Shown here: piece after piece, positions 1 to 61,351 of the stretch
Layout: the number at the start of each line of letters is the position of its first letter
Position numbering within the stretch: the stretch's first letter is position 1
Source of the DNA: Opitutaceae bacterium
GTDB taxonomy: Bacteria; Verrucomicrobiota; Verrucomicrobiia; Opitutales; Opitutaceae
Reading direction: 5' to 3'
Length of the DNA: 61,351 bases
Assembly: GCA_014376585.1 (NCBI GenBank)
Contig: JACMRG010000082.1
Coordinates: forward strand, 1-61,351
Program-made: the position numbers and the translations under genes
The notes under the pieces: model-generated
Databases searched by the model: none
The model's input: only the letters and a program-made list of their open reading frames with translations
Told to the model about the DNA's origin: nothing

Positions 1-1
1 C

Positions 2-595
2 AGCGCCAGCGCCAGCGCCAAACGCCGCTACCTCCTCCACCGCGCCCAAGTCCGTCCCGCCGCCAATGGCACCGCCCTCGGCACCCTCGAATCCGGCTAC
101 GACCTCGCGCCGCCCGCCGCCGCCAACCCCTACACCCGCACCACCACCGGCCCAGGCAACACCGGCGCCAACGGCGACCCCCGCACCGTTCGCGCGCCCA
201 CCCTCGACGCCGTGCTCGCCGATAACGTCATCGACTTCGGTCTCCGCTTTTATGTGCGCGACGCCGCCGCGCCCGGCGGCCTCCGCCTCACCTTCCCCGC
301 CAGCGCCGCCGGTGCTCTCAGCAATACCGCGCTCACCTACGCTGCCACCCTGCCGCCCGCCGGCAACGGCACCTCGTCCTTCGCCAACCGCATGCCCGAA
401 GTGATCGACGTCTCCGTGCGCATCCTCACCGAGCAAGGCGCCGATCTCCTCGACGGCTACGAAGCCGCCACGCAGCGCGTCTTCGCCGCCCCCACCACCC
501 CGGCGGTGACGCCGCAGCAATACTGGTGGAACCTCGCCCTCGCCAACTCCCACGTCTTCACCCGCCGCATCGTCCTGCGCGCGCAGCCCCTCTGA
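2..595 (+). CDS. Verru_Chthon cassette-like protein, C-terminal part (5' end outside window)
   Basis: The frame is open from the first bases of the window to the TGA at 593-595, so this is the C-terminal ~197 residues of a longer protein. The visible part is Ala/Thr/Pro rich, then has a globular end with FGLRFYVRDA and a terminal YWWNLALANSHVFTRRIVL block. No membrane segment remains in this part. The next gene starts 2 bp after its stop and encodes a prepilin-like protein, so both probably belong to the multi-gene pilin-like (Verru_Chthon A-D type) cassette of Verrucomicrobia; protein C or D would fit by position. That assignment comes from context and style, not a clear motif. The in-frame ATG-less start at 212 would give a truncated product and is not preferred. 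Confidence 0.6.
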   Translation, partial: SASASAKRRYLLHRAQVRPAANGTALGTLESGYDLAPPAAANPYTRTTTGPGNTGANGDPRTVRAPTLDAVLADNVIDFGLRFYVRDAAAPGGLRLTFPASAAGALSNTALTYAATLPPAGNGTSSFANRMPEVIDVSVRILTEQGADLLDGYEAATQRVFAAPTTPAVTPQQYWWNLALANSHVFTRRIVLRAQPL

Positions 596-597
596 AC

Positions 598-3500
598 GTG
601 TCCGGCTCTCAACTCTCAACCTTTAGCTCTCAACTCGCGCCGCGTCTGCGGCGCTCTCGCGGTTTCGCGCTCCTCGTCACGCTGACGCTGCTCGCCTTCA
701 TCGTGCTGTTGCTGGTCGGCCTCGCGAGCTACACGCGCGTCGAGACCGCCATCGCCGGCAATTTCCAAAAGCAAGCCCAAGCCCGCCAAAACGCGCTCCT
801 CGCCCTCGACGTCGCCCTCGCCCAGCTCCAAAAACACGCCGGCCCCGATACCCGCGTGACCGCCACCGCCGCGTCCGTTACCGGCGTCAACAGCCAGAAG
901 CGCCACTACACCGGCGTGTGGGACACCGCGACCGCCGGAGCCACGCCCGTCTGGCTCGTGAGCGGATTGGAAACCACCACCGCGCCCAACGTCACGACCG
1001 CCATTCCCGCCGCAAACCAAGTCACCCTCGTCGGCGCCAATACCGACGGCACCGCCGCTCTCATTAACGGCAACCCCGGCCCCAGCCAAGTCGCCGCCCC
1101 GCTCCAAACCCTCACCGCCGTCGGCGTCCCCGGCCAAACAGGAGCGACCCCCGCCACTATCGGCCGCTACGCCTGGTGGATCGGCGATCAGGGCGTGAAG
1201 GCCGATGTCGCCCGCGCCGACCTCACCGCGCGGCTCAATTATCCTCCGTTCGTCGATTCCTCGGGCGCCGACACGAGCGAGATGCGCACGCGCCTCTTTC
1301 AGCAGACCGGCCTCGGTGCCGGCGCCTTCAACGCCTTCGCGAGCGCCGTCGCCTTCGATCCGCGCGACCTCGCCAACCTTGCGTCCGCCACCAACGCGCT
1401 CGCCGCGCAGCAAATTCCTTTTCTAAAAAACGCCGCCGGCTCCGCCATCGGTCCCGCGCTGCTGCGAACGCACTATCATAACTGGACCGTCGGCAACCAC
1501 GCCGTCCTCGCCCGGACCAACGCCGCAGCCGGCGAGCCCGCCCTCCGCAACGACCTCTCGCTCAACCCGGCCGCCCTCGGCACCGCTTTCACCGCGTGGT
1601 CCGACTATCCGGCCTACATGGAATCTCCCCAGGCCAACCCGCTCGCCGCAGGTTTGACCCCGCCGGCGAACGCCCTCCGGCGCCGCTACAAAATGACGCC
1701 CGCCGTCATTGACGCCAACGGCTCCCAATTCGGCGTCGCGCCCGTGCTAAGCTACGTGGCGCTGTCCTTCAGCCTGAGAAATAATTCATCAGCGGCTTCA
1801 TCTTTGACCCAACTTGATTGCGCGGTCCGCTGCGTCGTCGGCCTCTGGAATCCCTACAGCAGCGCCCTTGTGCCCGAGACCGCCGGTCTTCAGCTTTTTG
1901 TGACTGGCCTGCCGGTCATCAGAGTTCGCGATAGCAGTGGTTCGAGCATTCGCGTCGATTTGCAGGACAAGCTCGGCGATCTCGATCCAACGACGGGCCA
2001 AAAGCCCCTGAAATTTCTGCTTCCTTGGTCTGCCGTAAGCACCGACGACGACCGCGCATCGTGGCTTCCGGGCCGGGTATATAACTGGTCTCTTCCCACG
2101 AGCACTGCCGACCCGATTGATGGAAAGGGAAACCCGATGAGATTTGGCGAACGTGATCTAACGACGGGCACAGGGATGGTCCGAAACGGCGACCCCGTGC
2201 CTCTCACTCGCAGCACAACCAGCGTGCCGATCACCCGCTCGATTTCCAGTGATCTGCCGGTCCGTCCAAAGTTGAAATTTGAACTTAGGCGGGTTTCCGA
2301 CGGGGCCGTCTTGGCCACCTTTGAGTCTCCGTCGTTCAAGTTGATCGCTTCCGATTTGGGCAACGAAACTGACATTAAATTTAATGATTTTGCATTCGTA
2401 TTTCGCCTCGGTGATCCGGCGGTGGATGCCTTTCCATGGCTTCAGACTGACGGGGCAGATCCGAGATTGAACTCATTATCGGAGGTTGCCTATCAACTGC
2501 CCGGTAAGGCGGACGATCCAGGGGAGGTCGTTCGTTTTATCAGCGGAAAAAGCGGGGTCGATCTTCCTGGCGGCGCCACCAATCCCTCGCTCCTCCTCGA
2601 CCGCTACCCCGGCACCCCCGCGACGCCTGCCGGCCTTGAGTTCAGCGAAGACATCCCCGTTTTCGAGCTCCCCCGATCACCGCTCCTCAGCCTCGGCCAG
2701 CTCCAGCACCTTAGCCTGCCCGCGCAGCGTCCGTTCTGGATCGGCAGCTCGGCCGCGTCCGCGGGCCCCGTGACTTGGAGCAACGCGCTTTTTGATCGGC
2801 ATTTTTTTAGCGGCCTCGGCTCGGGCTCCGCTTGGTCCGATGTCACCCGCCCATTGCCCAACCTCCTCGCGCGCGTGCTCCGCCACAAACCCGACGGCAC
2901 CGCGCTCGCGACGACAGATTTAGCCGCCGACGGCTTGTCCGCAAAACACCTCCTCCAAGGCGGCGCCTTCAACCTCAATTCTACCGACCCCGAAGCGTGG
3001 GCTGCCGTCCTGCGGTCCGTGCGTTTCCCCACTGGTCGCGCGTTCACCTATCTCGACGCCGATCCCGCCACCGGCACGAATGCCGATACCGTTACCGCCG
3101 CGCTCACCGCCGAAGCCGCGTTTCCCCGCTTCAGCCAGTCGGCGCAGGAGACCTACAAAACCACGTCCGGCTACGCCCAATCCGACCCTTCGCCCACGAG
3201 CACTCCCACGGTTTTGCCCACCCAACTTTATCGCCAAGGCTTTCGCACCTTCGACGCCGCCGGCGTCACCGCACTCGCGCAGACGATTAGCGCCGCCGTC
3301 AAAGCCCGCCTCGCCAGCGCCGGCCCGTTTCTCTCATTGGAAGAATTTCTCAACCCCGCCTCTGGCACCGGCACGCCGAGCCTCCTCGAAAACGCCATCA
3401 GCACTCTCAATCTGAACCCGCCTGCCGATTTCAACTCCAGCACGCTCACGCAGTCCGACATCTTGACCGCGCTCGCGCCCACGCTCTTCGTGCGCAGCGA

Positions 3501-3720
3501 TACGTTTACCATTCGCACCTACGGCGAGGCCGTGAATCCCGCCACCGGGGCGACCGAGGGCCGGGCTTGGTGCGAGGCTCTCGTGCAACGTTTCCCCGAG
3601 CCGTTTGCGCCGGCCGTCTCTAAACAGCCCACCGATGCGGAATATCAGAACCCTCCAGGCACGTATGGTCGCCGCTTCAAGATCATCTCCTTCCGATGGC
3701 TCACGCGTTCCGATATTTGA
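598..3720 (+). CDS. Large prepilin-like / GspK-PilX-like protein (Verru_Chthon cassette protein A type)
   Basis: About 1040 residues. Near the N terminus RRSRGFALLV is followed by a single hydrophobic helix of roughly 20 residues. This is the layout of type IV pilin-like minor pseudopilins (PilX/GspK class), with G|F as the likely prepilin peptidase site; the usual Glu at +5 is absent. The rest is a long periplasmic or extracellular domain with few recognisable motifs. I chose GTG 598 because it follows the upstream stop directly; the longer frame from 526 would overlap that gene by 70 bp. The middle, about 1760-2570, is clearly less GC-rich and uses relaxed codons compared with both ends. 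It is probably part of a pilus-like or secretion apparatus peculiar to Verrucomicrobia; substrate unknown. Confidence 0.75.
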   Translation: MSGSQLSTFSSQLAPRLRRSRGFALLVTLTLLAFIVLLLVGLASYTRVETAIAGNFQKQAQARQNALLALDVALAQLQKHAGPDTRVTATAASVTGVNSQKRHYTGVWDTATAGATPVWLVSGLETTTAPNVTTAIPAANQVTLVGANTDGTAALINGNPGPSQVAAPLQTLTAVGVPGQTGATPATIGRYAWWIGDQGVKADVARADLTARLNYPPFVDSSGADTSEMRTRLFQQTGLGAGAFNAFASAVAFDPRDLANLASATNALAAQQIPFLKNAAGSAIGPALLRTHYHNWTVGNHAVLARTNAAAGEPALRNDLSLNPAALGTAFTAWSDYPAYMESPQANPLAAGLTPPANALRRRYKMTPAVIDANGSQFGVAPVLSYVALSFSLRNNSSAASSLTQLDCAVRCVVGLWNPYSSALVPETAGLQLFVTGLPVIRVRDSSGSSIRVDLQDKLGDLDPTTGQKPLKFLLPWSAVSTDDDRASWLPGRVYNWSLPTSTADPIDGKGNPMRFGERDLTTGTGMVRNGDPVPLTRSTTSVPITRSISSDLPVRPKLKFELRRVSDGAVLATFESPSFKLIASDLGNETDIKFNDFAFVFRLGDPAVDAFPWLQTDGADPRLNSLSEVAYQLPGKADDPGEVVRFISGKSGVDLPGGATNPSLLLDRYPGTPATPAGLEFSEDIPVFELPRSPLLSLGQLQHLSLPAQRPFWIGSSAASAGPVTWSNALFDRHFFSGLGSGSAWSDVTRPLPNLLARVLRHKPDGTALATTDLAADGLSAKHLLQGGAFNLNSTDPEAWAAVLRSVRFPTGRAFTYLDADPATGTNADTVTAALTAEAAFPRFSQSAQETYKTTSGYAQSDPSPTSTPTVLPTQLYRQGFRTFDAAGVTALAQTISAAVKARLASAGPFLSLEEFLNPASGTGTPSLLENAISTLNLNPPADFNSSTLTQSDILTALAPTLFVRSDTFTIRTYGEAVNPATGATEGRAWCEALVQRFPEPFAPAVSKQPTDAEYQNPPGTYGRRFKIISFRWLTRSDI

Positions 3721-4391
3721 TCATCGTGCTCGCGCTAGCCCTCGCGTCGGCGGCGTTGTCGGCCGCGGTTCCACGTTCCGAGCCGATCTCCGTTCGCTTC
3801 ACGGTTTTCTCCGCGCACCCCATCGATGGTCTGGGCTACCGTTCGGCGACGGGCGCGACTTTGCCGCTAAAATTTTTCCCGGCCTCCCGCTCGGCGCGTT
3901 CCGCCTATAATGGGCCTTCGCCCTTAAATTTTGTCGACGCGGCAAGCGGCGCGGTCGTCGCCGAGGCCGAGGTGCCCGCCGCCATCCGCGAGCCGTTGCT
4001 GCTATTTACCACTTTGCCCGCACCCGACGCCCGCGGACTCCGCTATCAGGTCGCGGTCATTGACGACAGCGTGACGAAACTGCCTCCCGGCCACCTCGCC
4101 GTCGTCAACCTGAGCGGCCTAAAACTCACCGGCACGATGGATAAAACTACGCTCACCCTCGACGCGGGTCTGAATGCTCCGGTGCCCTTCGCGGCCGGAG
4201 CTAGCCTCCGGCTCTACGCGATGTCCCGCGGCACACGGGTCCAGTCCTTTTCCGATACACTTAAAACCGCCCGCTCGGCGCGTTTGCTGATTCTTCTGCT
4301 CCCCCCGGCGCGCAAAGGCGCATTGGAGGTGCAGAGCCGAGCACTGTCCGACGAGCCCCAGCCGGCTGTGCCGGTCTCGGGCATCAAATAA
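3696..4391 (+). CDS. Secreted protein of unknown function, coupled to the pilin-like cassette
   Basis: 231 residues with a clear signal peptide (hydrophobic stretch LIIVLALALASAALSAA, cleavage near residue 23). The mature part is beta-rich in appearance, with a second hydrophobic patch (LLILLLPP) near residue 200. The ATG lies 25 bp inside the end of the preceding prepilin-like gene, which suggests translational coupling and a shared job at the cell envelope. I recognise no catalytic motif or family. It is the last plus-strand gene of the cassette; the next gene converges on it 56 bp away. Confidence 0.75.
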   Translation: MAHAFRYLIIVLALALASAALSAAVPRSEPISVRFTVFSAHPIDGLGYRSATGATLPLKFFPASRSARSAYNGPSPLNFVDAASGAVVAEAEVPAAIREPLLLFTTLPAPDARGLRYQVAVIDDSVTKLPPGHLAVVNLSGLKLTGTMDKTTLTLDAGLNAPVPFAAGASLRLYAMSRGTRVQSFSDTLKTARSARLLILLLPPARKGALEVQSRALSDEPQPAVPVSGIK

Positions 4392-4447
4392 AATAAGTTT
4401 CGTTTCCCCCACCGCTCCGCCCGATCCGCACCGGGCTTTCGGCCGCG

Positions 4448-6604
4448 TTATTTTTGAGTCGTGAACGCGGTTTCTGGCAGCGGTGCGATCACATCGTAGT
4501 GTTGCAACGCGAGCCGCCACCAACCCGCCAGACGGGCCGCGGGCGACGACCAGAGACTTCCGTGCAGTGCGTTCATGGAATTCGCATCCATGAGCAGGGC
4601 GAGTCGGTCCGCCGGGCTCAGCGCTTCCGGTCCCTCCCGGAGCAACGTCTCCCGGAGACTCAGAAATCGTTCTTCACTTGCGGGCGGCAACTCGTCTTTG
4701 GCGTGAAGGAGTGAGATGTGGACGGCGTTCACGTAGGGGTCCAACACGGCCTGTAACAGGCCGTAGTTGGCCGCGAGTTCGGGCAACGGGCGTGGCCCGC
4801 GGCGGCGCGCACTCAGCCGGGCGGCCAGTTCGATCAGCTCCGGTGCCGGCCGGCTCTCTTCGGGCGTTTTGAACAGCCCCTGCGTCCGCAACGCCGTGCC
4901 CACGGAGAGCGAGCCCGTGAAATAAGACAGCGGGATCGAGCCGATCAGACCCGCCAGAATCGGCGACATCCAGAGCGCGAGGGTGGAGTCGATGCGGTTG
5001 ACGATGATCAGGCCCGCGATGCCCAGCAACGTGTGCCCCCAGTGCGCCGCGAAGGTTTCCGCGAAGACCGCCTCGCCTTCCTGGCCGCGCCGCTGCGGGC
5101 CCCACGCGATTTTCTGGCGACACACGGTCAGCACGATGAACTTGGTGTGAAACAGCATCAGCACCGGCGCCAACAAGGTGAAAATAATCGTCTCCAACAA
5201 CACTCCGGCGAGCAGATCCCCCCAGCCGCCGAAAGCCGCGACCTCATCCGGGTTTCTGCGGAGATCGCAGAGCGCGACGGCCTTGGGGAGGAACAGCATC
5301 CCCAGCGTGAAAAGGGAGAGGGTCACGGCCTGCGTGGAATAATCCCACGGCACCAAGCCGGCGAAGCTGGCGCCCGCTGGCTGCGCGGCGGCGCCGCCGA
5401 CGCGATAGACGATCACCGCGGAAACCGTGAGAAACGCCAACCAGAGCGGCGAGGCCACATACGCGAGGATGCCGAGGGCGAAGTGCACGCGGTTGACCGC
5501 GTGAAAACCCTTCGCGCCCACCAAAAGCGCGTGCTGGAGATTGCCCTGCAACCAACGCCGGTCGCGCTGGGCGAATTCGATGAGGTTGCCCGGAGATTCC
5601 TCGTAGTTGCCCGCCATATCGGTCGCCAACCAGACCTGCCAGCCCGCGCGGCGCATCAGCGCGGCTTCCACATAATCGTGGCTCATGATGCGGCCCCCAA
5701 ACGGGCCTTCGCCCGGCAATTCGGGCAGCGAACAATGACGGATGAACGGGGCCAGCCGGATGATCGCGTTGTGCCCCCAATAGTTCGCCTCGCCGAGTTG
5801 CCAGTAATTCAGGCCGGTCGCGGAGACCGGGCCATACAGACGGCTCGCGAATTGTTGCAGACGTGCGAGCACCGTCGCGCCGTTAACCAATACCGGCACG
5901 CCCTGGATGATCCCGACATGGCGGTTGCGCTCCATCAGCTGCGCGAGCCGCACGACCGCGTCGCCGGTCATGATGCTGTCCGCATCCAGCACGACCATGT
6001 AGCGGTAGTGGCTGCCCCACCGCCGGCAGAAATCAGCGAGGTTGCCGGATTTTTTGTTAATGCCCGCGCGGCGCCTTCGATAAAAAATCCGGCCCTGCGC
6101 GCCGAGGCTATGGGTCAGCGCCAGCCACGCTGCTTCTTCTTCGATCCAGCGGTTGGGATCGTCCGAGTCGCTTAACAGAAAGAAATCGCAGTCCGGTAAT
6201 TTCCCGTTGGAACGCGCCGATTCGTAGATCACGCGCAGGCCCTCGATCACACGACCGACCTCTTCGTTGCACACCGGCATCACGATGGCGGTGCGCGCAA
6301 GCACGGGCCTCTCCGCTTCATCCGGAGTCAAACTCAGCGTGATGCGGCAGGGGTCGCCCCCCCGGCGCCGCAGAAAATAGCCGATCAACACTTGGGCCGC
6401 ACCGAGTGCGACCAGGCCAAAAAGGACGGCGAATAGAAGGAGATGGAGTAATTTCCACGCGTCGAAGCCCGTGCGCCCGTGCAAATCCGCCATCACCAAC
6501 GTGGCGGGTCCCGCGATCGCCACGACCACTGTGATCAGGCGGTGACGTCGCCGGGTCGCTGCTTTGGGATCGAGCGCCGCGGGATCGAACGGGACGAAGT
6601 TCAT
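4448..6604 (-). CDS. opgH: Glucans biosynthesis glucosyltransferase OpgH (MdoH)
   Basis: About 718 residues. An N-terminal pair of membrane helices (residues ~25-100) is followed by a cytoplasmic GT2 domain with FFLLSDSDDP, VVLDADSIMTGDA (DxD-type metal/UDP site) and QRDRRWLQGN (QxxRW) near residue 345, then several C-terminal membrane helices. This is the OpgH layout: an inner-membrane enzyme polymerising glucose from UDP-glucose into osmoregulated periplasmic glucan and passing it across the membrane. ATG 6604 is preferred; an in-frame TTG at 6613 directly abuts the upstream stop. It follows the 195-residue membrane protein gene as an operon. The periplasmic branching protein OpgG, its usual partner in proteobacteria, is not in this window. 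Confidence 0.9.
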   Translation of the reverse strand: MNFVPFDPAALDPKAATRRRHRLITVVVAIAGPATLVMADLHGRTGFDAWKLLHLLLFAVLFGLVALGAAQVLIGYFLRRRGGDPCRITLSLTPDEAERPVLARTAIVMPVCNEEVGRVIEGLRVIYESARSNGKLPDCDFFLLSDSDDPNRWIEEEAAWLALTHSLGAQGRIFYRRRRAGINKKSGNLADFCRRWGSHYRYMVVLDADSIMTGDAVVRLAQLMERNRHVGIIQGVPVLVNGATVLARLQQFASRLYGPVSATGLNYWQLGEANYWGHNAIIRLAPFIRHCSLPELPGEGPFGGRIMSHDYVEAALMRRAGWQVWLATDMAGNYEESPGNLIEFAQRDRRWLQGNLQHALLVGAKGFHAVNRVHFALGILAYVASPLWLAFLTVSAVIVYRVGGAAAQPAGASFAGLVPWDYSTQAVTLSLFTLGMLFLPKAVALCDLRRNPDEVAAFGGWGDLLAGVLLETIIFTLLAPVLMLFHTKFIVLTVCRQKIAWGPQRRGQEGEAVFAETFAAHWGHTLLGIAGLIIVNRIDSTLALWMSPILAGLIGSIPLSYFTGSLSVGTALRTQGLFKTPEESRPAPELIELAARLSARRRGPRPLPELAANYGLLQAVLDPYVNAVHISLLHAKDELPPASEERFLSLRETLLREGPEALSPADRLALLMDANSMNALHGSLWSSPAARLAGWWRLALQHYDVIAPLPETAFTTQK

Positions 6605-6613
6605 CGTGGCCAA

Positions 6614-7201
6614 TCAGTGCGACGCCGCCCAGGCAACACTCAGGAATCCGATGATCGACAGCCAGACCGCCGCGGCGCGCACGACCGGCCACCCCCGCTG
6701 CTTGACTGCGATCACGTCACCCGGTTCATCAAAACCAAATTCGAGCGAAGCCGGCGGCATGTTGCTAAACCTCAATTCGGGTCCCGGCTGAAATCCGTCC
6801 GTGGCCAAGGCCGCCGCGAAAGACGGCAGTGCCGTATCTTCGGAAAGAAACGAATGCGCGCCGTGACGCGGTAGGTCCGCTAGCACCAGCGCAAGTCGGC
6901 CGCGCACCCGCGCGCGTTCGTCACTCCAATCGTCCGCGGAGCCGGCGCGAGCGAACCAAACCCCGATCCGAGCATGCGTGGTGTGCATCGCGGCCACCAC
7001 CGGTTCTACCTCGGGGTCGGCGTCCACCCATGCGTGGGCTTCACGGATAATTTCCGTCACGAGCCGATTGAGTCGCACCCGGCCTTCCAAGTGGTGAGCT
7101 CGCAAATAGCTCTCTACGCGCAGAAAGGCTTCATCCCAAGCTGGGCCGGTTGATGGCCCCGGGGCCGCAGGCGGAGGAAACTCGATTTGATCGGGATTCA
7201 T
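6614..7201 (-). CDS. Tail-anchored protein of unknown function upstream of opgH
   Basis: 195 residues. The first ~165 are soluble and charged, with a helical look (LRVESYLRAHHLEGRVRLNRLVTEIIREAHAWV). The C terminus holds one predicted membrane helix (VVRAAAVWLSIIGFLSVAWAAS) and ends two residues later, so it should be tail-anchored in the inner membrane facing the cytoplasm. Its stop lies within about 10 bp of the opgH start, so the two are very likely co-transcribed. I recognise no family. A role in regulating or assembling OpgH is an inference from position only. Confidence 0.8.
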   Translation of the reverse strand: MNPDQIEFPPPAAPGPSTGPAWDEAFLRVESYLRAHHLEGRVRLNRLVTEIIREAHAWVDADPEVEPVVAAMHTTHARIGVWFARAGSADDWSDERARVRGRLALVLADLPRHGAHSFLSEDTALPSFAAALATDGFQPGPELRFSNMPPASLEFGFDEPGDVIAVKQRGWPVVRAAAVWLSIIGFLSVAWAASH

Positions 7202-7365
7202 GGAGGGCGAGCGTGACGGGCTTCCGAATTAACAGTTCCGAGCGTCGGTGGATTTCTCACTGCGCAGCCGGCGGGTTGCCCGCTGCTGGTGCAGTCCGAG
7301 CCGCCGTGAAATTTAACACTCACCAGAACAGGGCGGTCGTCTTTTTGTCTCACGCCAACCGGCAC

Positions 7366-9477
<2,112 letters not shown>

Positions 9478-9520
9478 GGGGACGTTTTTTGCGCAGGATA
9501 ACTCAGCTTCAAGCACGAAT

Positions 9521-10579
9521 TCACTGGCCGACCACTTTGGTCGCGAATGCGGTTTTGAGATCTGACGCTGCGAGATCGAGCGCTTCCTTTGCTTCCGGCA
9601 CCACGGCGCCCATGCCAAAGAACTCGTGGGTTACGCCGTTGAAATTGCGGTAGTCGACCTTCACGCCGGCGGCCGTCAGTTTCTTGGCGAAGGCTTCGCC
9701 CTCGGAGCGCAGCGGATCGATCTGCGCGGTGATCACAGTGGTCGGCGGCAGGCCCGCGAGGTCGGCTCGCAGGGGAGCGAGGCGGGGGTCTTTGGCATCC
9801 GCCGGCGTGGCGGCGTTTTCAAAAAACCAGGCCATTATCGGCTTGTTGAGCGGCTTTGCGTTGGCGTTCTCCACGTAGGATGCCGTGGTCATATCGGAAT
9901 CGGTGACCGGATAGACCAAGACCTGATAGATGGGTAGGGGTAGCTTGCGATCCCGCGCCTGTATGGACACGTAGGCGGCGAGATTACCGCCGGCGCTCTC
10001 GCCGACGACCGCGACGCGGGTTGCATCGCCCTTGATCTTCGCGGCGTTTTTCAGCGTCCACTGGTAGGCGGCGAGCGCGTCGTCGTGCGCGGCGGGAAAC
10101 TTGTGTTCCGGGCCCTGGCGGTAGTGGGAAGAAACGACCACGGCGCCGACGGCGTTGCACAGCGCCCTTGGGGTGGCGTCATACACGTCAAGGTCCGCAA
10201 TCACGAACCCTCCGCCGTGGTAATAAACGATCACGGGAAACGGGCCGTCGCCCTTCGGCGTGTAAACGCGGATTTTGATGTCGCCGCCCGGTCCGTCGAT
10301 GTCGCGATTGTCGATGTCGGCCACTTTCTCGGGCTTGATTTTAGCTTTCTTCATCAGCTTCGCCACCGCGTCGGCGGGCGTGGGCTGCTTGCGCGCTTCC
10401 TTGGCCGTGAGGGTCGCGATGGGTTTGCCGCCAAGCGCGGCGAGCTCGTCGAGGACGGCCTGCATCTCGGAAGTGGGTCTGGCAGGCATGGGGCTTTGCG
10501 CCCGGGCGACGACGCCGAGGGCCACGGAACCGACGGCAAGGACCGTCGAGGCGAAGAGAGGGAGAAGGGAATGGTTCAT
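9521..10579 (-). CDS. Exported alpha/beta hydrolase (HSL/acetyl-esterase family)
   Basis: About 352 residues starting at ATG 10579 with a signal peptide (LLPLFASTVLAVGSVALGVVARA, cleavage near residue 28). The hydrolase fold shows the oxyanion motif YYHGGGFV, the nucleophile elbow VVGESAGGNL, the acid in AQIDPLRSEGE, and the catalytic His in GVTHEFFGM. This is the hormone-sensitive-lipase branch, which hydrolyses short-chain esters. It should act in the periplasm or outside; the natural substrate cannot be read from sequence. The longer frame to 10642 would run into the preceding gene and lacks a better start. Confidence 0.9.
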   Translation of the reverse strand: MNHSLLPLFASTVLAVGSVALGVVARAQSPMPARPTSEMQAVLDELAALGGKPIATLTAKEARKQPTPADAVAKLMKKAKIKPEKVADIDNRDIDGPGGDIKIRVYTPKGDGPFPVIVYYHGGGFVIADLDVYDATPRALCNAVGAVVVSSHYRQGPEHKFPAAHDDALAAYQWTLKNAAKIKGDATRVAVVGESAGGNLAAYVSIQARDRKLPLPIYQVLVYPVTDSDMTTASYVENANAKPLNKPIMAWFFENAATPADAKDPRLAPLRADLAGLPPTTVITAQIDPLRSEGEAFAKKLTAAGVKVDYRNFNGVTHEFFGMGAVVPEAKEALDLAASDLKTAFATKVVGQ

Positions 10580-10611
10580 ACGATGGAATTTAATTTTGGA
10601 ATTGAGGGCAA

Positions 10612-11571
10612 TCAGCAGGCGACATCGGCTGAGGTTTCGCACCGGCGGGCGTGTTTCACGCCTTGGTGGCCGCCCCAGCTTGCAGCCAGAGCACCGATGA
10701 GAAAACCGACGAAGTAGCAGAATGAAAAAATCGCCAGAGCCGTGGCCGCCTTGTCGCCCGCCTCCCGGGCCTTGATTTCAGCCTCGGCCTTGGCGGCGGC
10801 GAGATCGGCTTTCATGCGCTCGTAGGACGCCGTCCAATCGGTGACGGTGCGGTTGGCATCGGCTGCGCTCATCCCGGTGTGGTCCACGAGCGCTTTGACG
10901 ACGGCGGCGCGATTCTCGGCCATGTTGCCCTGTTGCGCGGGATTGAAGAGCCTGGCGACGGCCATGCCCACTTCGCGCTTCGCGCGGATGCTCACGTTTT
11001 GAGCCCCGCCGGCGGGACGGTTGCCAACCGCTTCGTCGGTGAAGCTCGTCAGCGTGTCACCCGACTGCTTGAGCGCATCCTTGGCGACATCGGTCGCGCC
11101 CGAAGCGAGCGCGGCGGCGGGTTTGCCGGCGAGCGAGAGCCCGCCGCCCACGAGTTTCGACAAATCGCCGAGCGCCCAGCCAGCGCCGCTGGAAACCAAG
11201 AGGACCCCGACGACGGTGGCGGTGGCCCACACGCTGAAACCGTGCAGCCAACCGGTGGCGCGCACGCCGCTCGGCGTAAAGCGGCCGGCGATCCACCCAC
11301 CAAACCACAGCGATATGACCGCGCTGATGCCTTGGATGACGGCCGCCCCGGTGCCGAGATTGGAAATCGGATTGTCGCTCGTGATCGGACTGTAGATCGC
11401 AAAGCCGAGGCCTGCGCCCAACATCATGAACAGGACCTCGAGCGCGAGCGCGGCGCTTAACCCCGCGAAAATCGCGGCCCACGAGACCGTGGGACCCGCG
11501 TGTTGGTGGTAGGCGAGATGGCTCGGCAAGGCTTCGGAGGTGTAGGCGGCGGGGGATGGATTTGGACTCAT
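10612..11571 (-). CDS. Membrane protein with glycine-rich N-terminal helices and a coiled-coil region
   Basis: About 319 residues from ATG 11571. Three hydrophobic segments lie in the N-terminal half (AAIFAGLSAALALEVLFMMLGAGLGFAIY, IQGISAVISLWFGGWIAGRF, WATATVVGVLLVSSGAGW). A soluble, Ala/Lys-rich middle with coiled-coil character (MKADLAAAKAEAEIKAREAG) follows, then a last membrane helix (ALAIFSFCYFVGFLIGALAAS). The shape resembles the PhnA-/TIGR04086-like envelope proteins found next to general-stress genes, but I do not recognise a defined family. It lies 38 bp after the GSP17M-like gene and 32 bp before the esterase gene, same strand. Confidence 0.8.
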   Translation of the reverse strand: MSPNPSPAAYTSEALPSHLAYHQHAGPTVSWAAIFAGLSAALALEVLFMMLGAGLGFAIYSPITSDNPISNLGTGAAVIQGISAVISLWFGGWIAGRFTPSGVRATGWLHGFSVWATATVVGVLLVSSGAGWALGDLSKLVGGGLSLAGKPAAALASGATDVAKDALKQSGDTLTSFTDEAVGNRPAGGAQNVSIRAKREVGMAVARLFNPAQQGNMAENRAAVVKALVDHTGMSAADANRTVTDWTASYERMKADLAAAKAEAEIKAREAGDKAATALAIFSFCYFVGFLIGALAASWGGHQGVKHARRCETSADVAC

Positions 11572-11609
11572 AAAAATAGAAGGAGAGGGTTTTTGGGTCG
11601 GAAGACGTT

Positions 11610-12194
11610 TTAACTGACGGTGCTGTAGCGGACGGACGAGGGGACCCCGCCCGAAGGAGAAGGATCGGAGTGAGCGGGCAAAGTTGCGGACCCGGAGATT
11701 TCGTCTGAGGTGCAAATGTCTTCGGCGCCGTCCCGCGTGAAAATCTCGCGGGCGCAGGCGATCTGCTTCGGACCCTTGGTTTGGACGGAGAGCAGAATTT
11801 TTCCGCCCATGATTTCCCCGTGGTAGCGCCGGGCTTCGCTATCGGAAAGACCGAGGTCGATCAGACCGCCGGCAATCCCGCCGGTCGCCGTGCTCTCCAT
11901 CGCGCCGACGATGGGGCCGCCCCCGACCAAGGGACTTACGCCCGGGAGCACGAGAGGTCCGATGCCGGCGATCCAGCCAAGGGGGCCACCGATGACTCCG
12001 TCCTTGCCCACCGCGGAGAGAATGCCTTCGGCCCCCGGGGTGTCTGGTGCCGGGACGGGATCGTGGGTCGAAAGGTGGTCGGGGAGCAGCACGGATATAT
12101 CACCGCTGGAGAAGTCGGCCGCCTTCAGGGCCGCGATCATCCGTTCCACTTGGGAGCGCGAGGCGGATAGACAAAAAATAGAATTTTTGGGCAT
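11610..12194 (-). CDS. General stress protein 17M-like / ActD-like membrane-associated protein
   Basis: 194 residues. The N terminus (KNSIFCLSASRSQVERMIAALKAADFSSGDISVLLP) is the ferredoxin-like fold of the GSP17M-like family. A glycine-rich hydrophobic central stretch (GGPLGWIAGIGPLVLPGVSPLVGGGPIVGAM) could loop into the membrane. Next comes the family-typical GLSDSEARRYHGEIMGGKILLSV, and last a low-complexity Ser/Pro tail. Related proteins are induced by general stress; the molecular role is not established. Its neighbours (YciE, catalase) agree with a stress function. A long (184-bp) gap separates it from the upstream small gene and holds an inverted repeat. Confidence 0.75.
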   Translation of the reverse strand: MPKNSIFCLSASRSQVERMIAALKAADFSSGDISVLLPDHLSTHDPVPAPDTPGAEGILSAVGKDGVIGGPLGWIAGIGPLVLPGVSPLVGGGPIVGAMESTATGGIAGGLIDLGLSDSEARRYHGEIMGGKILLSVQTKGPKQIACAREIFTRDGAEDICTSDEISGSATLPAHSDPSPSGGVPSSVRYSTVS

Positions 12195-12290
12195 GAGATT
12201 TTGGGTAGTGACTGAAAAGGGCGGCGGAGGACTGGCCGAGCTCGACGCGTGATCGGCTCGAACAAGCCGGTTGAATTTCTAAGGGCGGGC

Positions 12291-12309
12291 GGGGGTAAAA
12301 ATCACCCCC
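12291..12309. promoter_or_regulatory. Inverted repeat GGGGGT-N7-ACCCCC upstream of the GSP17M-like gene
   Basis: GGGGGT at 12291-12296 and ACCCCC at 12304-12309 are perfect 6-bp arms separated by seven A/T-rich bases. It lies about 100 bp before the start of the minus-strand GSP17M-like gene and 70 bp after the end of the 42-residue gene. It could be a regulator site (its arms resemble the GGGT...ACCC arms of the repeated promoter motif found elsewhere in the window) or a transcript-end hairpin. No clear U-tract follows. Confidence 0.35.
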
Positions 12310-12378
12310 TACATCCCGCAGACAGCCGGAACACGCAGCGAAGAGTGCGGTGCGTGCCCGGCGCTCGGCCGAACGGAT

Positions 12379-12507
12379 CTACTTACCAAACATTTTCGCG
12401 ATGGCAAAAATCACAACGGCGCCAAACAGGCCGCCGCCAAACAGGAGATAAATCAGCGAGTAGCCGGCAGCAGCGATGGGGGGCAGGAGGAGTGCGAGAT
12501 CAAACAT
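12379..12507 (-). CDS. Small hydrophobic membrane peptide (42 residues)
   Basis: A 42-residue peptide, MFDLALLLPPIAAAGY...AKMFGK, consisting of essentially one long or two short membrane helices with a Gly-Gly-Gly turn. It starts at ATG 12507, 17 bp after the stop of the YciE gene, and is probably co-transcribed with it. The bases just before the start are CGCCTCCTCCT, the opposite of a Shine-Dalgarno. Small peptides of this size often accompany stress genes; the function is unknown. A longer in-frame ORF extends through the YciE gene but is a shadow. Confidence 0.65.
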   Translation of the reverse strand: MFDLALLLPPIAAAGYSLIYLLFGGGLFGAVVIFAIAKMFGK

Positions 12508-12524
12508 AGGAGGAGGCGGGTTGA

Positions 12525-13055
12525 TTATTTTTTGGATTTCTTGACGGGGGAAATCTGGCCGCCGGCGTCCAATGCCGCGGCGTTCACGGTGCCGGCGATT
12601 TGGGTCAGCCGATTGTTCGTGTCGCCTTCTTCGTCGAGGGTGGCCTGCAACAGGTCGGCGATTTGATTTTCTCCAAGCGCATATGCGAAGGCCCGGGCCG
12701 TGCCGTAGCCGGCCATTTCGTAGTGCTCTACGCGTTGGGCGGCTCCGATAAGTGCCGCGTCGCGCACGGTGGGCGGGCCTTTTATAGTGATGGCTTCCGT
12801 GCCCTCCTCGACCAGGCCCAGCATGGCGTGGCACGGTTTGCCCTTGGCGGGCAGGCCGAGCATTTTAAGCGATTCGATCAGGCGGGTCACGTGGCCGCGG
12901 GTTTGCGCGAGGTGATCGGTAAAGCCTGTCTTGAGGTCGGCATTGGTCGCAGCCCTGGCCATTTTGGGCAGGGCCTTGAGCAGTTGATTCTCGGCGTGAA
13001 AGAGATCTTTAAGCTCGTCGATCAGGAGGGCGTGGAGAGTGGGGATAGAGGCCAT
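12525..13055 (-). CDS. YciE/YciF-family ferritin-like protein (DUF892), first copy
   Basis: 176 residues matching the DUF892 pattern throughout: LLIDELKDLFHAENQLLKALPKMARAA at the N terminus, then ALIGAAQRVEHYEMAGYGTARAFA, and LLQATLDEEGDTNNRLT near the end. The Glu/His residues in these helices are those that would bind a di-iron site. Family members are stress-induced four-helix bundles with suspected ferroxidase or iron-storage roles. The tail is short and Lys-rich. A second copy lies at 24146 on the other strand. Cytoplasmic; likely operon with the 42-residue peptide gene downstream. Confidence 0.9.
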   Translation of the reverse strand: MASIPTLHALLIDELKDLFHAENQLLKALPKMARAATNADLKTGFTDHLAQTRGHVTRLIESLKMLGLPAKGKPCHAMLGLVEEGTEAITIKGPPTVRDAALIGAAQRVEHYEMAGYGTARAFAYALGENQIADLLQATLDEEGDTNNRLTQIAGTVNAAALDAGGQISPVKKSKK

Positions 13056-13128
13056 GGTTTCGGCGAGATGAACTGGAGTGGCTTAAGATAGAAAAAGGCT
13101 TGGCCGTGTCTCGGCTGGAGGCACGGGT

Positions 13129-13160
13129 CGCCGGTGGGCCCCAGATGGGGCTCACCGGCG
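13129..13160. terminator. Strong 14-bp stem-loop between two minus-strand genes
   Basis: Arms 13129-13142 and 13147-13160 pair over 14 bp with a single G-T wobble, around the 4-base loop AGAT. It sits 11 bp past the stop of the secreted-protein gene (13171-13980) and 73 bp before the YciE start. No T-run follows on either strand, so it may be a transcript-end or RNA-stability hairpin rather than a standard intrinsic terminator. Confidence 0.5.
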
Positions 13161-13170
13161 CGCCTTGGAA

Positions 13171-13980
13171 TCAGTTCATAAAATACACTTCGAGCAGGAC
13201 TTCACCGGTCTCGGTCGCACTGCCGCCGCGGATTTGGGCGGTGTAGGAACCGGGTTCCAAGTCCATGGTGAGCGCCGCGTCTTTGCTGCCGGTCGTGAGC
13301 GGGAACGCGCCGACACTCCTGAAGGCCGCGGGTAGGGTGGCGTTAACAGCCGCGCCGGAATCAAAATCGTCGTTGGCGGCGATCTGCGTGCTACCGCGCC
13401 AGAGTGAAATCGACGGATTCGCCAGCACGTTGGCCACGCCGAACTGGGCGATGCCGGGACCGACTGCGCGCACCAAGACGCGACGCGAGCCGGAGCCGCC
13501 CACCACGAAGCCGGTGATGGCGGCTCCGTTGGGCGCCAAGATGGTGCGGGTGGAGGCGTTCACGAGCGGCGCCGCGAAACCCACGGGCACGAGCGTAAAG
13601 GCGCCCGTCTGCGTGCTGCCGTTGCCGTAGGTGGCTACGAAGGTGCCGGTGGTCGCATCCGAAAACGTGAGCGCGACGCCCACGGCCGGCAGCGGTCCTG
13701 GGGCAACCTCTGTGATGCGCGCGGAGCTGGCACCGGTCTTGACGTAGGTAAACGGCACGGGATCGGTGAGCGCGCCCGCGGCGGTGAGGGTGTAGTCGAG
13801 ACCGTTGGATGCGAAGAGGGAGCTGATCGTGCCGGCGCCGTTCGCGCCGCCGGTGGCCGCCGTAATGGTGCCGTTGAAGACGACGCTGGTGAAGTTGAGC
13901 GGCGCGGAGTCGGCGGTCTGGGCAAATCCGACGGCGGTGGAGAGACTGCCGAGGAGCAAAAGTAGATTAAATGTTTTCAT
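13171..13980 (-). CDS. Secreted beta-sandwich protein of verrucomicrobial type
   Basis: 269 residues. The signal peptide is KTFNLLLLLGSLSTAVGFAQ (cleavage near residue 21). Residues ~30-140 look like a small beta domain with Gly/Thr-rich strands. Residues ~145-269 carry the pattern GFVVGGSGSRRVLVRAVGPGIAQFGV...NPSISLWRGSTQIAANDDF, a domain repeated in many secreted Opitutaceae proteins. It probably acts as a surface or matrix domain; no enzyme motif is seen. The stop is followed by a strong stem-loop at 13129-13160. There is no PEP-CTERM tail. Confidence 0.8.
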   Translation of the reverse strand: MKTFNLLLLLGSLSTAVGFAQTADSAPLNFTSVVFNGTITAATGGANGAGTISSLFASNGLDYTLTAAGALTDPVPFTYVKTGASSARITEVAPGPLPAVGVALTFSDATTGTFVATYGNGSTQTGAFTLVPVGFAAPLVNASTRTILAPNGAAITGFVVGGSGSRRVLVRAVGPGIAQFGVANVLANPSISLWRGSTQIAANDDFDSGAAVNATLPAAFRSVGAFPLTTGSKDAALTMDLEPGSYTAQIRGGSATETGEVLLEVYFMN

Positions 13981-14020
13981 GGAAAAATAATTTCGTTTTT
14001 AGGAATGAGGATAGAAACGG

Positions 14021-14950
14021 TCAGCGAAGCGGGCCGTTGAGACCGCTGGGGAAGAAGCCGCCGCCGGTGGCATTGACGGCAAGATAGACGATATTGAGCA
14101 CCTGCCGCGGGGTGCGGCTATAGGCGATACCGTTGGCGTCGGTGGGCACGAGGTTGGCAGTGCCGTTGGCGACCACGCCCTGATCAAGATCGTCGGGTCC
14201 GTCCACGGAGTCGCGTAAATCGGAGATGGCCTGCGCCGCCTGCTGGGCGGTGGCGCCGGACTGATAGAGGATGGTGCGCACAACGGCGGCATGGTAGGCT
14301 TCGACCGCGAGGATGCCCGCGGCGGCTTCGACATAGGTCTTGTTCGTCAGCAACGGCGCGCCGCCCTTGTAGGCGGTGACCCCGACATCCTCGAAAATAA
14401 AGGAGCCGAGGAGAAAATTCGTTTCGTTGGCGAAAGGATCGAACCCTGCGCCGAGGCCGGCGGCCGACGCGGCGGCGGCAAAGCTTTCGCGCAGGTTGAT
14501 GGCGGGCCGCGCCGCGGGCGTGGAGCCGGCTCCCTTGATGGCGGTGCGCAGGAAGGTCACGTGGGCGCGCTCATCAAACGCGATCTCGGAGGCGTATTGG
14601 CGGATGGCGGCGCTCGCAAAAGGGACCTGCGGATTCGATTTAACCGTGGTCGCGCCGGCAGTGCCGATACCATCGACGCCGACGCCGAAGGACTCGATGC
14701 CGCGGCCGTCCACCGCGTAGCTGTAATATTCCGCTTCGAGATACTCGAGGTTCAGCGCGAAGTTGAGGACCGCGAGATCGGTGTCTGTCGCGCTCGCCGA
14801 CTTGGAGAAAGCGGCGACCGCTTGATTTTGCAGCAGACCCAGAGAGCCGAGCCCCAAGGCGCCCAAACCAATTTTACGAAGGGCGGAACGGCGCGTGACG
14901 AGCGCCGGATTTTTGAACGCAAATGCTGTTTCGATGGAGGACGTGATCAT
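14021..14950 (-). CDS. Tat-exported ferritin-like domain protein (desiccation-related type)
   Basis: 309 residues. A twin-arginine signal ([22 protein letters not shown], residues ~19-41) predicts export of a folded, possibly metal-loaded protein. The body has the ferritin-like pattern: [16 protein letters not shown], then [17 protein letters not shown], then [11 protein letters not shown] and [18 protein letters not shown]. These carry the E, ExxH, E and ExxYH residues expected for a di-iron bundle. Similar proteins are called desiccation-related (PCC13-62-like). It is preceded about 138 bp upstream by the repeated promoter motif at 15061-15102. The transcript has a ~110-nt leader if that promoter is used. 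Confidence 0.85.
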
Positions 14951-15060
14951 GTTTTAGGGCTTCCTAATTTTTGGTTAACGGAGCAGACTCAGCGCCGAGT
15001 TTTTCGTTTTCTAATCGTGGGAAACGAACGGCGCTGACGGGCAGCGTTTTTAGACAGCCC

Positions 15061-15102
15061 ACCTTACATCCTAACTGTTTTGCGCGCTATGGGGTGTAAC
15101 CC
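15061..15102 (-). promoter_or_regulatory. Predicted promoter, GGGnnnnACCCCAT class (copy a)
   Basis: Read on the minus strand, GGGTTACACCCCAT (15102-15089) is followed after exactly 22 nt by TAAGGT (15066-15061), a TAnnnT-type -10 box. It points toward the Tat ferritin-like gene (start 14950). The same layout occurs upstream of four other gene starts here. The match continues past the -10 box: TAAGGTGG is identical in copies a and b. Confidence 0.6.
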
Positions 15103-15166
15103 GTCAAAAAAATATCACGCTGATTTTTTCGCACAAAGCCGCCGCCATTTTGGCGTCGACGCCGCG

Positions 15167-16381
15167 TCAAACCATCGCGGGACGATCAAAACGAAAAAGC
15201 TCGGCATCGCGACTTCGGCCCTCGCAGATGAGGTCGCGGATGATCTCGGCCGCGATGACGCTGAACGTGATGCCGTTGCCGCCGTAGCCCAGCGTGAAGA
15301 ACGTATGCGGCGCGGAGGGATGTGCGCCGATGTAAGGGAGGCCGTCGGGAGTCTCGGCGAAAGTGCCACCCCACGCATAGGCGACTTCGCACGGGACTTT
15401 CGGCAGGAGCTGACGAAAGCGGCGCGCCAGCGCGGTCGTTTTGCGTTCGAGCAATGCCGCGCGACGACGCGGGTCGCACGCCGGTTCATCGTAGCCGCCG
15501 ATGAGCGCGCGGCCGTCGTCCGTCTTTCTTAGATACACGTAGGGCCGGGCGGTTTCCCAAATCAACCGCTCACCGGGCCAGCCGGAGAAATGGGCCCGGG
15601 GTTCGGTGACAAGGGCAAACGTGCTGACGAGTTTGCTGAGACCCTCGGCGAGGTAGGGGGCGGTCTCATAGCCGGTGGCGACGACGAGGCGCCGGGCGCG
15701 GATTTTCACGCCTCGATCCGTGTGTAGCGTGACCCCGCCGCGTGTGGAAGTGCGCCGCGTGACTCGCGTGCGATCATACACCCGCGCGCCGCGCGCGGAG
15801 GCCGCGCGAAGGAGGGAATGAGTGAAGCGGTGGGCGTCGATTTGCGCGGCGTCCCGGGCGACTAGCGCGCCCGGATAGGGGAGCGTGCTCTCGCGGGCGA
15901 GCCGGGCGCGCGACCACCACTCTACGTCGAACCCGTGCAACCGGCGCATTTCGAGTTCACGCCGGAGGCCGGGGAGGTGGGCGGCCCGGCTGGCGCCCTG
16001 CAGGCTTTCGGCGCGCCTAAATCCGTGCCCGCCGCCGAGCACCCGGTCGAGACGGGGGATTTTTTTCAAAGCGGCATAACAGGCACGGTAGGCGCGGACC
16101 GCGTGAGCCTCGCCCACCAGGTGGACGAGTCGGTGCAGCGGTGTGTCCACCTCGTATTGGAGAAGACAGGTGCTGGCGCAGGTGCTGCCGGTGGCCACAT
16201 CGCGTTTGTCCACGACCACCACGTCCACGCCGGCTTCGGCGAGTTCCCACGCCACCAGCGCACCGGTGATGCCGGCGCCGAGGACAGCGACGTGACATTC
16301 GACGGAAGCGTCGAGGCCGGGATAGCTGGCGATCAGACCGTTGCGCAGCGGCCAGAACGGGGAGCCGGAGACGAGATCCAT
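15167..16381 (-). CDS. FAD-dependent amino-acid/amine oxidoreductase (DAO family)
   Basis: 404 residues. An N-terminal Rossmann nucleotide-binding motif VAVLGAGITGALVAWELAEAGVDVVVVDKR starts near residue 30 (GxGxxG, with the acidic residue after strand 2). Then come the DAO-family segments VATGYETAPYL and, near the C terminus, GLPYIGAHPSAPHTFFTLGYGGNGITFS, which binds the flavin. Enzymes of this type oxidise a C-N bond of amino acids or polyamines (glycine oxidase, gamma-glutamylputrescine oxidase). The substrate cannot be told. ATG 16381. Monocistronic or with the DUF4345-like gene 44 bp upstream. Confidence 0.85.
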   Translation of the reverse strand: MDLVSGSPFWPLRNGLIASYPGLDASVECHVAVLGAGITGALVAWELAEAGVDVVVVDKRDVATGSTCASTCLLQYEVDTPLHRLVHLVGEAHAVRAYRACYAALKKIPRLDRVLGGGHGFRRAESLQGASRAAHLPGLRRELEMRRLHGFDVEWWSRARLARESTLPYPGALVARDAAQIDAHRFTHSLLRAASARGARVYDRTRVTRRTSTRGGVTLHTDRGVKIRARRLVVATGYETAPYLAEGLSKLVSTFALVTEPRAHFSGWPGERLIWETARPYVYLRKTDDGRALIGGYDEPACDPRRRAALLERKTTALARRFRQLLPKVPCEVAYAWGGTFAETPDGLPYIGAHPSAPHTFFTLGYGGNGITFSVIAAEIIRDLICEGRSRDAELFRFDRPAMV

Positions 16382-16425
16382 TGTGCCTGATATTCGTGCG
16401 GGCTATGCCTTAGCCCCGTTTAAAT

Positions 16426-16794
16426 TCAGCGCCGCAAGAACAAGATTGAAGCTGCGACCAACAGCACGACTTCAAGAGCGGCGGTGCCGAGGGTGAGTGC
16501 GGCGACCGGGGAAAAGAAGACGAGGGTGGACAAGCGATAAATCACGATGGGCGCATAGATGCAGAGGGAAAATACCACGCCCACGCCGTGCAGAGCGGGC
16601 GTCGATGCGAGGTAGGCGTAGAACATAGCCAAGCCGAGCTGCAGACCGCCGTAGATCACCAGGTATTCCGAGTGGCCCGAGTTATTGAGTGCGATAAACC
16701 CCGTGGCTCGCGCGGTCTGAGCGTGCTTCAATGTGCACCACAAAACGAAAATGACGTAGAGGACGGCGTTGAGCCAAAGGTAGAATTTGATCAT
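16426..16794 (-). CDS. Four-helix membrane protein, DUF4345-like
   Basis: 122 residues from ATG 16794 (MIKFYLW); a longer frame to 16839 has no better support. Four membrane helices fill the protein. GHSEYLVIYGGLQLGLAMFYAYLA between helices 1 and 2 matches the conserved E-x(2-4)-YGG-x2-LG pattern of DUF4345. The function is unknown. A predicted promoter of the repeated class lies 44-85 bp upstream (16838-16879). Confidence 0.75.
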   Translation of the reverse strand: MIKFYLWLNAVLYVIFVLWCTLKHAQTARATGFIALNNSGHSEYLVIYGGLQLGLAMFYAYLASTPALHGVGVVFSLCIYAPIVIYRLSTLVFFSPVAALTLGTAALEVVLLVAASILFLRR

Positions 16795-16837
16795 GGCACG
16801 AGAGCGGGGGAGGGATATGGCGGGGAGAGCGCGGGCC

Positions 16838-16879
16838 ACCTTAGGCCGAATTCCCGGAGCCCAACATGGGGTGTTGTCC
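16838..16879 (-). promoter_or_regulatory. Predicted promoter, GGGnnnnACCCCAT class (copy b)
   Basis: Minus strand: GGACAACACCCCAT (16879-16866), 22 nt, then TAAGGT (16843-16838), followed by GG as in copy a. It points to the DUF4345-like gene (start 16794) and gives a ~40-nt leader. It also lies in the divergent gap with the glycosyltransferase gene at 16938. Confidence 0.55.
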
Positions 16880-16937
16880 TATCGCCACAGGGCGGGGGGG
16901 AACCGCGGCACGGCGGCCCTGACTGCCTTGAGACAAC

Positions 16938-18263
16938 ATGTCGTCTTATCCCCGTTCCGAAATATTGGATTTTCTATCGGCTACCGTCGCACCGGAGTCA
17001 TTCGCGGAGCGCCCAGCTTACTCGCGCGCAAGCCCTGTTTCGGCGAAAGCGTCGCCGCTGGTCGCGATCTGCCATCTCGGTTGGGATTGGGTGTGGCAAC
17101 GGCCCCAGCAATTTCTGTCGCGCCTTGCGAAGCAGCATCCGGTGCTTTTCGTCGAGACCCACCGCACGCCGGCCAACGAGAGCTTCACGCGCACGCGGGG
17201 GGCGCTCAACCATCCGAATGTCACGATTCTCGAGGTGCACCTGCCGGCTGGGCGCTGGGGCGACGGTGCGTTCATTGACGCGGAACGCCGCCGGGTGCTG
17301 CAGGACCGTCTCGCGGGGGAGTTCAACGGCCGCTACGACGGGGCGATTCTTTGGTTCAACGATCCCATGGCTGTCACCGCTTATGCCGGCCATCTCGGCG
17401 AGAGCATGATCGTTTACGACTGCATGGACGAATTGACTCAGTTCCACGGGGCGCCGCCCGAGTTGGTCGCACGGGAGCGCGAATTGACGCGCCTGGCCGA
17501 CGTGATTTTCTGCGGTGGGCGCAAGATGCGGGACAAGCGCCTGCCGTTAAATGCCAACACCCATTTCTACGGGACGGGAGTGGACTGCGTGCATTTTGGC
17601 ACGGCGCTTACGGCGGAGCTCGCGGTCGATCCCGAGATCGCGGCGCTGCCCGCACCGGTGCTTGGCTACTTCGGTGTTTTGGACGAACGCATCGACTACG
17701 CCTTGGTCGCGGCGCTGGCGGACGCGAATCCCAAAGGTAGCGTCGCCATGATCGGGCCGGTGGCCAAGGTTGACCCCGCCTCGCTCCCCCGCCGTGCCAA
17801 TCTGCACTGGCTCGGCGGCCGTCCTTATGCGCGTCTGCCCGCCATGACCAAGGGGTTCGCCGTTTGCCTGATGCCCTTTGCGCTGAACGCCTCGACTGAA
17901 TTTATCAATCCCACCAAGGCGCTCGAATATATGGCCGCCGGCCGGCCGGTTGTTTCCACCGCGCTCGACGAGGTCCGCTCGAATTTCGGCTCCGTCGCCC
18001 GGGTCGCCCGCACCCACGCCGAGTTCATCGACCTGTGTCGCAAGGAGACGACGACCCCTTCAGCCGCGCGCGTGAAGCGCGGACGCAAACTCGCGGCGGA
18101 AAATACGTGGGAAGCGATCTCGGCCAAAATGGATGGCCACGTCGCGGATGTTCAGTCCGCCGCCGCCCGGGAGACGGCGACGGCGAAAGCCCGCGGCAGC
18201 GCGGCCCGTCGGAGGGCCCCGCTGTCTTCGCTACAAACCGGCACCGCCTCCCGCTATGTTTGA
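16938..18263 (+). CDS. Glycosyltransferase, GT4/GT1-like fold
   Basis: 441 residues. The N-terminal domain begins after residue ~40 with VAICHLGWDWVWQRPQQFLSRLAKQHPVLFVE, the usual opening of a group of GT4 enzymes that sit beside UDP-galactopyranose mutase genes. MIVYDCMDELTQF and the C-terminal FALNASTEFINPTKALEYMAAGRPVVST (donor-binding ExxxxG region) complete the two-domain fold. The last ~50 residues are low-complexity and charged. It should be a cytoplasmic sugar transferase for an envelope glycan, plausibly galactofuranose because it overlaps glf by 8 bp. ATG chosen as the first in frame. Confidence 0.85.
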   Translation: MSSYPRSEILDFLSATVAPESFAERPAYSRASPVSAKASPLVAICHLGWDWVWQRPQQFLSRLAKQHPVLFVETHRTPANESFTRTRGALNHPNVTILEVHLPAGRWGDGAFIDAERRRVLQDRLAGEFNGRYDGAILWFNDPMAVTAYAGHLGESMIVYDCMDELTQFHGAPPELVARERELTRLADVIFCGGRKMRDKRLPLNANTHFYGTGVDCVHFGTALTAELAVDPEIAALPAPVLGYFGVLDERIDYALVAALADANPKGSVAMIGPVAKVDPASLPRRANLHWLGGRPYARLPAMTKGFAVCLMPFALNASTEFINPTKALEYMAAGRPVVSTALDEVRSNFGSVARVARTHAEFIDLCRKETTTPSAARVKRGRKLAAENTWEAISAKMDGHVADVQSAAARETATAKARGSAARRRAPLSSLQTGTASRYV

Positions 18264-19374
18264 CTATCTCGTCGTGGGGGCGGGCTTCGCCGGGAGCGTG
18301 TTGGCCGAACGGCTTGCCCGCGGACTGAACAAGCGGGTGCTCATCGTGGACAAGCGCGCGCACATCGGCGGCAACGCCTACGACGAGTATGACGCGCACG
18401 GCATTCTGATCCACCGCTACGGACCGCATATTTTTCACACCGCGTCGGCGGAGATTTTTAACTACCTGTCGCGGTTCACCGCGTGGCGCGAGTATCAGCA
18501 TCGCGTCCGCGCCCGCGTTGAAGGCCGGCTCGTGCCGATCCCGATCAATCTCGACACGATCAACACTCTCTACGGCACCCACCTCGACTCCGCCGGCATG
18601 AAGGCGTTCCTCGCGTCGGTCGCCGAGAAACGCGATCCCGTCGTCAATTCCGAGGATGTGGTCGTCAACGGTGTCGGTCGCGAACTCTACGAAAAATTCT
18701 TTCGCGGATACACGCGCAAGCAGTGGGGTCTCGATCCGTCCGAGCTCGACGCGCAGGTGACCGCGCGCGTGCCCGTTCGCTTCAACCGCGACGACCGCTA
18801 TTTCACCGACGCCTATCAGGCCATGCCGGCGCGTGGCTTCACCCACATGTTCGGCAACATGCTCGATCACCCGAACATCAAGATCATGCTCAACACCGAC
18901 TATCGCGAGGTGCGCGATGAGATCCGGCACGACCAGCTCATTTTCACCGGCCCGGTGGACGAATACTTCGACTGCCAGTTCGGCAAATTGCCCTACCGCT
19001 GTCTCGAGTTCAAACATGAGACCCACCACCGCCCGGTCTTTCAGGACGCGCCCGTGGTAAACTACCCGAACGAATATGCCTACACCCGTTGCACGGAATT
19101 CAAATACCTCACGGGGCAGGAGCATCCGTTGACGAGCATCGTCTATGAATTTCCCGGCGCCGAGGGCGACCCGTATTATCCGATTCCGCGTCCCGATAAC
19201 GCGGCGCTTTATAAAAAATATCAAGCGCTGGCGGAGGCGACGCCCAACGTCCACTTCGTCGGCCGCCTCGCGACCTATCGCTACTACAACATGGATCAAG
19301 TCGTGGGCCAGGCGCTCACGCTGTTTGGCAAACTCTCCGGCCTGAAACGTGCCGAGGGCGCTGCGCTGAGCTGA
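18256..19374 (+). CDS. glf: UDP-galactopyranose mutase
   Basis: About 372 residues, the normal length. It opens with FDYLVVGAGFAGSVLAERLA (FAD Rossmann motif) and VLIVDKRAHIGGNAYDEYD, and continues with HRYGPHIFHTASAEIFNYLSRF, FRGYTRKQWGLDPSEL, and near the end VHFVGRLATYRYYNMDQVVGQAL, all hallmarks of bacterial UGM. It converts UDP-galactopyranose to UDP-galactofuranose with reduced FAD in the cytoplasm. ATG 18256 is preferred over an upstream frame reaching 18133, which lies inside the glycosyltransferase. The preceding bases CACCGCCTCCCGCT are pyrimidine-rich. Confidence 0.95.
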   Translation: MFDYLVVGAGFAGSVLAERLARGLNKRVLIVDKRAHIGGNAYDEYDAHGILIHRYGPHIFHTASAEIFNYLSRFTAWREYQHRVRARVEGRLVPIPINLDTINTLYGTHLDSAGMKAFLASVAEKRDPVVNSEDVVVNGVGRELYEKFFRGYTRKQWGLDPSELDAQVTARVPVRFNRDDRYFTDAYQAMPARGFTHMFGNMLDHPNIKIMLNTDYREVRDEIRHDQLIFTGPVDEYFDCQFGKLPYRCLEFKHETHHRPVFQDAPVVNYPNEYAYTRCTEFKYLTGQEHPLTSIVYEFPGAEGDPYYPIPRPDNAALYKKYQALAEATPNVHFVGRLATYRYYNMDQVVGQALTLFGKLSGLKRAEGAALS

Positions 19375-19397
19375 GATCCCTTCCTAGTTTCTTTTCT

Positions 19398-22226
19398 ATG
19401 TTCGCCCGCGGCTCCCCCATTCCCCGTCCCGAATATCCCCGGCCCGACCGCCAGCGCGGCCGCGTCGAGGGCGTTGACTGGCTCAATGTCAACGGGGCCT
19501 GGCAGTTTCGATTCGACGCGCATCGGGCGGGCCTAGCGGAAAACTGGTTTTCTCCGCACGGGCCCGACTGGCGCGAACAGATCATCGTTCCCTTCTGTTG
19601 GGAATCCCTCGCGGCCTGGGGCGAGGGCGACGCCGCGTGCAACGACCACTATTACGCGACTCGCGTCTTCCTCGACCCGCTGGCCGTGACGAACGAAAAC
19701 CACCGCAGCGCCCCGCGTTTCGAAGTGGGCTGGTATCGCCGTGTCGTGGCGATCCCCGCCACGGCGCCCTGGGCGGGCAAGCGCGTCATTCTCACGGTGG
19801 GGGCGGCCGATTTTTTCACCGATTGCTGGTGCAATGGGGTGCACCTCTGTCGCCACGAGGGCGGCTACGTGCCCTTCGAATTCGATCTCACGGACACCCT
19901 GGGTGCAACCAGCGACAACGCGCCGCGCCTCGCGCTCATCGTCATCCGCGTGGAGGACCCGATGGACAACCGCGAACAACCCGTCGGCAAACAGTGGGGC
20001 TGGTATACCACGACGAGCGGCATCTGGCAGACGGTGTTCATCGAGCCGCGATCAACCGCCCACATCGAATCTTTCCGCATCTTCACCGACATCGACCGCG
20101 GCGAAGTTCGCTTTGAAGTCACCTGCGCCGGCATCGGCCGCAAGGATCACGTCGCGGTGGAGATCATTCCGCCCGAAACGGAGCCGCACACGATCGCGCT
20201 TCCGATCAGCAATGGGCGGGCGACCGGCTCGGCTGTCCTGCGACCGCTGTCGCTCTGGGACCCCGCCGATCCCAAGCTTTACCGCGCGATCTTTCGGCTT
20301 AGCCGCTCCGACGGGTCGGTGGCGGACGAGGTCCGGGGATATTTTGGGATGCGCAAGATCAGCACCGCCCCGGCCGCCGATGCCGGCGCGCCCGCGATGC
20401 TGTGTCTCAACAACCAGCCGATCTACCTGCGCGGCGCGCTCTACCAATCCTACCACTGCGACGGCGTTTATACGGCGCGCGAAGCTTCCACGCTCCGCCG
20501 CGACATCGCGTTCGCGCGGGAGGTCGGCTTCGATTTTCTGCGCATCCACATCAAGCTCGATGACCCGCTGCTGCTCTATTACGCGGACACCCTCGGCATG
20601 CTCCTCATGCAGGATTTTCCCAATTTCGGCGAAGGCGGGGACACGCCGCTCGGGCGCGCGCGCTTCGAGCAGATGATGCGGCTCGGGATCAAGCGCGACT
20701 TCAACCACCCCTCGATCGTGGCGTGGTGCATTTTCAACGAGAGCTGGGGCTTCGGCGGGCAGACCGAACTCATCAAGTGGATCACGCCTCGAAAAGAGGG
20801 CGACCCCGAGCGAATCAAGGCGGAGAAAATCGCCAACGCCTCCGCCTTTACCTGGATTCACGACACCTGGCTGCTGGCGAAGTCGCTCGATCCCACGCGA
20901 CTGATCGAGGACATGAGCGTCGTGAGTTGGGACCACCTCGCGGCCTACGGCCACGTGGACACCGACATCAACTCCTGGCATTTCTACATCAACGATTACG
21001 CGCGCGCCAAAGCTCACATCGAGGAAGTGATCGCTCAGACTTACCGGGGCTCCAAGTTCAACTTCATCGAGGGCTTCACCCAAGGCGACGCCCCGCTGAT
21101 CAACAGCGAATACGGCGGCGTAGGCGCGCTCGATGGCGACCGCGACGTGAGTTGGAGCTTCAGGTTTCTGACGAACGAGCTCCGCCGTCACCCTCAGCTC
21201 TGCGCCTATATCTACACGGAACTCACCGATGTGGAGTGGGAGCGCAACGGCTTCCTAAACTACGACCGCACGCCGAAGGAATTCGGCTACCTGCCCAACC
21301 TCGTGAATCAGGGCAATGTGCTTCCGATCAACGCTCCGCCCATCCGCCAGCTCGCGCCCGGTGACCCGGTCGAGGTCGAGGTGCTCTCGTCTCATTTTTC
21401 CCGCCGCTCCCGGGCCGAGGTCACGCTCAACTGGCTCTATTCCGGCACCGACACGCTGGGCACCCACCATGCGGACCTCGCCCGGGGTCACTTGATGATA
21501 CCCTTTACCCATCGCCGGGTGGAACTCGCGACCCGCATCGCACTCGTCGCGCCGCTCGAACCCATGCTTTGCACACTCGACGTGTCCGCGGTGACGGCCG
21601 AGGGCGAGACCGTCGCGGCGAATTTCGTGCAGCATTTTGTTTGCGGCGAGGCCCCTTCGGAACGGGAGGACCGGGGCAGCACCCTCATCTTTCGCGGCCG
21701 AGTGGAAAATTGGGCCGTGGCGGAATGGAGCGGCGGCCATTGCAATCGCGAAGAGGCGGCGCGGGCCGGTGCCTGCTTCGGTCGGGGCGCGGGATATTTC
21801 GAATGGGTGTTTACCGACGCGGCTTTGAGTTGGATCGGCCGGGCCCGCCGCGTGCGCGTGCTCGTGGAGGTTTCGGCGCGGCGCGAAGATTTTTCCCAGA
21901 CCGACAGCCGCCGCCATCCCAGCCGCTTTGAACTCCTGCTCAACGGCGTGCCCGTCCACCGTGGAATGTTGCCCGATCATCCGCACGACGCCCGGGGCGC
22001 CCTCAGCTACCTGCACGGCGACCACGGTGCCTACGGCTACCTCGTGCGCGCGACGATCGAGAATGAACTTTTGCAACCCCTCGCCGCCACCGCGGCCGCC
22101 GATGGCAGCGTGCGTTTTCGCTGCGCGGTCCACGACGCGCCGCAGCACGGCCTCACCGTTTACGACTACGACTGCGGCCGCATGCCGGTGGGCCCCACGC
22201 TGATGATCGAGTGGGAACAAATGTGA
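19398..22226 (+). CDS. Glycoside hydrolase family 2 enzyme (beta-galactosidase/mannosidase/glucuronidase-like)
   Basis: 942 residues with the GH2 order: sugar-binding domain (WLNVNGAWQFRFD...GWYRRVVAIPATAPWAGKRVILTVGAADF), immunoglobulin-like domain, then a TIM barrel. The acid/base Glu is in WCIFNESWGF (about residue 447) and the nucleophile Glu is in LINSEYGGVGA (about residue 571). The C-terminal ~250 residues are beta-rich. There is no signal peptide, so it acts in the cytoplasm. It starts 23 bp after glf and may be in its operon, suggesting a link to galactose-containing glycans. The exact substrate is not readable. Confidence 0.9.
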   Translation: MFARGSPIPRPEYPRPDRQRGRVEGVDWLNVNGAWQFRFDAHRAGLAENWFSPHGPDWREQIIVPFCWESLAAWGEGDAACNDHYYATRVFLDPLAVTNENHRSAPRFEVGWYRRVVAIPATAPWAGKRVILTVGAADFFTDCWCNGVHLCRHEGGYVPFEFDLTDTLGATSDNAPRLALIVIRVEDPMDNREQPVGKQWGWYTTTSGIWQTVFIEPRSTAHIESFRIFTDIDRGEVRFEVTCAGIGRKDHVAVEIIPPETEPHTIALPISNGRATGSAVLRPLSLWDPADPKLYRAIFRLSRSDGSVADEVRGYFGMRKISTAPAADAGAPAMLCLNNQPIYLRGALYQSYHCDGVYTAREASTLRRDIAFAREVGFDFLRIHIKLDDPLLLYYADTLGMLLMQDFPNFGEGGDTPLGRARFEQMMRLGIKRDFNHPSIVAWCIFNESWGFGGQTELIKWITPRKEGDPERIKAEKIANASAFTWIHDTWLLAKSLDPTRLIEDMSVVSWDHLAAYGHVDTDINSWHFYINDYARAKAHIEEVIAQTYRGSKFNFIEGFTQGDAPLINSEYGGVGALDGDRDVSWSFRFLTNELRRHPQLCAYIYTELTDVEWERNGFLNYDRTPKEFGYLPNLVNQGNVLPINAPPIRQLAPGDPVEVEVLSSHFSRRSRAEVTLNWLYSGTDTLGTHHADLARGHLMIPFTHRRVELATRIALVAPLEPMLCTLDVSAVTAEGETVAANFVQHFVCGEAPSEREDRGSTLIFRGRVENWAVAEWSGGHCNREEAARAGACFGRGAGYFEWVFTDAALSWIGRARRVRVLVEVSARREDFSQTDSRRHPSRFELLLNGVPVHRGMLPDHPHDARGALSYLHGDHGAYGYLVRATIENELLQPLAATAAADGSVRFRCAVHDAPQHGLTVYDYDCGRMPVGPTLMIEWEQM

Positions 22227-22313
22227 TTTCCCATCGTTTGATCACCGGGGAAAAATTCGCGGAAAATTATTCAGCCACGGGAACCGTAACTCGAAATCCA
22301 CTACTCTTCTCCC

Positions 22314-22907
22314 ATGCCCACCGCGACCCTTCGACCAGCTCCGCGTCGGGAGACATCCTCGGCACCGGCCAGGAAGAATCCCTCCACCCCGCCATCCGTT
22401 CCCGGCAATCAAGGACCGCGCATCGTGCGCGCCGTCACCATCCGCAGGCCGGCGGCCGAGCTTTACGCCTTCTGGCGCGACGTTGAGAACCTGCAACGCG
22501 TGATCAAAGATCCCGTGTCCATTATCGCTCTCTCGGCCGACGAGTCGCACTGGAAGGTCACCGCCCCGACCGGCTCGGTCGAGTGGGATTCGCTCATCAT
22601 CAATGACGAGCCGGGCGCGCTGATCGCGTGGCGCTCGCGTGAGGGCGCCGATGTGCGAAACGCGGGCTCGGTTCGCTTCGTCGCCGCCCCGGGTGATGAG
22701 GGCACGGAAGTGACCGTGGCGCTCGAATATGATCCGCTGGGCGGAGCCTTGGGAAAGTTGGTCGCCAAGCTCACCGGCGACGATCCCGGCCTGCAGGTGT
22801 ATATCGCGCTCAAACGTCTCAAGGCATTGCTGGAGTCTGGAGAGATTCCCACCACCGAAGGTCAACCCGTGGGCGAGCCTCAAGCCTCTGCAAAAGGAAA
22901 AAAATGA
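22314..22907 (+). CDS. SRPBCC (START/cyclase-like) ligand-binding domain protein
   Basis: 197 residues. The first ~40 are Pro/Ala/Arg-rich and probably disordered. The rest matches the SRPBCC fold of the cyclase/dehydrase type: [59 protein letters not shown], and a long final helix ([16 protein letters not shown]). It is often paired with membrane DUF2892-type proteins or zinc dehydrogenases in stress clusters. Its stop overlaps the next gene by 4 bp (ATGA), so the two are translationally coupled. Ligand unknown. Confidence 0.8.
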
Positions 22908-24064
22908 AAGCCGCGGTCTGGATGGGGAAAAAGAAAATGGAGGTGCAGACGGTCGCCGACCCGAGCATCCTGAACCCGCGTGATTGTATCGTGAAGGTCA
23001 CGGCCACCGCGATCTGCGGCTCGGACGTGCATCTCTACAACGGGCTCGTCCCCACCCTCGAAAAGGGTGACATCCTCGGCCACGAGTTCATGGGCGAGGT
23101 GGTCGAAGTCGGCTCCGCCGTGAAGACCACGCGGGTGGGCGACCGCGTCGTGGTGCCCTTTACCATCGCCTGCGGCGCCTGTTCGCACTGCGTGCGGACC
23201 GAGTGGTCTTGCTGCGACAACACCAACCCCAATGCCCACGTGGCCGAAGCGCTGATCGGTTACAGTCCCGCCGGGCTCTTCGGCTTTTCCCACATGAGCG
23301 GGGGTTACGCCGGCGGGCAGGCGGAATACGTGCGCGTGCCCTTCGCCGACGTCGGGCCGATCAAGATCGAGAGCGATATCCCCGACGAAAAAGTGCTGTT
23401 CCTCTCCGATGTTTTTCCGACCGGCTACATGGCCGCGGAGAATTGCAATATCGTGCCGGGTCGCAGTGTGGTCGCGGTGTGGGGTTGCGGCCCGGTGGGA
23501 CAATTTGCGATCCGCAGCGCCTTTCTCCTCGGCGCCGCCAAGGTGATCGCCATCGATTCGATCCCGGAACGCCGCGCGCTCGCGGAAAAAGCCGGTGCGA
23601 CCGCGATCCCCTCCGGCGACGACGTCATGGAAACGCTGAAAGCGATGACGGGTGGACGAGGCCCCGACGCCGCGATCGATGCCGTCGGCATGGAGGCGCA
23701 CGGCTCCACTTATGATGACGTCAAGCAGGCGCTGAAATTGGAAACCGACCGGCCCTTCGCGCTGCGCCAGGCGATGCGCTGCGTGCGCAAGGCCGGGACG
23801 CTCTCCGTGCCCGGCGTCTATGCGGGTTTCCTCGATAACGTCCCGTTCGGCACCGTGATGAACAAAGGCGTCACGATCAGGACCGGTCAGACGCACGTGC
23901 AGCGCTATCTGCATCCGTTGCTCGAGCTGGTCGAAAAAAAGAAGATCGATCCGGCGTGCATCATTACCCACCGCGTGCCGCTCAGCCAAGCGCCGGAAGC
24001 CTACGCGATGTTCGCCGATAAGACGGATGGCTGCATCAAGGTCGTGCTCGACCCCTCGCGCTAG
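22904..24064 (+). CDS. Zinc-dependent alcohol dehydrogenase (formaldehyde-dehydrogenase-like MDR family)
   Basis: 386 residues. Catalytic zinc site: [11 protein letters not shown] and [12 protein letters not shown]. Structural zinc: [15 protein letters not shown], with four cysteines. Cofactor site: [30 protein letters not shown]. The long insertion and length resemble the glutathione-independent formaldehyde dehydrogenase branch. Cytoplasmic NAD-linked oxidation of a small alcohol or aldehyde is expected. It overlaps the SRPBCC gene by ATGA. This is one of the few genes here with a purine-rich start region (AAAGGAAAAAA). Confidence 0.92.
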
Positions 24065-24145
24065 CCGCCGTCTGACCCATTCCAGCCGTGTAGTCACATA
24101 ACCCGCCCCGGCCATTCCGGCCTAGGTTTTAGAAATCAATTCCAA

Positions 24146-24958
24146 ATGAAAACGATATCCACGCCACGCGACCTTCTGGTCGAAGAACTGAAAGATCTCT
24201 ACAGCGCTGAGAACCAATTGCTCAAAGCGCTTCCCAAAATGGCGGAAGCGGCCTCCAGCGACGAATTGCGCGAAGCGTTCGAAACCCATCTCGAACAGGC
24301 TCAGGGCCACGTCGAACGACTGGAGAAAATCGGCGAGCTACTCGGCGAATCCATGACGGGCAAAAAATGTAAAGCCATGGCTGGGCTGGTGGCGGAGGGC
24401 GCCGAGATCATCGACGAGGATGCCGAGCCCGCCATGCACGACCTAGCGCTGATCGGTGCCGCCCAAAAAGTGGAGCACTACGAAATCGCCGGTTACGGAA
24501 CGACGCGAACCCTGGCCGAACTCGCAGGCGAAACCGAAGTCGCCGAAATGTTGCAGGCCACCCTCGATGAAGAGGGCGATACGGACAAACTGCTGACAAA
24601 AATCGCATCCGAAATGGATTTGGATGTGGCGGACGATGACGAGGACAGCGACGACAAGCCCGCAGCAAAATCGGCGGCGAAATCCGTGAAGTCCCCGGCT
24701 TCCAAGACGGGCAAGCCGTCGAAATCGTCCGATGACGATGAGGCGATACCGTTGAAGCCCGAGACGACGATGGCGGACGACGACGAGAGTGAGCCCTTGG
24801 TCACCGGTCAAGAAATGGGAAAAAAGCGCGCGCGCGCGCAGTTTGATGGGATTGGAGCGGCATGGGCGAAATCGCTCTGCCGCTCCGATCTTCGCTCGGC
24901 ACGGCCTTTAACGCCGCGCCCCGTGCATAACCTTTATGAAAAAAAGTTCTCCAATTAA
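24146..24958 (+). CDS. YciE/YciF-family ferritin-like protein (DUF892), second copy, with acidic/Lys-Ser tail
   Basis: 270 residues in this frame. Residues 1-160 are a full DUF892 four-helix domain (LLVEELKDLYSAENQLLKALPKMAEAA, ALIGAAQKVEHYEIAGYGTTRTLA, MLQATLDEEGDTDKLLTKIA). A ~75-residue low-complexity tail rich in Asp, Lys, Ser and Ala follows. A (CG)n run at about 24828-24839 falls near the end: losing one CG unit would stop the protein right after GKKRARAV. The last ~40 residues in the present frame look untypical, overlap the next gene, and may not be native. The paralogue at 12525 lacks this tail. Confidence 0.85.
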   Translation: MKTISTPRDLLVEELKDLYSAENQLLKALPKMAEAASSDELREAFETHLEQAQGHVERLEKIGELLGESMTGKKCKAMAGLVAEGAEIIDEDAEPAMHDLALIGAAQKVEHYEIAGYGTTRTLAELAGETEVAEMLQATLDEEGDTDKLLTKIASEMDLDVADDDEDSDDKPAAKSAAKSVKSPASKTGKPSKSSDDDEAIPLKPETTMADDDESEPLVTGQEMGKKRARAQFDGIGAAWAKSLCRSDLRSARPLTPRPVHNLYEKKFSN

Positions 24959-25124
24959 ATCAGTTAGCCGTCCCCCAAAATCGAAAAAACCAACGGCGGT
25001 AAACCAATCGGCCGCCGCCCAACACCTCGGCGGTCAGCCCGAGAATGATGAAGATGCTCGGGCCGCCGGATTTGAATCCGCGACGGCGGGTGCCAAGAAC
25101 AAGCCCGACCTACCTCGGCGGTAA
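24936..25124 (+). CDS. Small Lys/Ala-rich protein of unknown function
   Basis: 62 residues, MKKSSPIKSVSRPPKSKKPTA onward, basic at the N terminus and Ala/Gly/Asp-rich later, with no predicted membrane helix. It starts inside the last 23 bp of the YciE frame and ends 40 bp before the repeat element at 25164. Composition suggests a disordered, possibly nucleic-acid-binding protein. There is no recognisable family; the main support is an ordinary ATG start and codon use in keeping with its neighbours. Confidence 0.4.
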   Translation: MKKSSPIKSVSRPPKSKKPTAVNQSAAAQHLGGQPENDEDARAAGFESATAGAKNKPDLPRR

Positions 25125-25163
25125 TACCGGCCCCGGTGGTTGACCCGACGATTCCGGGTGGCT

Positions 25164-25235
25164 TCGCGACCTCCCGGCGCGACGGAATCGGCGTTTCTAT
25201 CCCTCCAGCCGCTCCCGGAGGTCGCGGCTCTACCC
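25164..25235. repeat. REP-like inverted-repeat element, left of the DNA ligase gene
   Basis: A 72-bp element with outer arms TCGCGACCTCC (25164-25174) and GGAGGTCGCG (25217-25226), ending GCTCTACCC. A second element with the same arms and the same order lies at 26263-26331, so the two bracket the ligase gene. The sequence CCCGGAGGTCGCGG(C/T)(T/C)CTACC near the right end differs by one base between the two copies. It looks like a dispersed intergenic palindrome. Confidence 0.7.
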
Positions 25236-25249
25236 GAAACCTTGGTTAT

Positions 25250-26260
25250 ATGAATGGAAATCAGGCCGGCTCGCCCGCTCGTTTCGTTTCCCCGATGAAG
25301 GCCAACGGCGGTGGATCGGTGCCAATGGGGCGATGGTCCTGCGAAATTAAATTCGACGGTTACCGCGCCATCGCGCTCCGGAATGGTGATCAGGCTGAGT
25401 TGTGGTCGCGAAACCGGAAGGAACTGTCGGCCGACTTTCCAGAAATCGTCGCTGCACTGACCAAATTGAAGTGCCGCAACGCTACGCTTGACGGCGAGAT
25501 CGTCGCGCTGGACGCGGTGGGGCGGTCGCGTTTTCAGTTACTCCAAGGCCGCGAAGACGCAGAAGCCGATGCCCCCGTCGTGTTCTATGTTTTCGATCTG
25601 CTCCACCTTGACGGGAAGTCTTGGGCGGAGGCCCCACTCGAAGCGCGCCGGGAGCAACTGGTGAAGCTGATGCGCGGGGCTAAAAAGCCGCTGCGGCTCT
25701 CCCCGGCGTTTACCGTCGAGCCGGCCAAGCTGCTCGCGGTCGCGCGGGAAAAAGGCCTTGAAGGTATCATCGCGAAAAGGCCGGGATCGTCCTACGAAGG
25801 CGGCCGGCGCAGCGGCGCCTGGGTGAAATGCAAGGTGGTCGCCGAGCAGGAGTTCGTGATCGGCGGGTTTACCCGGCCGCAAAATTCGCGAGAATATTTC
25901 GGTGCAATTTTGGTGGGTTACTACCGTGCCGGGGAATTGATCTACGCAGGAAAAGTGGGCACGGGTTTTGACCGCGCGCGGTTGCGTTCGCTCCACGCCA
26001 AGTTCACTGAACGCGCGCGCCCGGACTGCGGTTTTGTGAATCTACCGATGGCAAAAAGGCCGCGCTTCGGCGCGGGGATGACGCGCACGGCCATGCGAAC
26101 GGTGACCTGGATTGAACCCGACTTGATCGCGCAGGTGAAATTTACCGAATGGACGATGGACGGTCTGCTGCGCCAGCCCGTTTTCCTGGGGTTGCGCGAG
26201 GACAAGAGCGCAAAAACGGTTCATCGCGAGGGGACGCTCTTGCCCGATTGCATCGGGTAG
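25250..26260 (+). CDS. ATP-dependent DNA ligase (LigD ligase-domain type)
   Basis: About 336 residues from ATG 25250; the longer frame from 25136 would translate the repeat element at 25164-25235. The adenylation domain carries CEIKFDGYRA with nucleophile Lys34 (KxDG), then LDGEIVALD, VFYVFDLLHLDG, EGIIAKRPGS and WVKCK. A C-terminal OB-fold follows (EFVIGGFT...YYRAGELIYAGKVGTGFD). This is a stand-alone ligase domain of bacterial LigD. It seals nicks and double-strand breaks. Its usual fusion partners, the polymerase and phosphoesterase domains, are encoded convergently 101 bp away, together with Ku. Confidence 0.92.
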   Translation: MNGNQAGSPARFVSPMKANGGGSVPMGRWSCEIKFDGYRAIALRNGDQAELWSRNRKELSADFPEIVAALTKLKCRNATLDGEIVALDAVGRSRFQLLQGREDAEADAPVVFYVFDLLHLDGKSWAEAPLEARREQLVKLMRGAKKPLRLSPAFTVEPAKLLAVAREKGLEGIIAKRPGSSYEGGRRSGAWVKCKVVAEQEFVIGGFTRPQNSREYFGAILVGYYRAGELIYAGKVGTGFDRARLRSLHAKFTERARPDCGFVNLPMAKRPRFGAGMTRTAMRTVTWIEPDLIAQVKFTEWTMDGLLRQPVFLGLREDKSAKTVHREGTLLPDCIG

Positions 26261-26262
26261 TG

Positions 26263-26331
26263 TCGCGACCTCCGGCTGCGACGATTTTGGGGCCGGGCCA
26301 AGCCGCCGCGCCCGGAGGTCGCGGCCCTACC
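26263..26331. repeat. REP-like inverted-repeat element, right of the DNA ligase gene
   Basis: A 69-bp element with arms TCGCGACCTCC (26263-26273) and GGAGGTCGCGG (26314-26324). It fills most of the gap between the convergent ligase and LigD polymerase genes and may also act as a two-way transcript end. It pairs with the element at 25164-25235. Confidence 0.7.
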
Positions 26332-26361
26332 TCGAGTCGCCGGAACAGAGGGCATCGGGGA

Positions 26362-27846
26362 TCACCCGTCCCGATCGCGCGCGATGCGGCTCATGGAGCG
26401 CTGCGTGAGCACAGAGCGGTCTTGCTGTCTCGCGGTAAACGCTTTTGCGGCGACGCCCGATTTGGCGATAAGCCAGACATCTTTTTTGCCGTCCGAACGA
26501 ATTTTGAAAATATGCCACTCGCCCTCCAGTTTTTTGCCGTGCAGCACGAGTTTCAGGCGGCCCTCGCCGACGCTTCCGGCCAGCAGTTCGTAGGTTCCTA
26601 GATCCCACACCATGACAGTCCCGCCGCCATACTGCCCCTTGGGAATCGTGCCCTCAAATTTCAGGTAGGCGAGGGGATGATCTTCGACGGCGATGGCGGC
26701 ATGTTTCACGCCCAACGCCGTGGGCAAGCCTTTGGGCACCGCCCAAGACTTGAGCGTGCCGTCCATCTCCAGACGCAGATCGTAGTGCAGGTGCGACGCG
26801 GCATGTTTCTGGACGACGAACTTCACCCCTCGGTTGGTGCGGGGGTGCGAAGCGGGCGCCGCCGGCGGCTCGCCCGTCCGCGTGAAATCTCGTTTATCCG
26901 CGTAGCCTTTCAGCATGGGCTCGATCGGCGCCGACTGCGTGGCAAAGGCTTTGGGCAGCGCTTGTTTCAAGGTCAGGACCGGAGAAAAGATGTCGCCCGA
27001 TTTTTTCAGACGCCGGATGGCGGCGGCGGGGGTGAAGAAAAGTGCTCCGGTCTTTTTGGTGCGCAGGGCGCGTTTTAACTCCGGCCACGTCACGGGCATG
27101 GAGACAAACGGTGTGTCGTGTTTTCCCCGCACGGAGTAAACGGCGACGGTCGTTTTCGCGGGCGAGTTCTGGCTCCAGTCGATCAGGACCCGGCCCTTCC
27201 GCCGCACCTTGGCCATGTCACTCACGATGAGATCGGGATGTTTTTGCTCGAGCAGACGGGCGACGGCGTTGGCGAAAGCCCGCGTGGCGTCGTAGGTCAC
27301 CAGGGTGTTGAGCGGCACGTAAAGTTGCAGGCCCTTGGAACCGGAAACTTTCGGGAAGGCGGCGAGGCCCAGCCGGTCCAGCACCGCCTGCACGAGCAAC
27401 GCGACCCGCGCGCAGGCAAGCAGGTCGGCGCCCTCGCCGGGATCGAGATCGAAAACCACGCAGGTGGGCTGCGCCAGATTCCGCGTGCGATGCAAAAAAA
27501 GATGTAGCTCGATCGCCGCGATATTGGCGCACCAGGCGAGCGCGGGAGCACCGTCGATCACGATATATTCGGTCGCGCCCGAATCGCGGCGACGGGCGAC
27601 GGGGAACGTCTTGAGCCACGGCGGCGCGAAATGGGGCGCATTTTTTTCGTAGAAATGGATGCCGTCCACCCCGTCCGGAAATCGGATCAGGGTGACGGGG
27701 CGGTCGCGCAGATGCGGCAGGAGGTGCGGGGCGACGGCGACGTAGTAGGCGAGGAGGTCGCCCTTGGTAAAATTATCCGCCGGGAAAAAAACCTTGTCGA
27801 GGTGGGTGAACGCGACTTTACGCGTCGCGGTGGCTGGCGTCGGCAT
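26362..27846 (-). CDS. LigD-type polymerase plus 3'-phosphoesterase protein (no ligase domain)
   Basis: 494 residues. Residues ~10-290 are the archaeo-eukaryotic primase-like polymerase domain, with metal ligands Asp133 and Asp135 in VVFDLDPGEGA and the later RVLIDWSQN. Residues ~335-470 are the 3'-phosphoesterase domain, with HLHYDLRLEMDGTLKSWAVPKG, VEDHPLAYLKFEGTIPKGQYGGG and EGEWHIFKI. The domain order is Pol-PE and the ligase domain is missing; it is encoded separately at 25250. It fills and trims break ends during non-homologous end joining with Ku. It starts 15 bp after the Ku gene. Confidence 0.93.
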   Translation of the reverse strand: MPTPATATRKVAFTHLDKVFFPADNFTKGDLLAYYVAVAPHLLPHLRDRPVTLIRFPDGVDGIHFYEKNAPHFAPPWLKTFPVARRRDSGATEYIVIDGAPALAWCANIAAIELHLFLHRTRNLAQPTCVVFDLDPGEGADLLACARVALLVQAVLDRLGLAAFPKVSGSKGLQLYVPLNTLVTYDATRAFANAVARLLEQKHPDLIVSDMAKVRRKGRVLIDWSQNSPAKTTVAVYSVRGKHDTPFVSMPVTWPELKRALRTKKTGALFFTPAAAIRRLKKSGDIFSPVLTLKQALPKAFATQSAPIEPMLKGYADKRDFTRTGEPPAAPASHPRTNRGVKFVVQKHAASHLHYDLRLEMDGTLKSWAVPKGLPTALGVKHAAIAVEDHPLAYLKFEGTIPKGQYGGGTVMVWDLGTYELLAGSVGEGRLKLVLHGKKLEGEWHIFKIRSDGKKDVWLIAKSGVAAKAFTARQQDRSVLTQRSMSRIARDRDG

Positions 27847-27861
27847 CGGGATCGCCCTCGC

Positions 27862-28686
27862 TCAGGCTGCTTTGCGGGCCTTCTTTTTTGCGACCGGGAC
27901 TTTCTTGCCCGGGGCCGCATCGTCCAGGCTCTGCTGGAGCACGGCCGCGAGATCGATGACGTTGGTGGCGCGCTTGGGCGCGCGGCCCGTGCCGGGCAGT
28001 TCCTTGCCGCCGCTCGCCACTTTTTTGTCGATGAGTTTCATGAGGGCCGAGCGGTATTCGTCGGTGTAGCGCGCGGGATCCCACGTCTCGCTCATCTGAT
28101 TTACGAGGGACTTCGCCATGGTGAGTTCGCGCGCGCCGAGCCGTTTTTCGGCGGGGATCGAGATGGTCTTGGCATCCACGAGCTCGTCGGCGAAGCGCAT
28201 GAGTTCCAGCACGAGGAGATCGCCGTTGGCCTTGACGGCGGCGAGGTGCTGGCGGGTTTTGATGATGACCTTCGCGATGCCGGCTTTTTTGGTTTCCGCG
28301 AGCACCTGGCGCAACAGGTGGTAGGCGCCGCCGCCGCCCCTGAGCGGCTCAAGGTAGTAGGGCTTGTAGAAAAAAACGGGATTGATCTGCGCGAGTTCGA
28401 CGAAATCGACGATGTCGATGGTGTCGCTCGCCTCCAGATCGACGCGCTTGAAATCCTCGTCCTTCAGCACCACAAATTTTTCCTTTTCGTATTCGTAGCC
28501 CTTCACGATCTGGTCCCACGGCACCTCTTTGCCGTCGACCTGGGCGACACGCTTGTAGTTCACGGGGCTGAGATCGCCGCTGCGGAGCAGTTTGAATTTA
28601 AGCTCCTCCGTGCGGCTGGCGCCGTGGAGGGCGACGGGAATGTTGACGAGTCCGAAGCTGATGGAGCCTTGCCAGATTGCGCGCAT
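27862..28686 (-). CDS. ku: Ku homodimer protein, DNA-end binding
   Basis: 274 residues, normal for bacterial Ku. It begins MRAIWQGSISFGLVNIPVALHGA and contains VNYKRVAQVDGKEVPW, the core IDIVDFVELAQINPVFFYKPYYLEP, and RQHLAAVKANGDLLVLELMRFADEL. A short Lys-rich tail (KKVPVAKKKARKAA) is typical of the DNA-contacting extension. It forms a ring around double-strand break ends and recruits LigD-type enzymes, encoded directly downstream. The leader CAACTCCCATCCCCACC before the ATG has no Shine-Dalgarno. Confidence 0.95.
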   Translation of the reverse strand: MRAIWQGSISFGLVNIPVALHGASRTEELKFKLLRSGDLSPVNYKRVAQVDGKEVPWDQIVKGYEYEKEKFVVLKDEDFKRVDLEASDTIDIVDFVELAQINPVFFYKPYYLEPLRGGGGAYHLLRQVLAETKKAGIAKVIIKTRQHLAAVKANGDLLVLELMRFADELVDAKTISIPAEKRLGARELTMAKSLVNQMSETWDPARYTDEYRSALMKLIDKKVASGGKELPGTGRAPKRATNVIDLAAVLQQSLDDAAPGKKVPVAKKKARKAA

Positions 28687-28737
28687 GGTGGGGATGGGAG
28701 TTGTGAGATGGAAATGAGCGCGGGAGCCGGAGTTGGT

Positions 28738-29952
28738 TCAATCGGCGGTCCCGACCAGCCGTCGCGAGCGGCGCGGCGGCCGGTCAAGCGCCGCGGCCAG
28801 TGTGGTCTGCGCACGCAAAAATGCCTCCGCGGTCGGTTCGTGCAGATGGCGCTCATAGGCGGCCTCGTGCTGTGCCGTGCGGTCCCATACGCCCGACTGG
28901 TGCCAGACGTGGGGATGGTCCCAATCCGGTCGGTCAATGATGGGATACCAACACACCCCCAGCAGCGGCACGCCGGCGGCGAGGGCCGTGACGCACTCCT
29001 GCGCGATCACGTCCATCCACCGCGGGCGATCCTCTTTGGGATGGCTCGTTTCGCTGAGAACCAACGGACGACCGTAGCGCCGGTAAGTTTGCCGGAGCAG
29101 GTCGTGCAGCGGCACCCACCGGTCGTCGCCGTTTTTCCAGATGAGCATCTCGTTCGTCGCCTTCACCCACTGGTTGTTGTAGTAAAAATTTACACCAAGC
29201 AGATCGAGGTGCTCGGGGCGGCCGCGCAGTTCAGGACACAGGCGACCGGTGAGAATGTCGGTCACTTGAAACTGATCCTCGTGGTGGCGGCGCGCCGCCG
29301 CTTTTTCCGCGCGGCCGGCCCCGCGCCCGTGAGTGATGCTGACCAAAGGCTCGGTGGTGAGGATGCGCACGCCGGGATCAACCTCCTTCAACGCCTCCAC
29401 GCCCTCGATGTAGGCTTTCATCAGCATGTATTTCACCTCCCAGCCCTGGCCCACGCAGTAGGGCGAGGTGCCGCGCACATCGCCGCCGAGCCACGAGATG
29501 AAGCTCACCTCGTTGATCGGCGTCACGATCAACGGCCTCGTGGCGTGCACCGAGCGATAAAATTTCGCGAACGCCCGGCATACCGCCGCGAAGCGCCGCG
29601 CGAACATGGGGTGCAGCGGCGTAAGGTCGTCGGGGTAGCCGAAGTGGCAGATATCCCAGACTTGCTGGATGCCGTGCTCGCGCCCGCGCTCGATCATGCG
29701 CGCGACGACGCTCCAGTCATAGACGAACGGAGTGCGCTCGATCTGGCTCCAGCGGATGCCTTCGCGCACGGTGCGGACGTTGAGCAGGGCCAGATTGCGG
29801 TAGTCCTCGTCGAGGCGTTCCAGGTGCCGCGTAAGTTGAAGGAAATCCACGCGGTGGCCGAAGGCGTTGAGCTGGTCGGTGCACTCAAAGCCGGCCATCC
29901 AGAACGATTGAAAGGGGGAGGAGGCGAGGGGCGCGGCCGACGACAGTTTCAT
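28738..29952 (-). CDS. Clan GH-A glycosidase (GH1-like), putative beta-glycosidase
   Basis: About 404 residues from ATG 29952; the frame extends upstream only through the CheB gene. FWMAGFECTDQLNAFGHRVDFLQLTRH opens the barrel. IVTPINEVSFISWLGGDV holds the acid/base Glu (NE), and GRPLVLSETSH holds the nucleophile Glu. There is no signal peptide, so it should be cytoplasmic. It lies 22 bp after CheB and 51 bp before Ku on the same strand, an odd place for a glycosidase; this may be a general stress or envelope operon. Substrate unknown. Confidence 0.85.
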   Translation of the reverse strand: MKLSSAAPLASSPFQSFWMAGFECTDQLNAFGHRVDFLQLTRHLERLDEDYRNLALLNVRTVREGIRWSQIERTPFVYDWSVVARMIERGREHGIQQVWDICHFGYPDDLTPLHPMFARRFAAVCRAFAKFYRSVHATRPLIVTPINEVSFISWLGGDVRGTSPYCVGQGWEVKYMLMKAYIEGVEALKEVDPGVRILTTEPLVSITHGRGAGRAEKAAARRHHEDQFQVTDILTGRLCPELRGRPEHLDLLGVNFYYNNQWVKATNEMLIWKNGDDRWVPLHDLLRQTYRRYGRPLVLSETSHPKEDRPRWMDVIAQECVTALAAGVPLLGVCWYPIIDRPDWDHPHVWHQSGVWDRTAQHEAAYERHLHEPTAEAFLRAQTTLAAALDRPPRRSRRLVGTAD

Positions 29953-29974
29953 GAAAAACGACGGCGCGGAAATT

Positions 29975-30940
29975 TCAGCGCTTCGCCTGCAGAAGCTTGC
30001 GGATCGCTTCGGCATCGCCCTCGAACTTTGCCGCCCGCAGTTCCAGATCGGACCCGTAGGCTTGGGAATGAAACCGCCGTTCCCCGAGGCGGCGGAGCAG
30101 GGCGGCCTGTTCGTCGAAGGTGCGGACGGCGGACCAGAGGGCCCGCTCCAAACCGTCGGCGTGATCCGCCATGAGGCTGTCGGGCGAATACGCGTGGCCG
30201 ACGTGGCAGCGGAATTGCAATGAGCGTCCGGTCTTGGTCTCCCAGAGCGGGCCATTGCACTCGGGGCAGATAAATCCGGTGGGCGGTCCGAATTTTTGCG
30301 CCATTTCTTTCGGACTCATTTGACGTTTCTCGGCCGGGCTCGGCACTTTTTTCGCCTTCGGCTTTGCGCCGGTTTGAGCCGTGGCCAACCGGATCAGCAG
30401 GGGGCCGATCTCTGCGAGCGGCACACAGTAGTCCACCTCCACATTGCGCAGAGCGCTCGCCGGCATGCCCGCGGCCGCGGCCTCTTTGGGGTCTTGCACG
30501 ACGGCGACGCCGCCATGGGTTTTCACGCTGTTCAGGCCGGCGGTGCCGTCGTCGAGATAGCCCGTGAGCACGACGCCGGTGACGCGCGGGCCGTAGGCTT
30601 CCGCGGCGGACCGGAACAGCGCGTCAATGGCCGGCCGGTGGCGGTTTTCACGCGGCCCGCGGGTGAGGCGCACGCGACCGGCCTCAAGCTGAAGGTGGAA
30701 ATCGGGCGGGGCCAGATAGACGTGGCCCGGCAGAATCTTTTCCCCATCGACGCCGTTGCTCACCTTCAGCGCGGCGCGGCGGCCCACAATCTCTGCGAGC
30801 AGATCCGGCCCGAGCGCGGGAATATGCAGCACCACGAAAATCGACGCCGGCAGATCCGCGGGCAGACTCTCGATCAACCGCGGAACGGCATCGACCCCGC
30901 CCGCAGACGCGCCGACGACGATGATTTCGTGGCCGATCAC
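29975..30940 (-). CDS. Stand-alone CheB-type methylesterase domain protein
   Basis: 321 residues. Residues ~1-190 form a CheB methylesterase domain without a receiver: Ser in VVGASAGGVDAV, His in VVLHIPALGPD, Asp in GVVLTGYLDDGTAG. A C-terminal part with FICPECNGPLWETKTGRSLQFRCHVGHAYSP carries a CxxC and a CxxxxH pair, suggesting a small zinc-ribbon, then a helical tail. No chemotaxis genes are near. Such proteins may deamidate or de-esterify other targets. It lies in a tight run with a BON protein (8 bp), a glycosidase (22 bp) and the end-joining genes. Confidence 0.88.
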   Translation of the reverse strand: MIGHEIIVVGASAGGVDAVPRLIESLPADLPASIFVVLHIPALGPDLLAEIVGRRAALKVSNGVDGEKILPGHVYLAPPDFHLQLEAGRVRLTRGPRENRHRPAIDALFRSAAEAYGPRVTGVVLTGYLDDGTAGLNSVKTHGGVAVVQDPKEAAAAGMPASALRNVEVDYCVPLAEIGPLLIRLATAQTGAKPKAKKVPSPAEKRQMSPKEMAQKFGPPTGFICPECNGPLWETKTGRSLQFRCHVGHAYSPDSLMADHADGLERALWSAVRTFDEQAALLRRLGERRFHSQAYGSDLELRAAKFEGDAEAIRKLLQAKR

Positions 30941-30948
30941 GCGGCCCT

Positions 30949-31278
30949 TTATTTGACGACGATATTGTTTTTCACACTGGTCACGCCCTTGACGTTGGCG
31001 GCGATGGCACCGGCCTGTTCCTTCTCGACGGCGGTGTTGACGAAGCCGCTGAGCTGGACGACGCCCTTATAAGTTTCGACGTTGACGTTGATGGCCTTCA
31101 CGAGCGGGTCTTTCACAAAAGCCGCCTTCACTTTGACGGTGATGGAACTGTCATCGACGTATTCTCCGGTGCTTTCACGGGTCGCCGTGGAGGCGCAGCC
31201 GGTGCCGAAAGAGGCGAGGCCGAGGCCGGCGGTGAGAAGGGCAAGCAAGGCAATGGATTTGTTTGAGGATGTTTTCAT
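30949..31278 (-). CDS. BON-domain lipoprotein (OsmY-like)
   Basis: 109 residues. An N-terminal lipoprotein-like signal ends in SFGTGC (Cys at about residue 28), followed by one BON domain: DDSSITVKVKAAFVKDPLVKAINVNVETYKGVVQLSGFVNTAVEKEQAGAIA. BON proteins bind phospholipid and are induced by osmotic or envelope stress. The lipobox is not ideal (Thr-Gly-Cys). It is the first gene of the minus-strand run leading to CheB, glycosidase, Ku and LigD Pol-PE, so its promoter region (31279-31532) probably drives the set. Confidence 0.85.
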   Translation of the reverse strand: MKTSSNKSIALLALLTAGLGLASFGTGCASTATRESTGEYVDDSSITVKVKAAFVKDPLVKAINVNVETYKGVVQLSGFVNTAVEKEQAGAIAANVKGVTSVKNNIVVK

Positions 31279-31532
31279 GGTGCGGTGGTTAGTAGCGCCA
31301 AACCCGCAACGGTTCGGTCGGAGATGATTTTAATTTTATGAGCGGCCAGAAATTGGGCGCGCGCGGTAACCCGTCCGCGTGGAACCGCCGGCGCGCCGCG
31401 GCTACCATCATGAAGATGGGCGCACGAAATTTCTCACGATCACGTTTGGCCTCCTGCTCTTGACGGGGTGATCGTAGTTTATGCCGGCGACGTCCTGAAT
31501 CGTCCCTCACCATCGGTATTCGTAAAAATATT

Positions 31533-32855
31533 ATGCGCCTGAAAATTTTGTTTTTAATTTTTTCCTTCGTCGTCGGTGGCATCCGCGCCGCGGAAAAGGA
31601 AAACGGCCCGTCCGACGCGCCGGGTTTTGGTCCGCAACCGGCGCTGCCCGCGCCGGAGCACGCGTTCATTCCCACCGTGCATATCGCGCCCGCGCAGGGC
31701 TGGCCGGAGGGAGTCACGCCCACGGCCGCGGCCGGGTTCGCCGTCGGCGCCTTCGCAACCGGCCTCGATCATCCGCGCTGGCTCTACGTTTTGCCGAACG
31801 GTGATGTGCTCGTCGCTGAGACCAACGCCCCGCCGAAGCCGGACGACGGCAAGGGGATCAAGGGTGCGGCCATGAAATTCATGATGAAGCGTGCCGGCGC
31901 CGCCGTGCCCAGCGCCAACCGCATCACGCTGCTGCGCGACGCCGACGGCGACGGCGTGGCCGAGCTGCGCACCGTGTTGCTTCAAAACCTGAACTCGCCC
32001 TTCGGTTTGGCCCTGGTCGGGCACGACCTCTATGTCGCCGCTTCCGATGCGGTGCTCCGCTTTCCGTATACGGAGGGCGACACCCAGATCGCGGCGCCCG
32101 GGGTGAAGGTGATGGATTTGCCGGCCGGGACGATCAACCACCACTGGACCAAGAACATCATCGCGAGCCGCGACGGCGCCCACCTCTACGTGACCGTGGG
32201 TTCGAACAGCAATGCGGCGGAAAACGGCCTCGCCGTCGAGACGGGTCGCGCGGCGATCCACGAACTTGACGTGGCCACGGGCCGTTCGCGCATCTTCGCC
32301 TCGGGCCTGCGCAACCCGGTCGGCCTCGGCTGGCAGCCACAAAGCGGCGCGCTTTGGACCGCAGTCAACGAGCGCGACGAACTGGGCGACGACCTCGTGC
32401 CGGATTACTTGACCGCGGTGCATGACGGCGCCTTCTACGGCTGGCCCTACAGCTATTTCGGCCCACACGTGGACGAGCGCGTGAAGCCCGCCAACCCCGC
32501 CGCGGTCACGCAGGCCGTCGTGCCCGACTATGCGCTCGGCGCCCACACCGCTTCGCTCGGTCTGGCGTTTTACGACGGCGTGCTTTTCCCGGAGCGCTAT
32601 CGTGGAGGCGCCTTTGTCGGCCAGCACGGTTCGTGGAATCGGAAAACGCACAGCGGCTACAAAGTAATCTTCGTGCGGTTCGCCGAAGGTAAGCCCACCG
32701 GAATGCCGGAAGATATTCTCACCGGATTTCTCAATGACAAAGGCGAGGCCCGCGGAAGGCCTGTCGGCGTGGCAGTCGATAAGAATGGCGCGCTGCTCGT
32801 CGCTGACGACGTAGGGAATGTCGTGTGGCGACTCGCGCGCGCCGGGACGAAATGA
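31533..32855 (+). CDS. Secreted PQQ-type sugar dehydrogenase (glucose/L-sorbosone dehydrogenase-like)
   Basis: 440 residues. Signal peptide [18 protein letters not shown] (cleavage near residue 20). The body is a beta-propeller with [83 protein letters not shown], and [14 protein letters not shown], all typical of the L-sorbosone dehydrogenase group of soluble quinoprotein dehydrogenases. It would oxidise an aldose or similar compound in the periplasm. The gene stands alone and converges on the sigma factor gene with only 20 bp between stops. Confidence 0.9.
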
Positions 32856-32875
32856 AACCCCGGCCCGCAGTCCGC

Positions 32876-33616
32876 TCAGGCGCAGGCGGCCCGGACTCCA
32901 CCATCGGGGCGAACGGTTTTGAACCAGGCCTCGGAGGCCGCTTCTTCGCCGAATTCCGGACAGTTCTCGGCGAGGAGCGCGCGGAGGGTGGCGCGCGCGC
33001 GCGCGATCCGGCTTTTCACTGTGCCGATACTGATGCCGAGTTCGCGGGCGATCTCCACGTAGGGGTGATTGAGCGAATTACGCAGAATGAGAATCTCGCG
33101 TTGACGCTGTCCGAGCCGCTCCATGCAAGCGGCAATCAGATCGGAAAATTCACCGGTCAACGCTTCGCGCACCGGACTCATGGCATCACACGCCATCATT
33201 TCCAAGAACGTCGTCTGGCTGTCGTCGCTGACTGCCAGGTCGATGGAAAGCGTGACGTGGCGGCGGCGACGGAAAAAATACCAGTAGCGGTTGCGCGCGA
33301 GGTTAAGCGCGATCCGGTGCAGCCACGTCGCCAGGGAGCAGTCGCCGCGGAAACGCTCGAGCCCGCGGTGGGCTCGGATGAAAGTATCCTGCACGATCTC
33401 CTCGGCATCGTTGCGGTTTTTCAGGAGCGCGAAGGCGACGGAATAAATCCGCACGCGGTGGCGTTCCATGATTTCCCTCAGCGCGCTGTCGTCCCCCGAA
33501 TTGAAGCGGCGCACCAAATCGGCGTCACGCAGCGCTTCGAGCCGGGAATTGGCCGCGCGCTCGGAGCGGGCGTTCTGAAGTTCGAAAGAAGATTCCGGGC
33601 CGGCGAGTGAGACCAT
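32876..33616 (-). CDS. ECF-family RNA polymerase sigma factor
   Basis: 246 residues. Region 2 is at ~30-100 (LVRRFNSGDDSALREIMERHRVRIYSVAFALLKNRNDAEEIVQDTFIRAHRGLERFRGDCSLATWLHRIALNLARN). Region 4 is at ~165-220 (LGQRQREILILRNSLNHPYVEIARELGISIGTVKSRIARARATLR). A short N-terminal extension and an acidic C-terminal tail with one Cys flank these. No anti-sigma gene is adjacent in the window. A predicted promoter of the repeated class ends so close to the ATG that the transcript would be leaderless, although GGAGGA also precedes the ATG by one base. Confidence 0.92.
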   Translation of the reverse strand: MVSLAGPESSFELQNARSERAANSRLEALRDADLVRRFNSGDDSALREIMERHRVRIYSVAFALLKNRNDAEEIVQDTFIRAHRGLERFRGDCSLATWLHRIALNLARNRYWYFFRRRRHVTLSIDLAVSDDSQTTFLEMMACDAMSPVREALTGEFSDLIAACMERLGQRQREILILRNSLNHPYVEIARELGISIGTVKSRIARARATLRALLAENCPEFGEEAASEAWFKTVRPDGGVRAACA

Positions 33617-33622
33617 TCCTCC

Positions 33623-33664
33623 ATAGTAACTGAAAATTCGGTCTTCCGAAATGGGGTGTTGCCC
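33623..33664 (-). promoter_or_regulatory. Predicted promoter, GGGnnnnACCCCAT class (copy c), for the ECF sigma gene
   Basis: Minus strand: GGGCAACACCCCAT (33664-33651), 22 nt, then TACTAT (33628-33623), a good -10 box. Counting six bases on, the transcript would start at 33616, the A of the sigma factor ATG. This copy has the best -10 match together with copy e. Confidence 0.65.
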
Positions 33665-33698
33665 GGATAATGCGGTCGCGGGTCAAGCACAGTCTTTC

Positions 33699-35191
33699 CC
33701 GGAACGATGCAGTTGAAGCGGATTTCAGGAGGAAAAAGCGGGCGTAGTTTCGACTGCATTGCAGTTGGGGAAAGGGAAGAGGATTTTTCCCCAGAGGCGG
33801 CGCCACCCGTTGCGTTCGCTGGGCGGGAGGGCGAGTTTGACGGCGGTTTTGCCGGCGGGATGGGCGAGGATGCCGGGGGGCAGGAACAGGCGGAAACGCA
33901 GGGTGGAGACGGTCGGCTTGGTCTGCCAGCCGAGGTGGCGTTGGAAGAGCACGGTGAGGTTGTAGGTGAGCGCGGCCAGCGACAGCGCCGCCTTGATGGC
34001 CCGGAACGAGCGCAGGCACAAGGTCGTCAGGGCGAAGCCCTGCTGGAGTTCCTTGATGACGTTTTCGCCGTCGGCGCGGCCGTTGTAGTAACGCCAGACC
34101 GCCAGCGGCGGTTCGCTCGCGGGCAGGCTCGTGACGAGGGCTTGGAACAGGTAGCCGGGCACCTCGATCAGTTTTTTGCCGCCGGCTCCGGGGCGTTCGG
34201 CCACGCGGTGCCGGCTCAAAATCAGCCGGCGCGGGTGCGGCCAGCCCAAGGTCTGATATTCGGTCTCCGCGGCCTTGGTGCCGGGCACTTCGGTCGGGCT
34301 TCAGACGAGCCCGCCGCGCACTAGGTTTTTAATCGGCTCCGCGAGCTGCGTCACCACGACGTAGGGCACGCCCAACCGTTCCCACGGCGCGAGCAGTTCC
34401 GGCAGGCAGAAGCCGCGGTGGGCCCGCACGCCGCGCAGCCGCACGTGCCGGGGCAGGTTATGCCAAAGGTCTAGGAAGCAGGCGGCCGTGTTGTTGCCGC
34501 AGGTCGCGTTGCCGGAGCGCGGCCAGAGTTGCGCGACCAGACGCACCTCGGCGACGACCGCCAGGAGCGGATGCAGGCAGGGTTTCACCGAGCCGGGTAT
34601 AGCCCGCGCGCACGCCTTCCTGATGACCGTCCTCGTGCAGGCGCCGCGTCGAGTCCGGATCGGGCGTGTAGCCGCCTTCGCGCCGCGGCAGCCGGTCGCG
34701 TTGCCAGCGCCACAGCGGCCGGACGCACGCGAGGTTTTCGCCGGCCGAAGCAAACTCGCCGAAGAACCGCGAGAGGGTCGATTGGCTGGCGACGCGGGGG
34801 ATGCCGAGCGGCGCCGGCGCCAGGGGATCGCGCCGAAAATACGCGACGTGCGTCCCCTTGCGTGCCGCGCACAAGAGCCCGTGCGTGAAGGCCAGCGCCT
34901 TCGCCAACGGCGTGAGGCGGTTGTTCGAGACCGGCGCGAGGTGAGGCAGGCGCGCCCCCGGCTGCTTCGCCCGCTTCGTCCCGTGCAGCCACGCCCAGAA
35001 CGTCGCGCTGCCCGCGTGCGCCGAGAGCCGCTGTTCCTTCGAGCCGACCGCGATTGATTTTCCGCCCACTTTAAACTCGATTTCTTCCGCCACCGTTTGG
35101 CGAAGCGGACTTTCGTCCTCCGATTGTTTTGGTTTCGTTTACCGGCCGTCACTTCCCAGACGGCGGCTTTTTTTCAACTGCATCGTTCCGG
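33699..35191. mobile_element. Degenerate IS1380-like insertion sequence with 19-bp terminal inverted repeats
   Basis: CCGGAACGATGCAGTTGAA at 33699-33717 and its exact reverse complement at 35173-35191 are perfect 19-bp inverted ends, 1493 bp apart. Between them lies a broken IS1380-type transposase gene on the minus strand. The flanks are CTTTC on the left and CTTGG on the right, so no perfect target duplication is seen. The intact ends with a dead gene suggest an old copy that could only move with help in trans. Confidence 0.8.
33725..35093 (-). pseudogene. IS1380-family transposase, frameshifted and with an internal stop
   Basis: The reading begins at ATG 35093 (MAEEIEFKVGGKSIAVGSKEQRL). 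It keeps family signals such as RVASQSTLSRFFGEFA and the first Asp region YTPDPDSTRRLHEDGHQEGVRAGY, then shifts frame near 34585-34600. It continues KPCLHPLLAVVAEVRLVAQLWPRSGN until an in-frame TGA at 34301-34303, after which the same frame runs on to 33725 with WRYYNGRADGENVIKELQQGFAL, the Glu region. The second catalytic Asp expected in a RADSGF-like motif reads RAHRGF. Summed length is about 456 codons, normal for the family. Inactive. Confidence 0.85.
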
Positions 35192-35218
35192 CTTGGACGG
35201 CGTGTGAAAAGCCTTGGT

Positions 35219-35309
35219 AAAGGTGGGGACGGCGCTCCGAGCCGCCCTAAGTTTGAGGGGCGAATCACTCTGGAACCCAAGCCGGCCCGGAGAGCCGGCC
35301 CCACCTTTT
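35219..35309. repeat. REP-like inverted repeat beside the IS remnant
   Basis: Left arm 35219-35246 (AAAGGTGGGGACGGCGCTCC and following) and right arm 35281-35309 are imperfect reverse complements over about 25 bp; both carry GGTGGGG / CCCCACC ends and a GGAG(C/A)-type core. The middle is ~34 bp. It starts 28 bp outside the IS right end. It resembles a mobile intergenic palindrome of a second type, different from the one flanking the ligase gene. Confidence 0.6.
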
Positions 35310-35382
35310 AAGGCGCCCTCTAACAACGCCTGATGGCACGGGGCGGCCGACCTTTCTGTTGCCGCCCGGTTCCGCGAAAAAT

Positions 35383-36699
35383 CTAAACCTTGCCGGGGGA
35401 CGGGTAGCGTTTGGGGAAAACCACCCAGAGCGTCGTGCCCGCCTCCGCGGAACTCGCCACCTCGAGACTGGCGTCAAGCAATTCGCACAACCGTTTCACG
35501 ATCGACAGCCCGATGCCCTCGCCGGGTTGCTCACGCTTCGTCCGCGGCGCGACGGTGCTCCCCGGGGGAGAAACCAGCACTTGGGAAACTTCGCCCTTGC
35601 TCGCCGCCTCGGTTTCGTCCGCCTCGCGCGCGCTCTCCGTGGCTTCCTTCAAACCGGTCAGCATCGGCGCATCGGGGCCGGCCATCATGCCCGGACCCGT
35701 GTCCTTGACCATCATCCACCAATTTTTCTCCTCCACGCCCCAGCTGACCGAGACTCCGCCGCAGTCGGTGTATTTGAGCGCGTTGCGCAGCAGATTTTGC
35801 AGTAGCCGCCGCACCTTGCCGGAATCGCCCTCAATGGCGATAGCCGGCGAACCGCTCAGTCTCAGGTAGAGGCCGTGCTGGCGGGCGACGGGCTCGTTAA
35901 AATTGCACACCTCGGTGACCAGCGCGGCGGCGTCGAACGCGGCGATTTCCCGCCGTTCCTGACCGGCTTCGAGCCGCGCCAAATCCATCAGGTCGCCGAG
36001 CATGGCGGTGACCACCTGGGTGCCTTGATGCAAGAGCGACGCCAACTCGGTGCGTCGAGCGGCCGCCAGATTACTTTCACCCAGCAGACTGGCCGCAAGA
36101 CTGACGCTGTGAACATTGCTGCTGAGATCGTGCACCGCCTGGTGAATGAGCGTCGTGCGGCGCCGCTCGATGTTGTTCACGCTGGTGAGGGCGCCCATCA
36201 AATCGTCCACGTGGCCCGCGGCCTCGGCCCGTTCCATCCGCTCGTATTGGCCGGTGCTCTCGCTGATCGCGTCATTCACGAGGGTGATCATCCGGCGATT
36301 CGCCTCAGCCCGGGCGGAGGTTTCAAACTCGGGGCGCCGGGAGGCGAAGGTCTCCATCTCGTCTAAAAGGCAGAGTTGGAGATGCCCCCATTCGTGCATC
36401 AATTCCTGCAGGCGATAACCCTGCTGCCAGCGGTGCAACCCGTGCTTCACCTCCTCTTTTTTCTCCTGGATATCGGGGGCCGCGGCCGACGCTCCGCCCG
36501 GCCGCGAGCGGAGCTTCTGTTCAAACGCATCCAACACCCACGGAATATGGTCGTGGAACTGGCCCGGACTGAGAGCGTGCGCGGTCGTCTGCCGGGAATC
36601 GTTGTCCGCGGCTTTTCGCCACGCGCGTAGAATCTGCGCACGCCGGGTGCCGAGATAGTCGCCGAGAGTTTCCAACTGTTGGTTTTGAGTGAGGGGCAT
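35383..36699 (-). CDS. Sensor histidine kinase with RsbRD-like N-terminal domain
   Basis: 438 residues, no membrane helix. The N-terminal ~150 residues (LGDYLGTRRAQILRAWRKAADND...HRWQQGYRLQELMHEWGHLQLCLLDEME) resemble the RsbRD N-terminal sensor domain. The phosphoacceptor region is TLIHQAVHDLSSNVHSVSLAASLLGES. ATPase motifs: N box NLLRNALKYTDCGG, DTGPGM, and GEGIGLSIVKRL. A ~45-residue Glu/Ser/Arg-rich insertion lies between the last two, unusual within the ATP lid. It is a soluble kinase, orphan here: no response regulator is adjacent. Confidence 0.9.
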   Translation of the reverse strand: MPLTQNQQLETLGDYLGTRRAQILRAWRKAADNDSRQTTAHALSPGQFHDHIPWVLDAFEQKLRSRPGGASAAAPDIQEKKEEVKHGLHRWQQGYRLQELMHEWGHLQLCLLDEMETFASRRPEFETSARAEANRRMITLVNDAISESTGQYERMERAEAAGHVDDLMGALTSVNNIERRRTTLIHQAVHDLSSNVHSVSLAASLLGESNLAAARRTELASLLHQGTQVVTAMLGDLMDLARLEAGQERREIAAFDAAALVTEVCNFNEPVARQHGLYLRLSGSPAIAIEGDSGKVRRLLQNLLRNALKYTDCGGVSVSWGVEEKNWWMMVKDTGPGMMAGPDAPMLTGLKEATESAREADETEAASKGEVSQVLVSPPGSTVAPRTKREQPGEGIGLSIVKRLCELLDASLEVASSAEAGTTLWVVFPKRYPSPGKV

Positions 36700-37047
36700 G
36701 GGCGGGAGAGAGTGGGGCGGTTATCGTCACGAGGGGCGCGAAGACCACGCTGGGCCGGTTAACGTCGGAATTTAGGAGGGGCGCGACCAAGTCGTTTAAG
36801 AAAATCGGACGGCGCATCGAGCGGTATCAGGGAAAATCGGATACATCTTTCGGTGGATTACAGGCTCGCGGGGACTTGTAAGCGGAGCGCGCTTCCCACC
36901 CTTTGAGACCCGGGCGAAATAGCGAAGTAGCGGGGCCGTCTGAGATTTTTATAAAACCAAGACAGCCCGTCTTACGACGCCCAGCTCACGAACAACAGAC
37001 CGGACCGGAACCCTTCCGGTGCGGGCAAAAAAAGAAGTATTAATAAA
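36700..37047. other. Divergent intergenic region between the RsbRD-type kinase and a PEP-CTERM gene
   Basis: 348 bp without a gene. It holds a small inverted repeat AAGAC-N5-GTCTT at 36959-36973, an A/T-rich stretch (GATTTTTATAAAACC) just before it, and a 7-bp stem-loop at 37004-37020 close to the PEP-CTERM start. The stretch nearest the kinase is GC-rich with no clear element. I did not find the GGGnnnnACCCCAT promoter class here. Confidence 0.5.
37004..37020 (+). promoter_or_regulatory. Leader stem-loop 27 nt before a PEP-CTERM gene
   Basis: ACCGGAA-CCC-TTCCGGT forms a perfect 7-bp stem with a 3-base loop, followed by GCGGGC and an A-rich spacer to the ATG at 37048. The other PEP-CTERM gene has a comparable stem-loop at the same distance (57003-57016), and both are followed by CGGTGC across the stem end. 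Confidence 0.45.
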
Positions 37048-38097
37048 ATGAAATTATCACATCGGATCAAAAACTCGGGAGCCGTCGTCGCCATGACGAT
37101 CTGCGGATCCCTCGGACTCGTAACCAACGCCAGCGCTCAACTCACCCTTCGATACGAAGAGGCTTTCGGGACCCATGCGGCGGGCGAGGCTTTTTCCGGA
37201 CCCTTCCGGATCAACCTACAAAATTTCGACAACGGCACGCTTTACCCGAGCCTCGGAGCGCCGGGCACCGCCGCGGGTTTTGGCGTCAACGGCACCGGCC
37301 CACAGACCGTGGCCGGCGGTATCTCCACGTTGAATTCCCTTCAAACCGCCGGCGCTACGGGCGCACAAAGTCAGCCGACGACCATCAATGGCGTGAATCA
37401 ACCCGCCTCCTCCAGCCCGGAGGACAGCTGGGGAATCGCGCGCATCATCTCGATCACCGATCTGGATGGCGGCGTGGTGTGGTCGGAGACCTTTAAAAAC
37501 CAGCAGCTTACCACCATGTTTTACGGGGCGAAGGACTTCTATGTGAGCCAGCTCGCCAGCGGATTCCAGCAGATCGATTCCGTCGGTCTGCATGTCGACC
37601 TCTATCTGCAAAACAAAACCGATCCGCTCTACACCGCCTATAACCCCTTTCTCGGCAGCGCCGGCCGCCTGGGACCTGATTCTTACACGACCGTCACCGA
37701 CGGTATGAAGATTCTCACGACCGTTTCGACAGGGGGATTCATCAACAGCAACGGCACGCTGGGCGGCTTGGCGACCGAGTTCAGCTCGGTTTACAACAAC
37801 ACGTCCGGTGGCACGGGGCAGACCTACCTGAGCGTCACCGGTGGCTCGCAGGCGGCGATGTTCGACTCGAATTTCTTCAGTTCGCCCTTCGTGCCCAACG
37901 TCACGGCGGACCTGCTCGCGCAGTTCACGACGGTGATCAACACCTCGACGGCCGACTGGCTCGTGCGCAGCAACGACCCGGTCACGGGCCGATTCACGCC
38001 CGTGCCCGAGCCCTCCACCTACGGCCTCGCGGCGGTGGCGGCCCTGACGGGGATCGTGGCGCTGCGTCGCCGCCGGCAGTCGCCACCGCGCGTCTGA
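37048..38097 (+). CDS. PEP-CTERM sorting-domain protein
   Basis: 349 residues. N-terminal signal peptide (SGAVVAMTICGSLGLVTNASA, cleavage near residue 32). The body is Gly/Thr/Ser/Asn-rich and beta-like, with no enzyme motif. The C-terminal sorting signal TPVPEPSTYGLAAVAALTGIV ends in ALRRRRQSPPRV: a VPEP motif, a membrane helix and an Arg cluster. It should be exported and processed by the exosortase encoded at 50996, then displayed at the surface or in the matrix. A clear terminator follows at 38121-38153. Confidence 0.92.
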   Translation: MKLSHRIKNSGAVVAMTICGSLGLVTNASAQLTLRYEEAFGTHAAGEAFSGPFRINLQNFDNGTLYPSLGAPGTAAGFGVNGTGPQTVAGGISTLNSLQTAGATGAQSQPTTINGVNQPASSSPEDSWGIARIISITDLDGGVVWSETFKNQQLTTMFYGAKDFYVSQLASGFQQIDSVGLHVDLYLQNKTDPLYTAYNPFLGSAGRLGPDSYTTVTDGMKILTTVSTGGFINSNGTLGGLATEFSSVYNNTSGGTGQTYLSVTGGSQAAMFDSNFFSSPFVPNVTADLLAQFTTVINTSTADWLVRSNDPVTGRFTPVPEPSTYGLAAVAALTGIVALRRRRQSPPRV

Positions 38098-38120
38098 GGC
38101 CGACGGATTCCAGCCGCTTG

Positions 38121-38153
38121 CGCGGAGCTCTGCAAAGGGCTCCGCGTTTTTTT
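38121..38153 (+). terminator. Intrinsic terminator after the PEP-CTERM gene
   Basis: CGCGGAGC (38121-38128) and GCTCCGCG (38139-38146) form a perfect 8-bp stem with a 10-base loop, directly followed by seven T (38147-38153). It ends 14 bp before the next plus-strand start, so that gene needs its own promoter or read-through. Confidence 0.85.
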
Positions 38154-38167
38154 CATAATAATACCCC

Positions 38168-39511
38168 ATGTCTGCACCTTTCGAAAATTCGGTTTTGGAA
38201 GCATTTCACCGGGCCGCGCTGCGGGTGCCCGCCTACCGCGTTCTATTGGGAGAGGCCGGGATCGACCCCGAGGCTATCCAGACGGCGGCGGATTTTTCCC
38301 GCCTGCCCGTGCTGGAGAAGCGCACCACCTTCCGGCGCTTTGCGATCAACGAACTTTGCCTCGACGGGCAACTCGGCCAGCTCGGCTCCGTGCTCACGAG
38401 TTCCGGTCATTCCGGTTTTTTTGCCTACGGTCTCACCGGAGCGGAGGCGGGGCCGGCGGCGACCGCGTGGATCGACGACCTGCTCGACCAGATGTTTCAG
38501 GTGCGCACGCAGCCCACGCTCTTGATCAACTGCCTGCCCATGGGCGTCAAAGTGCCCACCGCCGCCTGCACGCTGGCGGAGACGAGCGTGCGGCCCGACA
38601 TGGCCGTCGGGTTGGTGCTGGCCTTCGCGCGGCATTTTTCCCAGATCATTTTCGTGGGCGAGGCCGCGTTCATGAAACAGGTGCTCGAGCTGGGCCACCG
38701 GGTCGGCACGGATTGGCACAGTCTCCGTGTCCACCTGATTTTGGGCGAGGAAACGCTCGCCGAAAACGCCCGGAAATATCTCGAGGGGCTGCTGGGCATC
38801 GTCAACGGCCACCCCGACCACGGCGTGGTGATCTCCTCGATGGGGGTGGCTGAGCTGGGGTTGAATCTTTTTTCGGAAGCCCCGCCGCGGGGCACGCTGG
38901 TCCGGCTACGCCGGCAGTTGCACGAGGACCCCGCGCTTCGGCGGGCCGTGCTGGGCCCGTGCGATTGGGTGCCCTCGCTCTTCACCTACGACCCGCGCCG
39001 GATATTCGTGGAGTTCGATGCCACCGGGCGGTTAATCCTCACCGCCCTCGATCCGCGGGCCCGCGTTCCGTTGATCCGCTACGCCACGGGCGACCAGGGC
39101 CGCGAGCTACTCCTCCGACCGACACTGCGGCCGGCGCTCGAAGCGGCCGGCATGGACTGGGGCGAGCTGGAGTCGCTCCCCATCGTCGCGATCCACGGGC
39201 GCGGGGACCATGCGTTGGCGGGGACCAAGCCGGTTTATCCCGAGGCCGTCAAAGAGGGCCTCTACCACGATCCTGCTTTGGCGGAACTCACGACGGCTAA
39301 TTTCCGGTTGGTCTCCGGCGCGGTGAGTGCGCATGCGCGCATTCAGCTCGCGCCGGGCGTGAAGCCCAGCTCGCAAATGGACGAACGGTTCCTTGAGGCG
39401 ATTCGACACTACGTCCGCCAGCCGCTGGAAGTTTTCTGCCTCAACTACGCCACTTTTCGGAGCGGCATGACTTTGGATTACGAGCGGAAATTCCAATACC
39501 TGGAACGCTGA
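38168..39511 (+). CDS. PaaK/CapK/LuxE-like adenylate-forming enzyme
   Basis: 447 residues of the phenylacetate-CoA ligase / acyl-protein synthetase branch of the ANL superfamily. It begins VLEAFHRAALRVPAYRVLLGEAGIDPEAIQTAADFSRLPVLEKRT, with TSSGHSGFFAYGLT as the phosphate-binding loop, LINCLPMGVKVPT, VVISSMGVAELGLNLF, and PLIRYATGDQGRE with the ATP-binding Asp. It activates a carboxylic acid with ATP, to a CoA thioester or an acyl-adenylate for transfer. Its only close partner is the convergent FeeM-like acyltransferase gene 19 bp away, suggesting an acyl donor/acyl transfer pair. Confidence 0.8.
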   Translation: MSAPFENSVLEAFHRAALRVPAYRVLLGEAGIDPEAIQTAADFSRLPVLEKRTTFRRFAINELCLDGQLGQLGSVLTSSGHSGFFAYGLTGAEAGPAATAWIDDLLDQMFQVRTQPTLLINCLPMGVKVPTAACTLAETSVRPDMAVGLVLAFARHFSQIIFVGEAAFMKQVLELGHRVGTDWHSLRVHLILGEETLAENARKYLEGLLGIVNGHPDHGVVISSMGVAELGLNLFSEAPPRGTLVRLRRQLHEDPALRRAVLGPCDWVPSLFTYDPRRIFVEFDATGRLILTALDPRARVPLIRYATGDQGRELLLRPTLRPALEAAGMDWGELESLPIVAIHGRGDHALAGTKPVYPEAVKEGLYHDPALAELTTANFRLVSGAVSAHARIQLAPGVKPSSQMDERFLEAIRHYVRQPLEVFCLNYATFRSGMTLDYERKFQYLER

Positions 39512-39525
39512 GCCCGCGCGCGGGC
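39512..39525. terminator. Short GC palindrome between convergent genes
   Basis: GCCCGCGCGCGGGC is a perfect 14-bp palindrome filling most of the 19-bp gap between the stop of the PaaK-like gene and the stop of the FeeM-like gene. It could serve as a two-way transcript end but lacks a T-run on either side. Confidence 0.35.
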
Positions 39526-39530
39526 AGCGT

Positions 39531-40733
39531 TTACATCGACGGGTAGGACCACAGTTGCTGACGATCAATCGCCTGGCCGGACCAGTCGTCCCCGGGCGAC
39601 ATCACGCTTATGATGCGATTCCTTAGCGCCGTCCAAGCCGAGGCGGACGGCGCCGGTAGCCAGGAGCCGGTATCGGCCGGAGGGAACGGAGCCGCGCCGG
39701 GGCTCCGCAGCTCGACGGGGGTGGGCGTCGCATCATCTGCGTTTTCGTGGAAAGGCTCGAATTCCGTCCCGGCGGTCAGAACGTCGAACAACTCCCGACC
39801 CCAGCGGTGTCGCAGGCTCCGTAACTCCGCCGCGCTGCGTTCCGCCAGAAAATTCCCCGGTCGCACAAAAAGCTGCTCCAGTAGATCCGCGTTGAGGAAA
39901 TGGCGCCGGGCGGTCTTTCCCCAGTTGTCCACTAGGTCGATGAAAGGATTGGTTTCGGTCGCAAAACGGCGAATGAACTCCGCGGCCCCGCCGAGGCCCG
40001 TATCCGGCCCGAGAAGTCCGTTCAAATCCAGCCGCAGGGCGATCACCGGATCGTGGAGCTTCGCGGAATAACTGCGCTCGGAACCCAGATCGCCGAAACC
40101 CATCAGCCCGTAAAATGCGTGGTGGCTTGGGCTCACGGTCGCGACGCTCTCCTGATATCCGGCCCGCAGCGCATGCGCGACCGCGCAACGCATCAGCTCG
40201 GTGGGCACGGCCGATTGCCGATACGCTTCGGTCACCGCCTGGTTGGTGAATTCACACAACCGCAATCCCTTCGCCCGGAGCTGGTCCAACTCGGGCTTAA
40301 ACGCCGCATCGGAAGGCAGGCCCAGATCCGCCGAATCGCCCACCACGCTGATCACACCCACGACCCCGCCGTCTTTTTCCGCGATGAACGTGGCGGTTTC
40401 CGAGGTGGTCTCGAAGATCCGGAGCCGCAGGCCCGACGGCTCGGGCCGGAGGAAACCGGTGTCGATAAAAACGTCGTGCACGAGGCGGTAGGCGTTGCAC
40501 AGCTCATTCCCCGTGCACGCCCGGCGGATCGTCGCCCCCTTGGTGTCTTCGCCAAACAGCCCCGCACTCCGCAATCGCTTCAGCTTCCGCTCGGCCAACT
40601 TGAAATTGCCGGATTTCGACGAACCGGGACCCAGCGTAGATTCAGAGGGAGTGATCATTGGATTCTTTTGAGTGGATCGGCCCGGGAAATTCCGCACACG
40701 ATCGGGATGAATTTTGGACATAGGGGTTTCCAT
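39531..40733 (-). CDS. FeeM-like GNAT N-acyltransferase (N-acyl amino acid synthase type)
   Basis: About 400 residues from ATG 40733 (METPMSKIH); ATG 40721 is an alternative, and the frame reaching 40976 is less likely. Residues ~65-250 carry the FeeM-like fold: ATIRRACTGNELCNAYRLVHDVFIDTGFL, SETATFIAEKDGGVVGVISVVGD, LCEFTNQAVTE, and HALRAGYQESVATVSPSHHAFYGLMGF. Enzymes of this group join a fatty acyl chain to an amino acid. The C-terminal ~150 residues are of unknown role. The start codon lies within interleaved inverted repeats at 40723-40764. Paired with the convergent PaaK-like gene. Confidence 0.75.
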   Translation of the reverse strand: METPMSKIHPDRVRNFPGRSTQKNPMITPSESTLGPGSSKSGNFKLAERKLKRLRSAGLFGEDTKGATIRRACTGNELCNAYRLVHDVFIDTGFLRPEPSGLRLRIFETTSETATFIAEKDGGVVGVISVVGDSADLGLPSDAAFKPELDQLRAKGLRLCEFTNQAVTEAYRQSAVPTELMRCAVAHALRAGYQESVATVSPSHHAFYGLMGFGDLGSERSYSAKLHDPVIALRLDLNGLLGPDTGLGGAAEFIRRFATETNPFIDLVDNWGKTARRHFLNADLLEQLFVRPGNFLAERSAAELRSLRHRWGRELFDVLTAGTEFEPFHENADDATPTPVELRSPGAAPFPPADTGSWLPAPSASAWTALRNRIISVMSPGDDWSGQAIDRQQLWSYPSM

Positions 40734-40764
40734 TATCATTTGGAAAGGGAAACCCTGATAATGG
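40723..40764 (-). promoter_or_regulatory. Interleaved inverted repeats over the FeeM-like start codon
   Basis: Two perfect inverted repeats interlock: GGGTTTCC (40724-40731) with GGAAACCC (40748-40755), and CCATTATCA (40730-40738) with TGATAATGG (40756-40764). The order is A-B-A'-B', so two stems exclude each other or form a pseudoknot-like fold; on DNA the arms could be a two-part operator. The ATG (40733-40731) is inside the first arms, so either would control initiation. Confidence 0.5.
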
Positions 40765-41147
40765 CGGAGTTTTGATGAATTTTTTCCCATCCGTCGGGGA
40801 TAAGCAAACAACCCCATTGAATGTGTCACGCTTTGGTCTTGGTGGCGAACCCCGCAAGTCGTATCGGGCGGACCCCCTTGCGCATTTCGGTCCGCAACCA
40901 CCGCACGGAACGAGCGGCGCGGGACGGCGTCGGGCGTTCCGAGGCCTTTGTCTCTGCGCTCCTTCTGACGGACCATGGCATCGTGCGCGACCTCACCTCC
41001 GTGAGCGGCGTCCCTCCCCGGTGCATCCGGCCGAGCACTTTCCTCTAGCCTAGGCTCGCAAACCGTAGGACGGTGCCCGACGCTCGGGGCCTTCTCGAAG
41101 CGCGCTCACCACTCCGTAAACTTTCGCCTCACGCCCGCATCCGTTTC
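40734..41147. other. Divergent intergenic region between the FeeM-like gene and the CheB/CheR gene
   Basis: 414 bp without a convincing gene. It contains the interleaved repeats at 40723-40764 and, at 40804-40817 on the plus strand, GCAAACAACCCCAT, a weaker copy of the repeated promoter motif with no TAnnnT at 22 nt. The ORFs in 40772-41053 on both strands have atypical composition and no recognisable content. The stretch nearest the CheB/CheR gene is pyrimidine-rich. Confidence 0.5.
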
Positions 41148-43910
41148 ATGAAAAAGCCCGCTTCCCATTCTCCCGCCAAGCTTCCGCCGAGCCGCCGCGC
41201 GGGAAAATTCTCGCGGGTGCCGAAAGATTCCGCGAGCGAGGTCAGCCCGTTTCCCATCGTGGGCATCGGCGCTTCGGCCGGCGGCTTGGAGGCGTTGGTG
41301 CAGTTTCTTGAGCATACGCCGGCCGACAGCGGCATCGGTTTTGTGATCGTGCAGCATTTGGACCCGACGCAGAAGGGTATGCTGCCCGAACTGCTCCAGC
41401 GCGCCACCACCATGAAAGTTGCGCAGGTGAAGGACCGCACCCGGGTGCGTCCGAACTGCGTGTATGTGATCCCGCCCAATCGCGATCTCTCGCTCCTCCA
41501 CGGTGTGTTGCATCTGCTCTTCCCCTCCGCGCCCCGTGGCCTGCGGCTCCCGATCGACTTCTTTTTTCGTTCGCTGGCCGAGGACCGACACGAACACAGC
41601 ATCGGCATCCTGCTGTCGGGCATGGGCAGCGACGGCACGCTGGGGATGCGCGCCATCAAGGGAAAATCCGGCCTGACCATGGTGCAGGATCCGGGGACGG
41701 CAAAGTTCGACTCGATGCCGCGCTCGGCCGTCGAGGCGGGGCTGGTCGATGTCGTGGACTCCGCCGAGGCTTTGCCGGGCCGGCTGATCGCTTATCGGCA
41801 GTGTCTGCCGCTGATCCGCGAGGCGAAGGACCCGTTGGAGGAAAAGAGGGGGGGCGATTTGGAGAAAATCATAATTTTGCTGCGGGCCCATACGCGTCAC
41901 GATTTCTCGCTCTACCGCCGGAGCACCCTTTATCGGCGGGTCGAGCGCCGCATGGGCGTCCACCAACTGCTCAAGGTCGGGGGCTACGTGCGGTATTTGC
42001 AGGAGAACCCGCAGGAGCTGGATATTCTCTTCAAGGAACTCCTGATCGGCGTGACGCGTTTTTTCCGCGATCCCGCGGCTTGGAGGCAACTGGAGAAACG
42101 GGTGCTGCGCCCGCTCTTGGTCAGCCGCCCCGCGGGCCGCACGCTGCGCGCCTGGGTTCCCGGTTGTTCGACGGGCGAAGAGGCTTATTCGCTCGCCATG
42201 GCATTCGTCGAAGTGCAGGGCCGGATAAAATCCGCCGCCAATTTTTCCCTCCAGATTTACGCCACCGATCTTGACAAGAACGCCATCGATAAAGCCCGGC
42301 TGGGCGTCTATCCGGAAAACATCCTCGCCGATGTTTCGCCCGGCCGCATCAGCCGGTTCTTCCTCAAAAACCCCGGCGGCTACCGGGTGAGCAAGGCGAT
42401 CCGCTCCATGGTGGTCTTCGCACCGCAAAATCTCACCATCGACCCGCCGTTCACCAAACTGGACCTGCTCTGCTGCCGGAATCTGCTGATCTACTTCATG
42501 CCGGAGCTGCAGAAGAAGCTCTTCCCCCTTTTCCACTACAGCCTGAACGCCGGTGGCGCGCTTTTTCTGGGGAGTGCGGAAAGCCTCGGTAGTTTTGCCC
42601 ACCTGTTCTCGACGCTGGCAAACAAGGAGCGGATTTTTCGGCGCCGGGAAACCGCGGGCGCCCGGCTCGCGCTGGATTTCCCCGGCGGTTTTGTGCCGCG
42701 CATCGAAACCCGGCCGGAGCTGAGGCCGGCCCCGGGGCGCGGCGCCCCGAGCCTCCAGTCGGTGGTGGACCAGATGCTCCAGACGCGCTACGCCCCGCCC
42801 GCCGTGATCGTCAACGAACAGGGCGATATCATCTACATCAACGGGCGGACCGGGAAATACTTGGAACCGGCCTCCGGGAAGGCCGACTGGAATGTGATCG
42901 CCATGGCCCGCGAGGGCCTGCGCTACGACCTGGCAAGCGCCCTCCAAAAAGTGCGGCGGGAAACGGGCCCGGTCACGATCCGGGGTGTGCGGGTCGGGTT
43001 CGATCCCGCCGCGCCGGCTGCAGATTTCACGGTGCAGGTGTTGGAAGAGCCGAAGGCCCTGCGGGGAATGGTGCTGATTGTTTTCTCCGATTCCGTCGTC
43101 CCGTCCAAAACGGCCCAAGGCGGCAAAGGTCCGGGCCGCACCGCCCGCCAGCGCGAGTTGGAGCGGGAATTGCAACACGCGCACAAGGCGGTGCAGGCGA
43201 GTCGCGAGGAGATGCAGAGTTCGCAGGAAGAACTCAAATCCATGAACGAGGAACTCCAGTCCTCGAACGAGGAGATGCAGTCCACCAACGAGGAACTCAT
43301 GACCTCGAAAGAGGAGATGCAGTCGCTCAACGAAGAACTGCACACCGTCAACGCCGAGCTGCAGACCAAGCTCGACGAACTCTCCGACGCGAACAACGAC
43401 ATGAAAAATCTGCTCAACAGCACCGATATCGCGACGGTGTTCCTCGACAGCGAGCTGCGCCTGCGGCGCTTCACCCTCCAAGCGCAGAAGATCATCAAAC
43501 TCATCGCGGGCGACGTGGGCCGGCCGATCACGGACCTCGCCTCCGATCTGCTCTACTCGGAGCTCGTCGCCGACGCGCAGGAAGTCCTGCGCACGCTCGT
43601 CTTTTCCCAGCGCGCGGTTGGCACGATCGACGGCCGCTGGTTCGCCGTGCGGGTGATGCCCTACCGCACCACCGACAACCGGATCGACGGTGTGGTCATC
43701 ACGTTCTCCGACATCACCGCGGCCAAAAAAACCGAGGCCGGATTGCGCGTGAAAAACAGCGATCTTACCACGGATGCGGCGGTCCAGGGGCGCGCGCTGG
43801 GCCGGGCGGAGGAACGCCTGGAAATCCAGGGCGCGCGGTTGCAGGTCAGCGAGGCAAAGAATAAAACCTCCCGCGGGGCGGCGGCAGCCAAGAAGAAAGC
43901 CAAGTCATGA
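41148..43910 (+). CDS. CheB-CheR fusion with coiled coil and PAS domain
   Basis: About 920 residues from ATG 41148. CheB methylesterase at ~38-215 (GIGASAGGLEAL, IVQHLDPTQKG, GMGSDGTLGMR). CheR methyltransferase at ~240-480 (LRAWVPGCSTGEEAYSLAMAF for S-adenosylmethionine; ENILADVSPGRISRFF). A divergent PAS-like domain at ~540-640. A striking coiled coil at ~660-760 is built of EEMQSSQEEL/NEELQSSNEEMQ-type repeats, and a PAS domain closes the protein (LLNSTDIATVFLDSELRLRRFT). Such fusions are signalling rather than chemotaxis proteins. Overlaps the next kinase gene by ATGA. Confidence 0.93.
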   Translation: MKKPASHSPAKLPPSRRAGKFSRVPKDSASEVSPFPIVGIGASAGGLEALVQFLEHTPADSGIGFVIVQHLDPTQKGMLPELLQRATTMKVAQVKDRTRVRPNCVYVIPPNRDLSLLHGVLHLLFPSAPRGLRLPIDFFFRSLAEDRHEHSIGILLSGMGSDGTLGMRAIKGKSGLTMVQDPGTAKFDSMPRSAVEAGLVDVVDSAEALPGRLIAYRQCLPLIREAKDPLEEKRGGDLEKIIILLRAHTRHDFSLYRRSTLYRRVERRMGVHQLLKVGGYVRYLQENPQELDILFKELLIGVTRFFRDPAAWRQLEKRVLRPLLVSRPAGRTLRAWVPGCSTGEEAYSLAMAFVEVQGRIKSAANFSLQIYATDLDKNAIDKARLGVYPENILADVSPGRISRFFLKNPGGYRVSKAIRSMVVFAPQNLTIDPPFTKLDLLCCRNLLIYFMPELQKKLFPLFHYSLNAGGALFLGSAESLGSFAHLFSTLANKERIFRRRETAGARLALDFPGGFVPRIETRPELRPAPGRGAPSLQSVVDQMLQTRYAPPAVIVNEQGDIIYINGRTGKYLEPASGKADWNVIAMAREGLRYDLASALQKVRRETGPVTIRGVRVGFDPAAPAADFTVQVLEEPKALRGMVLIVFSDSVVPSKTAQGGKGPGRTARQRELERELQHAHKAVQASREEMQSSQEELKSMNEELQSSNEEMQSTNEELMTSKEEMQSLNEELHTVNAELQTKLDELSDANNDMKNLLNSTDIATVFLDSELRLRRFTLQAQKIIKLIAGDVGRPITDLASDLLYSELVADAQEVLRTLVFSQRAVGTIDGRWFAVRVMPYRTTDNRIDGVVITFSDITAAKKTEAGLRVKNSDLTTDAAVQGRALGRAEERLEIQGARLQVSEAKNKTSRGAAAAKKKAKS

Positions 43911-46528
43911 AAAAGCCATCGCAAGCTCCGGTTGACGACGAAGCATTGCGCGACCGCGCGGCGACCCAGTTGGAAGAATCGCCGAAGGCATCCGCCTGGC
44001 CGGAGACTCCGACCGACGCGTTTCGGATGCTCCAGGAACTGCAGATTCTGCAGATCGAGCTGGAGATGCAAAACGAGGATCTTAAGCAGTCGAAAGCCGA
44101 CGGTGACGCCGCGCTGGAAAAATACACAGATCTCTACGATTTCGCGCCGGTTGGCTATTTCAACCTCACGGCCAGCGGTATCATCCAACTGGTGAACCTC
44201 ACCGGCGCCTTTATGGCGGGCGTGGAGCGGTCGCGGTTGCTGGGCCGATCGTTCGAGATGCTGCTCCCCATCACCTCACGCCACGCTTTCACCCTTTTCT
44301 TGGAACTGGTCTTTTCGGACCGGCGCAAGCACTCCGCGGATTTCGATTTTTTTCAAAAAGACGAACTGGCGCGGACCGTGAATATCGAAGCCCGGCGCCT
44401 GCCGAACGGGCTGGAATGCCGGGTCGTAATCTCGGATATCACCGAGCGCCGGCGGTCCGCGGACCGGGTGCGCCTGCTGTGGGAGGCGGCGAGCGTGCTC
44501 CTTTCCACCGACGAGCCCGAAGTCGTTTTGCAGGGGTTGCTGGCCAAGATCAGCCCGGTGCTCGGTGTGGACGCCTACCTCCATTACATGGTGGACGAGA
44601 GCGGCGGGGCCCTGCGCCTCTCGTCGTGCGCCGGGATTCCCGCGGAGAGCGCCCGCGAGGTGACGCAGGTGAGGTTTGGCGAGTCCATCTGCGGCACCGT
44701 GGCAGAGCAGCGCGCGCCTCTGCACGGAGCCGATGTTCAGATCTCCCAACTCCCTCGTGAACAGTGGGCCAAGTCCATGGGCGTGCTGGCCTACGTCTGT
44801 AATCCGCTCCTATCGGGAAAGGTCCTGCTCGGCACGCTCATCTACGTCAGCCGCACGCGGCACCGCTTCGCCCCGGAGGATCTGGCGGTGCTGAAAACCA
44901 TCGCCCACTACGTCGCGGCGGCCTATGAGCGACGGCGGGGTGCGGACGCGGTGCGCCTGTCCGAAATCCGCTATCGCCGGCTGTTCGAGGCGGCGCACGA
45001 CGGTGTGCTGCTGCTCGATCCCGCGACGCACAAAGTCACGGACGCGAATCCCTTCATGACGCGGCTGCTGGGCTACCCGCGCGCCGAGTTGATCGGGAAG
45101 AAATTGTTTGAAATCGGCCTGCTCAAGGATGAGGCGGCCAGCCGGGATATGTTACGGAAGTTGAAAAAAAACGGCCGGGCCCGTTACGAAGACCTGCCGC
45201 TGGAAAGCGTGGGCGGCCGGCAACAGGCGGTAGAGGTCGCGGCCAACCTCTACAGGGAGAACGGCCGGCCGGTGATTCAGTGCAACATCCGCGACATCAC
45301 GGAGCGGAAGCGCGGGGCCGAGGCGGTGCGCCAGAGCGGGGCGCATTTTTCCGCGCTCGTCGCGCAGTCGCCCGTCGGCGTCTATGTGGTGGACGGGCAA
45401 TTTCGGCTGATCCAGATCAACCAAAAAGCGAGGGCCGCGTTTGGTAAAATCCGCCCCTTGATCGGACGGGATTTTTCCGAGATCGTGCATGTGATCTGGA
45501 ACGATGAGGTCGCGGACCAAATCGTCGCGCGTTTCCGGGATACGCTCAAAACGGGCGAGCGCTATCAGTCGCCCGAGTTCGACGAGCTGCGGAAGGATAG
45601 CGGCGTGAATGAGATCTACGAGTGGCAGATCCAGAGGGTCACGCTGCCGGCCGGCGACGAGGGCGTGGTGTGTTTTTTTGACGACGTGACCGACCGCGTC
45701 CGCGCCGCGCACACGCGCCGCCGCTTGGACATAATGACGGCCTCGAACGAGAAATTGAAAAAAGAAATCGTCCGCCGGCTCGCCGTTGAGGCGGCGTTGA
45801 AGCAGAGCGAGGAACTCGCGCAGGGTCTGCTGGCGCAGTCGCGGCAGCTGCAGGAAAAAGTGCGCCAGGTTTCCTACCAGAGCATGATGGCGCAGGAGGA
45901 ACTGCGGAAGGAGATCAGCCGGGAACTGCACGACGAGATCAGCCAGCTCCTCGTCGGCATCAACATGCATCTGGCGATTTTAACCAAGGCTGCGGTCATC
46001 AATCCGGAAGGGGTGCGCAAAACCATCGCCCCGCTGCGCCGGATGGTGGATGAATCGATGCAAACGGTGTATCGCTTTTCCCGCGAGCTGCGACCTTCCA
46101 GCTTGGACGATCTCGGGTTGATCCCGTCGCTGCGCACTTACATCGACGAATTTCCCAAGCGCAAAGGCCGGCAGATCGAATTCCGGGCTTTTGCCGGCGT
46201 CGAGGCGCTGGGCAATGAAAAGCGCACGGTGCTCTACCGGGTCGCGCAGGGGGCGCTGACCAACATGGCTAAACACGCGAGGGCCAGCCGGGGGACGGTG
46301 GTCATCCGTAGAATCAAAAACGGCGCGTGTCTGGAAATTTCCGACAACGGCAGGGCGTTCGACGTGGCCCGGCTTTCTTCCACCCGCTGGAGCAAGCGGC
46401 TCGGGTTAACCGGCATGCGGGAACGGGTGGAGATGGTCGGCGGGCGGTTCATTGTCGTATCCGAGACCGGCAAGGGCACGACCGTGCGGGCGGAAATGCC
46501 CTTTGGGAAACGCCTGCTTTCTAAGTAG
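43907..46528 (+). CDS. Multi-PAS/GAF sensor histidine kinase, NarX-type (HisKA_3)
   Basis: 873 residues, no membrane helix. An N-terminal coiled coil (LQELQILQIELEMQNEDLKQSK), then PAS (~75-180), GAF (~185-345), PAS (~350-465), PAS (~475-600), coiled coil, and HisKA_3 with SRELHDEISQLLVGI (phosphoacceptor His675). The C-terminal ATPase shows RVAQGALTNMAKHARAS, LEISDNGRAF and GLTGMRERVEMVGG. Translationally coupled to the CheB/CheR gene, so the two probably form one signalling unit. The convergent NarL-type regulator at 46553 is the likely partner. Confidence 0.93.
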   Translation: MKKPSQAPVDDEALRDRAATQLEESPKASAWPETPTDAFRMLQELQILQIELEMQNEDLKQSKADGDAALEKYTDLYDFAPVGYFNLTASGIIQLVNLTGAFMAGVERSRLLGRSFEMLLPITSRHAFTLFLELVFSDRRKHSADFDFFQKDELARTVNIEARRLPNGLECRVVISDITERRRSADRVRLLWEAASVLLSTDEPEVVLQGLLAKISPVLGVDAYLHYMVDESGGALRLSSCAGIPAESAREVTQVRFGESICGTVAEQRAPLHGADVQISQLPREQWAKSMGVLAYVCNPLLSGKVLLGTLIYVSRTRHRFAPEDLAVLKTIAHYVAAAYERRRGADAVRLSEIRYRRLFEAAHDGVLLLDPATHKVTDANPFMTRLLGYPRAELIGKKLFEIGLLKDEAASRDMLRKLKKNGRARYEDLPLESVGGRQQAVEVAANLYRENGRPVIQCNIRDITERKRGAEAVRQSGAHFSALVAQSPVGVYVVDGQFRLIQINQKARAAFGKIRPLIGRDFSEIVHVIWNDEVADQIVARFRDTLKTGERYQSPEFDELRKDSGVNEIYEWQIQRVTLPAGDEGVVCFFDDVTDRVRAAHTRRRLDIMTASNEKLKKEIVRRLAVEAALKQSEELAQGLLAQSRQLQEKVRQVSYQSMMAQEELRKEISRELHDEISQLLVGINMHLAILTKAAVINPEGVRKTIAPLRRMVDESMQTVYRFSRELRPSSLDDLGLIPSLRTYIDEFPKRKGRQIEFRAFAGVEALGNEKRTVLYRVAQGALTNMAKHARASRGTVVIRRIKNGACLEISDNGRAFDVARLSSTRWSKRLGLTGMRERVEMVGGRFIVVSETGKGTTVRAEMPFGKRLLSK

Positions 46529-46544
46529 GGCGGTCTCGCCGCCC
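46528..46544. terminator. Stem-loop between convergent kinase and regulator genes
   Basis: GGGCGG (46528-46533) and CCGCCC (46539-46544) pair with a 5-base loop TCTCG, overlapping the last base of the kinase stop. It lies in the 24-bp gap before the stop of the regulator on the other strand. No T-run, so possibly only a weak two-way end. Confidence 0.35.
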
Positions 46545-46552
46545 GGGTCGCC

Positions 46553-47566
46553 TCAATGCCGGATCGTGGGCTGAATCCGGTTTTCGATAATCCCCATCGT
46601 GATCGCGTAGCGGGTCAGGCCGGCGGTCTCATGGATGTTGAGTTTATCCATCAGGTGTTGCCGGTGCTTCTCGACCGTTTTGATGCTGATGCCCAGTTCG
46701 GCAGACACCTGCTTGTTGGCCCGGCCTTCGGCCACGAGCTGCAAAATCTCCAGCTCACGGGTGGTCAGGGTGCTCCCGGTGGCTTTGCCGACATTCCTGC
46801 GGTTGTGTAATTTGCCGATGCCGCGGCGAATGCTTTCGGCGATCGTAGGGCTGAAGAAAGCATCACCCGCAGCGACGGCGCGGATGGCTTTCGCCAAAAT
46901 CTCACCGGTCATCTGTTTTTCGATGAAACCGCAGGCACCGGCCGCACTGGTGCGTTCGACGTATTCGTCGTCGAAATGCGCGGAAAGAATCAGCACGCGG
47001 GCGGAGGGATTGGCGGCGACGATCTGGCGCGTGGCCACGATGCCGTTGAGTGTGGGCATGGCGATATCCATGAGGATGACATCGGGCTGGAGGCGCGCCG
47101 CCATCGTCACCGCCTCGCGGCCCGTCTGCGCTTCACCGACGATCTGAAAGTCGGGCTCCATTTTTAGCAGCGCGCTCAGGCCTTGGCGCACGATGGCGTG
47201 ATCTTCGGCCAGCAGGACGGTGATCTTTGCGGCGGGAGGTTTTTTTTGCGCAATAGCCAAGGGCTGCGGTGGGACCTTGCTCACGGCGGCAGGCCGGACG
47301 GGCGCGGTTTCAAAGTCACGGCTGAGGATTCCGACGTCGGGCTGTTCTTCCAGTTTCAGCACGACCGCAGGCGCACTAGAGGGCGCTGCGGGGAGGGGAT
47401 CGAACGGGTTTTTGCGGTGCGAAGATGGCGTGTTCCGATCAGCGTCGCGCGACGATTTTGCCGCGGGGCGCTCGCAGCGGAGGGGTAGGGTGGTCGATGC
47501 GATAGCGAGGGCCGGCTTGGCGGAGCGAGTTTCGCGGGTGGATATGGGAGAATTGCCGGTGTGCAT
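46553..47566 (-). CDS. NarL/LuxR-family response regulator with long disordered N-terminal extension
   Basis: 337 residues. Residues 1-112 are Pro/Ala/Ser-rich and probably disordered, unusual for this family. The receiver domain is at ~114-235 (ITVLLAEDHAIVRQGLSALL; phosphoacceptor Asp167 in VILMDIAMPT; conserved Lys in GFIEKQMTG). The DNA-binding LuxR helix-turn-helix is at ~268-330 (LTTRELEILQLVAEGRANKQVSAELGISIKTVEKHRQHLMDKL). Start ATG 47566. Its promoter carries a copy of the repeated motif and is divergent to the next kinase-regulator operon. The likely input is the kinase that converges on it. Confidence 0.93.
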   Translation of the reverse strand: MHTGNSPISTRETRSAKPALAIASTTLPLRCERPAAKSSRDADRNTPSSHRKNPFDPLPAAPSSAPAVVLKLEEQPDVGILSRDFETAPVRPAAVSKVPPQPLAIAQKKPPAAKITVLLAEDHAIVRQGLSALLKMEPDFQIVGEAQTGREAVTMAARLQPDVILMDIAMPTLNGIVATRQIVAANPSARVLILSAHFDDEYVERTSAAGACGFIEKQMTGEILAKAIRAVAAGDAFFSPTIAESIRRGIGKLHNRRNVGKATGSTLTTRELEILQLVAEGRANKQVSAELGISIKTVEKHRQHLMDKLNIHETAGLTRYAITMGIIENRIQPTIRH

Positions 47567-47644
47567 GAGAACGGTGGAGCGGAAGCGAGGTTGAGGAGAG
47601 TGCGCGGCAAGGTTTCACCGTTGGGGCGAAGTAGCCGGTGCTTT

Positions 47645-47687
47645 AATCTACCCCTTTTTCTCTTCAAAAGACGATGGGGTGAAACCC
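47645..47687 (-). promoter_or_regulatory. Predicted promoter, GGGnnnnACCCCAT class (copy d)
   Basis: Minus strand: GGGTTTCACCCCAT (47687-47674), 23 nt, then TAGATT (47650-47645). It points to the NarL-type regulator gene (start 47566), giving a leader of about 70 nt. The spacing is one base longer than in the other four copies. Confidence 0.55.
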
Positions 47688-47827
47688 TACTGAATGTTCG
47701 CGGCACCGTGGAGGCAGATCGCGCGGCATGCGTGGTTCAGAACCTTGCGGGCCCGGGATTAAGGAAAGTATCGAATTTGCAGTAGGGGGCTTCCGTATGA
47801 TTTCGAGAGGTTTGCGCGCGTCCCATC

Positions 47828-47869
47828 GGGTTTAACCCCATAGTAAAACCGGGTAAACTTTGCTATGAT
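47828..47869 (+). promoter_or_regulatory. Predicted promoter, GGGnnnnACCCCAT class (copy e), for the kinase-exosortase operon
   Basis: Plus strand: GGGTTTAACCCCAT (47828-47841), 22 nt, then TATGAT (47864-47869), a near-consensus -10 box. The arms GGGTT and AACCC are a near-perfect palindrome around one T. Transcription would start near 47876, which rules out the TTG at 47869 as the kinase start and supports ATG 47926. Confidence 0.65.
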
Positions 47870-47925
47870 TGGCTCAGGTTTCATCGCCGACCACTGTCAC
47901 TTCTTCCTTTCAAAAACTGAACATT

Positions 47926-49023
47926 ATGAGCTCTTCTCTCCTGACCGAATCGCCCCCGCTGCCCGAGCGGAGCCGCGATGCCGGCGTCGATTTTAGCTAC
48001 GGTCAAGCCAAAGACTTTGACCACATCTTGCACCAGCTCGGCGCCTGCCGTTGGTCAGGCACGACAACGCCGCTCCGGGCCCATGTGAAGTCGTCGGGGC
48101 CAAGTCGTCTCGCCGAATTTGCCCCGGGCGGGGCGAATTGGTTCGAGAACGTCTATTTCCTCGATCAGGAGCGCATGCTCCACCACGTGGCCGTCGCGAG
48201 CCGGGGCGAGCCGGCCCCGGCGTTGGAATACCGGATGGTGACAGGCGGGGCCACCATCGTGTGGGTGCGGCACTGGTGGGTCGCGAGCGAGGGGGACCGT
48301 GCAAACCTCGAGGGCGGCCGCGTGCATGGCTTCGTCCAGATCATCGACGAGCGTAAGGAATTGGAGGCGGAGTGCATCCGTATCAGCGAGCGGGAGCGCC
48401 ATCATATCGGTCAGGAATTACACGACGATATGTGCCAGATTCTGGCCGGCGTGTCCTGCATGTTGGAGGTTTTTGGCCGGCGGGTGAAAACCACCTTGCC
48501 GGACCTGGCACCGAAGGTGAAGGAACTCGTGACCGAGGTGAATGCGGGGATGGCGCGGGCGCGTTCATTGGCCCACACCCTCGTGCCCTCGCGCCTGGTC
48601 GCGCTCGGCCTGCGGGGCGCGCTGGTGGAACTCGCCCGGCAGGCGGGCACGCTGCGGGGGGTCACCATCACCACGGATTTGGGGTCCGCGCCCATGCCAC
48701 TCCAGTCGGAGGAGATCCTGCATCTGTATCGCATCGCGCAGGAAGCCATCGGCAACGCGGTGAAACACGGCCAGGCCACGCGGATCGCATTAAAGCTTCA
48801 ACTGCGGGACGGCGGCCTGAGCCTGACGATTTGCGACAACGGCAGCGGCCTGACGCCTGACACCCAACAGACGCCGGGAATCGGGCTGGACATCATGAAA
48901 CACCGGGCCTTCGAGATCGGCGCCGACTTCACGATTTGCGCGGGCGAGGACGGCGGCACCGTGGTGAGGGTGGATTTCCCCGGAGTCATTTTGAAAACCT
49001 GCAGCCGGAGGATTCGTCTATGA
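47926..49023 (+). CDS. Soluble sensor histidine kinase, HisKA_3 type, with PAS-like N terminus
   Basis: About 365 residues from ATG 47926. Residues ~20-140 look like a single PAS-fold sensor (FDHILHQLGACRWSG...ENVYFLDQERMLHHV...EYRMVTGGATIVWVRHWWVAS). The dimerisation region is SERERHHIGQELHDDMCQILAGV with His166. The ATPase has LYRIAQEAIGNAVKHGQATRI, LTICDNGSGL and GIGLDIMKHRAFEIGADF. No membrane helix. It overlaps the next gene by ATGA and starts the operon kinase - regulator - WcaI-like transferase, continuing to exosortase and TPR protein, so it probably controls exopolysaccharide and exosortase functions. Confidence 0.92.
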   Translation: MSSSLLTESPPLPERSRDAGVDFSYGQAKDFDHILHQLGACRWSGTTTPLRAHVKSSGPSRLAEFAPGGANWFENVYFLDQERMLHHVAVASRGEPAPALEYRMVTGGATIVWVRHWWVASEGDRANLEGGRVHGFVQIIDERKELEAECIRISERERHHIGQELHDDMCQILAGVSCMLEVFGRRVKTTLPDLAPKVKELVTEVNAGMARARSLAHTLVPSRLVALGLRGALVELARQAGTLRGVTITTDLGSAPMPLQSEEILHLYRIAQEAIGNAVKHGQATRIALKLQLRDGGLSLTICDNGSGLTPDTQQTPGIGLDIMKHRAFEIGADFTICAGEDGGTVVRVDFPGVILKTCSRRIRL

Positions 49024-49679
49024 AAACCCGCATCTATGTCGCGGACGACCATGCGATGGTGCGTCGTGGTCTGACTGCGCTCATCTCGTCCGAACCGGAT
49101 CTAGAGGTGTGCGGCGAAGCCGAGGATTGCGCCACCGCGACGAGCGAAGTGGCCAAGCTCCTTCCGGATGTCGTGATCGTGGATATTTCCCTGCGCGGCA
49201 ACAGCGGGCTGGAGCTGATCAAAAACATCAAGGCCTTCGATCCCAAGATCCACGTGATGGTGCTCTCGGTGCATGACGAGTCGGTTTACGCGCTGCGGGT
49301 GCTCAAGGCCGGAGCCAAGGGCTACGTCATGAAGCAGGACATCGCCAGCAAGGTGATCGACGCGATCCGCAAGGTGCGGAAGGGGCAGATGTATGTGAGC
49401 GAACGCGTCTCCAGCCAGATGCTCAACCGGCTCGTCAAGGGCCAGGATGAGAGCGGCGATTCGCCCGTCTCGGGCCTGAGCGACCGGGAACTTGAGGTGG
49501 TGATCCTGATCGGCTCGGGCCTGGCGACCCGCGAGATCGCATCCCGGCTTCACGTGAGCGTGAAAACCGTGGAGACCCACCGCGCGCACATTAAGACGAA
49601 GGTCAACGTCAACACCGCCACGCAGCTCGTGCAGTTTTGCGTTCGTTGGGTGGAGGACAGTAAACGACTCCCCTCGTGA
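49020..49679 (+). CDS. NarL-family response regulator
   Basis: 219 residues from ATG 49020. Receiver at ~3-122 (IYVADDHAMVRRGLTALISSEPDLEV; Asp55 in VIVDISLRGNSG; Lys in GYVMKQDIASKV). LuxR helix-turn-helix at ~150-212 (LSDRELEVVILIGSGLATREIASRLHVSVKTVETHRAHIKTKVNVN). It is translationally coupled to the kinase (ATGA) before it and to the glycosyltransferase (GTGA) after it. It is the prime candidate to bind the GGGnnnnACCCCAT motif in its own promoter; that is inference. Confidence 0.94.
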   Translation: MKTRIYVADDHAMVRRGLTALISSEPDLEVCGEAEDCATATSEVAKLLPDVVIVDISLRGNSGLELIKNIKAFDPKIHVMVLSVHDESVYALRVLKAGAKGYVMKQDIASKVIDAIRKVRKGQMYVSERVSSQMLNRLVKGQDESGDSPVSGLSDRELEVVILIGSGLATREIASRLHVSVKTVETHRAHIKTKVNVNTATQLVQFCVRWVEDSKRLPS

Positions 49680-50956
49680 AAATCACACTGTGGGGCATCA
49701 ACTATGCGCCCGAGTCCATCGGCATCGCGCCCTTTAACCGGGAGCTGTGCGAATTTCTCGCCGGCCGGGGCCACGACGTCACGGCGGTCACCTCCTTTGC
49801 CTACTACCCGCATTGGCGGAAGCAGTTCGCCGACCGGGGCCGTTGGCACCGGCGTGAGTCGGCCAACGGCGTCCGCCTGCACCGGTGTTGGTGTTATGTC
49901 CCCGCCGTGGTGACGACGCCGGGCCGCATCGTCCACGAGTTGAGCTTTGGACTGGTCTCGATGGGGCGCATCCTCGCGCTGCCGCGGGCCGACGTCTATG
50001 TGGTCGTGAGCCCGCCGCTCGGGTTGGGTTTTTTAGCGTGGATCGCCACCACGCTGAAGCGGAGTCGGTTTGTGTTTCACGTGCAGGACCTGCAACCGGA
50101 TGCGGCCGTGGAACTCGGCATGCTGCGGCGGGGCCTGCTGGTGCGCCTGCTTTACGGCCTGGAGCGGCTGGCTTATGCGAAGGCCACGAAAGTCTCGGGG
50201 ATTTCGGAGGGCATGATAGCGGCGTTTGACCGAAAAGGCGTGCCCGCGGCCAAGCGCGTTCTCCTGCCCAACTGGCTGCGGATGGGTCTCGAGGTCACGC
50301 CCGATCCGGCGGACCGTGCCGGAGCCCGGCGCCGGTTCGGAGTGCCGGAAGGGAATCTCCTTGCGATCTACGCCGGCAATCTTGGGCGGAAACAAAATTT
50401 GGAAATCGTGATCGAGGCGGCGGGCCTGCTCGCATCGCGGGCGACTGAAGAACCGAATCGGGTGACGGTGATCATCGCTGGCGACGGCGCGGCCCGGCCG
50501 GATCTCGAGCGCCGCCTGCAGGCGCAGGCGGGGGCTGATGTGCATTTGCTGCCCCTGCTCTCCGAAGCGGATTACGCCGCGCTGCTCGGCGCCGCGGATG
50601 TGGCCCTGATCACGCAGTGCAAGGGCACGGGCCAATTCTTCTTCCCGAGCAAGCTGCTCTCCGTGCTGGCGGCAGGGCTGCCCGTGGTGGCCGTCGCCGA
50701 TGACGACAGCGAACTGGCGCGCGCGCTGCGGACAGGCGGCTTTGGTCTCACCGTGGCGCCGGCCGACGCGGCGGGCCTCGCCTCCGTCCTGAAGTTGCTG
50801 GCGAAATCCCGCGCGCAACTCGATGCGTGGTCCGCGCGCACCATCTGGGTGGATCAATTCTCCCGTCAAAACATCCTGCCGCGCTTCGAGGAAATGCTGC
50901 TCACCGCGAGCCGCGGTTTGGAGCGGGTGCCGACCAAAATGGCGATGCCGGCGTGA
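49676..50956 (+). CDS. WcaI-family glycosyltransferase (GT4)
   Basis: 426 residues starting at GTG 49676, overlapping the regulator stop. The N terminus ITLWGINYAPESIGIAPFNRELCEFLAGRGHDVTAVTSFAYYPHW and VLLPNWLRMG are typical of WcaI-like enzymes of colanic acid and related exopolysaccharides. The C-terminal GT4 domain has IYAGNLGRKQNLEIVIEAAGLL and CKGTGQFFFPSKLLSVLAAGLPVVAV (donor-binding). It is a cytoplasmic or peripheral membrane sugar transferase. It is the first polysaccharide gene of the locus; the exosortase follows after 39 bp. Confidence 0.9.
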   Translation: MKITLWGINYAPESIGIAPFNRELCEFLAGRGHDVTAVTSFAYYPHWRKQFADRGRWHRRESANGVRLHRCWCYVPAVVTTPGRIVHELSFGLVSMGRILALPRADVYVVVSPPLGLGFLAWIATTLKRSRFVFHVQDLQPDAAVELGMLRRGLLVRLLYGLERLAYAKATKVSGISEGMIAAFDRKGVPAAKRVLLPNWLRMGLEVTPDPADRAGARRRFGVPEGNLLAIYAGNLGRKQNLEIVIEAAGLLASRATEEPNRVTVIIAGDGAARPDLERRLQAQAGADVHLLPLLSEADYAALLGAADVALITQCKGTGQFFFPSKLLSVLAAGLPVVAVADDDSELARALRTGGFGLTVAPADAAGLASVLKLLAKSRAQLDAWSARTIWVDQFSRQNILPRFEEMLLTASRGLERVPTKMAMPA

Positions 50957-50995
50957 AGCTGCGCCCGCCTTCCAGCACTCCCAATTTTTTCCATC

Positions 50996-52621
50996 ATGAA
51001 TTCCAGCACCACTGCCCCCGGATATACCTGCCCGAGCGACCGCCCGGCCGCGCTGCGGCGATGGCCGTGGAAGACGTGGGCGCCGACGGGTGCGCTGCTC
51101 GCCCTGCTCTGGCTGTTCATTTTCAACCAGCAACGTCTGGAATGGACGGTCAACGTCGTCTATGCCTACGGCTGGGCGGTGCCCGCGATGGCGTTGTTCC
51201 TCCTCTGGGAACGTTGGCGCACACGGCCGGAGGCGCAGACTCCGATGCTCGCCCCGGCGATGCTGGCCGGCGGGGCCCTGCTGCTGGCGGTTTATTTGCC
51301 GGTGCGGGTCATCCAAGAGGCAAATCCGGACTGGGTTAAGATCAACTGGAGCCTCGCGACACTTGCGGTGGGATTGTCGTGGCTCGCGCTCGCGGCGACG
51401 GGCGGGGCGCGCTACGCCCTGCACTTCACTTTCCCGCTGCTGTTTTGTTTCTCCGCGCTGCCGTGGCCGGTGTGGATGGAGACCTACCTCGTGCAGGAGC
51501 TGATGCGCGGCAACGCGGCGATCTGCGCGGAGATTCTCACCTTTCTCGGCACGCCGGCGATCGCGGAGGGCAATCTGATCCAAGTCGCCGACCGTTGGGT
51601 GAACGTCGAGGAGGCGTGCAGCGGCATCCGCTCGCTCCAGACCGCGTTCATGATGTCGCTTTTCCTCGGGGAGCTGCACCGCCTGTCCGCCGCCCGCCGG
51701 GTGGGACTGCTCGCGGCCTCGTTCGGCTTCGCATTTTTCGTGAACCTGCTGCGAACGCTCCTGCTGACCTATCTCGCGAGGACGCCCGGCGTGGCGGAGC
51801 GCTGGCACGACACGATCGGGATCGTGGCGATGATCGGCTGCCTCGTGGCGCTCTGGGGACTCTCGGAATGGTTTCGGCCGCGACGGAGGGCGGCGGTCGC
51901 CGTGGTGCCGTCGGCGGCGCCGGAATTCGACCGCGTGCCATTCCCGCGCTGGTTCGCCGTGGCGGGTTGCGCGTGGTTGGTCGCGGCGGAGGCGCTCACG
52001 GGTTTCTGGTATTCGTATCACGAGAGACAGGTGCCGCCGAGCGTGGCCTGGCACGTGGCCTGGCCGGAAAAAGCGCTGCACTTTCAGCGGGGCGAGTTTG
52101 CGGAACGCACGCTCGCGTTGCTTAAATTTAACGATGGCGCGACGGCCTCGTGGTCGGCCGAAGGGGTCTATCCCTGGCAGATGTATGCGCTCAACTGGCA
52201 GCCCGGGCGGGTCTCAAAATTTCTTTCAAGCTCGCATTATCCGACGGTGTGCCTGCCCGCGACGGGGCTGAAACTGGTGGCGGAACTGGGCGGTTGGGAA
52301 TGTGAGGCCAACGGCGTGCGCATCCCTTTCGCGACCTATCTTTTCAACCAAGCCGGCCGGGATGTTTATGTGTTTCACGCGATCATCGAGGATCGGCCCT
52401 TGCGGGCCGGGGAGCGTTTTTCCTACCGGCAGGTGGACTCATCGGAGCGGCTCCGCTCGGTCTGGCAGGGTGAACGCAACCTCGGCCAGCACGTGATCGG
52501 CATCGCGCTCCTCGCGGCCTCTTCGCCCGAGGAGGCGCGCGGGGTCGTCACCCGGGTCCTGCATTCTGTGATCCGCCCCGGACCGGCCGTTGATTCCGGC
52601 CCACCCCAAAAATCTCTATGA
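50996..52621 (+). CDS. Exosortase with C-terminal EpsI-like domain
   Basis: 541 residues. About eight membrane helices lie in residues 25-310. Catalytic residues match the exosortase triad: Cys208 in NVEEACSGIRSLQ, Arg253 in FVNLLRTLLL, and His271 in RWHDTIGIVAM. One more helix at ~325-345 leads to an EpsI-like periplasmic domain (SVAWHVAWPEKALHFQRGEF...NWQPGRVSKFLSSSHYPTVCLPATG...VYVFHAIIED). It cuts PEP-CTERM sorting signals in the inner membrane. Two substrates are in the window (37048 and 56266). It overlaps the TPR gene by ATGA. I do not assign a specific Xrt subtype. Confidence 0.93.
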   Translation: MNSSTTAPGYTCPSDRPAALRRWPWKTWAPTGALLALLWLFIFNQQRLEWTVNVVYAYGWAVPAMALFLLWERWRTRPEAQTPMLAPAMLAGGALLLAVYLPVRVIQEANPDWVKINWSLATLAVGLSWLALAATGGARYALHFTFPLLFCFSALPWPVWMETYLVQELMRGNAAICAEILTFLGTPAIAEGNLIQVADRWVNVEEACSGIRSLQTAFMMSLFLGELHRLSAARRVGLLAASFGFAFFVNLLRTLLLTYLARTPGVAERWHDTIGIVAMIGCLVALWGLSEWFRPRRRAAVAVVPSAAPEFDRVPFPRWFAVAGCAWLVAAEALTGFWYSYHERQVPPSVAWHVAWPEKALHFQRGEFAERTLALLKFNDGATASWSAEGVYPWQMYALNWQPGRVSKFLSSSHYPTVCLPATGLKLVAELGGWECEANGVRIPFATYLFNQAGRDVYVFHAIIEDRPLRAGERFSYRQVDSSERLRSVWQGERNLGQHVIGIALLAASSPEEARGVVTRVLHSVIRPGPAVDSGPPQKSL

Positions 52622-55236
52622 AACCCAAGAAAACCCGATGGAAGCGCTGGCTGGGCGGCAGCCTGCTGGCAGTGGTCGTGATCACGGGCGGGTATTTTGG
52701 CGGGCGCCATTATGCGTGGCCCCTCGTCAAGACGTGGCGCGCCGAGCGGATGAACCGCGCCGCACGCGCGTTTCTCGCGAGCGGTGATTATGCGAACGCG
52801 GTTCTCACGGCCCGCAAGAGTCTGAAGTCCTCCACGCAAAACGCGGAGGCGTGGCGCATCGCCGCCGCCGCGTCAAAGGCGCGCGATCTGCCCGAGGCCG
52901 TGTCCTACCAGGACAGTCTTTGCCGGGAGGAACCGACCAAGGAAAACTACCTCGAACTGATCCGCCTCGCCCTGCATTTCGACGTGCCCGGCTACGCACT
53001 CGAGACGATCAAGTCCGTGGGGCCGGAAGCGCGCGGCGACGCCAACTTTCACCGGCTGGCCGCCCAAGTTTACACGCGGACGGGCCAGCCGACGGCGGCG
53101 AGGTTTCACCTCGTGGTGCTGACGCAGCTCCAACCCGCCGACCATACGGCCCAGTTGGATCTGGCGGAAATTGAACTTACAGCGGATCCGCGGGGTAAAG
53201 ACGTGGCGCTGCGCGCCCGCGTGCTCGCACTGGCAGATAAGAGGGGCCTCGGCGGCCGGGCGCTCACGCTGCTGCTGCGGGAAAACGTGACCCGCAAAGT
53301 GACGACCGGCACGGCGGAACTCGTGCGCCGGCTGCTGCTCGTGCCAGATCTGTCGGTGGCCGACCGCCTGCTGTTGATCGAGGGACAGGCGCTGTTGGGT
53401 CGCTCCGAGGGGCTCGTCGTGCTTCGCCGGTTGCAGGATGAAGTGGTGGACAAACCGGCCGATGCGGCCCGGGTCCTGGAGCTTTTTATCCGCACGGGTC
53501 GGGCGGCGGAGGTGGCTCCCTGGTTCGCCACGCTGCCGGAGAAGACGCGCAAGGATGAAGAGGTGCAGCACCAGATGGCCGAGGCGCTGCTCGTGATGCG
53601 CGAAGCTTCGGCGTTGGAGGCGTTTCTCCGCGGTGGACGCTGGCCCCTCCGCGACTATCTGCGCGAGGCGTTTCTGGCGCACGCCTACCGCGACTTGGGG
53701 CGCTCAGCCGAGTTTTCCGAAGCGTGGAAGCAGGCCCTGATCGGCGCGGGCGCAGACCTCCGCAAAACCGTCGCCCTGCTCGCCCGGGTGGATGACTGGC
53801 GCTGGGTCAACGAGCGCCACGATGTCGTCTGGAAGCTCTTCGCGCTGCTGCCGACGAACGAATCCGTGCAACAGGTCCTCATCACTTGGGAGCGCCATCA
53901 AAACAACACCGCAAATCTGAACCGGCTCTTTGCCCGGATCGTGGAAATGCAGCCCAAGAACGATGTCGCGCGCAACAATCTCGCCTACCTCAGCCTGCTG
54001 CTCGACACCAACCTCGGCCGCGCCAGCCTGATGGCGGCGGACCTGACGAAGACGAGTCCGAAAAACCCCTTTTTCGTGACGACCCACGCCCTCGCGCTCT
54101 ACAAGCAGGGCCACGCCGCCGAGGCCCTCGCCCGCCTCGATACGCTCACGGCCACCGAGCGCACCGAGCCGGTGCGCATGCTCTGCCGGGCCCTGTGCCT
54201 GGCGGCGCTGGGACAGGCGGCAACGGCATCGGACCTCTTGAACGGCGTCGTGCTCACGCAGCTGCTTCCCGAGGAAAAACGCCTCGCCGAGCGCGTGCAG
54301 ACGGAAGTCGCGCGAATTGATCGCGTGCAGGGCAACCGATCCCGGTTGCTCGCGTTCCGGCAGGGGCGGGAGCAGACGACGGGAGCGGCCGGCTGGCTGG
54401 CGGTGGTGGCGCCGGAGACGCGGCGCAACGCGACCACGGACATGCAACTCGCCGACTCACTCTACGCCACGGGGGATTGGCCGGGTCTGCGGCAGTTGCT
54501 GCGTTCGAACCAGTGGCGGGCCGAAGACTATCTGCGCACGGCATTGCTGGCCCATGCGGCCCGTCAAAGCGGGGAGCTGAGCCAAAGCCGGCAGGAATGG
54601 CGGCTGGCGCTGGCGGTCGCGGATCACCAGCCGGACCGGTTGCAAAACCTCCGCGCCCTGGTGACGCAGTGGCAGTGGGCGCCCGAGCGGATGGAGACGC
54701 TCAATCTCATTTTCGAACGCAATGCCACCGACCGCGGACTCCTGGCGGAACTCCTCCATTATTATCGCGGAGCGCGGCGCACGCCCGAGCAATTGCGCGT
54801 GCTCGGCCTCTACGTGGCCAGCAACGGGGAAACGACCGACGAAGCCGTGGCCCACGCCTATTACAGCCTTTTGCTCGATACCAATGCGGTCCGCGCGCAC
54901 GTGGTGGCGCGCAGTGCCTTCGAAGCGGCACCCGGTGATACGGTGCGCCGCATGGTTTACGTCTTCTCGCTTTGGAAACAGCATCGCGCGGCGGAGGCCA
55001 TGCCTCTGCTCGCCGCGGTGCCGCCCGGCGCCGCCTCGGACTTGGTGGCGATCCCGCTGCTCAGGGCCACCATCCTCACCCAGCTCGGGAACGCGGAGGC
55101 GGCGCGGGCCAGCCTCGCGCATTTTAATCCCACCTCGGCGCTGCCGGAGGAGATTGAGCTGGCGGAAAAGATTTCCCGCCAGCTCGCCGCGCAAACGCAG
55201 GCGCAGGCGGGCGCCGTCAAGCCCCCACGGACCTGA
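52618..55236 (+). CDS. TPR-type helical-repeat protein of the exosortase locus
   Basis: 872 residues. One N-terminal membrane helix (WLGGSLLAVVVITGGYFGG) anchors it, preceded by a Lys/Arg-rich cytoplasmic tail. The rest is a long array of helical hairpins with TPR-like spacing, for example MNRAARAFLASGDYANAVLTARKSLK, NAEAWRIAAAASKARDLPEAV, and NDVARNNLAYLSLLLDTNLGRASLMAADL. Proteins of this design (PrsT-like) occur in exosortase/exopolysaccharide loci and may act as periplasmic scaffolds. Coupled to the exosortase by ATGA. Its 3' end overlaps the convergent GT2 gene by 20 bp. Confidence 0.85.
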   Translation: MKPKKTRWKRWLGGSLLAVVVITGGYFGGRHYAWPLVKTWRAERMNRAARAFLASGDYANAVLTARKSLKSSTQNAEAWRIAAAASKARDLPEAVSYQDSLCREEPTKENYLELIRLALHFDVPGYALETIKSVGPEARGDANFHRLAAQVYTRTGQPTAARFHLVVLTQLQPADHTAQLDLAEIELTADPRGKDVALRARVLALADKRGLGGRALTLLLRENVTRKVTTGTAELVRRLLLVPDLSVADRLLLIEGQALLGRSEGLVVLRRLQDEVVDKPADAARVLELFIRTGRAAEVAPWFATLPEKTRKDEEVQHQMAEALLVMREASALEAFLRGGRWPLRDYLREAFLAHAYRDLGRSAEFSEAWKQALIGAGADLRKTVALLARVDDWRWVNERHDVVWKLFALLPTNESVQQVLITWERHQNNTANLNRLFARIVEMQPKNDVARNNLAYLSLLLDTNLGRASLMAADLTKTSPKNPFFVTTHALALYKQGHAAEALARLDTLTATERTEPVRMLCRALCLAALGQAATASDLLNGVVLTQLLPEEKRLAERVQTEVARIDRVQGNRSRLLAFRQGREQTTGAAGWLAVVAPETRRNATTDMQLADSLYATGDWPGLRQLLRSNQWRAEDYLRTALLAHAARQSGELSQSRQEWRLALAVADHQPDRLQNLRALVTQWQWAPERMETLNLIFERNATDRGLLAELLHYYRGARRTPEQLRVLGLYVASNGETTDEAVAHAYYSLLLDTNAVRAHVVARSAFEAAPGDTVRRMVYVFSLWKQHRAAEAMPLLAAVPPGAASDLVAIPLLRATILTQLGNAEAARASLAHFNPTSALPEEIELAEKISRQLAAQTQAQAGAVKPPRT

Positions 55237-56128
55237 CGACCGCCATCTGCGCCCGCGCCCCGGACGGGGCCGCGGGCTGTTGCAGCCGCATTTCCGCCGC
55301 CTTGGCGACGGACATAAATTCATACACGGCGTGGAGCCGGGCGAAATAAAATCCCCGGGCGCCATCGAGAAACCCGCGCTGGATCAGGTAAACATACAGG
55401 AAGCGCAACGTCGGCCGGAAGGGGAGTCGGCGCGACCAGCGCTTGAGGCGGCGGCGAAAGTCCACCGCGGACGATTGGAGCGCGCCATCTCCGGCCTTCA
55501 GGCCTGCCTCCACCTCCAGCCGCGCCTCCCAATTGGAGTAGCGGTTGTGCTTCTCGACAAACACATCGATCGAGGGAAAGGCGAAGTGGTCCATCTCGCA
55601 ACGGAGCCGGCCGGTCTTGCCGGAGACGACGACGTGCTCGTGCACCTCGTTGTCGCCGCTTTGCGTGGCGCCTTGGACGAGCCGCTCGTAGCGGCCGAGC
55701 CGGTGGCGGAAAAGGCGCAGGTTCCAATTCGGATAATAAGAGTGACGCAGCCAGTCGCCCATAAACATGAAGCGCCGGTTGATCCAGAAACCGGCCCGGC
55801 CCGCTCCGTCCCGCGCGAGCAGGGCTTCGATTTCGGCGGCGGCCGCCGGGGGCATGACTTCGTCGGCGTCGAGGATGAGGATCCATTCGTGGCGGAAGGG
55901 CAGGTTTTCGAGGGCCCAGTTTTTTTTCTTCGGCCAGATGCCATTGAAATTAAACTGCACCACCTGCGCGCCGGCGGCGGTGGCGATGGCGACGGAGTCG
56001 TCGGTGCTCTGCGAATCTACGACGAAGATCTCATCGGCCCACGCGACGGACGCGAGACACCGGGGCAGGTTGGCGGCTTCATTGCGGACCGGGATGATGA
56101 TGGAGACGGAAATTTTAGATGAATTCAT
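55217..56128 (-). CDS. Family 2 glycosyltransferase (WaaE/KdtX-like)
   Basis: 303 residues. GT-A fold with ISVSIIIPVRNEAANLPRCLASVAWADEIFVVDSQSTDDSVAIA, then HEWILILDADEVMPPAAAAEI (DxD site), then FWINRRFMFMGDWLRHSYYPNWNLRLFRHRLGRYE and EVHEHVVV, as in lipopolysaccharide-core transferases of the WaaE type. The C-terminal amphipathic part probably binds the membrane. It lies within the polysaccharide locus but on the opposite strand to the exosortase. TTTTTCCTCC precedes the ATG, the opposite of a Shine-Dalgarno. Confidence 0.9.
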   Translation of the reverse strand: MNSSKISVSIIIPVRNEAANLPRCLASVAWADEIFVVDSQSTDDSVAIATAAGAQVVQFNFNGIWPKKKNWALENLPFRHEWILILDADEVMPPAAAAEIEALLARDGAGRAGFWINRRFMFMGDWLRHSYYPNWNLRLFRHRLGRYERLVQGATQSGDNEVHEHVVVSGKTGRLRCEMDHFAFPSIDVFVEKHNRYSNWEARLEVEAGLKAGDGALQSSAVDFRRRLKRWSRRLPFRPTLRFLYVYLIQRGFLDGARGFYFARLHAVYEFMSVAKAAEMRLQQPAAPSGARAQMAVVRSVGA

Positions 56129-56153
56129 GGAGGAAAAATTGGGCGGGCAGCCC

Positions 56154-56190
56154 GAAAAAAAGCCGCCACGACCAGGTAGTCGCGGCGGCT
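56154..56190 (-). terminator. Intrinsic terminator downstream of the second PEP-CTERM gene
   Basis: On the minus strand a 12-bp stem (arms 56190-56179 and 56172-56161, one wobble pair) with a 6-base loop is followed by a run of seven T (56160-56154). The opposite strand also ends in five T (56191-56195), but has one mismatch. It separates the PEP-CTERM gene from the GT2 gene downstream on the same strand. Confidence 0.88.
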
Positions 56191-56265
56191 TTTTCTTACC
56201 AATCTAGCGATGTCGTTGGGCTAACTTCGAGTCGTCGGCGCGGGGTGACACCGACGAGTTCGGCG

Positions 56266-56976
56266 TTAGGCCAGTGACAAAGCAGCGGCGTTGGCCGAGG
56301 AACGGCGGCGGCGGAGCGCCACAATCCCACCGAGGGCGAGCACGCCGAAGAGGGCGTAGGTCGAGGGTTCGGGCACGGGCGTCGCGAGGGCGAGGAACTG
56401 GAACTGGATGGCGGCCGTGGTGGACGAGCCGTCAAACAACGTGCCGCTGTTGTTCGATACCACCGAGGCGTAGCCGTAAGAGGAACCGTTGATCGAGACC
56501 GAGCCGAAGAACTGTTGCGGAACGATCGAGTAGTTCACGCCGCTTAAACCGTTGGGCGCCGTGAAGGGTGACAGACTCAACGTGTAGTTCTGGGTGAGAT
56601 CATACGTGCCGTTGTTGTCGAAATCCGTATCGATCGCGACCTGCACGCTGCTGAAGAAATTCGCCGGGGAGACGGGCGAAGTGAACTGGAACGTGGCCGT
56701 GTTGAGGGTGCCCGTGTTCAGGGTCACGTTGCCCGGCCCGGTGAGGGGCTGGTAAACGATGGTGAATGGCGTCGCGACCGGCGTGCCGGTGGTGACAGTT
56801 TCGGCGAGGTTGACGCCGCCATTGTTCGAGACGCCGTTGTTGGTGCCGCCGACGAAACCGGTGAAGGTTGCGCGTTCGCGGACGTTTACAATCAGTTGCG
56901 CGTGGGCGTTTATTGCGGTAAAGGCCAGCCCGAGGGCGGCCGCTAGTAACAACTTTGATTTCGGTCTAAGTTTCAT
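56266..56976 (-). CDS. PEP-CTERM sorting-domain protein, second
   Basis: 236 residues. Signal peptide KSKLLLAAALGLAFTAINAHA (cleavage near residue 26). The body is Asn/Thr/Gly-rich (TFTGFVGGTNNGVSNNGGVNLAETV) and beta-like. The sorting tail ATPVPEPSTYALFGVLALGGI leads into VALRRRRSS: VPEP motif, membrane helix, Arg cluster. It sits inside the exosortase/polysaccharide locus and is a likely direct substrate of the enzyme at 50996. A terminator follows, and a leader stem-loop precedes it at 57003-57016. Confidence 0.92.
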   Translation of the reverse strand: MKLRPKSKLLLAAALGLAFTAINAHAQLIVNVRERATFTGFVGGTNNGVSNNGGVNLAETVTTGTPVATPFTIVYQPLTGPGNVTLNTGTLNTATFQFTSPVSPANFFSSVQVAIDTDFDNNGTYDLTQNYTLSLSPFTAPNGLSGVNYSIVPQQFFGSVSINGSSYGYASVVSNNSGTLFDGSSTTAAIQFQFLALATPVPEPSTYALFGVLALGGIVALRRRRSSANAAALSLA

Positions 56977-57002
56977 GTTGGTTTTTTAATTTTGTGAGGG
57001 CA

Positions 57003-57016
57003 CCGCAGAACTGCGG
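57003..57016 (-). promoter_or_regulatory. Leader stem-loop 26 nt before the second PEP-CTERM gene
   Basis: CCGCAG-TT-CTGCGG on the minus strand gives a perfect 6-bp stem ending 26 nt before the ATG at 56976. The right edge reads GCGGTGCCCTCA and is followed by an A-rich spacer, resembling CCGGTGCGGGCA plus A-run upstream of the other PEP-CTERM gene. Confidence 0.45.
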
Positions 57017-57120
57017 GATTCCCTCCCGGCAACTAACGTGCGTTTGCCTCCACTACACTCAAGGGCGGCGAGCCCCATTATCCCCTGAGAATAGCATCGG
57101 GGTTTCCCTCCGATTCCCTC

Positions 57121-57678
57121 TCAAAATGGGCGCGTTCCGAGAGGGCGCGCGGGGTTGCCCGCGACGATCACGCCGGGCGCCACGTCGCGCGTGACCACGG
57201 CCATCGCGCCCACCACGCAGCCCGTGCCGAGGGTGATTCCGGGCAGCACAAAAGCGCGGGCTCCGACGAATGCGCCGGCACCGACCGCGATGGGGGCCGT
57301 CTGCAAGGGGAGGTGCGGCGCGGTGAAATCGTGCGTGCCCGCGCAGAGATAAACTTCCTGGGCGATGGTGGCGCCCTCGTGCAGCACGATTCGACCGAGC
57401 GAGTAGGCGGTGGCGCCGTCGCCGAGGCAGGCGCGGTGATGCAGCACGAGATTCCGGGGCTGCTGGATGCGGGCGCGTTGGTGCACGAACGGAGTGCCGT
57501 GGATCTCCGCGCCGAAGCACCGCAGCACGAAAAGTCTCCAGGGGTTGAACGGCTTTGGCGTCCAGCGGCAGGTGAGCGCCCACGCATAGTCCCACGCGAG
57601 GAGCGCGACGCGCTGCCGCAGCGACCACGGTGAAGTGTAGGCATCCGGCTGGGAGTGGGTGCTGAGGGTCGGTTTCAT
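57121..57678 (-). CDS. WcaF-like hexapeptide-repeat acetyltransferase
   Basis: 185 residues. SPWSLRQRVALLAWDYAWALTCRWTPKPFNPWRLFVLRCFGAEIHGTPFVHQRARIQQPRNLVLHHRACLGDGA is the typical WcaF opening. Left-handed beta-helix hexads follow (IVLHEGATIAQEVYLCAGTHDF, PIAVGAGAFVGARAFVLPGITLGTGCVVGAMAVVTRDV), with His in CAGTHDF as the usual catalytic site. It acetylates a sugar of the exopolysaccharide, using acetyl-CoA. It is the last gene of the minus-strand polysaccharide operon and overlaps the gene before it by ATGA. Confidence 0.92.
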   Translation of the reverse strand: MKPTLSTHSQPDAYTSPWSLRQRVALLAWDYAWALTCRWTPKPFNPWRLFVLRCFGAEIHGTPFVHQRARIQQPRNLVLHHRACLGDGATAYSLGRIVLHEGATIAQEVYLCAGTHDFTAPHLPLQTAPIAVGAGAFVGARAFVLPGITLGTGCVVGAMAVVTRDVAPGVIVAGNPARPLGTRPF

Positions 57679-58790
57679 GATGGCAGCGTGGCAAAGCCCG
57701 CGAGATATTCACGGGCAATCCGTCGAATCGAAAATTCATGCGCGCGCGCTTCGGCCGCGACGGACGCGGACGCCCACGCCTGCCGGTCGGTCGTCACCCG
57801 GACGAGCACCGCCGCCAGGCGCGCGGCGGCGTCGGGCGCGGTATGATCAAAGCGATGGGCGAACGGTCCGGTGCCGATCGTATCGTCGAAACACGCGAGA
57901 TCGGAGGTCACGACCGGACACCCGCGAGCGAGCGCCTCGAGCGGCGCGACCGGCGAGGCCTCGCCCCTGGCGGCGAGCGACGGGTAGGCAAAAACCGAAG
58001 CGTGAGCATAGTGGGCGGCCAGCCGGGCCTCGTCGAAAACGGGGCCGGTGAACTCCACGGCGGTGCCAAGGGGGACGGCAAGCGCGTCGAGGCGGCGCCT
58101 AAAACCCGCGCCCCCTCCGCCGAAGCGGGTCTCACTCGGTCCGACGATGCAGAACCGCAGCGCGGGCGCGGTCTGGCGCGCGAGCACCGCGGCTTGCAGC
58201 AGAAGCTCGATCCCCTTTTCCGGATGGAGGCGGCCGACAAAAAGGACGAGATTGGGATCGCGCCCGACCGAGGTGGCCGGCGCGACGAGCGGTGGCAGTG
58301 GATTGGGGATCACGCTCACGCGCGCGGCGAGCGACGGCGCCTGTCGGGTGATGGCGTCGGCGATGACGCGCGAGACCGTCTGGAGTCGCGCCGCCCGGCG
58401 ATAGAACAGCATCTGGCCCTTCGGATAGCGTTGCACGTGGACCCAGATCGGACCGTGGCGGCGGGGTGAAAAAACCAGCGGCGCCCAAAACGTGTTGGTC
58501 ACGACCACGGCGACGCGCGTCAATTTTTTCGCGACGCGCCGGGTGTAGAGCAGGTCCCGCCATTTCAAGCGGACCAGGGAGGAAGGCGTGTCGGCGCCGG
58601 GGACGCGCACATGTCGCACGCCGCCGATGATCTCGGTTTCGGGCAGGCCGTCGCAGAGTCGGGAGTAGTGCGTCACCTCGTGACCGCGGCGTGCAAATTC
58701 CTGGCCCAGGGCGAACCAGACTTTTTCCACGGCACCGCCGCGTAGCGGCGGCACGGGCAAAAAGGCCCCTTGAACAATGGCGATTTTCAT
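57675..58790 (-). CDS. Family 4 glycosyltransferase of the polysaccharide operon
   Basis: 371 residues from ATG 58790; the frame to 59009 is a shadow of the preceding gene. The acceptor domain begins MKIAIVQGAFLPVPPLRGGAVEKVWFALGQEFARRGHEVTHYSRL. The donor domain has VLFVGRLHPEKGIELLLQAA and SLAARGEASPVAPLEALARGCPVVTSDLA, matching the E-x7-E motif. Cytoplasmic transfer of a sugar from a nucleotide donor to a lipid-linked glycan is expected. ATGA overlaps on both sides bind it into the operon 61351-57121. Confidence 0.9.
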   Translation of the reverse strand: MKIAIVQGAFLPVPPLRGGAVEKVWFALGQEFARRGHEVTHYSRLCDGLPETEIIGGVRHVRVPGADTPSSLVRLKWRDLLYTRRVAKKLTRVAVVVTNTFWAPLVFSPRRHGPIWVHVQRYPKGQMLFYRRAARLQTVSRVIADAITRQAPSLAARVSVIPNPLPPLVAPATSVGRDPNLVLFVGRLHPEKGIELLLQAAVLARQTAPALRFCIVGPSETRFGGGGAGFRRRLDALAVPLGTAVEFTGPVFDEARLAAHYAHASVFAYPSLAARGEASPVAPLEALARGCPVVTSDLACFDDTIGTGPFAHRFDHTAPDAAARLAAVLVRVTTDRQAWASASVAAEARAHEFSIRRIAREYLAGFATLPS

Positions 58791-59965
58791 GGCGCGGCGC
58801 GTGCCGGCAGGGAGGCTTGGAGGGCGGCGACGAGGCTGTGGGCGACGGCGCCGATTTCGTAACGCTGGGCGAAACTGCGACGAGCGGCCGTGCGCATGGC
58901 GTGGACCGCGGCTTCGTCGAGTGCCAGCCAGCGGCTGAGCAGGCGGAGCGTGCCTTCGACGGTATCGGGCTCGATCAACCCCGCCTCCTCCTCGGCGATC
59001 TCGCGCCAAATGTTAACCTGATTGGAAATCAACACGGGCGTGCCGCACGCGAGCGCCTCGACGACGGCGATGCCGAAATTTTCCTGATGCGAAGGCAGGA
59101 CGAACGCCGCGGCACAGCGCAACGCACCCCATTTCACGTCACCGGTGATCATGCCCGGCCAGAGCACGCTGCCGGCGGGGCAGGTCGCGACGGCGCGGTC
59201 CCGGAGTTGCCGGAGGTAGGCTTCGTCCTCGCAAGGTCCGGCGATGACGAGGCGCGGCAACGCGGCGCCGCCGTGGGCGAGCGCGGCGTAGGCGTCGATG
59301 AGCAGATCGACGCCTTTTTTCGGATGGATGCGCCCGAGGAAAAGCCAGAAGGGCCGATCATGCAGTCCCGGGACCCGGAGCAAAAATTCCGCCCGCTGGG
59401 CCGCGGGATTGTCAGGCGGCGCGGCGGTGCCGAAAGTGACCACGCTCTCGCGGTAGGAACTGCCGGGAAAGGACTGACGCGCCAGGCGGCGTTCCTCCTC
59501 GCAGGTGAAAAGGACGGCAGAGGCGCCGCGGAGAACGCGTCGTTCCGCGAGCCACCAATAAAGCCACTTCCGGAAATGCTTTAACGGATACGTCTGTTTG
59601 AACCACGGATCGAGCATCCCGTGGGGAAAAACAAACGTGCGGGGTGAGCCAGCGGGCGCGAGGACGAGATGCGTGGCGAGCCCGTGATACTGCCAGAGAC
59701 CGTGGATGATCACCGCGTCGAAACGTCCGGCCGCCGCCGCCAGCCACGGACGAAGGCGCGGCGTGTAGCCGTAGCCGGGACTTACGGGGCCGAGGGCGTG
59801 AACGGGGGCGGGGATCGCGGGCAGAAACGCGGCTCCGGGCTGATCGAGCGAGAGGATTTCGGACGGATGGCCGATGGCGGCCAAGGCGGGAACCAACGAG
59901 CGGAGATAGGCCGACAAGCCGCCGAACGCGGGATTCATCGAATTGGTGACGTGGAGTATTTTCAC
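58787..59965 (-). CDS. Family 4 glycosyltransferase of the polysaccharide operon
   Basis: 392 residues starting at GTG 59965 (VKILHVTNSMNPAFGGLSAYLRSLVPALAAIGH). The GTG overlaps the stop of the preceding gene as GTGA. Donor-domain motifs: FWLFLGRIHPKKGVDLLIDAYAAL and LPSHQENFGIAVVEALACGTPVLIS (E-x7-E). VFPHGMLDPWFKQTYPLKHFRKWLYWWLAERRVLRGASAVLFTCEEER is typical of exopolysaccharide transferases of this family. It is a cytoplasmic or peripheral enzyme. The longer frame to 60232 would lie inside the upstream gene. Confidence 0.9.
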   Translation of the reverse strand: MKILHVTNSMNPAFGGLSAYLRSLVPALAAIGHPSEILSLDQPGAAFLPAIPAPVHALGPVSPGYGYTPRLRPWLAAAAGRFDAVIIHGLWQYHGLATHLVLAPAGSPRTFVFPHGMLDPWFKQTYPLKHFRKWLYWWLAERRVLRGASAVLFTCEEERRLARQSFPGSSYRESVVTFGTAAPPDNPAAQRAEFLLRVPGLHDRPFWLFLGRIHPKKGVDLLIDAYAALAHGGAALPRLVIAGPCEDEAYLRQLRDRAVATCPAGSVLWPGMITGDVKWGALRCAAAFVLPSHQENFGIAVVEALACGTPVLISNQVNIWREIAEEEAGLIEPDTVEGTLRLLSRWLALDEAAVHAMRTAARRSFAQRYEIGAVAHSLVAALQASLPARAAP

Positions 59966-61110
59966 AGGGTAAGCTGGCGATAGAGCGCCTCGTAGGCGTC
60001 CAGCATGAGGCCGGGCCGCCAGCGCGGGGCCTCGGCGAGGGCGAGGGGGCGCAGGGCGGTGCGCGTCGGCCAGGCGGCGGCGATGGCCCGGCCCGCGGCG
60101 GCGGAATCGGCCGGATCGAAATAGACGGTGGAGCGACCGCCGACTTCGGTCATCGGTGCGCGGGCGGAGGCGAAGGCCGGGCAGCCGCACGCCTGAGCTT
60201 CGGCGAGGGGCCAGCCAAAGCCTTCGGCCCATGAGGGGAAGATCAGGCCCTCGGCGAGGTTGTAGAGGGCTTCGAGCTCGGCGTTGCTGAGGCCGGAGAG
60301 CGGCACGAGGTGCTGGCTTATTCCGAGGGCGGCGACGAGGGCGCCATCCTGGGCGGAAAGAGACGGTCCCACCATCACGAGTGCGGGCGGCGGGGCGGGC
60401 GCGAGCCGGCGCCGCAGGTCGGCATAGATCGCGAGCAAGCCCGGGCGATTTTTATACCAATGCCCGCCCCCGATCTGGAGGAGGAAACCGCCGCGCGCCG
60501 CGTCGAACAATGCGGGATCAAGCCTGAGCGCCGCGAGTCGCGCACGAGCGGTGTCGGCGGGAATCGGCTGATAGGGATAGTTGAGGGCGTTTGGGATTAC
60601 GGAGATGCGCGCGGGCGGGAGACCGGTGAGGCGCAGCGCGTCTGCGCGCGTGTAATCGGAAACACAGGCGAGATGCGGCATGCGGGCGAGGTTCGCGAGA
60701 ATCCACGCCTGATAGCGGCGCCCCGCGCGGCCCGGCTGCTGCTGGGGAATCTCGCCGCGGGCCGCGCGGATTTGCAGGAGGTCGTGGCAGGTGGCGAGCG
60801 CCGGGACCCCCTGAAGCGCGGAGCGGTAAACGGCGCCGGCTTGATCGGTGAGGTGCACCACATCGGGGCGAGCGGCGGTTATCGTGCGGCGGAGTTCGCG
60901 TGGGAAGAGCGCGAACTTGTCGAAGTAGCCGAGATACTTGGGCAGGCCGCCGTAGCGGTAACGCGGCCCGAACCGCGCAAGACGCAGGGTGGGGGCGAGC
61001 AGCGTGACGTGGTGGTCGCGCGCGCGGAGGCCGGCCTGCAGCAAGTCCGTGAACCGGGTCATGCTCTCCTGGCGGTCCTCGGCGAGATTGCCGATGAGGA
61101 GGATATTCAC
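59962..61110 (-). CDS. Family 4 glycosyltransferase of the polysaccharide operon
   Basis: 382 residues starting at GTG 61110 (VNILLIGNLAEDRQESMTRFTDLLQAGLRARDHHVTLLAP), again overlapping the upstream stop as GTGA. PDVVHLTDQAGAVYRSALQGVPALATCHDLLQIRAARG, VSDYTRADALRLTGLPPARISVIPNALN, LLQIGGGHWYKNRPGLLAIYADL, and FPSWAEGFGWPLAEAQACGCPAFAS give the full GT4 pattern. It transfers a sugar for the exopolysaccharide. Its frame reaches 61305 as an overlap artefact. Confidence 0.9.
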   Translation of the reverse strand: MNILLIGNLAEDRQESMTRFTDLLQAGLRARDHHVTLLAPTLRLARFGPRYRYGGLPKYLGYFDKFALFPRELRRTITAARPDVVHLTDQAGAVYRSALQGVPALATCHDLLQIRAARGEIPQQQPGRAGRRYQAWILANLARMPHLACVSDYTRADALRLTGLPPARISVIPNALNYPYQPIPADTARARLAALRLDPALFDAARGGFLLQIGGGHWYKNRPGLLAIYADLRRRLAPAPPPALVMVGPSLSAQDGALVAALGISQHLVPLSGLSNAELEALYNLAEGLIFPSWAEGFGWPLAEAQACGCPAFASARAPMTEVGGRSTVYFDPADSAAAGRAIAAAWPTRTALRPLALAEAPRWRPGLMLDAYEALYRQLTL

Positions 61111-61351
61111 TTGTGCGCGGGACGGAGCACGCTGGGCGGGCGCTGGGCGGAGAGTCCGGGCAAGAGCGCGGAAACCCGGGAGGAGGCGGTGGCGCCGGAG
61201 AGGGGCGGCGCGCTGACGGGGCTGCCGTCGGCGGCGGGGTTGCGGGCGCCGGGGAGCAGACCGGCCCCCAGCACGGGGAAGCCCAACACCCCCGGGGGCG
61301 CCCACTGGCCCTGGGGGACCGTCAGCGCGCTGGCGGCGGAAATCAGCACGG
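61107..61351 (-). CDS. C-terminal end of an unidentified polysaccharide-locus gene (5' end outside window)
   Basis: The frame is open from the right edge of the window to a TGA at 61109-61107 that overlaps the next gene's GTG start. About 80 residues are visible: VLISAASALTVPQGQWAPPGVLGFPV, then a Pro/Ala/Ser-rich tail. No family can be assigned from this piece. The GTGA junction makes it the upstream member of the four-gene glycosyltransferase/acetyltransferase operon. Confidence 0.6.
   Translation of the reverse strand, partial: VLISAASALTVPQGQWAPPGVLGFPVLGAGLLPGARNPAADGSPVSAPPLSGATASSRVSALLPGLSAQRPPSVLRPAHK

Follow-up and report, generated by a model that had tools for sequence, protein, structure and literature searches.

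N-acyl amino acid synthases were reportedly noticed next to PEP-CTERM sorting genes by Craig et al. in 2011. To our knowledge, what the exosortase joins its cargo to is not settled. Synthases of this kind adjoining PEP-CTERM genes are published (PMC4897644, PMC7293339), and the synthase cluster of S. maiorica itself includes a PEP-CTERM gene (PMC7293339). For this adjacency, noted since 2011, no reason was found in the portions of the literature examined. Genomes with PEP-CTERM proteins often carry many cargo genes, with a median of eight and up to 65 (PMC1569441). In the stieleriacine clusters of Stieleria, N-acyl amino acid synthase genes are accompanied by a carboxylate-adenylating enzyme (PMC7293339, PMC12479983). 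Likewise, the oxazolone pathways TyzABC, TrzAS and OxzAB combine a FeeM-fold N-acyltransferase with an ATP-using carboxylate-activating enzyme (PMC10404671, PMC12856293). The acyl donors of FeeM-type enzymes are acyl-ACP or acyl-CoA, as documented for TyzA, with lauroyl-CoA (PMC10404671), and for TrzA (PMC12856293).

Here we describe three genes, coding for a PEP-CTERM protein, an adenylate-forming enzyme (hereafter the ligase) and a FeeM-like N-acyltransferase, which very probably constitute one functional module. They lie in a stretch of 61,351 nucleotides (hereafter the window) of contig JACMRG010000082.1 from an Opitutaceae bacterium. According to the list of open reading frames, the PEP-CTERM gene (37048..38097, + strand, 349 aa) is followed by the ligase gene on the same strand (38168..39511, 447 aa), and the FeeM-like gene runs towards them on the opposite one (39531..40658, − strand, 375 aa). 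The convergence of the two enzyme genes, pointed out in the first-pass annotation, is borne out, with 19 bp between the stops (39512..39530) and a palindrome inside this gap. For the FeeM-like gene, a start at position 40733 was given there, probably 75 nt upstream of the true one; two relatives show homology only from M26 on, so that the gene probably starts at 40658 and codes for the 375-aa protein. Elsewhere in the window, a transposase remnant (33725-35093), probably a broken insertion element, is separated from the PEP-CTERM gene by about 2 kb; it matches DDE_Tnp_1_4 with 52.6 bits at 33725-34288 (− strand), its upstream open frames are in a different frame, and the one frame tested gave no Pfam match. 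Two neighbouring genes at 26362-28686 resemble an end-joining pair, presumably of the LigD and Ku types.

The FeeM-type identity of the acyltransferase proved genuine. Specifically, residues 81-236 of the 400-aa reading score 121.3 bits against PF21926 (cut-off 27), three orthologues score 124.7, 120.3 and 108.6 bits, and the protein matches the FeeM crystal chain 2g0b with a profile E-value of 7e-21. Counted from the conserved start, the domain covers residues 56-211 (40026..40493, − strand) and retains the counterpart of the catalytic glutamate of FeeM-type synthases, Glu136 (codon 40251..40253, − strand), which is invariant in all five aligned sequences. Glu136 aligns with the FeeM glutamate that is number 96 in our count of the PDB chain and presumably corresponds to Glu95 of PMC4897644, where the catalytic glutamate is reported to be needed in Nas354. 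The whole protein is 49-52%, 63% and 28% identical to its orthologues in the genomes G034, G163 and G358, respectively, and the domain alone is 69-81% identical to those of the two family orthologues. The enzyme, a fatty-acyl transferase, probably makes lipid-like amino acids.

The extra C-terminal part of about 150 residues ascribed to this protein is indeed present, as 164 aa (39534..40025, − strand), and is without a match in Pfam or the PDB. It is not special to this protein, because the relatives (338 and 310 aa) also exceed the 198-aa FeeM chain. In comparison with the two family orthologues, residues 212-292 are moderately conserved (44-54%) and are followed by a loose tail (29-35%). 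With TIGR03694, the family of PEP-CTERM/exosortase system-associated acyltransferases (cut-off 111.95 bits), the FeeM-like protein gave no match at E<=10, and none of the four genomes carrying the trio holds a protein above that cut-off, the one partial match (27.2 bits) being in G163. A scan of genome contigs with the FeeM-like protein returned a sole match, in Bradyrhizobium (L009; 60% over 35 residues), which was rejected as spurious, the frame not being a FeeM.

The ligase had been described as PaaK/LuxE-like, and the two halves of this label fared differently. LuxE membership was discarded, with no LuxE match in Pfam, where the ligase has no family at E<=10 and its three orthologues none at E<=1. 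The PaaK half stands, on weak profile matches and ordered motifs. The score against TIGR02155, the PaaK phenylacetate-CoA ligase family, is 28.2 bits, far below the cut-off of 646.3. The sequence contains a P-loop TSSGHSG, RYxTGD, GRGxH and a C-terminal ERKF lysine, the motifs of adenylate-forming (ANL, PaaK-like) enzymes. A profile built from four ligase sequences aligned with PDB chains of PaaK in the correct order (SSGHSG with SSGTTG, PLIRYxTGD with PLIRYRTRD, GRGxH with GRSDD), so that colinear motifs around SSGxxG, RYxTGD and GRxxx are common to both, the ligase nevertheless scoring far under the PaaK cut-off. All four motifs are kept in 4/4 orthologues, with the variant RYKPGD in G358, and the overall identity is 63% to the G034, 70% to the G163 and 46% to the G358 protein. 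Because its motifs occur in order and are kept throughout, we class the ligase as a predicted divergent PaaK-type adenylate-forming enzyme.

The PEP-CTERM gene adjoins the pair, as had been reported: its product scores 24.6 bits against PF07589 (cut-off 20.7) and bears an N-terminal hydrophobic signal and a C-terminal tail of the form VPEPS...LRRRR. Homologues in G034 (61% identity) and G163 (71%) are also above the cut-off; the one in G358 (36%) ends in IPEP...LRRR, yet is not matched by any Pfam family at E<=1. This protein is the dedicated PEP-CTERM family of the module. An exosortase is present in all four trio genomes, but also in 95 of 100 genomes of the family, and for this reason its co-occurrence says little and was dropped as evidence for the module. 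None lies inside the module: that of the window is at a distance of about 10 kb and that of G034, of a different type, at about 4 kb, whereas the matches listed for G163 and G358 include none on the contigs that carry the trio.

The window exosortase (541 aa) belongs to an exosortase/EPS locus (49676-56976), which also includes a WcaI-like glycosyltransferase, a PrsT-type TPR protein and another PEP-CTERM protein, and which, within the stretches covered, is not common to the other trio loci. The G034 exosortase is small (L008, 2067-2966) and is adjoined by an AraC-type regulator and an esterase-like gene.

In the intergenic region between the PEP-CTERM and ligase genes, a terminator-like hairpin (38120..38153, + strand) folds with a 12-bp stem, a 4-nt loop and a U run; the corresponding hairpins of G034 and G163 likewise combine a stem of 12 bp with a U run after it. 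The ligase gene thus does not just continue an open transcript from the PEP-CTERM gene, and its transcription must be assumed to depend on read-through or on a promoter of its own. The palindrome at the convergent stops forms a hairpin in the window and in G034, and not clearly in G163. Candidate sites of the sigma-54 type in front of these genes (PEP-CTERM and FeeM) were considered and rejected, being inconsistent, with a best case of 8/10 bases at one locus. In G163, the ligase lies within an unbroken frame of 1120 codons (L020, 839-4201) that crosses the PEP-CTERM gene out of frame, and the GTG start of the ligase (2840) is a few bases past the U run of the terminator.

We then compared the loci that carry the three genes. 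Both G034 and G163, the latter found by a search of the family, have the trio in the same order and orientation as the window. In G358, which belongs to another family, all three genes fall within about 10.3 kb in a different arrangement: the FeeM and ligase genes are on one strand, overlapping by 11 nt or, with a later start, separated by a gap of at most 131 nt, with the PEP-CTERM homologue encoded on the opposite strand at a distance of 6.8 kb. Apart from the trio, no gene near it is common to the four loci, the other cross-locus matches being of response-regulator, kinase and sigma-factor types or genes distant in the window. In particular, the large CheB/CheR kinase system, which had been placed with the set, is absent from the other three loci and was set aside as a neighbour particular to the window.

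The distribution of the three genes was recorded over one and the same draw of 387 genomes of the phylum, with equal tallies. The FeeM orthologue profile found four genomes (G000, G034, G358 and G542), the ligase three (G000, G034 and G358), and the PEP-CTERM protein the same three, the latter two counts coming from profiles that include the trio sequences, and the G358 copies having first been found by BLAST with the window proteins. Thus, all three genes occur together, and always close, in the same 3/387 genomes, the window's included. Fisher tests ignoring relatedness gave about 4e-7 and 1e-7, and 4e-5 and 1e-5 once the window's genome was left out, kinship again being ignored. In G542, the FeeM relative is on a 6.6-kb contig without the ligase and PEP-CTERM genes. 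That the two enzymes belong together, as first supposed, is supported by the presence of a FeeM orthologue in each of the three genomes of this draw that have the ligase; the tie to the PEP-CTERM protein turned out to be stronger than supposed, as it is found close by in those same genomes.

Within the family, 252 genomes yielded three strong ligase matches (G000, G034 and G163), a count that leaves out weak matches of 50-76 bits in G060, G148 and G037, which were examined separately. As to whether the pair is conserved across Opitutaceae, a check suggested in the first-pass annotation, the genes are together where present, but they are not widespread. On this count the module is rare and patchy; among the genomes listed, no other member of the window genome's own genus has it, and the finding of FeeM in 2 of 150 genomes is consistent with its rarity.

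To define how specific this association is, we examined control loci. PF21926 gave 26 matches in 25 of 155 genomes of the phylum. From the 22 non-trio genomes among them, the neighbourhoods of the 17 passing the cut-off were taken (G341, G317, G332, G286 and G292 fell under it and were left out), and 0/17 showed a ligase or PEP-CTERM homologue nearby, not counting the tail-pattern rows L074 and L079, which carry PAP and not PEP. Similarly, 0/5 distant ligases (24-31% identical) had a FeeM or PEP-CTERM homologue within the stretches covered. Since partners are missing from all 17 other FeeM loci and all five distant ligases, the association belongs to a particular ligase clade and a particular FeeM-like clade. 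In G296, from another family of the same order, a FeeM-like frame (L067, 176-1432) scores 96 bits to PF21926; the match starts 281 bases from the contig start, and the missing side could hold partner genes. A search of plasmids returned two distant relatives of the ligase and, for FeeM, a fusion protein of Nitratidesulfovibrio, and no relatives were found in the viral contigs searched.

The module is supported by the conservation of the set, its co-inheritance, the adjacency of FeeM and ligase genes on a single strand in G358, the adenylate-forming motifs, and a FeeM domain that keeps its glutamate. As to its function, we propose that the ligase would adenylate a carboxylic acid with ATP and convert it into a thioester, bound to CoA or to a carrier, and that the FeeM-like enzyme would pass the acyl group on to an amino acid, or a comparable amine, at its amino group, yielding a lipo-amino acid. 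A PaaK-type ligase could supply FeeM, as FeeM-type enzymes use acyl-ACP or acyl-CoA. We consider these two chemistries, adenylation to a thioester and FeeM-type acyl transfer, to be likely. The PEP-CTERM protein would be exported, and the lipid may serve as its membrane partner or anchor or, alternatively, be laid down together with it in the envelope or matrix. The reading as a whole, in which ligase thioester feeds a FeeM lipo-amino acid made for the exported protein, is put forward tentatively, as a plausible one; in it, we infer which substrates are used, in what order the two reactions proceed and how they relate to the exported protein. Several observations count against it: the ligase matches characterised CoA ligases weakly; in the window, G034 and G163 the ligase gene is parted from the PEP-CTERM gene by a terminator-like hairpin and from FeeM by its strand; the G358 PEP-CTERM homologue is non-adjacent and without a Pfam match at E<=1; the loci are four, three of them from one family; and single-sequence AlphaFold models, with mean pLDDT values of 38.6 and 40.0, were unusable.

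In the main rival reading, the order of the two enzymes is reversed: the ligase would act after FeeM, on the N-acyl amino acid, and adenylate its carboxylate, leading to cyclisation to an oxazolone or to joining with another nucleophile, in place of the ThiF-type enzyme of the oxazolone pathways. This has good precedents: TyzB and TrzS are ThiF carboxylate-adenylating enzymes that are paired with FeeM-type synthases and act on the N-acyl amino acid (PMC10404671, PMC12856293). A FeeM-ThiF-nitroreductase fusion adjoins XrtA/PEP-CTERM genes on the Nitratidesulfovibrio plasmid, and the adenylating enzyme of the trio keeps the same company as in the ThiF cases. Nonetheless, PaaK-type and ThiF enzymes have unrelated folds, the cassette is without a nitroreductase-type desaturase, and the supply of an acyl thioester is the simpler role; a ligase working downstream of FeeM thus appears rather unlikely.

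That the product of the module is secreted as a signal or surfactant, for which the PEP-CTERM protein would be the carrier or receptor, we regard as improbable. N-acyl amino acids can be surface active, as in Nas354 (PMC4897644), and can alter biofilm communities (PMC7293339), but no receptor, regulator or exporter gene is common to the four loci and the CheB/CheR neighbour is confined to the window. The signal-making role proposed in the first-pass annotation is not supported. A more specific form of the anchor idea, distinctly improbable in our judgement, is that the two enzymes build a private lipid anchor for the co-inherited PEP-CTERM protein, in that an exosortase attaches the N-acyl amino acid, as such or activated, to the C-terminus created by cleavage; if true, a lipid anchor would be encoded beside its own cargo.

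The co-inheritance of one dedicated protein family with two enzymes might further suggest that these modify the PEP-CTERM protein itself, by N-acylation or carboxylate activation. FeeM-type enzymes are, on the contrary, known to use free amino acids, and in a hydropathy scan the most hydrophobic stretch was N-terminal in the PEP-CTERM protein, resembling an export signal, and in neither enzyme; such a modification is very unlikely. Finally, a set of chance neighbours or a shared regional ancestry without functional link, in line with the origin of three of the four loci in one family, is strongly disfavoured and extremely improbable, given flanks that are unrelated between loci, a different arrangement in G358 and a ligase and PEP-CTERM co-occurrence that is complete over the 387 genomes.

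Under the preferred reading, of a lipo-amino acid made for an exported PEP-CTERM protein, the trio is a small, testable case of how such lipids may be connected with protein sorting, a connection still without explanation. Here it comes down to a single cargo family and two enzymes, gained and lost together, and so the deletion of one gene and the weighing of one protein could tell whether the lipid serves the protein.

By comparing the trio with the systems introduced above, it appears that a FeeM-type or related synthase beside PEP-CTERM genes is the feature shared with the published cases of adjacency. Unlike these, the trio has as partners a PaaK-type ligase and a single PEP-CTERM family dedicated to the module, in a cassette without an exosortase, and its FeeM-like protein is outside TIGR03694, the NCBI family for exosortase-associated acyltransferases. 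The pairing of a synthase with a carboxylate-adenylating enzyme is common to Stieleria, where this enzyme is of the ThiF type and is accompanied by a nitroreductase (PMC7293339, PMC12479983), whereas here it is of the PaaK type and the cassette is without a nitroreductase. The same pairing is found in the Tyz, Trz and Oxz systems, which employ a ThiF cyclase and a flavin oxidase and for which PMC10404671 and PMC12856293, as far as consulted, report no PEP-CTERM partner. Neither a ThiF-type cyclase nor a nitroreductase-type oxidase was found beside the acyltransferase at the four loci, where the trio alone is shared. WP_011787321, of the NF011425/PRK14852 type, encoded on plasmid pDVUL01 of Nitratidesulfovibrio vulgaris, likewise has FeeM and adenylating domains beside XrtA/PEP-CTERM genes; it differs in being a single fusion with ThiF and nitroreductase, and the neighbouring PEP-CTERM protein is of the THxN family. 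This fusion (L040, 3983-6952) resembles a complete oxazolone pathway contained in a single protein at a sorting locus.

By analogy among these systems, a FeeM-type synthase, a carboxylate-adenylating enzyme and a PEP-CTERM protein seem to have met more than once, with different adenylating folds. No literature joining a PaaK-type partner to a co-inherited PEP-CTERM family was found among the titles and abstract beginnings searched, most subscription papers lying outside this search. In conclusion, the links among synthase, adenylating enzyme and PEP-CTERM protein are known from other systems, and what appears to be new at this locus is the PaaK-type partner together with a co-inherited PEP-CTERM family.
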